Source: an uncultured Eubacteriales bacterium (GTDB lineage: Bacteria > Bacillota > Clostridia > Lachnospirales > Lachnospiraceae). From it: a stretch of 38,320 bases of DNA. This document shows, piece after piece, positions 1-38,320 of the stretch. The stretch is from contig ONXS01000009.1 of NCBI GenBank assembly GCA_900321855.1, positions 1-38,320 of the forward strand, written 5' to 3'. Under the pieces are notes generated by a model, which did not search any database, was not told the origin of the DNA, and saw nothing but the letters and a program-made list of their open reading frames with translations. A program made the translations under genes and the position numbers. How positions within the stretch are numbered: position 1 is the first letter of the stretch; each line of letters opens with the position of its first letter.

Positions 1-293
1 GGCATAATAACGGGAACTCCGGGCGGACAGGGACACGAGCTGTCGGCGGATATTCTTCCGACGGCTTCGTCAAGACCGACCGTCTCCGTATCGCCGAGCA
101 TGGCCTCTCTCGGGCTCATAACGTACTGCGGCAATCCCGGTCTGACGGGACTATCGGCTGTTTCGCTGCCGTGAAGCGAGAGGATAAGACTTTCAAGTCT
201 TTCAAAGTCCCTTTCGCTGTTGAAGGGCGTGCAGATCATCACGGCGTTCCTGCCGTCGCAGAATTCCGGCTCTATGCCGAAGCCGTGGAAAAG
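1..293 (-). pseudogene. C-terminal fragment of an Orn/Lys/Arg decarboxylase, fused in frame to accA
   Basis: Read on the minus strand in the accA frame, this stretch encodes GIEPEFCDGRN, then CTPFNSERDFERLE, then SPREAMLGDTETV, and ends with PCPPGVPVIMP at the window edge. That order matches the C-terminal domain of PLP-dependent ornithine/lysine/arginine decarboxylases (the SPREA and PPGIP motifs). The catalytic PLP domain is absent. The DNA is visibly more GC-rich than the rest of the window, so its origin differs from the flanking accA. The reading frame stays open to base 1, so the C-terminus is cut by the window. It could be a genuine recombination product, but an assembly chimera at a contig end is at least as likely. 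The exact junction is uncertain, somewhere around 275-315. Confidence 0.7.
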
Positions 294-959
294 CTCTGTC
301 TGCTTATCTTCTGCAATTACCTTGTCCATAAATCCATACTCATATAATTTGTCTGCGGTCATTTTCATTGCATCACACGCCTCCGCCCCGCGGCTCGCAT
401 CTTTCCAAAGGATAGAGGCAAATCCCTCTGGAGAAAGAATGGCAAAGACTGCATTTTCAAGCATCCATATTTTATCAGCTACAGACAGTGCAAGTGCTCC
501 TCCACTGTTCCCCTCTCCAATGATAATCGCAATTGTTGGAACTTTTAGACCAGACATCACTGCCATACTCTCTGCAATGGCATTTGCCTGTCCATGCATC
601 TCCGCCTCTTTTCCAGGATAAGCTCCCGGCGTATCAATCAGTGTAATGACTGGTCTGCGAAATTTTTCTGCCTGTCTCATCAGACGAATACCTTTGCGAT
701 ACCCTTCCGGAGATGTCATTCCAAAATTGTACCTGATATTTTCCTCTGTATTATTTCCTTTTCTCTGCGCAATGACTGTTACCGGAATACCGGCAAGTTT
801 CCCAATTCCGCCGAGAATACTCTCGTCATCCGCCGATAACCTGTCCCCCTTCAGTTCTATAAAATCATCAAACAATTCTTTGATATACGCATCTGCATGG
901 GGACGCTCTGTATCTCTGGCTTTTATTACTTTTTCATAATCACTGTTCATTTTTTCCAT
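294..959 (-). pseudogene. accA: Acetyl-CoA carboxylase carboxyltransferase alpha subunit, C-terminally truncated
   Basis: AccA pairs with AccD to move the carboxyl group from biotin to acetyl-CoA, giving malonyl-CoA. The minus-strand frame starts MEKMNSDYEKVIKARDTERP at 959 after the ribosome site AAAGGAAAA. It carries the family core FIELKGDRL, GGIGKLAGIPVTVI, FGMTSPEGYRK, TLIDTPGAYPG, IIGEGNSGGALAL and ENAVFAILSPEGFASILWKD. After about residue 220 (MDKVIAEDK) the expected tail with its GGAH-type motif is missing and the frame runs straight into decarboxylase sequence. The ORF has no stop inside the window. It is the last gene of acpP-accB-accC-accD-accA. Identity of the N-terminal part is secure; whether the truncation exists in the organism is doubtful. 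Confidence 0.85.
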
Positions 960-976
960 AGCGTTTTTCCTTTCTT

Positions 977-1273
977 TCAGGTAATGCCCCTTCGCTCTGC
1001 GGCAGGTCGAGAAAAACACATTTTAGTACGAATTTCGTTCATGGTATTTTCCTCTTCTATGTAATACCCTTCGCTCTGCGGCAGGTGTGAAAACACATTT
1101 TAGTACAAATTTCGTTCATGGTATTTTCCTCTTCTATGTAATACCCTTCGCTCTGCGGCAGGTGTGAAAACACATTTTAGTACGAATTTCGTTCATGGTA
1201 TTTTCCTCTCCTATGTAATACCCTTCGCTCTGCGGCAGGTGTGAAAACACATTTTAGTACGAATTTCGTTCAT
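977..1273 (-). repeat. Four tandem 77-79 bp repeats, each encoding a 20-21 aa mini-ORF with its own ribosome site
   Basis: The accD-accA gap is built from near-identical units; the word TTCGCTCTGC recurs at 991, 1070, 1147 and 1224. On the minus strand each unit reads GAGGAAAA, a short spacer, then ATGAACGAAATT, and stays open for 20-21 codons. Mini-ORFs lie at 1211-1273, 1134-1196, 1057-1119 (MNEI[R/C]TKMCFHTCRRAKGIT) and 977-1042 (a variant tail, SRPAAERRGIT). The first starts inside the last codons of accD, out of frame; the last ends just before the accA ribosome site. The unit therefore looks like an amplified copy of the accD end plus start signal. Whether the peptides are made is unknown; a relay for translational coupling is one possibility. 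Confidence 0.85.
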
Positions 1274-2129
1274 AGTGTTTTTCCTCATATCCATGTAGTT
1301 GCAAAAGTCTGGTCAGAACTTCTCTCATCTCGTGCCTTGTCACTACCATATCAAGAATTCCCGACTTTAATAAAAATTCAGAGTGCTGAAATCCCTCTGG
1401 CAATTTTTCACCAATTGTCTGTTCAATCACTCTTGGTCCCGCAAAACAGATTAGCGCATCTGGTTCTGCTATCAAAATATCTCCGAGAGCTGCAAAACTT
1501 GCACTCACACCCCCCGTTGTCGGATTGGTGTAACATGAGATGTAAAGTCCTCCATTTCTCTGAAATTTCTCAATGGCAGCAGTTGTCTTTGCCATCTGCA
1601 TCAGTGAAAACATTCCCTCCTGCATCCTCGCTCCGCCACTTGCACTAAATATGATAAGTGGAAGATTCTGTCTTTCACAAAATTCTGTAATAGCAGTAAT
1701 TCGCTCTCCCACAACCGTTCCCATACTTCCCATCATATAATTTGCATCAAGAACTCCCACGCCACAGGTGATGTGGTTGATTTTCATAATTCCTGTCAGA
1801 ACTGCCTCTTCGCGGTTAGATGTCTTTTTTGCATCCTCTAATTTTTCCTCATAATCAGGAAAATCAATCGGATTCACACTCTGCAATCCACGCAAATGTT
1901 CCTTAAACGATTTCTCATCTGCAATCATTCGTATTCTCTCTGTCGGAGTCATCCGAAAGTAATCGTTGCAGTCTGGACAAACATAATAATTTCTCTGCAA
2001 TGTAGCTTTCTTAAATTTCCCATGACATTTTTTACATTCTATTATCTCATCTGAGTTTCTATTTCTTCTCGCAGATACGATTTTATTTAATTTTTTTCTC
2101 CTGTATCTGAAAATATCCGAAAATTCCAT
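1254..2129 (-). CDS. accD: Acetyl-CoA carboxylase carboxyltransferase beta subunit
   Basis: AccD is the beta half of the carboxyltransferase that makes malonyl-CoA in the cytoplasm. The N-terminus carries the family's four-cysteine zinc ribbon (CKKCHGKF...YVCPDCNDYF) followed by the crotonase-like carboxyltransferase fold: GTVVGERITAITEF, IFSASGGARMQEG, NPTTGGVSASFA and FAGPRVIEQT. I chose the ATG at 2129 (MEFSDIFRYRRKK) because AGGAAGGAAAA lies just upstream; the frame is open 12 codons further to 2165 without a better ribosome site. The length of 291 aa is normal. The last codons (ERNSY, stop) overlap the first repeat unit and the start of the first mini-ORF. Confidence 0.96.
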   Translation of the reverse strand: MEFSDIFRYRRKKLNKIVSARRNRNSDEIIECKKCHGKFKKATLQRNYYVCPDCNDYFRMTPTERIRMIADEKSFKEHLRGLQSVNPIDFPDYEEKLEDAKKTSNREEAVLTGIMKINHITCGVGVLDANYMMGSMGTVVGERITAITEFCERQNLPLIIFSASGGARMQEGMFSLMQMAKTTAAIEKFQRNGGLYISCYTNPTTGGVSASFAALGDILIAEPDALICFAGPRVIEQTIGEKLPEGFQHSEFLLKSGILDMVVTRHEMREVLTRLLQLHGYEEKHYERNSY

Positions 2130-2226
2130 CACTTTTTCCTTCCTGTCAACCTCACTGTCTAACACATAAAATCAAAATCATTTTTGATTTTCTTAAAAAT
2201 TTGTATCATAAATGTGAGATTTTTCT

Positions 2227-3576
2227 TTAGGATTGCTCAACTGCAATCAATTTTACAATTTCCTGATTATTTCTTTCATAAAATGAAGTGTCATATTTTC
2301 CGTTAATAAATTCACGGTTGTAGGTCAGATACAACATATATTCTGCATTTGTCTTCACTCCCTCAATCACTAATTCCTTGAGTGCGCGCCGCATGCGTTT
2401 GATTGCCTCTAATCTCGTATTTCCAGTGACAATAATTTTTGCAATCATAGAGTCGTACACCGGACTCACCTTACATCCAGTGTAAAGATAACTCTCAACT
2501 CTGACGCCAAATCCGGCTGGAAAATGAAGGAATTTTACAGTTCCCGGTGTCTGCGCATTGATTCTGCACTCAATGGCATGTCCCTTCCTCTCAATATCTT
2601 CCTGTGTATATGTCAGTTTCATGCCGCTCGCAATCTTAATCTGCTCTTTGACAATATCGATACCGGTCACCATTTCTGTCACCGGATGCTCTACCTGAAC
2701 TCTTGTGTTCATCTCTATAAAATAAAAATGGTTGTCATCATCTAGGACAAATTCCACTGTTCCCGCATTTGTATAACCACACGCCTTTGCTGCAAGAATC
2801 GCCTGCTCTCCCATCTCTTTTCGGAGTTCTTCCGTCAGCGCCCATGCAGGGGTTTCTTCCAAAAGTTTTTGATTGTTTTTCTGAATAGAACAATCTCTCT
2901 CTCCAAGATAAATGATATTTCCATACTCATCTGCAAGAATTTGAAATTCAATGTGATGCGGATTTAAAATGAGTTTCTCAATATACATATCTCCATTTCC
3001 AAACGCCGCGAGTGTCTCTGCCTTTGCCGAGTTGTATGCCTCTTTTACTTCGTCCTTTGAAAATGCTCTCCTCATTCCTTTGCCTCCACCACCCGCTGAC
3101 GCTTTGATGAGAACTGGAAATCCGAGTCTTTCGGCGACAATTTCTGCCTCTTCCGGCGAATTTACCAGTCCGTCACTTCCTGGAACCACATTGACATGAT
3201 TTTTTATCATCAATTCTCTTGCATTTTGCTTATTTCCCATTCCAGAAATAATCTCATGGGAAGGACCAATAAATTTGATTTCATTTTCTTCGCATTTTCT
3301 TGCAAAATCTGCATTTTCGGATAAAAATCCATATCCCGTGTGAATCGCATCACAATCTGTTAGTTTTGCTGCCTCTAAAATCCTGTCCTGATTCAGATAG
3401 CTCTCTGTGGACTTTGCAGGTCCAATGCACACCGCCTTTGTCGCAGTGATGACAGGAAGAGAATCTCTGTCTTCTGTGGAATATACAACCACCGTCTCAA
3501 TTCCCATTTCTTCACAGCACCGGATAATTCTAAGTGCAATTTCTCCACGATTTGCGATTAAAATTCGTTTAAACAT
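2227..3576 (-). CDS. accC: Acetyl-CoA carboxylase, biotin carboxylase subunit
   Basis: Biotin carboxylase uses ATP and bicarbonate to carboxylate the biotin on AccB. The 449-aa protein has the normal length and order: N-terminal FKRILIANRGEIALRIIR, central ATP-grasp with the glycine-rich loop KASAGGGGKGMR near residue 160, the metal-binding FIEMNTRVQVEHPVTE, and a C-terminal biotin-carboxylase domain (GHAIECRINAQ). The ATG at 3576 follows GGGAGGAGAAG. It sits between accB (72 bp upstream) and accD in the minus-strand operon. Nothing about the gene looks abnormal. Confidence 0.97.
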   Translation of the reverse strand: MFKRILIANRGEIALRIIRCCEEMGIETVVVYSTEDRDSLPVITATKAVCIGPAKSTESYLNQDRILEAAKLTDCDAIHTGYGFLSENADFARKCEENEIKFIGPSHEIISGMGNKQNARELMIKNHVNVVPGSDGLVNSPEEAEIVAERLGFPVLIKASAGGGGKGMRRAFSKDEVKEAYNSAKAETLAAFGNGDMYIEKLILNPHHIEFQILADEYGNIIYLGERDCSIQKNNQKLLEETPAWALTEELRKEMGEQAILAAKACGYTNAGTVEFVLDDDNHFYFIEMNTRVQVEHPVTEMVTGIDIVKEQIKIASGMKLTYTQEDIERKGHAIECRINAQTPGTVKFLHFPAGFGVRVESYLYTGCKVSPVYDSMIAKIIVTGNTRLEAIKRMRRALKELVIEGVKTNAEYMLYLTYNREFINGKYDTSFYERNNQEIVKLIAVEQS

Positions 3577-3648
3577 CTTCTCCTCCCAATCTCAGGTTTT
3601 ATCAAATCTGAATCATGTCTTTCCTTTTTCATAAATGATAACGTTTCG

Positions 3649-4200
3649 TTATTTATAACAGAGAATCGTCTGGTCAAACTCAACCATCTCTCCATCTTGT
3701 GCAAGAATCTTTGTGACCTCGCCATCCTCCGTGGCACGAATTTCATTCATCATCTTCATTGCCTCAATAATGCCAATCACATCGCCCTTTTTAAACGGCT
3801 GCCCAATCATGACAAATGGTTTTTCCTCCGGTGACGCTGCCCGATAAAAAGTACCGACAATCGGAGATTTTATCTGTTTGTCATCTGTGTCCAAATCTAC
3901 TCCTTTGGACTCTTGTGTTTCCGTCATTTTGTCCTGCGCTGTCATATTCTCTGTGTGTGCATTTCCTGTACCAGAATTGACTGTGTTAACATTCTCAATA
4001 GCAGAACTTCCTATACCAAAATTGACTGCACCTGTATTCGGAATATTCCAATTTGGCACTCCTGCATTTTGCATGGCACCTCTAAGATTGCTCTCATTCT
4101 TACTCAGATACAGATGAAAGTTCCCCTCATTGATTGACATCTCACGAATGCTGGAATTTTCAAACCGGTCAATGAGATGATTGATTTCTGAAGTATTCAT
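3649..4200 (-). CDS. accB: Biotin carboxyl carrier protein of acetyl-CoA carboxylase
   Basis: AccB carries the biotin that shuttles CO2 between AccC and the AccDA carboxyltransferase. The biotinylation motif EAMKMMNEI is complete, with the acceptor lysine at residue 149, inside a lipoyl/biotinyl domain from about 108 to 183 (IKSPIVGTFYRAASPEEKPF). The N-terminal 40 residues form the usual AccB leader. Between them lies an Asn/Thr/Gly-rich, low-complexity linker (about 45-105), longer and more polar than the typical Pro/Ala-rich linker. The start at 4200 follows TGGAGGTTTC. It is second in the operon, 21 bp after acpP. Confidence 0.95.
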   Translation of the reverse strand: MNTSEINHLIDRFENSSIREMSINEGNFHLYLSKNESNLRGAMQNAGVPNWNIPNTGAVNFGIGSSAIENVNTVNSGTGNAHTENMTAQDKMTETQESKGVDLDTDDKQIKSPIVGTFYRAASPEEKPFVMIGQPFKKGDVIGIIEAMKMMNEIRATEDGEVTKILAQDGEMVEFDQTILCYK

Positions 4201-4221
4201 ATTCTGAAACCTCCATATAAA

Positions 4222-4452
4222 TTAGTTTGCATTTGCATCAATATAATCCACGATGTCCTTTACTGTCACAAATTTTGCCAAATCCTCATCTGCAATCGAT
4301 AAGTTAAAAGCCTCCTCCAGAGCCATATTAAGTTCAACTGCATCTAAAGAATCAAGTCCTAAGTCCTCCTTTAAATTTGCCTCTAACTTTACATCCTCTG
4401 CATTTACATTTGCTGTTTCTACGATAACTTCTTTTACTTTTTCAAAATTCAT
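4222..4452 (-). CDS. acpP: Acyl carrier protein
   Basis: This 76-aa protein has the ACP fold, with the 4'-phosphopantetheine site in LGLDSLDAVEL (serine 35). It carries growing acyl chains in type II fatty-acid synthesis. The ATG at 4452 follows AAAGGAGAAT. It is the first gene of the acc operon and follows a strong promoter at 4514-4542. Linkage to the acetyl-CoA carboxylase genes supports the fatty-acid role over a polyketide or cell-wall carrier. Confidence 0.95.
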   Translation of the reverse strand: MNFEKVKEVIVETANVNAEDVKLEANLKEDLGLDSLDAVELNMALEEAFNLSIADEDLAKFVTVKDIVDYIDANAN

Positions 4453-4513
4453 TTTTTTATTCTCCTTTTGTTTTTAATATTTTAACTAAATTTCTTTAAT
4501 TAAATTTATTTAG

Positions 4514-4542
4514 ATATTAGAACAAGTATTGTCATTTGTCAA
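4514..4542 (-). promoter_or_regulatory. Promoter of the acpP-accBCDA operon
   Basis: On the minus strand TTGACA (4542-4537) and TAATAT (4519-4514) are separated by 17 bp, a near-consensus vegetative promoter about 60 bp upstream of the acpP start. I saw no convincing FapR-type operator in the AT-rich leader. Confidence 0.8.
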
Positions 4543-4548
4543 GCAAAA

Positions 4549-4618
4549 AAAATAGGGTCAGACCCCGTAGAGGCATCTAACTGCAGTTAGATGCCTCTAC
4601 GGGGTCTGACCCTATTTT
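4549..4618. repeat. Perfect 70-bp palindrome containing the GGGGTCTGACCC motif; probable terminator of the ABC operon
   Basis: The two 35-bp halves are exact reverse complements centred on CTGCAG between 4583 and 4584. The outer part contains GGGTCAGACCCC, also present at 5381-5391 and 9628-9640. Read on the minus strand the hairpin is followed by an ATTTTTTTT run, so it should work as an intrinsic terminator for the upstream ABC gene. The stop codon of the ABC gene's restored frame lies in its first arm. It also sits directly upstream of the acpP promoter. Confidence 0.9.
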
Positions 4619-5261
4619 GTTAAAACTCCATGCGATATATTATAAATTTCGTCACATAATGTCTGAATATCTTCATTGTTATGGCTGACTAACAAGACCG
4701 TCTTTCCCTCTTTCCCTCTTTTTTCAATCTAAGCAGAATATCTCTCATTTCTTCCACGCCCTCGTTGTCCAATCCATTCATCGGTTCATCCAGAAAATAA
4801 ATATCCGGTTTCTCCATCATTGCCTGCGCAAGTCCCAACCGCTGCCTCATACCAAGACTATATTTTCTGACCAGCTTGTGTTCCGCTCCCTTCAATCCGA
4901 CAATCTCAAGTGTCTCCATCACTTCTTGTTTTCCAATCCTTTTTCGCAGACCAGCCAAGATTTTCAAGTTGCGATAACCACTATAATATGGAATAAATCC
5001 CGGCGTCTCTATGATTATCCCCACATTTTGCGGAAAATCTACATCCTTGCCTATCTTCATCCCCTCCACGAAGATTTCGCCTGATGTCGGTTTCACAAAT
5101 CCACAGATACATTTCATAAGCATAGTCTTTCCCGAACCGTTTCTCCCCACCAGTCCATAGATTTTTCCGTATTCCAGATTCATATTGACGTGTTGCAATA
5201 TCGCATCCTTTTTGATGAGCAGCCCCACATCTTTTACCTGAACTGCATAACTCTTCTCCAT
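4612..5261 (-). pseudogene. ABC transporter ATPase, frameshifted by an 8-bp tandem duplication
   Basis: The protein starts MEKSYAVQVKDVGLLI at 5261 after GGAGGT. It has Walker A GRNGSGKT (39-46), a Q-loop region near 85, signature SLGMRQR (135-141) and Walker B IYFLDEP (154-160). In the present frame it stops after 190 residues at 4689 with KRERRSC, before the H-loop. The duplicated word TTTCCCTC at 4703-4710 and 4711-4718 (plus strand) causes this. Removing one copy restores EGKTVLLVSHNNEDIQ with the H-loop histidine and a stop at 4612-4614, giving a 213-aa protein of ordinary size. It would energise the two permeases encoded just upstream. It could be a dead gene, a phase-variable gene or a sequencing error. 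Confidence 0.85.
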
Positions 5262-5372
5262 CTTGTTCTACCTCCACTCTGTTTTATACTTATTCCATTT
5301 ACCAGAAATCTGTATCAATCAATTTTTCACTTCCAGATTCCAGTACATACCTTACATTTCAGTTAGTTATAA

Positions 5373-5396
5373 CTAATGGGGTCTGACCCCCATTAG
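5373..5396. repeat. Short inverted repeat of the GGGGTCTGACCCC family
   Basis: CTAATGGGG (5373-5381) and CCCCATTAG (5388-5396) form a 9-bp stem around TCTGAC, between the second permease and the ABC ATPase gene. A further TTAGTTATAACTAA palindrome overlaps its left side. It shares its core with the 70-bp palindrome and with the element at 9628-9640, so it belongs to a dispersed family in this genome. Confidence 0.75.
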
Positions 5397-5402
5397 GTCC
5401 CA

Positions 5403-6284
5403 TTAATCCTCCATATCTGTGACTTTTGAAAAATCGTAATCTTGAATGGTATTGATTGAAATCAATGTTAGAAACATGATAATGATTCCAAAATATAGAT
5501 ATGAAAAACGAATATCTAAAATCTGCTTGTTCAAATATTTGTCAAAATGTACCCAGCATGTCGTATTTGCAGTTGGAAAAAACCACTTGATTTTGCTACC
5601 GGTGAAGGAGAGTGCCGTTCCAATGCAGAGAATTCCGCAGTTGATGACGATACTGAGTACCCTCTTTCCAAATGTAAATCCCGCCAGCATAACCATAGCT
5701 ATCATCAGTAAATTCAAAAACATCAGACTGCCTGTATAGAGCAATGTTTTCATTGGTGAGAGATTATTATACAAGCGGTTTGTGAGCAAATGTGCCATCA
5801 GTGAGCCTGACCTCTCCGGAAATATATACACATATTTTGTCACCACATCACTCCATTTGTCTGTTGTGTGTGAAAATGGAAGTGCAAACAAGACGCTGAA
5901 TACAAAAATAGAAAGAAGGTAGGTGAGTTCTGCCCAGATAATAAAAAGCATCTGTCCAAAAATCCAGTTTTTCTTACCTGTACGACAAATGTAGAACATC
6001 GTGTTTCCATCTGTCTTTGGAAAGTCTCCGAGTAGTGTGATAAATATGATTGGAAGAAATAATAACAACAGTTCTGAGTTTCCTATTGCCATAAATGGCT
6101 CAAAAATGTTGCATTTCATTCCCATATCGATTGATGCCTGTTTCATCTCCAAAATGATATAATCATAGATATAAATCATCATACAGAATAAAATAATCAT
6201 TCTCGGATTACAAATCCACTTCGTATACTCTGTCTTTGCAATATTAAAAATTTTTGAAAATGATAATCTGATTTTATTCTCCAC
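5403..6284 (-). CDS. ABC-2 type transporter permease
   Basis: This roughly 293-aa protein has about six hydrophobic segments, the first near residues 30-50 and others near 75-90, 110-135, 185-205, 210-230 and 265-285, a layout expected of ABC-2 permeases. The frame is open from a GTG at 6290, but AGGAGGT abuts that codon, so the second GTG at 6284 (VENKIRLSF) is the better start. Its beginning overlaps the end of the preceding permease. It shares the motif RTGKKN after TM2 with that neighbour, so the two are probably diverged paralogues forming a heterodimer with the frameshifted ATPase downstream. The substrate cannot be told from sequence. Confidence 0.8.
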   Translation of the reverse strand: MENKIRLSFSKIFNIAKTEYTKWICNPRMIILFCMMIYIYDYIILEMKQASIDMGMKCNIFEPFMAIGNSELLLLFLPIIFITLLGDFPKTDGNTMFYICRTGKKNWIFGQMLFIIWAELTYLLSIFVFSVLFALPFSHTTDKWSDVVTKYVYIFPERSGSLMAHLLTNRLYNNLSPMKTLLYTGSLMFLNLLMIAMVMLAGFTFGKRVLSIVINCGILCIGTALSFTGSKIKWFFPTANTTCWVHFDKYLNKQILDIRFSYLYFGIIIMFLTLISINTIQDYDFSKVTDMED

Positions 6285-7161
6285 AGTCACACCTCCTATT
6301 CAATATTAGGTAATAACAGATAAATCCCATCACAGCAACGACAAGCCAGAACAACAATATTTTGTGCTGAATATCTTTTTCGTAGAGGAACAGCCATGTC
6401 GGACTGACCGGATTTACAATTTGTGCTGTATGATTTGCAACCAGTTCTGGCTTTTCCAGCATATTTTTCACCAGATAATTTGCCATAAACGGAACACAGA
6501 GTACCAAATATTTATTTCGCATCATTCCAGAAAAAATAAATGTGATCAACACACTCGTCATTCCATAGAAAAACATCTCAAACAACCGTTTTGTAACCAT
6601 TATTCCTGTGAGAATATTACCTGCGAGCATATCTCCCGTGAATGTATCGCCCGAAAGTGAATCTCCGGCAAATATCGAATTTCCCGCACTCGCTGACGGA
6701 AGTACACATTTTAAGACCACTGCAAAAAGTATGTATCCAAAAAGCATGACAAGACCGCCCACAAACATTGCCGCAATTTCCTTTGCAAGCACATAATTTT
6801 TCTTTCCAGTGCGATAAATTTCAAATCGAATGTTATTGTTTTTCTTTGCTGTACACAAGAGAACTACAAATGGAGCTGACGCCAAAATAGATGCAAACAT
6901 CCACAGATAACTCTGCGAACCCTGCAAAAAAATACTTTGAAAAGAAATGTTATACATTTCTATTTTCATTTGCCTCTCCGCTTTTCCAAGCATCATAAGC
7001 TGCACTAAATTGTAGGACTTGTCCGTCTCTGCGTCTGTAAAAATTGTTCCCGAAATGTGAATTATAGCTGTCGCTAAAACGACCATTCCAAATGTATAAT
7101 TTGTGAGCATTTTCTTTATTTCCTGATAAATTGCATAAATCATTTTCATCATATTTCCCAC
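6274..7161 (-). CDS. ABC-2 type transporter permease with an internal pentapeptide-like repeat
   Basis: A 295-aa hydrophobic protein with about six membrane segments and an RTGKKN motif at 118-123 shared with the next gene. Residues 160-189 are odd: six consecutive five-residue units (GNSIF, AGDSL, SGDTF, TGDML, AGNIL, TGIMV) that resemble pentapeptide repeats and sit between two membrane segments. The frame opens with GTG at 7161; ATGs at 7152, 7149 and 7143 are also possible and no start has a clearly superior ribosome site. It follows the lipoprotein gene by 12 bp and overlaps the second permease, indicating one transcript. Confidence 0.78.
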   Translation of the reverse strand: MGNMMKMIYAIYQEIKKMLTNYTFGMVVLATAIIHISGTIFTDAETDKSYNLVQLMMLGKAERQMKIEMYNISFQSIFLQGSQSYLWMFASILASAPFVVLLCTAKKNNNIRFEIYRTGKKNYVLAKEIAAMFVGGLVMLFGYILFAVVLKCVLPSASAGNSIFAGDSLSGDTFTGDMLAGNILTGIMVTKRLFEMFFYGMTSVLITFIFSGMMRNKYLVLCVPFMANYLVKNMLEKPELVANHTAQIVNPVSPTWLFLYEKDIQHKILLFWLVVAVMGFICYYLILNRRCDCGE

Positions 7162-7173
7162 TCTTCTCTCTTC

Positions 7174-8319
7174 TCAAGGCTGCTCTGTCAGATATTTTTC
7201 TACATCGGATTTCTTTATCACAATCACAGGACGAACCCCCAGACTATTTTTATCATCATTCAATCTTCCTTCCAAATCTGGCTCAGTATTGATATTCGCT
7301 CCGAAATCAGAAATGAAAACCATCGAACTATATTCTGTATTCTGAATCGGGGTTCTTGTCCAATATCCTCTCACAAAATCAGTTGTGCAGGATTCCAATT
7401 CTGTGGAACTCTCCCGAAATCTGTCTCGCGCATAATCCGAACTTTCACATTTAAAAAACGGACTACTATCATACACAAGAATTTTCTCATCATTTCCCTT
7501 CATTTTATATGGACAGTCATATGCCAGTAAGGACAAATCATAAGCATCTCTGATTGCTACTTTATCCTCCGTTATGTCCACTAAATAAGAATCCTTCTCC
7601 TTCATCGGATATCCAAAATCGCTCGAATAATTTTCATACTGTGCACTCAGAATACTCTGCTTTTCCTCATCACGAAATGCACAATTATAAAAATCCTGAT
7701 TTAACCACTCACGCAAATCAGACTGCGACCATGTGACAGAACCTGCATTGCCTTCGATGTTATGTTGATTTTTGTCTGCATTATCACTTTGAATATCATT
7801 TTGATTCGTACTTTGCACATCATTTGGCTTAACACTGTCAAATTCTCTAGAATCAAGAATCTTATCTGACCACAAAATCACCGTTTCTCCATCATCTGCA
7901 ATCACTCTCCAGATAATATCCTCCACCTTGTAATAATCATAAGTATCTTCACGATTCTTACATCTGTAGACGTCAAAATCCTTACCTGTTGCATATCCCT
8001 CATCATCATAATTTAGATTTACAATCTCATCTGTCTGTTCTTTGTTTTTCATTCGGCTCTGCGGATAAGTTCCTATTGTTACATAAGTATAGTGTAAATG
8101 GTCACTTGCAGAATTTGGTTTACTTAGAAAATATGGTGTATAATCTGCCTGTTCCTGTTTCTCTGTCCTTTTTTTATCTTCGCCATTTTTGCTGTGATTT
8201 TTATCTGGAGTACAACTAGCCAAAAATAATGTAAAACCAATCACCAAAGACAGCAGTAAATACGATTTCAAATGCCACTCTCTATCTTTTTTCTTCTCTG
8301 TTCTAATCATGTCTGACAT
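7174..8319 (-). CDS. Lipoprotein with a DUF6273-like C-terminal domain
   Basis: The N-terminus (LLLSLVIGFTLFLASC, cysteine 36) is a lipoprotein signal, so the 381-aa protein should be anchored on the outer face of the membrane. The body resembles the DUF6273 family: VTIGTYPQS, IIWRVIADDGETVILWSDKI, WSQSDLREWLNQDFYNCAF, YWTRTPIQN and a terminal NSLGVRPVIVIKK. Such domains occur in surface proteins of gut Firmicutes, with no activity known to me. A hydrophilic Asn/Gln/Asp-rich insert lies near 165-190. The start at 8319 follows AGGAGGGAT and overlaps the end of the upstream gene by 17 bp. It precedes two permease genes, so it may be an accessory or substrate-binding part of that transporter. 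Confidence 0.75.
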   Translation of the reverse strand: MSDMIRTEKKKDREWHLKSYLLLSLVIGFTLFLASCTPDKNHSKNGEDKKRTEKQEQADYTPYFLSKPNSASDHLHYTYVTIGTYPQSRMKNKEQTDEIVNLNYDDEGYATGKDFDVYRCKNREDTYDYYKVEDIIWRVIADDGETVILWSDKILDSREFDSVKPNDVQSTNQNDIQSDNADKNQHNIEGNAGSVTWSQSDLREWLNQDFYNCAFRDEEKQSILSAQYENYSSDFGYPMKEKDSYLVDITEDKVAIRDAYDLSLLAYDCPYKMKGNDEKILVYDSSPFFKCESSDYARDRFRESSTELESCTTDFVRGYWTRTPIQNTEYSSMVFISDFGANINTEPDLEGRLNDDKNSLGVRPVIVIKKSDVEKYLTEQP

Positions 8320-9598
8320 ATGTCTCTATCCCTCCTGTCAATGCATTTACATAAAATTCTGTAATCATTTTATCCTGTTCATTAATACAGCGAAAACACC
8401 AGCATGCAGTCGCATCTTCCTGATCTTGAATCATATAGTCCTTCCACAAATTCAAATATCCAAGTTCCACACTCTGAACCTCATATGTCGAGTTATCACC
8501 TAGATTTTCTTCTAGCAAATCAATCGCCTTTGCCAGAGGAAGTATCTTAGAAGATTCATTTAACTTTTCATAATTTAAAAGTTTTGTCATCCCGTCATAC
8601 ATATCGATTGAATTTTTCTCCACCTGATAGGCATCGTTCATGTCATAATTCATATTCATAACAGGAATACTAGCGCCGTTATCTACAGACTGACATAACA
8701 AACCACCAATTTCTCTTCTTATCTTATAGCGAAAGGTATAAACGCCATCTTTTAACTCATACACCTTCACATACGCAACTTTTAATTTCACATCTTCATT
8801 TTCACCATCCAATGTGAGTAACTCATCCAGATACTTCTCTGTAAATTCAATTCCTTCCTTTACGGATAACTCGCCATCCAAAAGTTTCCACTTATCCTCA
8901 AGTTTGCTCTCATCTCCGTATACATAATATTCTGCCACTAAGTCACATACAAACCTCGGCTGCGTGCGCATCGTATTGCCATCCTCATCACTCATCCTTT
9001 TCTCATATGCCAACTCATAACACTTTCCTCTCACATACGCCACCGTATCAAAGGACGGATGCGTAATCTCTGCATATTCCATTTTTTCCTCAGTCTGATT
9101 CATATAAGCCAACCACTCAGGCTCCCTCTTCTCATTTTCCTCATCATCCTCAAAAAATTCTTGAAAAGATTTATACTTCCCCTTATTCGCTATATTAAAA
9201 TATCCAGACTCCATATCTGCCTTGTCAAGTTCAGACCACTTTTTACCTAACATTCTTTCTATAAATGAAATCTCTTCTTTTAGCATCTCTTTTTCATTAT
9301 CAATATCCTTGTAACAGCCTCTGTCATACGCTCGTAAATCAAAGACACTATCCACATCCGGACAATATGGCGTAATGTCATCGAACTTTAATTTTTTACT
9401 CGTCTTCTTTGCGTTCTCCAAATCCTTCTTGGCATTTTTGCTCACCTCGGAAATACTCCTCACATCCGAACTTTGCTCTATACGCTCCTTTCCAGATTTT
9501 ATTTTTCCCTGCCTCTGCTCCGAATTTCTATAAAAATAGAAAATTCCAATTCCTAACACCAGTATCAATAGAATACAATACAACAAATTTCTTTTCAT
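8303..9598 (-). CDS. Membrane-anchored protein of unknown function, paralogue A
   Basis: A 431-aa protein with one N-terminal hydrophobic segment (LLYCILLILVLGIGIFYFY), which is either a membrane anchor or an uncleaved signal, followed by a long hydrophilic extracytoplasmic part rich in Glu, Lys and Asp. It is clearly related over its whole length to the next upstream gene product; shared words include KLKFDDITPYCPDV, TQPRFVC, AEYYVYG and FYVNALTGGIETY. The closing segment with FYVNALTG resembles PepSY-like tails of extracellular Firmicutes proteins, but that is only a hint. I do not recognise the family. The ATG at 9598 follows GAGAGGAAG. Confidence 0.75.
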   Translation of the reverse strand: MKRNLLYCILLILVLGIGIFYFYRNSEQRQGKIKSGKERIEQSSDVRSISEVSKNAKKDLENAKKTSKKLKFDDITPYCPDVDSVFDLRAYDRGCYKDIDNEKEMLKEEISFIERMLGKKWSELDKADMESGYFNIANKGKYKSFQEFFEDDEENEKREPEWLAYMNQTEEKMEYAEITHPSFDTVAYVRGKCYELAYEKRMSDEDGNTMRTQPRFVCDLVAEYYVYGDESKLEDKWKLLDGELSVKEGIEFTEKYLDELLTLDGENEDVKLKVAYVKVYELKDGVYTFRYKIRREIGGLLCQSVDNGASIPVMNMNYDMNDAYQVEKNSIDMYDGMTKLLNYEKLNESSKILPLAKAIDLLEENLGDNSTYEVQSVELGYLNLWKDYMIQDQEDATACWCFRCINEQDKMITEFYVNALTGGIETYVRHD

Positions 9599-9604
9599 AA
9601 TCTT

Positions 9605-9641
9605 CCTCTCTTGGGGTCACCTCTCTTGGGGTCAGACCCCA
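9605..9641. repeat. 15-bp tandem repeat joined to a GGGGTCAGACCCC palindrome in the leader of paralogue A
   Basis: CCTCTCTTGGGGTCA occurs twice back to back (9605-9619 and 9620-9634), and the second copy runs into the palindrome TGGGGTCAGACCCCA (9627-9641). The repeat duplicates a GAGAGG ribosome-site-like word in the leader of the gene starting at 9598, and shares its core with elements at 4549-4618 and 5373-5396. Confidence 0.8.
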
Positions 9642-9699
9642 TAGTTCTCTCTAACCTAGATTTTACAGGTCCTATTCTTTTCATTTATTTGTTACATAT

Positions 9700-9747
9700 A
9701 TCATATCACTGTCTTGATTAAGAAAATATGAGGGAAGGGATTAAGAA
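9700..9747 (-). promoter_or_regulatory. Candidate activator-dependent promoter with a 9-bp direct repeat
   Basis: GATTAAGAA is repeated exactly at 9716-9724 and 9739-9747 (plus-strand reading), 23 bp apart, about two helical turns. On the minus strand the proximal copy ends 10 bp before a TATGAT -10-like word (9705-9700), with no good -35. This is the usual geometry for a response-regulator-activated promoter, here for the gene starting at 9598. Which regulator binds is unknown. Confidence 0.4.
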
Positions 9748-9793
9748 TTGATGAAGATTTACACTTGATTGCCAAAAATTAACTACTTTCTTT

Positions 9794-11074
9794 CTAGCCA
9801 GAGTATCTAGTATACGTTTTTATATCTCCAGTTCTCGCATTTACATAAAATTCTGTTAGCGCATTGTCCTGTTCATTCACACAGTTAAAATACCAACATA
9901 CCGTAGCATTTCCTTCTTCCTGTGTCATACTGTCAACATAGGTGTTCAAATATCCTAACTCTACCCCATATACACAATAGTTCGAATTATCACCCAGACT
10001 TTTTTCTAATAATTCGATTGCTTTTCCCAACGGAAGAATCGCATCTGTCTGATTCGTCTTTGTATATCGAAATATTTTTGTAGGTCCCTGATACATATCA
10101 ATAGTGTCTGTTTCTACCTGATAAGCATCTATCATGTCATAATTTAAACTTGGCGAAGATACGCTTGAGCCGGCATCTAAAGTCTGACACAAAACCTCAT
10201 CAATACTTCTTCTCATTTTGTACCGAAATGCAAAAACGGTATCAGAAATTTGATACACTTCCACATAAGCTACCTTTAGTTTTACATCCTCACTTTCCCC
10301 GTCAAGTTCCAATAAATTCTCCAAATATTCCTCAGCAAATTGTACTCCATCTTTTACAGATATTTCTCCATCTGAAATTTTCCATGTCTTGTCCAACTCC
10401 CCCTGATTTCCATACACATAATATTCTGCGACTTTCTCACATACAAATCTCGGCTGAGTAAGCATGGTCAGTCCATCTTGTTCCTTCATCCTGTTTTCGT
10501 AATTTAATTCATAGCATTTTCCGCGATTAAATACCACCGATTTAAATAAAGGATTTACAATTTCTGCATATTGCAAATGTTTTTCATCTTGCTCCAAATA
10601 TGCCAGCCACTGAGGCTCTCTGTTCTCGTTCTCTTTATCATCCGACATAAATTCCAAAAAATCTTTATACTTGCCTTGCTTTATCAACTCATCATATCCC
10701 GATTGAAAATGTAAAAAATTCAGTTCTGTCATTTTTGCTCCCAGTAACTTTTCAATAAATGGAATTTGCACAGACAGCATATCCTTTTCACTTTTTATTT
10801 CCTTATAGTAATCTGGAAGGGAATAATGGATGTCCGATACGGTTTTCACATCCGGACAATACGGGATAATGTCTTCAAACTTTAACTTGTTACTGCGTTT
10901 TTTACAATTATCTAAATCTTGCATTACACATTTATGAACTTCTGTAAGATTTAATACTTCGTTACTATTATCATATTTTATTTCATTTGTACTCTTCCCG
11001 GAATATATATTTAAACAATAGATTCCCACACCTACCAAAAATACAAAAAAAATATATATAATAGTTCTTTTCAT
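9794..11074 (-). CDS. Membrane-anchored protein of unknown function, paralogue B
   Basis: A 426-aa protein with an N-terminal hydrophobic anchor (IIYIFFVFLVGVGIYCL) and a large charged outer part, homologous end to end with the product of the next gene downstream. Shared words include KLKFEDIIPYCPDVK, NREPQWLAYLEQ, TQPRFVCEKVAEYYVYG and EFYVNARTGDIKTY. The start at 11074 follows GAAAGGAGAAATTG. The two copies differ enough that the duplication is not very recent. It lies behind a hairpin (11106-11160) that separates it from the secreted-protein gene. The function is unknown; a tandem pair of surface proteins between agr genes and an ABC exporter suggests a shared export, sensing or immunity role. 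Confidence 0.75.
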   Translation of the reverse strand: MKRTIIYIFFVFLVGVGIYCLNIYSGKSTNEIKYDNSNEVLNLTEVHKCVMQDLDNCKKRSNKLKFEDIIPYCPDVKTVSDIHYSLPDYYKEIKSEKDMLSVQIPFIEKLLGAKMTELNFLHFQSGYDELIKQGKYKDFLEFMSDDKENENREPQWLAYLEQDEKHLQYAEIVNPLFKSVVFNRGKCYELNYENRMKEQDGLTMLTQPRFVCEKVAEYYVYGNQGELDKTWKISDGEISVKDGVQFAEEYLENLLELDGESEDVKLKVAYVEVYQISDTVFAFRYKMRRSIDEVLCQTLDAGSSVSSPSLNYDMIDAYQVETDTIDMYQGPTKIFRYTKTNQTDAILPLGKAIELLEKSLGDNSNYCVYGVELGYLNTYVDSMTQEEGNATVCWYFNCVNEQDNALTEFYVNARTGDIKTYTRYSG

Positions 11075-11100
11075 TCAATTTCTCCTTTCCACAATCATTA

Positions 11101-11160
11101 CAAAAGCACTATGTTTGCTTAAAATACTATTATGTTGATGTAATTTAAGCAAACATGTGC
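11101..11160 (-). terminator. Long hairpin after the secreted-protein gene; partial terminator or attenuator
   Basis: Arms 11106-11123 and 11144-11160 pair over about 16 bp (GTTTGCTTAAA with TTTAAGCAAAC, then GCAC with GTGC) around a 20-nt loop. On the minus strand only CTTTTG follows, a weak U-run, so some readthrough into the downstream genes is expected. Confidence 0.6.
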
Positions 11161-11199
11161 CTAAAAACTATACTTTCTATATATCAGTATAGACTATTA

Positions 11200-11607
11200 C
11201 TAATATTTCACACATCCACGTGTATAATATGCTCCGAGTCCCGCTGATGCACATTTGTACTGTTCACTATCAAGAACACCTGACCTACTAACTGCATGAT
11301 ATGAATACACAGATGATATATTTGAACTTCTAAATGTATATGTTCTGTTCATATCCGTTGTAACATCTCTCATATTAATATTCCATCCTGAAACTGTAAC
11401 TTGTGCATTGGTTCCCGAAATATATGTCGCTTGAACATAATGGGTTGACACATTGTTATATGGTATTTTTATTACATCTGTTGCATGCGCCGCACCAGGA
11501 CCAGTATAATAAGTATTCCAATTTGACTGTACTGCCCATGCATTTCCTACCATCATACTGCACATTAAACTTACTGTTGTTAACATTACTAATATTTTTT
11601 TCCTCAT
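11200..11607 (-). CDS. Small secreted protein encoded directly behind AgrB
   Basis: The 135-aa product begins with a classical signal peptide (KKILVMLTTVSLMCSMMVGNAWA) with a likely cut after residue 25, leaving about 110 residues. The mature part is Ser/Thr/Tyr/Asn-rich and predicted mostly beta; it has two cysteines near the C-terminus (119 and 132) that could form a disulfide closing GLGAYYTRG. Its ATG overlaps the agrB stop codon (ATGA) and AGAGGAGAAAG precedes it, so it is translationally coupled to agrB. I do not recognise the family. Position and size suit a secreted effector such as a bacteriocin-like protein or matrix protein, but nothing in the sequence proves that. Confidence 0.8.
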   Translation of the reverse strand: MRKKILVMLTTVSLMCSMMVGNAWAVQSNWNTYYTGPGAAHATDVIKIPYNNVSTHYVQATYISGTNAQVTVSGWNINMRDVTTDMNRTYTFRSSNISSVYSYHAVSRSGVLDSEQYKCASAGLGAYYTRGCVKY

Positions 11608-12179
11608 TCTCTTTCTCCTCTTACTGTTTTTTCAAATAAGCAAGGTATCTGTAACATTGCTGTTAATATCACTCCTTCTGCAATACATAATGCATTTTTA
11701 CCCATACGAATAGATATCAAAATCACATATATTACAGTAAAAAATATGAGCATACAAATTGTTACAATTTTATATTTTTTCATCTCATAATTCTCCAAGC
11801 GACGATTTTTAGAATCAATAGGACTTAGTATAATGAGTGATATAATAGAAAATATCAAAATAAGATTAAAAGGTATGTTAAATTTGATATACGAAATTAT
11901 ATAAACACTCGCAAATAATATACCACATGAAATAATGAGACAAAGCCATGCATATTTTAAGTGAAATCCACCACAAAATTTTCTCAAACACATAAATGGA
12001 ATAATAATCAAAATGCTTTCAATCAAGTGTCCCATTATACTTCCAATGATTATAATAATTATTACTGGTAGTATTGAGATAAACAAACTATAACCTGCAT
12101 ACTCATACAATTCTCTGTCTTCCTCTGATACTGTACCTTTGCTTATTAGCCAATTTACAAGTTTTCTTACAATCTTCAT
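11604..12179 (-). CDS. agrB: AgrB-like membrane endopeptidase processing an autoinducing peptide
   Basis: AgrB proteins cut the AgrD precursor and help form the thiolactone peptide. The 191-aa product has four to six membrane segments and the family motif RKFCGGFH, with histidine 73 and cysteine 80 seven residues apart, the spacing of the catalytic His/Cys pair in AgrB. The start at 12179 lies only 2 bp after the AgrD-like stop and has just a weak ribosome site, implying translational coupling to agrD. The region is noticeably AT-rich compared with neighbouring housekeeping genes. Confidence 0.92.
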   Translation of the reverse strand: MKIVRKLVNWLISKGTVSEEDRELYEYAGYSLFISILPVIIIIIIGSIMGHLIESILIIIPFMCLRKFCGGFHLKYAWLCLIISCGILFASVYIISYIKFNIPFNLILIFSIISLIILSPIDSKNRRLENYEMKKYKIVTICMLIFFTVIYVILISIRMGKNALCIAEGVILTAMLQIPCLFEKTVRGERE

Positions 12180-12181
12180 TA

Positions 12182-12334
12182 TTAATGTTTCTTTCTAAAA
12201 CGCTCTAATGATTCAGGTGCTTTAGGCTGATGAATAACTATACACGATGTTGAATTTGCTTCTACTCTAAGCATTTTATCCAAAACTTTGGTAATCATAT
12301 GAGCTGTCTTTTTAGATATATTTTTTTCTTTCAT
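12182..12334 (-). CDS. agrD: AgrD-like cyclic lactone autoinducer peptide precursor
   Basis: A 50-codon gene starting at 12334 after the strong site AAGGAGGGAGG. The product starts MKEKNISKKTAHMITKVLDK, an amphipathic leader, then has the core ANSTSCIVIH and the conserved acidic tail QPKAPESLERFRKKH. The (Q/E)PK-P-E-L tail and a single cysteine five residues before it are the AgrD hallmarks. By analogy the ring would run from cysteine 31 to histidine 35 (CIVIH), with an N-terminal tail ending NSTS. The next gene is agrB, and agrA/agrC-like genes are divergent, which makes the call strong despite the short length. Confidence 0.88.
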   Translation of the reverse strand: MKEKNISKKTAHMITKVLDKMLRVEANSTSCIVIHQPKAPESLERFRKKH

Positions 12335-12514
12335 CTGTATCCTCCCTCCTTATATATAATCATTGGGTACTACTCCACTATATTAACATGTTCATTGATT
12401 TTTTCTACAGTCCAAGCACGAAAAGCAAAAAAGCCGTCATTTTTGGTTGATTGTTTTCTTTTTTTTCGTCAATTTTATAGTATAATGATTCTATCAACTT
12501 GTTAGGGAGGAATT
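12335..12514. promoter_or_regulatory. Divergent agr promoter region
   Basis: This 180-bp AT-rich gap drives agrD leftward and agrA rightward. On the plus strand TATAAT (12481-12486) lies 28 bp ahead of the agrA start with a poor -35 in a T-run, as expected of an activated promoter. A direct repeat, CGTCATTTT (12435) and CGTCAATTTT (12467), is offset by 32 bp, about three turns. On the minus strand TAATAT is the best -10, again without a good -35. LytTR binding sites are expected here, but I could not fit the staphylococcal AgrA consensus. Confidence 0.5.
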
Positions 12515-13222
12515 ATGCGTATTATTATTTGTGATGACGAACCAGAGATTACTGAACAATTATATTCAATCTTACTTGATTTCTTTCAAATGAACTCTTT
12601 AAAAACCCCTGAAATCATTACTTATGAGTGTGGTGAAGATTTATTGTCTGACACCACACCTATAGATTTTGTATTCTTGGACATTGAAATGTCAGGAGTA
12701 AATGGAATCTATGTTGGCAATGAATTAAAAAGAAGAAACAAAGATATCATTATCTTTATCGTAACATCATATTCTGAGTATTTAGATGATGCTATGAAAT
12801 TTCATGTGTTTCGTTATCTTTCAAAGCCTCTAGATTCCGTTCGAATTCACAGAAATCTAAAGGATGCTTTATTGGTATACAATGAAACAATACATTCCGT
12901 TCTTATTGAAACAAAAACAGAATCCTTCACTGTATCTGCTTCTGATATCATATATGTAGAAGTGATGAAACATAAGGTTACAATACATACAATAAATGGA
13001 GATTTTATTTCAACAAAAACTATGAATTATTGGAAACAAGTGTTAAACTATCCATCATTTTTCACATCACACAAAAGTTTTCATATTAATATGAAATATG
13101 TTACCAGTTTTGATCACTCCGTGATTCATTTATATAACAATCATTTCACAGCATATTTAACACGAAGAAATTATTCTAATTTTAAAGATACTTATTTATT
13201 ATATTTAGAAAGCATGAGGTAA
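12515..13222 (+). CDS. agrA: LytTR-family response regulator, AgrA-like
   Basis: A 235-aa response regulator. The receiver domain (1-120) has the acidic pair D7/D8, phosphoacceptor D56 in FLDIEMSG, T84 and K104 in LSKP. From about 135 to 235 is a LytTR DNA-binding domain (SASDIIYVEVMKHKVTIHT...FFTSHKSFHINMKYV). It starts at 12515 after TTAGGGAGGAATT. It overlooks the divergent agrDB promoter and lies 6 bp before its kinase, so it most likely activates the peptide-exporter operon when the signal peptide is sensed. Confidence 0.92.
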   Translation: MRIIICDDEPEITEQLYSILLDFFQMNSLKTPEIITYECGEDLLSDTTPIDFVFLDIEMSGVNGIYVGNELKRRNKDIIIFIVTSYSEYLDDAMKFHVFRYLSKPLDSVRIHRNLKDALLVYNETIHSVLIETKTESFTVSASDIIYVEVMKHKVTIHTINGDFISTKTMNYWKQVLNYPSFFTSHKSFHINMKYVTSFDHSVIHLYNNHFTAYLTRRNYSNFKDTYLLYLESMR

Positions 13223-13228
13223 TTTATA

Positions 13229-14533
13229 ATGTCTGCTAACTTATTATATCTATTCACTTATCTGATTGAGGCAGTTGCTCTGTATTACTATTGCTCGTCT
13301 CTATTTATATCAAAACTCTCAGTTAAAATAACATGCAGTATCTATGTATTGAGTTACTTATCCATGTATTTGCTATCATTTTTCAAGAGTGTACCATTAA
13401 ATTGCACCGTTACGGTATTATCAACCTGTTTTATTTTATGCTTGGTTTATAATGTCAAATTCTATATATCTCTATTCCACTCTGTTATAATTACAGGAAT
13501 CATGTCATTAAGCGAAATTATTATCATTGCTCTATTTTCTAATTTTAATAACTACACATTATTAGAAAATCAAAATGTTACTTATTTGACTATATTGGCG
13601 ATTACAAGTAAAATTCTCTATTTGCTTTGTTTAAAATTAATATCTTCTATCATGCCTGTAAGGTTACGAACAACGCAATACAAAAGTACATCTGCGATTC
13701 TATTAACCATTATTTCTATGATTTCGCTTTATATTGCAGCAACCCTTACAATGTTTGTGCTACTAATCAAAATGCCTATAACTTTTAGATATATTTTATC
13801 TTCCTGTGCAGTACTTCTTTTAATAAGCAATATTTTGTTCTATTATATCCATCAGCATATTTTGAAAAAAAATTACGAATTTACTGATATGCAGATTCAA
13901 TTGCAAAAAGAATATGATATGGGACTGTACTACAAGACTCTTTTTTCGCAAAACGAAAATCAAAGAATTCTCATACATGATATTCGAAAACATCTGACAA
14001 CACTTTCTGACTTAAATAGCAAAAAAGATTACATTCATATTCAAAAATATCTTGATACACTTCTTCATTCCACAGCGCTAAGAGCCTCTGTTCAGGTATC
14101 TGACAATGAAATGCTAAATTCAATTTTGTGTCACTATCTGAATTTGTGTTATGAGAAAGATATTTCTATGAATACCGACATTCGTACAAATAGCTTGTCA
14201 AATTTAGAATATGCAGATCTTACATCATTGTTTGGAAATCTGCTCGACAACGCAATTGATTCATGTGATAATATTCCGAAATCAGTTATTGATCTTAGTA
14301 TTTCAAAACCTCAAACTAATGTATCACTAATTTCACTCATTAACACATGTATTACACCACCAGTTTTTGATGCCAACCATATGCCTATCTCTCAAAAGGA
14401 AAATAAGCAGTACCATGGTATTGGTATGAAAAGCATTCAGAAAATTGTAAATAAATATAATGGCAATATAAAAGTGTATTACGAGGAAGAAAAGCATCTG
14501 TTTCACACTATTATTATGATATGCAGTAAATAG
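13229..14533 (+). CDS. agrC: AgrC-like sensor histidine kinase
   Basis: A 434-aa kinase with about six N-terminal membrane helices (to residue 210), a coiled dimerisation helix, the phosphoacceptor histidine 250 in LIHDIRKHL, and a GHKL ATPase domain with N-box GNLLDNAIDSCDN near 333-345 and G-box HGIGMKSIQKIV near 408. This is the quorum-sensing (HPK10/AgrC) architecture, so the ligand should be the cyclic peptide encoded next door. The ATG follows GAGGTAATTTATA, 6 bp after agrA. A strong terminator follows at 14691. Confidence 0.92.
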   Translation: MSANLLYLFTYLIEAVALYYYCSSLFISKLSVKITCSIYVLSYLSMYLLSFFKSVPLNCTVTVLSTCFILCLVYNVKFYISLFHSVIITGIMSLSEIIIIALFSNFNNYTLLENQNVTYLTILAITSKILYLLCLKLISSIMPVRLRTTQYKSTSAILLTIISMISLYIAATLTMFVLLIKMPITFRYILSSCAVLLLISNILFYYIHQHILKKNYEFTDMQIQLQKEYDMGLYYKTLFSQNENQRILIHDIRKHLTTLSDLNSKKDYIHIQKYLDTLLHSTALRASVQVSDNEMLNSILCHYLNLCYEKDISMNTDIRTNSLSNLEYADLTSLFGNLLDNAIDSCDNIPKSVIDLSISKPQTNVSLISLINTCITPPVFDANHMPISQKENKQYHGIGMKSIQKIVNKYNGNIKVYYEEEKHLFHTIIMICSK

Positions 14534-14690
14534 TTATTTTTGGAGTTCTACATTAAGAAATACGATTTAGATTTTCTGGTTCTCCTCAGAAGAACATATC
14601 TATCAAGATTTCTCAAATACACAGTTCGATATTCTTTTTTCAGATATTGAATTAAAGACTTGTTTGCACACCTCAGGTATCGAGATATGT

Positions 14691-14733
14691 GACAATCCCC
14701 GCCAAAATTAGCGGGGATTGTCGTCTAGTTTTT
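14691..14733 (+). terminator. Rho-independent terminator of agrA-agrC
   Basis: A 12-bp perfect stem (GACAATCCCCGC, 14691-14702, with its complement at 14711-14722) around CAAAATTA, followed by a T-rich tract in plus orientation. The 155 bp before it hold nothing recognisable. Confidence 0.88.
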
Positions 14734-14746
14734 TCGAACCTTCAAT

Positions 14747-14786
14747 CAAAAAAAACAGCCAACAGACCAATTTGTCTGCTGACTGT
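14747..14786 (-). terminator. Rho-independent terminator of the thrS-feoB transcript
   Basis: On the minus strand ACAGTCAGCAGAC and GTCTGTTGGCTGT form a 13-bp stem around AAATTG and are followed by a T-run (A-run at 14747-14755 on the plus strand). Confidence 0.88.
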
Positions 14787-14824
14787 CTTCTCACATATAC
14801 AATATTCTACCTCAATGCTATCCT

Positions 14825-17200
14825 CTAAAACAATCCCACAATCATCTTCACGACAAATGCCACCGCATACGCAATCACGCACTGCCATACAACAACGAAG
14901 ATTGCCCACTTATGTCCGAGCTCTCTCTTGACTGAGGATACGGCTGCCACGCAAGGTGTGTAGAGTAAACTAAATACCAGCATTGCCGCTGCCGCCACGC
15001 TTGTGAGCGTTGTTGTGAGTGTCTTTCCAAATAAGATTTTGAGTGTGGATACCACGCTCTCTTTTGCCATAAATCCGCTGATTAACGAGGTGCAAATTCT
15101 CCAGTCTCCAAGACCTAATGGCTTAAACAGTGGAACAAATACGCTTGCAATCACTGCAAGGATGCTGTCTTTCTGGTCTGCTACTACATTGAGTCTAAAG
15201 TCAAATGTCTGCAAAAACCACACAGCGATGGTTGCAATAAAAATAATCGAAAATGCTTTTTCAATGAAATCTTTTGCCTTTTCCCAGAGAAGTTGTCCTA
15301 CATTTTTTGCCCCCGGAAGTCTATAATTTGGCAGTTCCATAACAAATGGCACTGCATTTCCCTTAAAGAGTGTTCCTCTAAATAAAAATGCAACTAAAAT
15401 TCCAACCACAATGCCAAGCACATAGAGTCCCGACATAATGAGTCCACCTTTGCCAGGGAAAAATGCACTGACAAAAAAAGCATAGATTGGAAGTTTTGCC
15501 GTACAGCTCATAAATGGTGTGAGCAAAATTGTCATCTTCCTATCACGCTCACTTGGAAGTGTTCGTGTTGCCATGACCGCAGGCACACTGCAGCCAAATC
15601 CAATCAAAAGCGGCACAATACTTCTTCCGGAAAGTCCGATTTTTCGGAGTAACTTATCCATAAAAAATGCAACTCTCGCGATATAACCACTGTCCTCCAT
15701 AATAGAGAGGAAGAAGAATAACGTCACAATAATCGGAAGAAAGCTAAGTACACTTCCGACACCTGCAAAAATACCATCTAACACAAGACTCTGCATCACA
15801 GAATTGACATGTCCTGCCTCCATTGCCTTTCCGACAAGTCCCGCCAATTTATCAATTCCAGTTTCCAAAAGTCCCTGAAAAAATGCTCCAATGACATTAA
15901 ATGTCAGATAAAATACCAGCATCATAATGCCGATAAAACATGGAATCGCCGTATATTTTCCGGTCAAAATGCGGTCAATTTTCTCACTTCGAATTCGCTC
16001 TTTGCTCTCTTTTGGCTTGACAACCGTCTTTTCACACAGTTTCTGAATAAAAGAAAATCTCATATCTGCGATAGCCGCACTTCGGTCTAATTCTCTCTCT
16101 TTTTCCATCTGGAGAACGATATGCTCTAACATCTCCTTCTCATTCTGGTCAAGGTTTAACTGATTTAAAATCAGTTCATCGCCCTCGATTGCCTTGCTCG
16201 CCGCAAATCGCACAGGAATGTCTGCTGCCTCTGCGTGGTCTTCAATCAGATGAACGACTGCGTGAATACATCTGTGAACCGCACCGTTATGGTCATTCTT
16301 GTCACAGAAATCCTGTCTTGTCGGACGCTCCTGATATTTTGCGATATGAATTGCATGTTTGATTAACTCATCTACACCTTCATTTTTTGCCGCTGAAATT
16401 GGAATAACCGGAACTCCAAGCAGAGATTCCATCTGGTTGATGTCGATAAATCCTCCATTTCCAGTGACCTCGTCCATCATATTTAATGCAACAACCATTG
16501 GAATATTCATCTCCAATAACTGCATCGTCAGATAGAGATTTCGCTCAATATTTGTCGCATCTAAGATATTGATGATTGCCTTTGGCTTGTCATGTAAGAC
16601 AAACTGTCTCGATACGACTTCCTCACTGCTGTATGGAGACATCGAGTAAATTCCCGGCAGGTCGGTCACAGAAGTCTCTTTGTAACCCTTTATCTGTCCG
16701 TCTTTTCTGTCTACGGTCACACCTGGGAAATTTCCGACATGCTGGTTCGAACCTGTGAGCTGATTAAACAAGGTTGTCTTTCCACAGTTCTGATTTCCAA
16801 CTAGGGCATAGGTGAGAAGTGTTCCCTCCGGCAACGGATTTCCGTCCCCTTTTGCATGAAATTTTCCCTCTTCACCAAGTCCCGGGTGGTGATGGCTCTT
16901 TTCAATTTTCGCACCCTCGTGCTTGTTACTTCGCTCACTGATTTTTTCAATCTGTATCTGAGCAGCATCATCAAGACGAAGTGTCAGTTCATATCCATGA
17001 ATCTGCAATTCCACTGGATCCCCCATTGGAGCAAATTTTATCACAGTTACCTCTGCTCCGGGAATTACTCCCATATCAAGAAAATGCTGTCTGAGGGCAC
17101 CCTCGCCCCCGACAGCGGTAATCTTAGCACTCTCGCCAATCTTTAATTCTCTGAGTGTCATGGTTGTGGAAGATTCATGTTTTTCTCCCATAGATGCCAT
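14825..17200 (-). CDS. feoB: Ferrous iron transporter, FeoA-FeoB fusion
   Basis: This 791-aa protein joins a FeoA-type SH3-like domain (about 14-87: MTLRELKIGESAKITAVGG) to a complete FeoB. The G-domain has GNQNCGKT (135-142), DLPGIYSM (180-187) and ALNMMDEV; the C-terminal half holds about ten membrane segments with the two gate motifs around GFGCSVPAVMATRT and YTPCVAA. A His-rich linker (HHHPGLG) separates FeoA and FeoB. It imports Fe2+ across the cytoplasmic membrane. The start codon shares one base with the thrS stop (TAATG), so it appears co-transcribed with thrS; the first ATG has AAGAGAAGAGA upstream. No Fur-like site is visible in front of it. Confidence 0.95.
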   Translation of the reverse strand: MASMGEKHESSTTMTLRELKIGESAKITAVGGEGALRQHFLDMGVIPGAEVTVIKFAPMGDPVELQIHGYELTLRLDDAAQIQIEKISERSNKHEGAKIEKSHHHPGLGEEGKFHAKGDGNPLPEGTLLTYALVGNQNCGKTTLFNQLTGSNQHVGNFPGVTVDRKDGQIKGYKETSVTDLPGIYSMSPYSSEEVVSRQFVLHDKPKAIINILDATNIERNLYLTMQLLEMNIPMVVALNMMDEVTGNGGFIDINQMESLLGVPVIPISAAKNEGVDELIKHAIHIAKYQERPTRQDFCDKNDHNGAVHRCIHAVVHLIEDHAEAADIPVRFAASKAIEGDELILNQLNLDQNEKEMLEHIVLQMEKERELDRSAAIADMRFSFIQKLCEKTVVKPKESKERIRSEKIDRILTGKYTAIPCFIGIMMLVFYLTFNVIGAFFQGLLETGIDKLAGLVGKAMEAGHVNSVMQSLVLDGIFAGVGSVLSFLPIIVTLFFFLSIMEDSGYIARVAFFMDKLLRKIGLSGRSIVPLLIGFGCSVPAVMATRTLPSERDRKMTILLTPFMSCTAKLPIYAFFVSAFFPGKGGLIMSGLYVLGIVVGILVAFLFRGTLFKGNAVPFVMELPNYRLPGAKNVGQLLWEKAKDFIEKAFSIIFIATIAVWFLQTFDFRLNVVADQKDSILAVIASVFVPLFKPLGLGDWRICTSLISGFMAKESVVSTLKILFGKTLTTTLTSVAAAAMLVFSLLYTPCVAAVSSVKRELGHKWAIFVVVWQCVIAYAVAFVVKMIVGLF

Positions 17201-18966
17201 TAAATATCTCTTCTCTTCTTATTCTGAATTTCGTCTTTTAATAACTGAACAAATTCATCTACTGTAACTGTAGTAGATTTCTGCTCACCGTGAAGTCTGT
17301 AACTTACTGTATTTTCAGCCACTTCGTTCTTACCTAATACTAAGAGATAAGGTATCTTCTGCATCTGAGCCTCTCTGATTCTGTAACCTAATTTCTCTGG
17401 TCTTTCATCAATTTCAATACGAATATCGTTATCAGCTAATAAATCATATAATTTATGAGCGTAATCATTTAATTCCTCATCTTCATTCTTAACAGGGAGG
17501 ATGGTAGCCTGAACTGGTGCAAGCCACAATGGGAGGTTACCTTTTGTCTCCTCTAAGATGTAAGCCATAAATCTGTCAAGTGAACCCAAGATTGCTCTGT
17601 GAAGAACAACTGGAGTCTTCTTTGAACCATCTCTGTCTACATAAGTTAAGTTGAATTTTGCTGGGAGGCAGAAATCAAGCTGACAGGTAGACAATGTAAT
17701 TTCGTTACCGATAGCTGGTTTTACATTCACATCAAGTTTTGGTCCGTAGAATGCAGCCTCACCGATTTCCTCTGTGTAGTCAATCTTTAAGTCATCTAAT
17801 ACTCTTCTTAAAGCGTCCTCTGCCTTGTTCCACATCTCATCGTCATCATGGTATTTTACTTTGTCCTCTGGATCTCTGAGTGAAAGTACGCATCTGTAAT
17901 CTGTAATTCCGAAATCTTTGTACACATCAAAGATTAAATCTACAACTTTTGCTACCTCTTCCTCAATCTGCTCAGGTGTCACAAATAAATGTGCATCGTT
18001 CTGACAGAAATGTCTTCCTCTCTCGATACCCTTTAATGCTCCACTTGCCTCAAAACGGAAATCATGAGCAATCTCACCAATTCTGATTGGAAGATCTTTG
18101 TATGAATGTAATCTGTTTGCATAAATCATCATGTGATGAGGACAGTTCATAGGTCTGAGTACAAATGACTCTCCCTCAACGTCCATAGCAGGGAACATAT
18201 TCTCTTTGTAGTGGTCCCAGTGTCCAGATGTCTTGTAAAGGTCTACTGTACCTACACATGGTGTCAATACATGTAAATATCCAAGTTTTCTCTCTTTTGC
18301 CTTGATATAATTCTCAAGTTCCTGCCATACAGTATATCCCTTTGGCAAGAACATTGGAAGTCCACGTCCGATTAAGTCATCAGACATAAATAAATTCATG
18401 TCTTTGCCAATCTTTCTGTGATCTCTCTCTTTTGCCTCTTCTAATAATTTTAAGTGCTCGTCAAGTTCCTCTGCTGTCGGGAAACAAACACCGTAAATTC
18501 TCTGCATTACATGGTTGTTTGCATCACCTTTCCAATAAACACCAGAATACTTGATTAACTTAAAGTTCTTACACTGTTTTGTGTTGTCCATATGAGGTCC
18601 ACGACAAAGGTCTGTGAAATCACCCTGATCGTAAACAGAAATGTTTCCGTCCTCAAGTTTACTAATCAAGTCTAACTTGTACATATCATCTTTGAAAAGC
18701 TCCAAAGCCTCAGCCTTTGAAATCTCTCTTCTGTAAATCTTCTTTCCTTCTTTGCAGACTTTTTTCATCTCTTTTTCGATTGCAGCAATTGCCTCATCGT
18801 TGATGATGTCATCACCTAAATCGATGTCATAATAAAATCCCTCGCTTACTACTGGTCCAACCCAGAACTTTGCGTGTGGATATAAGTGTTTAACCGCCTG
18901 TGCCATCACATGTGCACATGAGTGGTTGAGTGTGTTGAGACGCTCATCATTTTTAAAATCTACCAT
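17200..18966 (-). CDS. thrS: Threonyl-tRNA synthetase lacking the N-terminal TGS domain
   Basis: It charges tRNA-Thr. The 588-aa protein starts directly in the editing domain (LNHSCAHVMAQAV, with H15 and H19, and CRGPHMDN), then has the class II catalytic core: motif 2 with RPMNCPHHMMIY, FRFEASGALKGIERGRHF, and motif 3 near VVLHRAILGSLDRFM, and finally the anticodon-binding domain (LPVKNEDEELNDYA). Typical ThrRS is about 640 aa with an extra TGS domain of about 60 residues at the N-terminus, which is absent here; no upstream in-frame sequence encodes it. The start at 18966 follows AAAAAGGAGAATATAAA. A T-box leader precedes it. Confidence 0.95.
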   Translation of the reverse strand: MVDFKNDERLNTLNHSCAHVMAQAVKHLYPHAKFWVGPVVSEGFYYDIDLGDDIINDEAIAAIEKEMKKVCKEGKKIYRREISKAEALELFKDDMYKLDLISKLEDGNISVYDQGDFTDLCRGPHMDNTKQCKNFKLIKYSGVYWKGDANNHVMQRIYGVCFPTAEELDEHLKLLEEAKERDHRKIGKDMNLFMSDDLIGRGLPMFLPKGYTVWQELENYIKAKERKLGYLHVLTPCVGTVDLYKTSGHWDHYKENMFPAMDVEGESFVLRPMNCPHHMMIYANRLHSYKDLPIRIGEIAHDFRFEASGALKGIERGRHFCQNDAHLFVTPEQIEEEVAKVVDLIFDVYKDFGITDYRCVLSLRDPEDKVKYHDDDEMWNKAEDALRRVLDDLKIDYTEEIGEAAFYGPKLDVNVKPAIGNEITLSTCQLDFCLPAKFNLTYVDRDGSKKTPVVLHRAILGSLDRFMAYILEETKGNLPLWLAPVQATILPVKNEDEELNDYAHKLYDLLADNDIRIEIDERPEKLGYRIREAQMQKIPYLLVLGKNEVAENTVSYRLHGEQKSTTVTVDEFVQLLKDEIQNKKRRDI

Positions 18967-19129
18967 TTTATATTCTCCTTTTTCTAATAAATTAATCTGT
19001 GCTAATATTATTTTTCGAAACTAAATGTCTGCATAAGCCACTTGGTTTCCTTCCTCTTACTCGAAAAATCCTTCAGTTTCACAGAATCGTCACTTCGCGA
19101 CTCCTGATTTTCCTCGCTATACATACAAA

Positions 19130-19417
19130 GCCCCTTGCACAAAGTTTTATGCTTTGCGCAAGGGGCAATATCTATCGCGGTTCCACCCTTGTTATTCCTA
19201 ATATCGCATATCTGACACCATAGCATTATCCAGCTATAATCTTTCTTCATATCATATCTTAATTAATAGGAATATCTCATTGTGACGATAACGGAATCAC
19301 CGGACCGGATTAGGGCCGCTCGGAGGTGGTTTTCCCAAAATTCCATCCTAAAATGCTCTCAGTTTTAGCATCTCTTCCTGTCGGACTTTCTTATGGTACT
19401 CTTCTCTTCAACGCTTT
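19130..19417 (-). promoter_or_regulatory. T-box riboswitch leader of thrS
   Basis: The minus strand contains the T-box sequence AAGGGTGGAACCGCG (19190-19176), followed by a strong hairpin (GCCCCTTGCGCAAAG with CTTTGTGCAAGGGGC, 19166-19130). The ~220 nt upstream, from the promoter, hold Stem I-like sequence including AGAGAAGAGTACC and a distal hairpin. Uncharged tRNA-Thr should pair with the T-box and prevent the terminator. The tract after the hairpin (TTTGTATG) is a poor U-run. I could not fix the specifier; ACC in AAAACCACCTCC (about 19330) is a candidate. Another ~160 nt of leader separates the hairpin from thrS. Confidence 0.88.
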
Positions 19418-19423
19418 GTATTT

Positions 19424-19452
19424 AGTATATGAAATTGTGTTTTACTTGTCAA
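19424..19452 (-). promoter_or_regulatory. Consensus promoter of the thrS T-box transcript
   Basis: TTGACA (19452-19447) and TATACT (19429-19424) on the minus strand are 17 bp apart; transcription should begin near 19417, at the start of the T-box leader. Confidence 0.88.
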
Positions 19453-19514
19453 GTTTCTTATTTACAAACTTTTATTTTTTCTTCTATTTCTTTTTTATTT
19501 CTTTTTTATTTGTC

Positions 19515-21278
19515 CTATTTGTCCAATTCCAGATTGTATTTTTCTTCAAACATTGCGAATTCGCCAACAAACGCCGGCTCTCTGCCGCTCTTTAATTCAT
19601 TCAAATATCCATGTGTCTCGAAACTTGAATTTCTTGTCTGGATAATGCAGACACCGACATTCGAACAGTGGTCTGAAACTCGCTCGCAGTTTGTCAGTAA
19701 ATCTGTCATGAAAATTCCAAGTTCGCCATCGCACTCTCCTGTCTGGAGACGCTCGATATGTCTGTTCTTGATTTCCTTTGTCAGGTCATCAATTACCTGC
19801 TCCAAAGGCTCTACACGAAATGCAAGTTTGACATCTTCTTTTTCAAAACATTCTACTGTGATATTTAAAATCTCTGATAATGCCTGATTCAATACCTGTA
19901 ATTCTTCCTGAGCTTTTGCAGAGAATTTCTTGTGATTTGTTTTCATATTTTTCGCAAGTTTTTCTGTATTAATCGCATGATCTCCAATTCTCTCGAAATC
20001 ATTGATTGCATGGAGCATTTCTGAAATCTCATTCGAATCATAATCGGATACATTTTTTCCTGACAAGTGAATCAGGAAGGTATCCAGTTCATCTTCCAGA
20101 TAATCCAGCCTTTCTTCCATGTCGTAAATCTCTGCTGCCTTTTCCTCATCATAATTTTCAAACAATGACAATGCCTGTTTAAAACATTTCTTTGCAAGAT
20201 GTGCCATCTCGATTGTTTTCTCACGACACTCGCGAACTGCAAGTCCCGGAGATAAGAGAAGTCTCTCATCAAGCAATACTTCTTTTACGACAGCATCATC
20301 GTCCTTATCCTTAATAACTGTCTCAGCAAAACGAACAAGCACTTTGCTAAATGGCAACAATATGACGGTTGTTGCTACATTAAATATTGAGTGGAAAATT
20401 GCAATTGCAACCGGTGTGATGGACTCGTCAAAGATTGCAAGTCCGACTGCATATTCCAAAACATAGTATACAATCATACCTACGGCTGTTCCAACAAGGT
20501 TAAAGCTGATATGAATAACGGATACTCGTTTTGCATTTTTATTAACACCGATTGATGTCAGAAGAGAGGTCACACAAGTACCAATGTTCTGACCCATGAT
20601 AATCGGCACTGCCATTCCATAAGAAATCTGGCCTGTCATAGAAAGTGCCTGAAGTACACCAACTGATGCGGCAGATGACTGAATGACGGCTGTAAATAAA
20701 GCTCCAACCAGAACACCAATCAGCGGATTTCTAAATGCTGTCAAAATGTGTGTAAACTGTGGCATATCAGCCAGCGGTGATACCGCTCCACTCATTGCCT
20801 GCATACCTGCCATCAAAATTGCGAATCCTGTGAGAATCGTTCCCACGTCTTTTTTCTTCTCGCTCTTTCCAGCCATGATTAAAATTACACCAATCAAAGC
20901 TATAATAGGCGAAAAATTTTCCGGTTTCAACAGTGAAATGAAAATATTTTTGCTCTCGATTCCCGACAAACTGAGAATCCATGCTGTAAGTGTTGTTCCC
21001 ACATTGGAACCCATAATCACTCCTACTGTCTGTCCAAGTTCCATAATACCTGAGTTTACCAGACCGACCAACATAACGGTAAGTGCTGATGATGACTGAA
21101 TCGCAATCGTAATCACTGCGCCCAATACCAAACTCTTTACTGGATTAGAAGTCATCTTCTTTAATATTGACTGTAACTTTCCTCCAGCGACCTTTTCCAG
21201 ATTGTCTGACATAATATGCATTCCAAATAAGAAAAATGCCAGTCCTCCACAAATCTGAAATACTGAGTAAATATCCAT
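19515..21278 (-). CDS. Na+/phosphate symporter (NptA/YjbB type) with C-terminal PhoU-like domain
   Basis: This 587-aa membrane protein has the two inverted Na/Pi-cotransporter repeats, marked by the QSSSA motifs: ITIAIQSSSALTVMLVG near 57-73 and FTAVIQSSAASVGVLQAL near 195-212, plus GSNVGTTLTAW and GQNIGTCVTSL. About eight membrane helices end near residue 330; the rest (about 345-555) is a helical PhoU-like bundle (NDFERIGDHAINTEKLAKN; MTDLLTNCERVSDHCSNVG). It should take up phosphate with sodium. The ATG at 21278 follows ATGGAGGGATATG. It has its own promoter beginning immediately after the ZIP gene. Confidence 0.92.
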   Translation of the reverse strand: MDIYSVFQICGGLAFFLFGMHIMSDNLEKVAGGKLQSILKKMTSNPVKSLVLGAVITIAIQSSSALTVMLVGLVNSGIMELGQTVGVIMGSNVGTTLTAWILSLSGIESKNIFISLLKPENFSPIIALIGVILIMAGKSEKKKDVGTILTGFAILMAGMQAMSGAVSPLADMPQFTHILTAFRNPLIGVLVGALFTAVIQSSAASVGVLQALSMTGQISYGMAVPIIMGQNIGTCVTSLLTSIGVNKNAKRVSVIHISFNLVGTAVGMIVYYVLEYAVGLAIFDESITPVAIAIFHSIFNVATTVILLPFSKVLVRFAETVIKDKDDDAVVKEVLLDERLLLSPGLAVRECREKTIEMAHLAKKCFKQALSLFENYDEEKAAEIYDMEERLDYLEDELDTFLIHLSGKNVSDYDSNEISEMLHAINDFERIGDHAINTEKLAKNMKTNHKKFSAKAQEELQVLNQALSEILNITVECFEKEDVKLAFRVEPLEQVIDDLTKEIKNRHIERLQTGECDGELGIFMTDLLTNCERVSDHCSNVGVCIIQTRNSSFETHGYLNELKSGREPAFVGEFAMFEEKYNLELDK

Positions 21279-21316
21279 TTTCTCGCATATCCCTCCATTT
21301 TTTTCATTCTAACGAC

Positions 21317-21376
21317 AACTATCGAGACGAATCGCCTCGATAGTTTAATCTTAGTATATGAAATTTAAAAAGTCAA
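21317..21376 (-). promoter_or_regulatory. Promoter and 5'-terminal leader hairpin of the Na/Pi symporter gene
   Basis: TTGACT (21376-21371) and TAAGAT (21353-21348) are 17 bp apart on the minus strand, starting only 8 bp after the ZIP stop codon. The expected start site lies at the foot of a 10-bp perfect stem (AACTATCGAG with CTCGATAGTT, 21345-21317). No U-run follows, so this is an mRNA 5' hairpin rather than a terminator. Confidence 0.7.
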
Positions 21377-21384
21377 CTGCCTTA

Positions 21385-22113
21385 TTACTCTCCCATCATA
21401 CAACTAACAAAGACGATTACAAATCCTATTATAGTCGAAATAATGGATGCGTATACAGGTTTTGTGCGTAAAACATGTGGCAATAACTCAAATAATACAA
21501 TGTAGAGAATCATTCCTGTTGCAAGACAGAGGAGTGCGGCACTCAAACTCACAGTAAAATACCCGCTGATAAATGCCATTCCAATTCCACCAACAAGTGT
21601 TGAAATCGTAACTGAACCGAGCACTGCCCATTTTTCTCTCACGCTCTTCTCTCCGAGTGTCGAATAAATCAACATTCCCATTGGAATATTGTGCAGTGCA
21701 ACACCAATTGCAAAAATCGCTCCGCTCTTGAAATCTTCATTTGCCACACCGTAGATAGACATTCCCTCCACAATGTTGTGGAGGATAATTGCAAGTGCCG
21801 AAATCAGTCCGATATGTGCTGCATTTTCGTGGTCATGATTTTCTTCGGTATCGTGGTGGTCTGGAAGAAATACATCTAAAATCTTTAACAGTACAACACC
21901 AGCCACGATATAGAGTACAAGTGCAACTTTATTCTGTTCTTCCATAAACTCCACAATCTCTGGTCCCAAATCAAAAATTGTGAGTGATAATAATGCTCCG
22001 AGTGCCAATGCAATCGACACGCGCTCCACCTGTTCCGGATTTTTTGATAATTTTATCACAAGTGCTCCTACTAAAATGGAGATACCTGTCAAAAATGTAA
22101 TAAACAATGCCAT
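21385..22113 (-). CDS. ZIP-family metal transporter
   Basis: A protein of about 242 aa with eight membrane segments and a histidine-rich cytoplasmic loop (DHHDTEENHDHEN) typical of ZIP zinc/divalent metal importers. Conserved helix motifs are ALAIILHNIVEGMSIYG and AIGVALHNIPMGMLIYS, supplying the metal-site His, Asn and Glu. I chose the ATG at 22113 (MALFITFLTG) because AGGAGGAAAAAAG precedes it; the frame is open 20 codons further, but that part overlaps the regulator's 3' end. It follows the Fur-family gene by 22 bp, so the regulator-transporter pair is probably a zinc- or iron-controlled operon. Confidence 0.9.
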   Translation of the reverse strand: MALFITFLTGISILVGALVIKLSKNPEQVERVSIALALGALLSLTIFDLGPEIVEFMEEQNKVALVLYIVAGVVLLKILDVFLPDHHDTEENHDHENAAHIGLISALAIILHNIVEGMSIYGVANEDFKSGAIFAIGVALHNIPMGMLIYSTLGEKSVREKWAVLGSVTISTLVGGIGMAFISGYFTVSLSAALLCLATGMILYIVLFELLPHVLRTKPVYASIISTIIGFVIVFVSCMMGE

Positions 22114-22135
22114 TCTTTTTTCCTCCTGTAATTTT

Positions 22136-22561
22136 TTATATGTCCTGCTCGGCACAATTTTCACAGATTCCATAAAATACTGTCCTCATCGGATTAATTT
22201 TAAATCTGTGTTCTGCAAATATATGATGATTGAATTCCTCAATTTCCTCACAGTGCACGTGGATTAATGTTCCACATTTTTCACATTTTAAGTGATAACA
22301 GACCTCACTGTCCTTGTGATCATTTGGGTCTACATACTCAAAACATGCCGGACTTCCGGATTCAATATTATATTTATTGACTACTCCCTCATCTATCATT
22401 CGCTCAAGATTTCGATAGATTGTCGTAGTCCCCATATTGCAGTTGCATCCACAAAAATGATTGTGAATATCCTCTACGGTAAAATGCTCTCCTTTAATAT
22501 TCTGTAAATAGGTAAGCAGCTCATCGTAATGTTTTGTCTTATATTTTCCTCTCGAATTCAT
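22136..22561 (-). CDS. Fur-family metal-dependent transcriptional regulator, possibly Zur-like
   Basis: A 141-aa Fur-type repressor: N-terminal winged helix with TTTIYRNLERMIDEGVV, then the metal-binding dimer domain (HLKCEKCGTLIHVHC, ending YGICENCA), giving the two CxxC pairs of the structural zinc site. Unusually, the DNA-binding domain carries a cluster of cysteines (FCGCNCNMG). The ATG at 22561 (MNSRGKYK) has AGAAGG eight bases upstream; the frame also opens at a GTG three codons earlier. The downstream ZIP gene suggests a role in zinc uptake control (Zur), but PerR or Fur cannot be excluded by eye. Confidence 0.88.
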   Translation of the reverse strand: MNSRGKYKTKHYDELLTYLQNIKGEHFTVEDIHNHFCGCNCNMGTTTIYRNLERMIDEGVVNKYNIESGSPACFEYVDPNDHKDSEVCYHLKCEKCGTLIHVHCEEIEEFNHHIFAEHRFKINPMRTVFYGICENCAEQDI

Positions 22562-22681
22562 GCCTTTCACCTTCTATATCTTATCTCTCAGGATTTTCCC
22601 AGTTTAAGACTTGCTCACAAATCTCGTTTCTAGATTTGTACAGCAATATACAACACTGACACTGCCTGATTTTCCGTTTTC

Positions 22682-22772
22682 ATCATTTTCTTTTAATTTG
22701 AAAATGATTTCCGATTTCAAATTCTAATACATATATGGATATTTGTCAATATGAAAATTGATTTCATTTTCA
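22682..22772 (-). promoter_or_regulatory. Promoter of the Fur-family/ZIP operon with operator-like inverted repeats
   Basis: TTGACA (22749-22744) and TAGAAT (22726-22721) are 17 bp apart on the minus strand. Two inverted repeats flank it: TGAAAAT-7-ATTTTCA (22752-22772) just upstream of -35, and ATCATTTTC-9-GAAAATGAT (22682-22708) in the early transcript. Both resemble Fur/Zur-type sites (AAATGAT words), suggesting autoregulation. The rest of 22571-22996 shows nothing further that I recognise. Confidence 0.65.
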
Positions 22773-22996
22773 TTTTTATACTTTCTTGTGAATGTTTTTC
22801 ATCTCAATCGGATATTCGCATCGCATGAGTGGTGTTTTTTATATTTTGCCAAATAAAAACTTTCTGTATTTAGACAACATAAAAAAACTGAAAAGTCCCT
22901 TTGTTTTACACAATTGGTCTTTCCAGTCTCTTTCACCTTATAAAAATTCTTATAAAAATAATACGGATGTGGCTGCAAATCATTCACACCCAAGTT

Positions 22997-23770
22997 CTAA
23001 TTGTTGCATATTAGTTTCAAAAATATCTGATTCAACACTTCCCAGTCCGGATTTCTGTCATCTTCCATTTTGAACTCACTCTCATAATACTGAATCCGTT
23101 CTTCGATATAGTGAATTATCTCAGGAATTTGTGGATTGAGTACTTTTTCATCTGTCTGTGCTTTGATTTCCAGCATCTTTCTCACTGGTTCTTCTAGCTC
23201 CTCCGGCAGACATTTCTCTGTTAATTCACGGAATAAAACAGGCGGAATCTGTTGATAGTTCTCGATATAAGTACAGGCAAGCAATGGCCTCAACGCGTAA
23301 ATATACTTCTTATATCTCACATCACTTTCCTGCAAATATTTTAAAAATGTACTCTTTGCCGTTCCATTGTAATGATGAATGGCAACTTTTTTGGAAAAAT
23401 ATGATTTTAACAGCGGCACAATCTCTTCCCACTCTTTTGTGTTTTTGTATACAATGGAAGAATTCAGCCATTCAAACACGGCAGCATTTCCCTTATGAAT
23501 CTGTCTCAGTGTCTTGTCCAAATCCCACCCATTGATGTCAAGCACTTCATCTAACTGCCACTCTATAATATCCTTGTGTTCCTGTAGCTGCAAATAATAA
23601 TTTTTGTCATGAACATAGACAAACCGTACATCATAATCGCTGTCTGGTGACTCTACACCCCAGCATCTACTTCCAGATTCCACTGCAAGCAAAATCTTGA
23701 CATGCTCCGTCTCTTCAATTTTTTTCAGTTCATTTTCTATTTCTTCTCTTATATTTCTCATATGAATCAA
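22997..23770 (-). CDS. YcgL-type predicted nucleotidyltransferase
   Basis: The 257-aa protein has a minimal nucleotidyltransferase motif near the N-terminus: AVESGSRCWGVESPDSDYDVRFVYV (GS...DSDYD with the two metal-binding aspartates), followed by a helical region (LRPLLACTYIENYQQIPP). That matches the YcgL/DUF2204-like nucleotidyltransferase superfamily members of about 250 aa found in many bacteria, whose substrates are unknown. The start at 23770 is TTG, supported by AAAGGGG eight bases upstream; the ATG three codons later (MRNIREE) is the alternative. Confidence 0.85.
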   Translation of the reverse strand: MIHMRNIREEIENELKKIEETEHVKILLAVESGSRCWGVESPDSDYDVRFVYVHDKNYYLQLQEHKDIIEWQLDEVLDINGWDLDKTLRQIHKGNAAVFEWLNSSIVYKNTKEWEEIVPLLKSYFSKKVAIHHYNGTAKSTFLKYLQESDVRYKKYIYALRPLLACTYIENYQQIPPVLFRELTEKCLPEELEEPVRKMLEIKAQTDEKVLNPQIPEIIHYIEERIQYYESEFKMEDDRNPDWEVLNQIFLKLICNN

Positions 23771-23888
23771 AACTGTATCCCCTTTTTATTTCTATTATTT
23801 TATTATTGCGATAACTGCTTTTACCTGTTCTTCATCTCTCTTGACAATTCTCGCAACCTGCTCTATCAGAATGTTCTCCTTATAAACC

Positions 23889-23897
23889 ATTATACCA
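23889..23897 (-). promoter_or_regulatory. Extended -10 promoter ahead of the nucleotidyltransferase gene
   Basis: TGGTATAAT on the minus strand (23897-23889) is an extended -10 element without a good -35, about 120 bp upstream of the TTG start. Confidence 0.45.
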
Positions 23898-23981
23898 CAA
23901 CTTCACTGTACTTTCCCATCATGATGATTTATTTATTGTGCAATATTTTTTGTGTTTTCATAAGTTGTTTTTGTTGTCTAA

Positions 23982-24005
23982 TTTCAATAAGTACACTTAT
24001 TGAAA
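23982..24005. repeat. 24-bp inverted repeat downstream of the DUF4298 gene
   Basis: TTTCAATAAGT and ACTTATTGAAA (11-bp perfect arms, 2-bp centre) lie about 30 bp after the stop of the DUF4298 gene and 85 bp before the extended -10 promoter. There is no U-run, so an operator is more likely than a terminator. Confidence 0.6.
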
Positions 24006-24033
24006 CTTTATCCCAATCTATTTTTGCCTTACC

Positions 24034-24294
24034 CTACTTTCTTATCTCATCTACGGAGCATAGCAAGTCATAAATTGCATCTTCGGTTAATATTCCCCGA
24101 TTCATATCCTTTGGAATCAATCCCTCATTATCCGCCTCAAAATCTTCCATCCATTCTGGTCCTGTATAATATTTCTCTAACTCTTCAATTTTATCCTTTA
24201 TTTTCACTAAGTCATCTCTGACATTGTCTGAATATAGAAGAATATGTTCTATTTCCTCATATAAATTCGTCATATATCGAATTCTTTCTATCAT
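24034..24294 (-). CDS. DUF4298-family small protein
   Basis: An 86-aa acidic helical protein. The middle and end (ELEKYYTGPEWMEDFEADNEGLIPKDMNRGILTEDAIYDLL) fit the DUF4298 pattern of a helix, then YY..W..D.E, then GiLSEDaiyd. It has no signal or membrane segment. The start at 24294 (MIERIRYMTN) is about 15 bases after AAGGAG, rather far; the methionine at codon 8 has no ribosome site. The function is unknown. Confidence 0.75.
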   Translation of the reverse strand: MIERIRYMTNLYEEIEHILLYSDNVRDDLVKIKDKIEELEKYYTGPEWMEDFEADNEGLIPKDMNRGILTEDAIYDLLCSVDEIRK

Positions 24295-24417
24295 CTACTT
24301 TCTTTTATTCTCCTTATTTTATAAATCGCTACTTACCTATCTTACGAATCACGGATAAACAATCCTTATGTAAAAAATCATATCGGCACTACTTGTTTTA
24401 CCAAATCTGTGATATAG

Positions 24418-24446
24418 AAAAAGACGGCCATATTATGACCGCCTTT
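24418..24446 (-). terminator. Rho-independent terminator of pckA
   Basis: On the minus strand AAAGGCGGTC and GGCCGTCTTT form a 10-bp stem (one wobble) around ATAATAT, ending in a T-run, about 60 bp after the pckA stop. Confidence 0.8.
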
Positions 24447-24507
24447 CTATATATAATTACGATACAACTTTCTCCGCACTACGCACTCTCGAAAGTCTAA
24501 AAATATC

Positions 24508-26112
24508 TTATAACTGAGGACCTGCAGCTACTAATGCCTTACCAGCTTCATTTCCTTCATATTTCTTGAAGTTCTTGATGAATCTCTCTGCAAGGTCTTT
24601 AGCCTTAGCATCCCACTCTGCTGCATCAGCATATGTGTCTCTTGGATCAAGAATTCCTGTATCAACTCCTGGAAGTTCTGTAGGAACTTCGAAATCGAAT
24701 AATGGAATCTTCTTTGTATCAACTTTGTTAACGTCTCCGTTAAGGATAGCGTCGATGATACCTCTTGTATCTTTGATTGAGATTCTCTTACCTGTTCCAT
24801 TCCATCCTGTGTTTACAAGGTAAGCCTTAGCTCCGCTCTTCTCCATCTTCTTAACAAGCTCTTCTGCATATTTTGTTGGGTGAAGCTCTAAGAATGCCTG
24901 ACCGAAACATGCTGAGAATGTAGGTGTTGGCTCTGTGATTCCACGCTCTGTACCAGCAAGTTTTGCTGTAAATCCTGATAAGAAGTAGTATTTTGTCTGC
25001 TCAGGTGTAAGGATAGATACTGGAGGAAGTACTCCGAATGCATCTGCTGAGAGGAAAATAACGTTCTTAGCCTCTGGAGCTGAAGAAATAGGGCGAACAA
25101 TGTTCTCAATATGATCGATTGGGTAAGATACACGAGTGTTCTCTGTAACTGACTTGTCATCGAAATCAATCTTTCCGTTCTCATCAAGTGTTACGTTCTC
25201 AAGTAAAGCATTTCTCTTGATTGCATTGTAGATGTCTGGCTCAGAATCTTTGTCAAGACCGATAACCTTAGCATAGCATCCACCTTCGAAGTTGAATACA
25301 CCGTTGTCATCCCAACCGTGCTCATCATCACCGATAAGTAATCTCTTAGGGTCTGTAGATAATGTTGTCTTACCTGTTCCTGAAAGACCGAAGAAGATTG
25401 CTGTGTTCTCTCCATTCATGTCTGTGTTTGCTGAACAGTGCATAGATGCGATACCCTTTAATGGTAAGTAGTAGTTCATCATAGAGAACATACCTTTCTT
25501 CATCTCTCCACCGTACCATGTATTAACGATAACCTGCTCACGGCTTGTAATGTTGAACATAACTGCTGTCTCTGAATTAAGTCCTAACTCTTTGTAGTTC
25601 TCAACTTTAGCCTTTGAAGCATTGTATACTACGAAATCTGGCTCGAAGTCTTTTAATTCTTCCTCTGTTGGCTTAATAAACATATTTGTTACGAAATGTG
25701 CCTGCCAAGCAACTTCCATGATGAAACGTACAGCCATTCTTGTGTCTTTGTTTGCTCCACAGAATGCATCTACTACGTATAATTTCTTATTTGAAAGCTC
25801 TTTCTTAGCAATATCCTTAACTGCTGCCCATGCCTCCTGTGAAGCTCTGTGGTTATCGTTAGGATATTCATCAGATGTCCACCATACTGTGTCCTCTGAG
25901 TTCTCATCTACAACGATGAATTTATCTTTAGGAGAACGTCCTGTGTAGATACCAGTCATAACGTTCACTGCTCCGAGTTCACTTTCCTGACCTTTCTCGT
26001 ATCCTTCAAGCTCTGCCTTTGTCTCTTCATCGAATAATACTTCATATGAAGGATTATAAACAACTTCTGTTGCACCAGTAATGCCATATTTTGTTAAATC
26101 TAACTCTGCCAT
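24508..26112 (-). CDS. pckA: Phosphoenolpyruvate carboxykinase (ATP)
   Basis: It interconverts oxaloacetate plus ATP and PEP plus CO2; in fermentative gut Clostridia it commonly runs in the carboxylating direction. The 534-aa product has normal length with [18 protein letters not shown], the kinase loop [16 protein letters not shown], the metal-binding [18 protein letters not shown] and [13 protein letters not shown] chose the ATG at 26112 ([10 protein letters not shown]) because AGAGGT precedes it and homologues begin there; the frame is open 24 codons further. It has its own promoter (26190-26217) and terminator. Confidence 0.96.
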
Positions 26113-26189
26113 TTTTCGTTTACCTCTTTTCTCAAATTCTAGTAAATAATTCATTCTAGTACGCCACCGTAATAAATTATCCATTTACT

Positions 26190-26217
26190 AGTATACATAA
26201 AATCTGTGAAAAATCAA
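26190..26217 (-). promoter_or_regulatory. Promoter of pckA
   Basis: TTGATT (26217-26212) and TATACT (26195-26190), 16 bp apart on the minus strand, about 80 bp upstream of the chosen start. Confidence 0.65.
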
Positions 26218-26266
26218 CTCTTTTCCCAAAAAACAAGTAATATGAATTACGATTTCATAGAGGTCA

Positions 26267-26340
26267 GCACGAGTGGGAGATATTTCTCACACTCCATTGC
26301 TAAAGCAAAAGTCGTGCCACAAAACATCTCCCCCTCGTGC
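26267..26340. repeat. Long imperfect inverted repeat between nrdD and pckA
   Basis: GCACGAGTGGGAGATATTT (26267-26285) and the complement-like segment 26322-26340 pair over 19 positions with one mismatch and one G-U wobble, enclosing a 36-nt loop. The loop contains a smaller TTGCT/AGCAA stem. It is more GC-rich than its surroundings and no U-run follows in either direction. It may end nrdD transcripts in another way, be a dispersed palindromic element, or encode a structured RNA. Confidence 0.75.
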
Positions 26341-26389
26341 CTTACTGTTTGAGAATAGTTATAAATCATATGATATGAGATAATATATT

Positions 26390-28648
26390 TTATAAATGCA
26401 ATACTCTGTCTGCTATCTCTGCTGTTCTTCCCTGATTCCAATACTGTGTTCCAATATATCCACAGGTACGGCGAGAGACGTGCATCTCGTTCTGATCTCT
26501 GTTTCCGCAATTTGGACATTCCCAAACCAATTTTCCAGTATCATCTTTTACAATCTGAATTTCACCATTAAATCCACACTTGTCACACATATCAAGCTTT
26601 GTGTTTAATTCAGCATAAAGAATTGTGTTGTACATATGCTGAAGGACTGTAATAACAGCTGGAATGTTATTCTGCATACTTGGTACTTCTACATAGCTGA
26701 CTGCTCCACCCGGTGATAATTTCTGGAATTCTGCCTCTTTTGTGAGTTTTGAAAACGCGTCAATCTTTTCTGTTACATGTACATGATAACTGTTTGTAAT
26801 GTAGTTTTTATCTGTTACATGAGGAATTTTTCCAAATCTTCTCTGTAAGCATTTTGCAAATTTATAAGTTGTGCTCTCAAGTGGTGTTCCATATACGGAA
26901 TAGTCAATATTCTCATGCTGTTTCCATGTTGCACAGGAATCATTTAAGAGCTGCATCACACGGAGTCCAAATGCCTCTCCCTCTTCACTTGTATGAGATA
27001 CACCTTTCATGTAATAAACACACTCTGCAAGTCCTGCATATCCAAGTGAAATGGTTGAATATCCATCGTATAATAATTTATCAATTGTCTCACCTGGTTT
27101 TAATCTCGCAAGTGCACCGTCCTGCCAGAGAATTGGTGCAACATCAGAAGGTGTTCCAAGTAATCTCTCGTGACGGATTCGAAGTGCCTTATGACATAAA
27201 TCCAGTCTCTCTTCCATAATCTCCCAGAATTTTTTTTCATCTCCACCAGAAGAACAAGCTGCATCTACAAGATTGATTGTAACAACTCCCTGATTAAATC
27301 TTCCATAGTATTTATGTTTTGTGACATCAAAATTAAGCGCATTGGCAAGATTTCCAACACCTGTATCTGTAAATCTGTCAGGTGTCAGGAAAGAACGGCA
27401 ACCCATACAAGGGAAACAGTCACCTTTTAATTCCATAGACTTCTTCTCAGAAATATAATCCGGAACCATTCTCTTTGCTGTACACTCTGCTGCGAGTTTT
27501 GTCAGGTAAAAATACTTAGAACCTTCCGTAATATTATTCTCCTGAAGTACATAAATTAACTTAGGAAATGCCGGTGTAATATAATGTCCCTCTCTGTCTT
27601 TAACTCCGAGAATTCTCTGCTTGAACATAACTTCAATAATCATAGCAAGGTCATCTCGTGTCTGTCCCTCCGGAACCTCATTCAAGTACAGAAATACAGT
27701 TACGAATGGTGCCTGACCATTGGTTGACTGAAGTGTAATGAGCTGATACTGAACTGTCTGACAGCCTGATTCTACTTCTTTTCTGACCTCTAATTCTACA
27801 ATATCTTTTAATTTATCTTCCGGAATATTAATTCCCGCTTCTTCAAATTCATTTCTGAGTCTCTTTGTAATCTTCTGTCTGCTGATGTCAACATATTTTG
27901 CAAGATGAGACATTGTAATCGTCTGTCCACCATACTGACTAGAAGCCACCTGAGCTACAATCTGTGATGCGACAGTACATGCTGTTGAAAAACTTCTTGG
28001 AGTATCAATGTGTGTTCCACTGATACAAGTTCCATTGTCAAGCATATCTCCTAAATTCACAAGACAGCAGTTGTGCATATGCTGTGCAAAATAATCTGCA
28101 TCATGGAAATGAATCACACCCTCTTTGTGTGCCATAACAATGTCATCAGGAAGAAGATACCTGCTTGTATAATAACGGCTCCACTCTCCAGCCATATAAT
28201 CTCGCTGAACAGATAAAACAGTTGGATTTTTATTGGAATTTTCCTGCTTTACTTCCTCGTTGTCACGCTCAACAACACCCGAAATCTTCTGATCGATGTT
28301 GCTCATCTTACGCATCTCATTGTGTTTGTATCTGTATGTAATATAAAGTCTGGCAACCTTATGTTTACCTGTTCCCATAAGACCATCTTCCACTTTATCC
28401 TGAATCTCTTCTACAGAAAGATCACGACTTGCATTTCTCGCATCTTTCTCGATTCCATTTACAATATCAACAATCTGGTCCTCCGTCAGTCTCTCAGCTA
28501 AAATTCCCTCTTCAAGATTAGCCTTTCTAATAGCCTGAATAATTTTTTCCTTATCAAAAATCACCCTCTCACCAGACCTTTTCATGATATAGATTTTCTG
28601 CTCCTCCATATCAAGATTTCCATCTAATGTTTCATCATAATATGTCAT
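26390..28648 (-). CDS. nrdD: Anaerobic (class III) ribonucleoside-triphosphate reductase, large subunit
   Basis: It reduces NTPs to dNTPs using a glycyl radical, only without oxygen. The 752-aa protein begins with an ATP-cone regulatory domain (about 17-105: IMKRSGERVIFDKEKI), then the reductase core (HFHDADYFAQHMHNC), and ends with a zinc site (CDKCGF, CPNCG) and the glycyl-radical motif RRTCGYIGTQYWNQGR. AAGGAG lies 13 bases before the ATG at 28648. The activase gene nrdG, often adjacent, is not in this window: the next gene downstream is pckA. Upstream are NrdR-like boxes and a consensus promoter. Confidence 0.96.
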   Translation of the reverse strand: MTYYDETLDGNLDMEEQKIYIMKRSGERVIFDKEKIIQAIRKANLEEGILAERLTEDQIVDIVNGIEKDARNASRDLSVEEIQDKVEDGLMGTGKHKVARLYITYRYKHNEMRKMSNIDQKISGVVERDNEEVKQENSNKNPTVLSVQRDYMAGEWSRYYTSRYLLPDDIVMAHKEGVIHFHDADYFAQHMHNCCLVNLGDMLDNGTCISGTHIDTPRSFSTACTVASQIVAQVASSQYGGQTITMSHLAKYVDISRQKITKRLRNEFEEAGINIPEDKLKDIVELEVRKEVESGCQTVQYQLITLQSTNGQAPFVTVFLYLNEVPEGQTRDDLAMIIEVMFKQRILGVKDREGHYITPAFPKLIYVLQENNITEGSKYFYLTKLAAECTAKRMVPDYISEKKSMELKGDCFPCMGCRSFLTPDRFTDTGVGNLANALNFDVTKHKYYGRFNQGVVTINLVDAACSSGGDEKKFWEIMEERLDLCHKALRIRHERLLGTPSDVAPILWQDGALARLKPGETIDKLLYDGYSTISLGYAGLAECVYYMKGVSHTSEEGEAFGLRVMQLLNDSCATWKQHENIDYSVYGTPLESTTYKFAKCLQRRFGKIPHVTDKNYITNSYHVHVTEKIDAFSKLTKEAEFQKLSPGGAVSYVEVPSMQNNIPAVITVLQHMYNTILYAELNTKLDMCDKCGFNGEIQIVKDDTGKLVWECPNCGNRDQNEMHVSRRTCGYIGTQYWNQGRTAEIADRVLHL

Positions 28649-28780
28649 AACGATTCCAATTCTCCTTCTAAATTTACGTTATACATTCCTTTTCTGCCCG
28701 ATTTTTGCTGTTTCAGTTCGAAAAGCGAACATTTCTTATTATATAACTTTTTTGCAATTTTTCCATCTAGTAATTTTAAC

Positions 28781-28839
28781 AAAAAAATAAAATCTCTCTT
28801 GGCAGTTATCACGAAATAAGATAACGGCTAAGAGAGATT
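28781..28839 (-). terminator. Terminator whose stem contains the nrdD start site
   Basis: Arms 28839-28820 and 28810-28791 pair over 20 positions (two mismatches) around a 9-nt loop and are followed on the minus strand by TTATTTTTTTG. It should stop transcripts arriving from the CDF gene. Its first arm overlaps the -10 element and the predicted start of the nrdD promoter. Confidence 0.85.
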
Positions 28840-28865
28840 ATAATAAATACTCATTGGAATGTCAA
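28837..28865 (-). promoter_or_regulatory. Perfect-consensus promoter of nrdD
   Basis: TTGACA (28865-28860), 17 bp, TATAAT (28842-28837) on the minus strand. The start site would fall near 28830, inside the first arm of the terminator stem. Confidence 0.88.
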
Positions 28866-28875
28866 GGTACTCAAC

Positions 28876-28923
28876 CACTATATCTTGTATGCACTTTATC
28901 AAATACACCACAATATAATGTAT
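28876..28923. promoter_or_regulatory. Pair of NrdR-like boxes
   Basis: CACTATATCTTGTAT (28876-28890) and CACAATATAATGTAT (28909-28923) each match the NrdR palindrome aCwAtATaTwGt at all but one position. They are offset by 33 bp, close to three turns, as NrdR box pairs usually are. They lie just upstream of the nrdD -35, so NrdR with dATP/ATP likely represses nrdD. Confidence 0.72.
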
Positions 28924-28934
28924 TATGTCAAATT

Positions 28935-30089
28935 TTAATCTGTTACATAAATGTCAGGTGAGACAGTAATTTCATAGTCCGGATAGAGCTCTTTTACTTC
29001 TTTTACAAGGGTTTCCACTCCCTCTCTCGGAGCAATATCAAAACTTAAAACCGCATCAAAACGCAGGTCTTTTAACTCAATATTTACATAAAAACCATGT
29101 ACCTGAACTACCCATTCATGTTGCTTAATTTTTTTTGTGACATTTTCTTCAATTTGTAATGCTTTTTTATTTTTTGTGTTGTGAGAATAAATCCCAATAC
29201 CCGTCAGAATTACTCCAGTCTTATAAAATACCCTCGCCTGAATTCTCCTCGTGAGAATATCAATCTGGTCTGCTGTCATCGTATCCAAAATTTCAATATG
29301 CACCGAGCCATAATTTCTCTCTGGTCCATAATTATTGAGAATCAAATCATAAGCCCCCCGTACTTCCTCGTCCTCGCAGATAATTTTCTTAATTTCTTTT
29401 GAAAATTCCCCATCTGGTCTGGAACCAAGAATATCATCGACAGTCTCCATCATCATCTCAATACCCGATTTCACAATGATGGCAGAAATCAGGACACCAA
29501 TATATGCCTCCAGCGAAACTCCTGAACAGATGTAAATAATTGCACTTGCTAATACGGAAGCTGACAAAACTGCATCAAAACTTGCATCCGAGCCTGATGC
29601 AATCAGCGAATTTGAGTTTACTTTTTTACCCTGATTTTTTACATACCATCCAAGTGCCACCTTGACAAATACAGCAACCGCAATAATAATCAGCGAAATC
29701 GTTGAATAATCAGACTTCACCGGATGAATGATTTTTTTCACAGACTCCGTAAATGAGGTAATACCGGCATACAACACAATACCCGCTACAAGCAATGCAC
29801 TCAGATACTCAATTCTTCCATATCCAAGCGGATGTTTTTTATCTGGCTTTTTATTTGATAACTTCGTGCCCACAATGGTAATCACAGACGAAAGTGCATC
29901 AGACAGGTTGTTAATCGCATCCAAAATTACAGCGATTGAATTTGATAAGATTCCAACTGCTGCCTTAAAGCCTGCCAGAAAAATATTGGCAATAATACCA
30001 ATAATACTTGTGCGAATAATCACCGCATCCCTGTTTTCTAACTGAACTGATACACTTTTTTCTGCATCTTTATTTTCTTTTGTATCCAT
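28935..30089 (-). CDS. Cation diffusion facilitator (CDF) family metal exporter
   Basis: This 384-aa membrane protein has the six-helix CDF transporter domain (about 25-230), with metal-site helices DAINNLSDALSSVIT (TM2) and SDASFDAVLSASV (TM5), the conserved KKHPLGYGRIEYL, and a cytoplasmic C-terminal ferredoxin-like domain that appears duplicated or extended (MTADQIDILTRRIQ; WVVQVHGFYVN; then PDYEITVSPDIY). It would export Zn2+, Mn2+ or Fe2+ by proton antiport; the substrate is not clear, since the TM2 site begins D..N..D instead of H/D-xxx-D. The start at 30089 follows AAAAGGAGATAC. Confidence 0.92.
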   Translation of the reverse strand: MDTKENKDAEKSVSVQLENRDAVIIRTSIIGIIANIFLAGFKAAVGILSNSIAVILDAINNLSDALSSVITIVGTKLSNKKPDKKHPLGYGRIEYLSALLVAGIVLYAGITSFTESVKKIIHPVKSDYSTISLIIIAVAVFVKVALGWYVKNQGKKVNSNSLIASGSDASFDAVLSASVLASAIIYICSGVSLEAYIGVLISAIIVKSGIEMMMETVDDILGSRPDGEFSKEIKKIICEDEEVRGAYDLILNNYGPERNYGSVHIEILDTMTADQIDILTRRIQARVFYKTGVILTGIGIYSHNTKNKKALQIEENVTKKIKQHEWVVQVHGFYVNIELKDLRFDAVLSFDIAPREGVETLVKEVKELYPDYEITVSPDIYVTD

Positions 30090-30169
30090 AAAATGTATCT
30101 CCTTTTCATCATTTATCTACTATCTTATCACAACTTTTCCAAATTTGATACTCACTTGTGAATAAACTA

Positions 30170-30207
30170 AAAAACCTGTTGGAAAGGATTTCTCCCTCAC
30201 AACAGGT
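30170..30207 (-). terminator. Rho-independent terminator of the DUF2798 gene
   Basis: ACCTGTTG and CAACAGGT form an 8-bp stem around an 18-nt loop on the minus strand, followed by TTTTTTAG. Confidence 0.75.
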
Positions 30208-30229
30208 CTTGATTTTATTCTCTATAAAG

Positions 30230-30715
30230 TTATTCCGCTACAACATTTGCTGCCGGAGCATCTTCTCTGTTCTTAGATGTAAATAATCCAAATACAAATC
30301 TTACAAATGGTCCACAGTAACATAACTGCCAAATAAATGCCATTGGCATATTCATTCCCCATGTCTGAACCCATGTTGCAAAACTTGGCTGTTTAAATAA
30401 TACAGTTGCGATTAAACTCATAACCGGACACATAATTAAGATAATCATAGTTGAAATCGTAAGTGTAATTGCGATTGGTCTGTCTGTTGGTCTTACAATT
30501 CTAAACGCAAGTGCTGTGGCAAGTTTCTCAACGATGAAAAACTCTAAAACGAACGCTGCCGGAACCATAATAGGCATCTCGTGAAGTGCAATGAAAAATG
30601 TATTTCCGTGAACTCCTCCGGTTGCAAGTGCTACATTGTAAACAATCATTCCATAAACCATAACTGTGGCCATGAAAATAGTAAAAATAATTCTCTGTGG
30701 TAATGACTTTGGCAT
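30230..30715 (-). CDS. DUF2798-family small membrane protein
   Basis: A 161-aa protein with four membrane helices arranged as two related halves (FTIFMATVMVYGMIVYN and, later, AITLTISTMIILIMCPVMSL), each fitting the DUF2798 pattern of two helices. The short tail is hydrophilic (SKNREDAPAANVVAE). The start at 30715 follows AGAGGAGGAAATTATT. It is monocistronic: a TATAAT (-10) lies about 130 bp upstream and a terminator directly after. The leader contains a small CACAGA/TCTGTG hairpin. No function is known for the family. Nothing else was recognised in 30716-30995. Confidence 0.78.
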   Translation of the reverse strand: MPKSLPQRIIFTIFMATVMVYGMIVYNVALATGGVHGNTFFIALHEMPIMVPAAFVLEFFIVEKLATALAFRIVRPTDRPIAITLTISTMIILIMCPVMSLIATVLFKQPSFATWVQTWGMNMPMAFIWQLCYCGPFVRFVFGLFTSKNREDAPAANVVAE

Positions 30716-30995
30716 AATAATTTCCTCCTCTTTGCCTTGTATTGTTCAAATATAAAGCAAAAGTGTTGTTCGTTATCATACCTTCTGTATGTGCGTTTCC
30801 AATCACAGAATATCTGTGTCACCTTTTTGCGCAACGGTGGAATTATAACACAATTCAGTTATGTGTGTAAGTGTTTTTCACGCAAAATAATCCACAAACT
30901 TTTAGAGTGTATACGACATTTTTCTGTCAATTCTAACCATCATCAGTCATTTTGTTTCGCAGAAAATTCTCGTTTAGCTGTTATTTACAATTATT

Positions 30996-31475
30996 TTACT
31001 GAACATTTTGGTTTGAGAAATATTTTCTCATCCACACATGTGGACAGCCCTCATCCAGTTCCACGCCAGAACACTGCTCATAGCCCGAATTTGCATAAAA
31101 TTTTCGAATCCGACACTGTGCATGCAAAATAACAGCATCTCCGCCCTGAGATGTTACATATTTCTCAACTTCAGACAATAAAAATTCTCCTATGTGTTGC
31201 CCTCTATAATCTTTGGATACTGCAACTCTCCCAAGTACATATACCTTCTCCGCACTTGTCTCTCGAAATCCTCTCTCATATTCGGACGAAAAAACTCTTC
31301 CCGTTGCAATGGCACGTTCACCATCATAAATCACAATGTGTGTTGCAATCGAATCAATCGTGTCAAATTCTTCCTCAAATCCCTGCTCCTGTACAAAAAT
31401 AGTCTCTCGCAATATTTTGGAATCTGCCGGAAGTTTGGTGTATATTTTTGATGTTAAATTCATTGTATCTTCCAT
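30996..31475 (-). CDS. GNAT-family acetyltransferase, third gene of the MNT-HEPN operon
   Basis: A 159-aa acetyltransferase of the ElaA-like type: LRETIFVQEQGFEEEFD near the N-terminus, HIVIYDGERAIATGRVF, the acetyl-CoA loop VAVSKDYRGQHIGEFLL, and a C-terminal YANSGYEQC...HVWM. The start at 31475 follows TGGAGGAAAA and overlaps the end of the HEPN gene by 16 bp, so the three genes are tightly coupled. The substrate is unknown. It may be a passenger gene or an accessory modifier of the toxin-antitoxin pair. Confidence 0.88.
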   Translation of the reverse strand: MEDTMNLTSKIYTKLPADSKILRETIFVQEQGFEEEFDTIDSIATHIVIYDGERAIATGRVFSSEYERGFRETSAEKVYVLGRVAVSKDYRGQHIGEFLLSEVEKYVTSQGGDAVILHAQCRIRKFYANSGYEQCSGVELDEGCPHVWMRKYFSNQNVQ

Positions 31476-31864
31476 TTTTCCTCCAGATATGGTTTTGTCA
31501 TCTCTAATACTCTACTTGCCTTCTTTAACTGATTTTCCGCATCTTCTATTGAAACAATATAAAAATCATCATAATCCGCTTTCTCTCTTAATCGAAATGC
31601 TGAATCCAAAATTTTCGACAATTCTTTGTTAAAAATGCCTTCTTTTACATATTGTCTGTTAATATATGCAATCACTCCCGAATGTTTACTTGAGTCAAAC
31701 TCATCCAATGCTGTTATCGCTCGCATTGCATGAAAAATTGCATAATAAGAACGGTTTACAGATGACGCAAGACTCTTTTTTTCAAATAAAATATTAGCAT
31801 CTTGAAATACCTCTAATGCCCTGTTATATCGGTATTTTGAAAGCTGTATTACGCTGCTTTCCAT
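31460..31864 (-). CDS. HEPN-domain protein, putative toxin RNase of an MNT-HEPN module
   Basis: A 134-aa all-helical HEPN protein. The family motif R-x(4-6)-H is present as NRSYYAIFH, with R38 and H45, followed by a second helix pair (LREKADYDDFYIV). HEPN proteins with this arginine/histidine are often RNases that act as toxins, neutralised by the partner nucleotidyltransferase. It overlaps the upstream nucleotidyltransferase gene by 16 bp and the downstream acetyltransferase by 16 bp. Confidence 0.88.
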   Translation of the reverse strand: MESSVIQLSKYRYNRALEVFQDANILFEKKSLASSVNRSYYAIFHAMRAITALDEFDSSKHSGVIAYINRQYVKEGIFNKELSKILDSAFRLREKADYDDFYIVSIEDAENQLKKASRVLEMTKPYLEEKWKIQ

Positions 31865-32175
31865 AATACAACACCTTCCTTATTTACATTTTTATAAAAT
31901 GGCAATATCTCCGACCACTTTACGAAATTACTGTAATCAATATCAATAACAGAAAACACTTTATCATATTTTAAATTCATCTCGACAATAAAATCTGATA
32001 ATTGTTCTTCTATTTCGCTCGAAAATTTATCATTTAACAACAATGCAATATCCACATCTGAATCTTCTGTATTTGTCCCCCTAGCCACTGATCCGTATAA
32101 GACAATTTCAACGATATAATCCTGCATAATATCTAATATTCCATTTACCACTTCACATAAAGTATTTCTATCCAT
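31849..32175 (-). CDS. MNT-type minimal nucleotidyltransferase, putative antitoxin
   Basis: The roughly 108-aa protein has the polymerase-beta-like signature VLYGSVARGTNTEDSDVDIALLL, with GS, RG and the metal-binding D-V-D. In known MNT-HEPN pairs this enzyme transfers AMP to the HEPN toxin and silences it. GAGAGGTGAG lies best for the ATG at 32175 (MDRNTLCEVV); another ATG opens the frame at 32184. A promoter (TTGAAT-16-TATAAT, 32248-32221) precedes it. Confidence 0.9.
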   Translation of the reverse strand: MDRNTLCEVVNGILDIMQDYIVEIVLYGSVARGTNTEDSDVDIALLLNDKFSSEIEEQLSDFIVEMNLKYDKVFSVIDIDYSNFVKWSEILPFYKNVNKEGVVLWKAA

Positions 32176-32220
32176 GCATCTCACCTCTCGTTTCCTATAC
32201 CATCCTATCTGCTTTCCTTT

Positions 32221-32248
32221 ATTATATCAGATATGATTTACAATTCAA
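32221..32248 (-). promoter_or_regulatory. Promoter of the MNT-HEPN-GNAT operon
   Basis: TTGAAT (32248-32243) and TATAAT (32226-32221), 16 bp apart on the minus strand, about 45 bp before the MNT start. Confidence 0.72.
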
Positions 32249-32348
32249 TCCTCGCAGAACATTTATCTCAGTTGGAAATCTTCCTCACTGTTATATTCCC
32301 ATTTACAAAAAAATTATTCTCACTATAACATCTGATTTTTCCATATCT

Positions 32349-32915
32349 TCACAATATCTCTAGAATCGACTTCACCCTATCTGGTTTCTCTGAGTGCTCC
32401 CCTATCATCTTTTCCATCCAAATCATATCATACCAGCGGTCAAACTTGTAACCACATTTATGAAATCTCCCAACTAACTGGTAGCCAAAATGACGGTGAA
32501 AGGATTCACTCTGATTTGTCAGATATTCATCTTCCTCCTCTGTATATGCAATGCAGGAATTGAGATTGATGATATTCATTTGCTTTAATAATTCTTCCAA
32601 CTGTTGATAGAGCAGTTTTCCAATGCCCTGTCCTTTGCAGTCCATCTTTACATAAATTGTCGTCTCCACACACCAGTCATACGCCGCTCTTCCATAGAAT
32701 TCATGCGCATAAGAATATCCCAGAATTTCTCCATCTCTTTCCGCAACCAGATATGGATATTTCTTCTGAATATTGCGAATACGGTTTTGAAACTCCTCCA
32801 CAGACGGCACATCATACTCAAATGTAATTGCGGTGTGCTTAATATAAGGAGCATATATGTTCAATAATTGTTTGGCATCCTGTTCTGTTGCCATACGAAT
32901 TTTTATCTCTGTCAT
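32349..32915 (-). CDS. GNAT-family N-acetyltransferase, phosphinothricin-acetyltransferase-like
   Basis: This 188-aa acetyltransferase has the layout of the Pat/YwnH group: IRMATEQDAKQLLNIYAPY, TAITFEYDVPSVEEF, YLVAERDGEILGYSYAHEF, RAAYDWCVETTIYV, the acetyl-CoA loop CKGQGIGKLL and the late SFHRHFGYQLVG. Members acetylate small amino compounds, including methionine derivatives or phosphinothricin; the substrate here is not known. AAGG sits best for the ATG at 32915 (MTEIKIRMA); another ATG lies two codons upstream. Its C-terminus is about 15 residues longer than usual. Confidence 0.88.
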   Translation of the reverse strand: MTEIKIRMATEQDAKQLLNIYAPYIKHTAITFEYDVPSVEEFQNRIRNIQKKYPYLVAERDGEILGYSYAHEFYGRAAYDWCVETTIYVKMDCKGQGIGKLLYQQLEELLKQMNIINLNSCIAYTEEEDEYLTNQSESFHRHFGYQLVGRFHKCGYKFDRWYDMIWMEKMIGEHSEKPDRVKSILEIL

Positions 32916-32994
32916 GTTCATTTACCTTATTTTCTAGTTTTTGCTTTATTATAATAGAAACATATGATGAAATTTTTCTCATTGTGTTTTGTAT

Positions 32995-34296
32995 CTATTC
33001 TCTATAGAACTCTTCAAACATTTTTACTGCATACTCGGTATCTCTCACTCCGCCTGTCTCAACGGCTGAGTGCATGGCAAGCTGCGGTAGTCCAATATCT
33101 GCGGATGCAATTGACACATGTGCCTGTGAAATGTTTCCAAGTGTGGAACCTCCAATTTTATTTGACTTATTCGTAAATACCTGATAAGGCACTCCTGCAC
33201 GACCACACAAGTCCTTTATCACTGCTGCTGAATAGGCGTCTGTCGTATATTTTTGACCTCCGTGATATTTGAGCACAATTCCCCTGTTCATATACGGACG
33301 GTTATTACTGTCCGCATGCTCCGGATGATTTGGATGTACGGCATGGGCGTTATCTGCTGAAATCATAAAACTGTCTACAATCATCTGAATCAACCATGAT
33401 TTGTTCTTTCCAAGACTCTCCATAATTCTTGTGAGCAAATCATCGAAAAATGTAGAATCTGCACCCTGCCTGGTTCCACTTCCCACCTCTTCATTGTCAA
33501 AAATTGTTGTAATATTGATATAATTTTCCGGCTTACTGTTCACCATTGCCTGCACTGCTGCAAATGCACACTGTAAATCATCTAATTTTGGTGAGAGAAT
33601 ATATTCGGAATTTGCTCCAATCACTCTTCCCTCCTGTCTGACATATAAAAATAAATCGTGGCCGAGGATTTCATCTGCCTGCACACCTGCTGACTTGGCA
33701 ACTTCCCCGATAAATGACGGTTGTTCCGTGGTACTTTTTCCACATATATTCTGTGCATGGTTCCCGTCACTCCACGGCGTCTCTGCAAAGAGCGGCACCG
33801 TATCCACGCTCGCATCATAATTCATACCACTGTTTGCATCTCGGTTCATGTGAATTGCAACACTTGGAATCACAAGTAAATCACGGTCCACATCGACCAA
33901 CTTTGTTATAATCTTTCCATTTTCTTTGAGTGCAATTCTTCCTGCAACAGACAGTGGTCTGTCCAGCCAGCTATTCATAATCATTCCACCATATTTTTCC
34001 GTATTCAGGCGAATGTAACCCTCTGATTTCATTTCAGGATTTTCCTTTACTTTGAATGTTGGTGAATCACTGTGAGCAGCAATAATATGAAATCCATGAA
34101 TCTGTCCTTCTGGCAGTTCGAACGCTGCAATTGTACTGTCATTTCGAGTCACAAAATATTTGCCACCCAAAACAAGATGAAATTCCTCTTGTTCCTTTAA
34201 TTCCTGATAGCCATGTTCACTCAAGATTTCTTTTATATTTGATACCGCATGGTACATACTTTTGCTTTTATTGATAAATTGTAATAATTCTTCCAT
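32995..34296 (-). CDS. M18-family aminopeptidase
   Basis: A 433-aa dinuclear zinc aminopeptidase of the aspartyl-aminopeptidase (DAP/ApeB) family, cytosolic. Motifs in order: AAHSDSPTFKVKENPE (first His and Asp ligands), LDDLQCAF, FDNEEVGSGTRQGADS (catalytic Glu pair), SADNAHAVHPNHPEHAD and AMHSAVETGGVRDTEYAV (last His ligand). It removes N-terminal, often acidic, residues from peptides. The ATG at 34296 follows AGGGAGAAAA, 26 bp after the NYN gene, so the two are likely co-transcribed. Confidence 0.94.
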   Translation of the reverse strand: MEELLQFINKSKSMYHAVSNIKEILSEHGYQELKEQEEFHLVLGGKYFVTRNDSTIAAFELPEGQIHGFHIIAAHSDSPTFKVKENPEMKSEGYIRLNTEKYGGMIMNSWLDRPLSVAGRIALKENGKIITKLVDVDRDLLVIPSVAIHMNRDANSGMNYDASVDTVPLFAETPWSDGNHAQNICGKSTTEQPSFIGEVAKSAGVQADEILGHDLFLYVRQEGRVIGANSEYILSPKLDDLQCAFAAVQAMVNSKPENYINITTIFDNEEVGSGTRQGADSTFFDDLLTRIMESLGKNKSWLIQMIVDSFMISADNAHAVHPNHPEHADSNNRPYMNRGIVLKYHGGQKYTTDAYSAAVIKDLCGRAGVPYQVFTNKSNKIGGSTLGNISQAHVSIASADIGLPQLAMHSAVETGGVRDTEYAVKMFEEFYRE

Positions 34297-34322
34297 TGTA
34301 ATTTTCTCCCTGTTGCACTATA

Positions 34323-35246
34323 TTATTTTTTTATAACAAAATTTCCATCAAGATAAAAATCACTAAAACTATTTAATAATTTTCCAACCTTGCTATATCC
34401 CATTTTTTTTATATCAAATCCACATATTCGCCTTTTTAATTCTTTATTCACTAACCCAATATTCAACTTATTTGTATTATTGCATGTAAAGATTTCTAAA
34501 ATTTCTTTCCTTATATCTGCCATAGAATAAGAGTGCTCTTTAATTTCAACATACGACTGTCGTCCATTCATAACAACTTGAAATTCCTCAAGTTCTTGTA
34601 AAAATGTCGTTAATTTTGAATATCCATAATTTCTGACATCAAAATCCGGATATTTATTTACCAAACGACTTCCAATTTCTCCCATATGAGTTTTTTTATT
34701 CGCATCGTCATTGTTATCAATTATATCATAAATCAGCTTTTTTATTTCTTTCAAATTAGTAACATTAGAAATTACCTCTTTCCTAGACACTTCTTCAATT
34801 ATTTCTTCTTTTAAAAGAGAATCAAGTATCTTAAAACTTGTACATGCACTAATAAATGGTTTGGGAGTTTTACTCTCACCCATACCGATAACCGTTTTTC
34901 CAGCTTCCCTTAGTCGCACAGCCAATCTTGTAAAATCACTGTCACTTGATACGATGCAAAATCCGTCAATAGAACTTGTATAGAGTAAATCCATCGCATC
35001 AATAATCATTGCAGAATCTGTTGAATTTTTTCCTGTTGTATAAGAAAACTGTTGCACAGGCTGTATGGAATAGGATAGTAAAATATCTCTATTCCATCCA
35101 TTTTTTACATTTGACCAATCCCCATATATTTTTCGCACTGTAATAATTCCCTGTTTTAAAATTTCATCAAAGATACTTTCTACATATTTTGATGAAATAT
35201 TTTCTGAATCAATTAATAAGGCATAGTTTTTATTTATATTTTCCAA
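34323..35246 (-). CDS. NYN-domain putative RNase with tandem OST-HTH/LOTUS-like domains
   Basis: The N-terminal 145 residues are a NYN (PIN-like) nuclease domain: YALLIDSENIS with D13, then STDSAMIIDAMDLLY and FCIVSSDSDFTRLAVRLREAGK carrying the acidic metal ligands. Two C-terminal winged-helix units follow: about 185-235 (MGEIGSRLVNKYPDFDVRNYGYSKL) and about 255-300 (NKELKRRICGFDIKKMGYSKVGKLL), both with the GYSK signature of OST-HTH/LOTUS domains. Such proteins (LabA/MARF1 type) bind and cut RNA. The start codon is TTG at 35246, with AAAGGG eight bases upstream. It lies 164 bp after rtcB and is separated from it by a terminator. Confidence 0.88.
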   Translation of the reverse strand: MENINKNYALLIDSENISSKYVESIFDEILKQGIITVRKIYGDWSNVKNGWNRDILLSYSIQPVQQFSYTTGKNSTDSAMIIDAMDLLYTSSIDGFCIVSSDSDFTRLAVRLREAGKTVIGMGESKTPKPFISACTSFKILDSLLKEEIIEEVSRKEVISNVTNLKEIKKLIYDIIDNNDDANKKTHMGEIGSRLVNKYPDFDVRNYGYSKLTTFLQELEEFQVVMNGRQSYVEIKEHSYSMADIRKEILEIFTCNNTNKLNIGLVNKELKRRICGFDIKKMGYSKVGKLLNSFSDFYLDGNFVIKK

Positions 35247-35370
35247 ATCTATATCCCTTTCTACAACATAATTATTTCTTATATTCTATCACATTCTTAT
35301 AAAGTTTCCTAATATAATAACTGAGTGTACAATTATTATCTCAATTGACTGTTAACCAATTTATAATTAT

Positions 35371-35399
35371 AAAAAATAGCCTGTATTTCTACAGACTAT
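35371..35399 (-). terminator. Rho-independent terminator of rtcB
   Basis: ATAGTCTGTA and TACAGGCTAT pair over 10 bp (one wobble) around a GAAA tetraloop on the minus strand, followed by TTTTTTATAA. Confidence 0.85.
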
Positions 35400-35410
35400 C
35401 TCCTATCCCC

Positions 35411-36700
35411 CTATTTCGTTTTCTTGTCCCACGGCAGTTCATCCCCATCTGCCTTAAAATTATACACCGGTTTCATAATATCAATAATATCTACGGATTC
35501 CCAAATGACATCTATAATGTCCTCCAAAGACTTATATGCCATTGGCGCCTCGTCCAATGTGCCGTGACCAACAGAAGTTGTATAAACCCCTTTCATTGCC
35601 TCCTTATAGTCTTCCAAATCAATACTTTCTTTTGCTTTTGTTCTGGACATCAGTCTTCCAGCTCCGTGTGGTGCCGAATAATTCCACTCTGGATTTCCTT
35701 TTCCCACTGCAACTACCGAACCGTCACGCATATTAATAGGGATTAAGACCATCTCTCCCTTGTGTGCTGCAATCGAACCTTTTCTCAAAATCCGCTCATC
35801 TGTATCAATATAATTGTGAATGGTGTGAAATGACTCTGCTGCCCTCATACCCGTTCTCTCTAACAACACTTCTGCCATCTTCTCTCTGTTTCGTCTGGCA
35901 AATTGCTGACAAATTTCCACATCATGAAGATAATCCTCCATAAATGAGCCATACAGCCAGCATAAATCCTCTGGCACAAATAAATCCTGCTCCTCAAAAT
36001 TCTTTCTTAATTCCTTGAGTGCGTCCTGAATTTCACTTCGCCTGCCCTGCTCTTTATAAGTCTTGATAATCGCATCTCTCTGATTGAAATATTTCTCTTT
36101 TCCTTTATGCAAATCAACTGCCAGTGATTGATAATAATCTGCTACCTGTTTTCCAAGATTACGACTTCCTGAATGAATGATTAAATAATAGGTTCCATCC
36201 TTCGCCTGATCAATCTCCACAAAATGATTGCCTCCGCCAAGAGTGCCGAGCGACCTCTCTAATCTCCTTGAATCTCTCAAATATCGATAGCATCTGAGTT
36301 CTGTTATTGGAAAGCGCTCAATTCTGCCATCCCACACACGCTTTCCTGAAGGAATAAAGTGACACGCCTCATCAATTTTTTCAAAGTCTAACACCTTATC
36401 CTCCAACTTTACGGTATACATTCCACACCCCAAATCAACTCCCACAATATTTGGGCATACTTTATCTTCAATGGTCATTGTTGTTCCAATCGTACATCCC
36501 TTTCCGGCATGTACATCTGGCATAATGCGAATTTTACTTCCCTCTGTCAGTCCATAATCACACATTCTTCGAATTTGCTCAATCGCTTCATCCTCAATCA
36601 CCCTTGCATAGCAAATTGCTGTATTCACTTTTCCCTTAATCTCTAACACAATCTCACTTCCTTTCGAACACTTTTCTATATTCATTTTTCTATTTTTCAC
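35411..36700 (-). CDS. rtcB: RNA-splicing ligase RtcB
   Basis: RtcB joins 2',3'-cyclic-phosphate and 5'-OH RNA ends using GTP and Mn2+. The 429-aa product carries MPDVHAGKGCTIGTT, VGVDLGCGM (metal-binding Asp and Cys 92), TLGGGNHFVEI, IHSGSRNLGKQ, RKGSIAAHKGE and the guanylylated histidine in SAPHGAGRLMSR. The length fits the shorter bacterial RtcB group (about 400 aa). The frame opens with GTG at 36700, and an ATG (MNIEKCSKG) follows at 36685; neither has a clear ribosome site, suggesting coupling to the DUF2828 gene 60 bp upstream. A hairpin at 36758-36785 lies between them, and a terminator follows. Confidence 0.95.
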   Translation of the reverse strand: MKNRKMNIEKCSKGSEIVLEIKGKVNTAICYARVIEDEAIEQIRRMCDYGLTEGSKIRIMPDVHAGKGCTIGTTMTIEDKVCPNIVGVDLGCGMYTVKLEDKVLDFEKIDEACHFIPSGKRVWDGRIERFPITELRCYRYLRDSRRLERSLGTLGGGNHFVEIDQAKDGTYYLIIHSGSRNLGKQVADYYQSLAVDLHKGKEKYFNQRDAIIKTYKEQGRRSEIQDALKELRKNFEEQDLFVPEDLCWLYGSFMEDYLHDVEICQQFARRNREKMAEVLLERTGMRAAESFHTIHNYIDTDERILRKGSIAAHKGEMVLIPINMRDGSVVAVGKGNPEWNYSAPHGAGRLMSRTKAKESIDLEDYKEAMKGVYTTSVGHGTLDEAPMAYKSLEDIIDVIWESVDIIDIMKPVYNFKADGDELPWDKKTK

Positions 36701-36757
36701 TTTAAATTTTCACACATACACAGTTGAGATAAAATACATCCCATCTTCTCGGTTGCT

Positions 36758-36785
36758 GCGCTATGCAACAATCTTTGCATAGCGC
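36758..36785 (-). other. Perfect 11-bp hairpin spanning the DUF2828 stop codon
   Basis: GCGCTATGCAA (minus strand, 36785-36775) and TTGCATAGCGC (36768-36758) pair exactly around a 6-nt loop, covering the last eight codons and the stop. No U-run follows, so it is not an intrinsic terminator. Confidence 0.75.
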
Positions 36786-38242
36786 TCATTTTCAAGAACC
36801 TCCATCATCAATTCATATGGTGAAACAAGTTCTCCTGCCACCATAGAAAATATTCTTGGTGTTACCCCTGAAATCAGAGCAACACCCTGTTCGTTTCTTC
36901 GAACTGGCTGCTGGTTGTTTCTGCTCTGCACATTCCAAAATACCACTTCCGGAAGTTTGTAACCGTGACGCTGATATTTTAGTTTTGCATATTCAAAATT
37001 TGTCATGGAGGCATCCTCTGTACAGCAATCAAATTCCATATCCGATATGATTACCATTTTGGCTGGCATTTCTTCCTGTGAAATCTTATATTTCAGTGCA
37101 GTGTCTAGAATCAAATCAAATGTCGCCTGAATATTGGTATTAGAAATCTCACAGAGGTTCTGAAAACAACACACTTTATCTACGATAGTTTCTCCCTTGA
37201 TTTCAATCAATTGAGGTCTGTATGAAAATGTCAGAAAATGGTTATGAAATACTCCCTTATTTCTCTCTGCAAAATAAATTCCAAGCGACCTTGCAATAGT
37301 TGCCGGTAATGGCCTGCCTCCACTATACATAGAACTTGATGTATCAATAACTGCAATGGCATTTTCCTCTCCACAAAAATTATCCAATGCTTTCCACTCC
37401 GCATCAAGCACAGCCTCTTCCTCTTTAGAGATGCAGGTCCAACTACATAAACGTGAGAGGCAGATATCCACAATCTCATATGGATAAACATTTCCTGTAT
37501 GTAGTTTTATTTCTCCCTCCGATACGCGATTCATAAATGACATATATCTGTTATAATCATTTCGAATAAAAGCCTTGCGGTATTTCATCATCGCCCTTGA
37601 GGTCTGTTTTTCATAATCAAAGGAATAATCTTTTTCACGAAGACAATTCTCGATAATCTGAATGTCCGCTCTCAGTGCAGATAATGCTTTTCGATACTGG
37701 TCATTTCTCATATGAAAATGATTCGCAATTTTCTTTGCTCGGCGTACCGTTGTTGGGTTGGAGGCATTAATGGATGGGAGCCATTTTGCAAGAAGAGACA
37801 CTGGCTCTCCTGCCTTATGACGCTCCATGTCTGCATCAAACTCTTCTTTTAAATAGTCCATCATCTGCTTTTCACATACGGTTCCCATAAGAGAGAGCAA
37901 ATCATCATAGCGGCCATATTCGGCAACATATTTCAGATTTTTTTTCACCGACTGCGGTTTATGTCCGGCAAGCCACGAAAATACAATACGGAATACTCTT
38001 CTTTCCCCTAAACCACTTCGAATATCCCTTGCATAGAAAAGGAGTTTCATGGCTAAGTCTGCATTTTCCGTGTATGCACGAACAAATCTACAAATAATCT
38101 CCTCTTCATCTTCATTTCTGAGAGCACCGATTGTTGCAAATAAATCAAGACACTCAGAACCAGATGAGGCATATGTAGTAGCACCATTTTCCGTGACCGC
38201 CATGTTTGTTTCCTGTTTTAAATACTGTAACATTTGTTTCAC
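36761..38242 (-). CDS. DUF2828-family protein: TROVE-like helical module plus vWA domain
   Basis: This 493-aa protein matches the DUF2828 pattern: ALRNEDEEEIICRFVRAY, LLFYARDIRSGLGERRVFR, KWLPSINASNPTTVRRAKK and MMKYRKAFIRN form a HEAT-like helical half (1-250). A von Willebrand A domain follows with a complete metal site (AVIDTSSSMYSGG; later ISDMEFD). DUF2828 is distantly related to the TROVE (Ro60) ring that holds Y RNAs and misfolded RNAs, which makes its position 60 bp ahead of rtcB meaningful. AAGGAGGGTGAAACA precedes the ATG at 38242. The remaining 78 bp to the window end hold no convincing promoter. Confidence 0.85.
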   Translation of the reverse strand: MKQMLQYLKQETNMAVTENGATTYASSGSECLDLFATIGALRNEDEEEIICRFVRAYTENADLAMKLLFYARDIRSGLGERRVFRIVFSWLAGHKPQSVKKNLKYVAEYGRYDDLLSLMGTVCEKQMMDYLKEEFDADMERHKAGEPVSLLAKWLPSINASNPTTVRRAKKIANHFHMRNDQYRKALSALRADIQIIENCLREKDYSFDYEKQTSRAMMKYRKAFIRNDYNRYMSFMNRVSEGEIKLHTGNVYPYEIVDICLSRLCSWTCISKEEEAVLDAEWKALDNFCGEENAIAVIDTSSSMYSGGRPLPATIARSLGIYFAERNKGVFHNHFLTFSYRPQLIEIKGETIVDKVCCFQNLCEISNTNIQATFDLILDTALKYKISQEEMPAKMVIISDMEFDCCTEDASMTNFEYAKLKYQRHGYKLPEVVFWNVQSRNNQQPVRRNEQGVALISGVTPRIFSMVAGELVSPYELMMEVLENERYAKIVA

Positions 38243-38320
38243 CCTCCTTTTTCATTGCAAGACAAGGCACATTTCTTCACCATGATATACACTTATGATT
38301 TCTCATCATTTTTTGCTGTA

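Follow-up and report, generated by a model that had tools for sequence, protein, structure and literature searches.

Among the described relatives of the locus reported here, Fsr controls enterocin O16, agr frequently controls surface and biofilm factors, and agr is linked in staphylococci to Pmt, the exporter of phenol-soluble modulins. Lantibiotic loci are known to carry a hairpin after lanA, lactococcin 972-type loci (PF09683) contain a membrane protein and an ABC ATPase, and CprABC and BcrAB are resistance modules against foreign antimicrobial peptides. We found no account of agr targets in gut Lachnospiraceae or Ruminococcus in the literature searched, and evidence in rumen bacteria is described as limited (PMC10838665). 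In Clostridium acetobutylicum, a LanM-like gene lies downstream of the agrCA operon (PMC10301443), unlike the arrangement described below.

The window analysed is a stretch of 38,320 nucleotides from an uncultured bacterium of the Lachnospiraceae (contig ONXS01000009.1, assembly GCA_900321855.1). A sequence-only reading had proposed that agr genes are joined there to a small secreted protein, two paralogous anchored proteins, a DUF6273-like lipoprotein, and ABC transporter genes, with agrA-agrC divergent, and the whole set was confirmed to be present (agr genes, small gene, SP-A and SP-B, lipoprotein, permeases, and ATPase; Table 1). AgrD has a single Cys, which is followed by HQPKAPE. The genes agrD, agrB, and the small gene are nearly fused, with 2 nt between agrD and agrB and a 4-nt overlap of the agrB stop with the start of the small gene, while agrA and agrC are divergent from agrD, agrC starting 6 nt past agrA; agrC relatives adjoin agrA in other loci as well. 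The absence of a clear break that had been claimed for the entire series thus applies to these first three genes but not beyond them, where gaps of 125 nt (after the small gene, with a hairpin), 195 nt (between SP-A and SP-B), and 141 nt (before the ATPase) follow, the latter two each containing a copy of a genome-wide palindrome. The palindromic hairpin with eight U residues beyond the ATPase is the probable end of the transcription unit. The DUF6273 lipoprotein does not regularly accompany the module: its profile labelled no gene in the module maps of relatives that were examined.

Table 1 Features of the agr-linked locus (positions in the window)
Feature	Position	Strand	Description
agrC, sensor histidine kinase	13229..14533	+	NCBIfam kinase-family matches below cut-off, best 1.6e-06
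agrA, LytTR response regulator	12515..13222	+	PF04397 2.2e-15, PF00072 1e-13
agrD/agrA intergenic region	12335..12514	.	presumed promoters, by position
agrD	12182..12334	-	50 aa cyclic autoinducing peptide precursor; TIGR04223 E 1.2e-08, 34.9 bits, cut-off 19
agrB	11604..12179	-	membrane peptidase/exporter of AgrD peptide; PF04647 E 1.1e-36, above cut-off
Small secreted protein gene	11200..11607	-	135 aa with signal peptide; two Cys close to the C-terminus; divergent unnamed family
Intercistronic hairpin, small gene/SP-A gap	11104..11162	-	no long U run
Anchored protein SP-A	9794..11074	-	426 aa; N-terminal membrane anchor; predicted YycI/PepSY-like extracellular fold
Anchored protein SP-B	8303..9598	-	SP-A paralogue; weak YycI match 0.0089
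DUF6273 lipoprotein	7174..8319	-	PF19789 E 9.5e-11
ABC permease 1 (perm1)	6274..7161	-	295 aa
ABC permease 2 (perm2)	5403..6290	-	295 aa; marker used for relative searches, via alignment A2
ABC ATPase, LanF-like	4689..5261	-	PF00005 E 2.3e-30; frame stops early
Long palindromic hairpin, then U8	4554..4613	-	fold z -12.6 (4545-4640)

The gene order [small secreted protein]-SP-perm1-perm2-ATPase recurs in Lachnospiraceae, Ruminococcus, and others. Relatives of perm2 were detected at E ≤ 1e-5 in 87 of 397 genomes of the family, and within 7 kb of perm2 (114 modules) we identified perm1 in 108, the ATPase in 105, and SP in 87 cases; SP was present in all 25 modules with a match to the small protein family. 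Iterative searching broadened the permease profile, so that weaker relatives are included in the 112–114 modules. The ABC module is carried by the cultured Ruminococcus albus 8, R. bicirculans 80/3, and Cuneatibacter caecimuris, among which only R. albus 8 has agr genes within 7 kb. A permease-2 relative also occurs in four unannotated faecal 'Bacteriophage sp.' records, and neither the small protein nor permease 2 had a tblastn match among plasmids. Five of nine genomes of the genus (the window's own included) yielded an accC match; the stretches taken from the four of these five that are not the window's own keep the acc genes and contained no gene matching the agr or module genes of the window by blastp, and the exact empty insertion site was not recovered from them. 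PADLOC gave no match for six module proteins, and no description of the module was found in the open-licence papers searched.

Upstream of the small gene, agr genes are present in the window and in ten other loci, at a distance of at most 0.4 kb in nine of the ten (L038, L112, L117, L119, L143 at its 3′ end, L151 from R. albus 8, L194, L201, and L241 with AgrA); in the tenth, L181, AgrB lies 1.4 kb from the small gene with agrD in between. The same agr-small-SP-ABC order is found in R. albus 8 and in L119, which belongs to another family of the order. The case of the sequence-only reading was to fall if agr and the downstream genes lay at unrelated places in relatives; their linkage is repeated in further genera and families, so that they are not always apart. 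Systems of the agr type are common in this family, with 72 AgrB places in 100 genomes and at least one in 36 of them. AgrB was encoded within 7 kb in 8 of 112 modules (or 8 of 84 when a 5′ flank of 5 kb or more is required), which leaves 104 modules without it, and 87 of the 112 had no recognised small gene. After removal of two rows below 200 bits, AgrB was concentrated in modules with a small gene (7/25 versus 1/87 without; Fisher p 9e-5), as was AgrB or AgrC (9/25 versus 5/87; p 3e-4); the median p of the association of the small gene with AgrB was 0.125 after correction for kinship. The eight AgrB-bearing modules require eight changes on the permease tree, a quick build with long branches. 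No significant LytTR-type direct repeat was detected upstream of agrD, the best repeat of the window being equalled by 49 of 60 shuffles, and a perfect 10-bp repeat at 21 bp was present in one of 21 regions (L117).

The hairpin between the small gene and SP-A has a folding energy of -30.3 kcal/mol (z -5.0 for 11095-11199 and z -3.8 for the whole gap), and similar hairpins occupy this gap in many relatives. Values of z ≤ -3.5 were obtained for 13 of 20 small-SP gaps as compared to 32 of 150 control gaps (p 1.3e-4), where the 20 gaps were those of at least about 60 nt, two of them trimmed to 145–150 nt and two derived from near-identical loci, and the controls were the 150 of 161 gaps that were folded.

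As judged from profile searches, the small proteins are a highly divergent family without a match to a known family. The small secreted protein had no supported match in Pfam, NCBIfam, or PDB (best PDB E not better than 0.9), and its best match in PHROGs was no better than 0.15. In agreement with the sequence-only reading, no part of the locus matched a named bacteriocin family. At E ≤ 1, the 28 small proteins together matched 14 families, and PF09683 was not one of them. The best single matches among these 28 members, to ELFV_dehydrog_N in Pfam (one member, 7.9e-05) and to an alpha-amylase model in NCBIfam (two members, best 0.0009), were taken as chance because no family was common to more than two members. 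The predicted structure of the small protein (mean pLDDT 45.7) was too poor for a structure search. With a leave-one-out profile score of 8.3 bits against 7.8 bits for the best shuffle, the protein of the window is by sequence a weak family member; four of the 28 proteins failed to beat all shuffles, among them clearly that of L181, for which 59 of 100 shuffles scored equally well. The link between small gene and SP is partly circular because small genes were initially chosen by their position 5′ of SP. Independent of this are three loci outside the profile, L112, L201, and L194, whose small proteins match it at 1e-13, 3e-10, and 7e-06, respectively, and seven places chosen by hand among the matches of the small-protein profile used alone. 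Three of these seven adjoin SP and the other four, a 145-aa match and three longer frames, do not; more than 100 further, weaker places lie outside this count. Across 23 loci the identity was 0.17 for both the small protein and SP, 0.22 for perm1, 0.32 for perm2, and 0.53 for the ATPase. The small protein and SP diverge together to an extent that perm2 does not account for (partial r 0.27; p 0.0005, the lowest value attainable with 2000 permutations); the value for the small protein and perm1 was 0.03.

SP-A and SP-B are identical in 230 of 430 alignment columns (53%). The AlphaFold2 model of SP-A (mean pLDDT 88.2, pTM 0.85) matched 5coz (3.1e-07) and YycI (2o3o, 2.2e-04) in Foldseek, with TM-scores over the target of 0.54 and 0.49, and PepSY and YycI were detected at E ≤ 0.1 in 14 and 3 of 56 SP members, respectively. 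We are confident in a predicted YycI/PepSY-like fold. The nearest named folds are those of the regulators YycI, YycH, and YpeB, so that SP, as modelled, resembles regulators rather than any named immunity protein. The surface proteins that had been described as paired belong to a family of anchored proteins with this fold; 27 of 114 modules have at least two SP genes and single modules have up to eight, and arrays of up to this size occur without a recognised small gene nearby. A lone SP is encoded on contig C32 of the same genome; a first contig scan with SP alone had given no match. Such multiple copies and the lone SP would be analogous to orphan-immunity arrays.

Two permeases and one ATPase are consecutive in the window and in relatives, with a few loci lacking one by the gene calls used, and the permeases have no Pfam match above chance level. 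The best NCBIfam match of the window ATPase is TIGR03740 (lantibiotic protection; 5.7e-46, 157 bits), below the cut-off of 309.75, as it is in six of six scanned relatives (154–175 bits, likewise below cut-off), in all of which PmtC of the phenol-soluble-modulin exporter is a strong but lower-ranking match. For the ABC exporter of the sequence-only reading, a LanFEG-like protective role is more likely than export of the small protein, a protein equipped with a signal peptide of its own. The window ATPase has 190 aa, compared to a median of 214 aa (5–95%: 206–271) in 103 other modules, three of which are at or below 190. Its frame ends beside a short tandem repeat (near 4700-4720), and another frame carries the remainder to about 4613. 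Because of this interrupted frame, the window's copy of the module may not be fully functional.

In our view there is about an even chance that the locus encodes a bacteriocin-like protein which is secreted through Sec under agr control and against which SP and the LanFEG-like ABC transporter protect the producer. This reading builds on the recurring gene order, the small protein's lack of a known family, its co-divergence with SP, the recurring agr linkage, and the predicted SP fold. The AgrD peptide would be processed and exported by AgrB and would activate AgrC-AgrA, which, from knowledge of the family and the near fusion of the genes, should switch on the agrD-agrB-small-gene operon. The small protein would be exported through Sec by its signal peptide and act extracellularly, most likely on related bacteria, and the hairpin 3′ of its gene could cause it to be made in excess of the downstream products. 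At the cell surface, anchored SP may bind the small protein, which the ABC transporter may clear from the membrane, so that the producer is protected. Of the two likenesses offered earlier, bacteriocin/immunity or surface signalling, the former probably fits best. Against the agr link, agr genes are missing from the neighbourhood of most ABC-module relatives. A new population-controlled bacterial weapon is possible because the same cluster recurs in distant relatives. More tentatively, and with a chance somewhat short of even, the loci could represent a new class of quorum-controlled interbacterial weapon, in which a fast-evolving protein of some 100 aa, outside known families and secreted through Sec without modification, would be neutralised by a surface immunity protein of YycI/PepSY fold acting with a dedicated ABC transporter; tandem amplification would have multiplied the immunity genes, which would have spread among Clostridia of gut and rumen.

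The regulator-like fold of SP would also suit a non-toxic extracellular factor (a matrix, adhesin, or signal protein) for which SP and the ABC transporter form a receptor, sensing, or surface-assembly unit, the YycI/PepSY fold having a regulatory role like that of YycI towards WalK. A ligand-receptor pair would explain the co-divergence of small protein and SP just as well, and surface and biofilm factors are frequent agr targets, but we consider this rather unlikely in view of an ATPase most like that of a protection transporter, the strong divergence of both proteins, and SP arrays without a recognised small gene, which suit immunity better. That most modules lack nearby agr genes, and that many weaker permease relatives adjoin another kinase/regulator pair (OmpR-type by eye) and no small gene, would be expected if the SP-ABC unit conferred resistance to foreign antimicrobial peptides, in the manner of CprABC or BcrAB, and had settled by chance beside agr and an unrelated small protein. 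Such an origin appears improbable given that SP accompanies every small-family match and AgrB is concentrated there, that family members found by sequence alone adjoin SP in three of seven places followed, that small protein and SP co-diverge, and that R. albus 8 and, in another family of the order, L119 repeat the agr-small-SP-ABC arrangement. It is very unlikely that the transporter exports a product (a peptide, or a helper of the small protein) with SP as a secretion accessory, similar to staphylococcal Pmt: PmtC is a strong, though not the best, ATPase match and Pmt has a link to agr, but the small protein has its own signal peptide, the AgrD peptide is exported by AgrB, and no further peptide gene was seen among module ORFs of at least 40 aa in the window.

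Under the preferred bacteriocin-like reading, the module would be a concrete agr output with its own likely protection genes; should the small proteins prove to inhibit competitors, they would form a new family of antimicrobial proteins that could be tested together with a new fold for immunity. The locus shares with agr and Fsr (agrBDCA, fsrABDC) AgrB, AgrD, a LytTR-type AgrA, an AgrC-type kinase, and a secreted product under likely quorum control, but has agrD before agrB, divergent agrAC, and an agrB that overlaps the secreted-protein gene, followed by SP and ABC genes. A lantibiotic biosynthesis locus was rejected because the sole LANC_like (LanC/LanM) match of the genome is on contig C116 and none is on the window's contig C46. 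As in LanFEG with LanI (nisin, gallidermin), two permeases of about 290 aa and a LanF-like ATPase are preceded by an anchored protein or lipoprotein, and an intercistronic hairpin lies 3′ of the structural gene; in contrast, the module would act on a protein substrate about 100 aa long, the SP fold is predicted to be YycI/PepSY-like, and the ATPases score below the TIGR03740 cut-off. Lactococcin 972-type loci likewise combine membrane and ABC genes with a small protein that is secreted through Sec without modification, whereas the 28 small proteins examined here have no PF09683 match at E ≤ 1 and the permeases match no Pfam family beyond chance. With the WalK regulators YycI and YycH and the PepSY domains of YpeB, SP shares a membrane anchor and PepSY-like extracellular domains, but differs from them in being linked to ABC transporter genes and, in many cases, to the gene of a small secreted protein, and in being present at least twice in 27 of 114 modules.

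The window forms contig C46 of a 2.09-Mb genome (128 contigs, 83% complete) and carries a cluster between acpP/acc genes on one side and a gene that appears FeoB-like from its sequence on the other. agrD and agrB are separated by 2 nt and agrB overlaps the gene of a 135-aa secreted protein (small gene) by 4 nt; these three genes are therefore very probably co-transcribed. The gap between the small gene and SP-A, the first of two paralogous anchored proteins (53% identical), is filled by a hairpin of -30.3 kcal/mol. Outside the cluster, two regions beside accD match the GA-cis RNA model with scores over the gathering threshold.

Features of the cluster and its flanks, with cluster genes in minus-strand order
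Feature	Position	Strand	Remark
FeoB-like gene (presumed)	14825 and above		flank
agrA, agrC		+	divergent from agrD
agrD		-	
agrB		-	
Small gene	11200-11607	-	135 aa
SP-A	9794-11074	-	anchored protein
Palindrome site	9628-9640		
SP-B	8303-9598	-	anchored protein
DUF6273 lipoprotein		-	
perm1	6274-7161	-	ABC permease
perm2	5403-6290	-	ABC permease
Palindrome site	5378-5390		
ABC ATPase	4689-5261	-	interrupted frame
Palindrome site	4554-4613		
acpP/acc genes	4452 and below		flank
GA-cis RNA	1210-1288	-	
GA-cis RNA	976-1056	-	

The palindrome GGGGTCAGACCCC occurs once in the SP-A/SP-B gap and once in the perm2/ATPase gap, and the unit ends in a long hairpin made from two near-copies of it. All four sites in the window with at most two mismatches lie inside the cluster. 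The palindrome is a genome-wide repeat and no part of the system, because it has 72 exact matches across the genome, against none for the reversed control; many copies are paired, approximately 47 bp apart. These palindromes are REP-like. The ATPase frame breaks off near its 3' end, after 190 aa and next to a short tandem repeat, and the remainder continues in another frame. The ATPases of 103 other modules have a median length of 214 aa (three at ≤190). Real damage, phase variation and assembly error would look alike here.

Relatives of perm2, used as marker, were present in 87 of 397 family genomes and 33 of 392 order genomes, SP relatives in 16 of the 397, and the small protein, as single-sequence query, in one of 194 genomes, its own. 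A perm2 scan of named species genomes yielded 69 loci, which together with further fetched stretches and the window gave 114 distinct modules. Within 7 kb, and with some genes hidden by contig ends, these contained SP (n = 87), perm1 (n = 108), ATPase (n = 105), a small-family match (n = 25), and AgrB (n = 8); all 25 modules with a small-family match had an SP. Further perm2 relatives (34–44% identity) were located in unannotated faecal records labelled Bacteriophage sp. (MT835787, MT835572, MT839114; L257–L259), which may be bacterial DNA.

The small proteins are highly divergent (17% mean pairwise identity, 23 loci), and the 28 aligned members have in common a signal peptide, followed early on by an L-x-Y-x-x-G-A-like motif, and a C-terminal G that hardly varies. 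When each member was left out of the profile of mature parts in turn, 24 scored better than 100 shuffles, the window's member narrowly, and four failed. Proteins of L112, L201 and L194 matched the profile from outside its training set. The profile matched 128 of 397 genomes at E ≤ 0.001; 15 of the 17 places below 1e-9 came from loci already aligned, and many weaker matches were partial and in long frames. Of seven places followed, three adjoin an SP (one also AgrA) and four do not. The family is unnamed in all libraries searched.

The high-confidence model of SP-A (pLDDT 88.2, pTM 0.85) predicts a membrane anchor and domains closest to YycI, YpeB and 5coz, an uncharacterised Eubacterium rectale protein. 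Among 56 SPs, at E ≤ 0.1, 14 matched PepSY and seven a lipobox model. At least two SP matches were present in 27 of 114 modules, and tandem arrays surround the permeases in L163, L165, L196 and L160, with eight full-length SPs in L163 and seven in L196; L163, L196 and L160 have no recognised small gene within 7 kb. A third SP of the window's genome, on contig C32, has no ABC or small-gene match in a 20-kb stretch (phmmer, window proteins).

The small gene has agr genes on its 5' side in the window and ten more loci, at ≤0.4 kb in L038, L112, L117, L119 (from another family of the order), L143, L151, L194, L201 and L241, and at 1.4 kb, with agrD between, in L181. In Ruminococcus albus 8 (L151) the order is agrA-agrC-agrB-small-SP-perm1-perm2-ATPase. 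Without a recognised small gene, L043 carries agrACDB immediately 5' of SP and ABC genes, and L033 carries agrAC. Among 112 modules, 7 of the 25 with the small gene had AgrB no more than 7 kb away, versus 1 of the 87 without (p = 9e-5); the figures were 6 of 19 versus 1 of 64 (p = 4e-4) after exclusion of the window and of modules with <5 kb of 5' flank; for AgrB or AgrC, the counts were 9 of 25 versus 5 of 87 (p = 3e-4). With 72 AgrB places per 100 family genomes, chance would roughly give <0.5% per 14-kb stretch versus 7% observed. The link seems to have been gained or lost many times, since the eight AgrB-bearing modules require eight changes on the permease tree; after correction for kinship, small gene and AgrB agree in almost all informative pairs, which are too few (median p = 0.125). 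We infer control by AgrA from operon structure and knowledge of the family. A search of the window found no AgrA-type repeat motif. Upstream of 7327 in L117, before a small gene located after agrA-agrC, the 10-bp sequence TTTCGCCATG is directly repeated without a mismatch at a distance of 21 bp (0 of 60 shuffles as good; one of 21 regions tested), a possible LytTR site. The window's genome has a second agr locus (L028, 4882-12585; on contig C60) in the order agrA-agrC-agrD-agrB; a probably anchored protein of 385 aa and a further ABC transporter come next.

Distances among small proteins correlate with those among SPs beyond perm2 (partial r = 0.27; p = 0.0005, the lowest value that 2000 permutations can give), versus 0.03 for perm1. 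Hairpins with z ≤ -3.5 follow the small gene in 13 of 20 tested gaps versus 32 of 150 same-strand control gaps (p = 1.3e-4); among the tails listed for the 20 gaps, none has five consecutive U. The ATPases of six relatives best match TIGR03740 (lantibiotic protection, LanF), at about half its cut-off score. Co-divergence, hairpins, LanF-like ATPase, SP arrays and quorum genes together fit, and do not prove, a bacteriocin-like product with dedicated protection. A ligand-receptor pair of small protein and SP would give the same co-divergence. Elsewhere in the genome, contig C116 carries a LANC_like gene (PF05147, 1.4e-31; 5037-6167).

The small protein possibly represents a secreted antibacterial protein of a new class, though we lean slightly against this reading. 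The literature searched gave no account of the agr-small-SP-ABC combination, and both this combination and the small-protein family appear undescribed. The agr genes, the LanFEG-like transporter and the PepSY/YycI fold are of known kinds, and the closest case found, in Clostridium acetobutylicum (PMC10301443), is agr adjoining a LanM-like effector.
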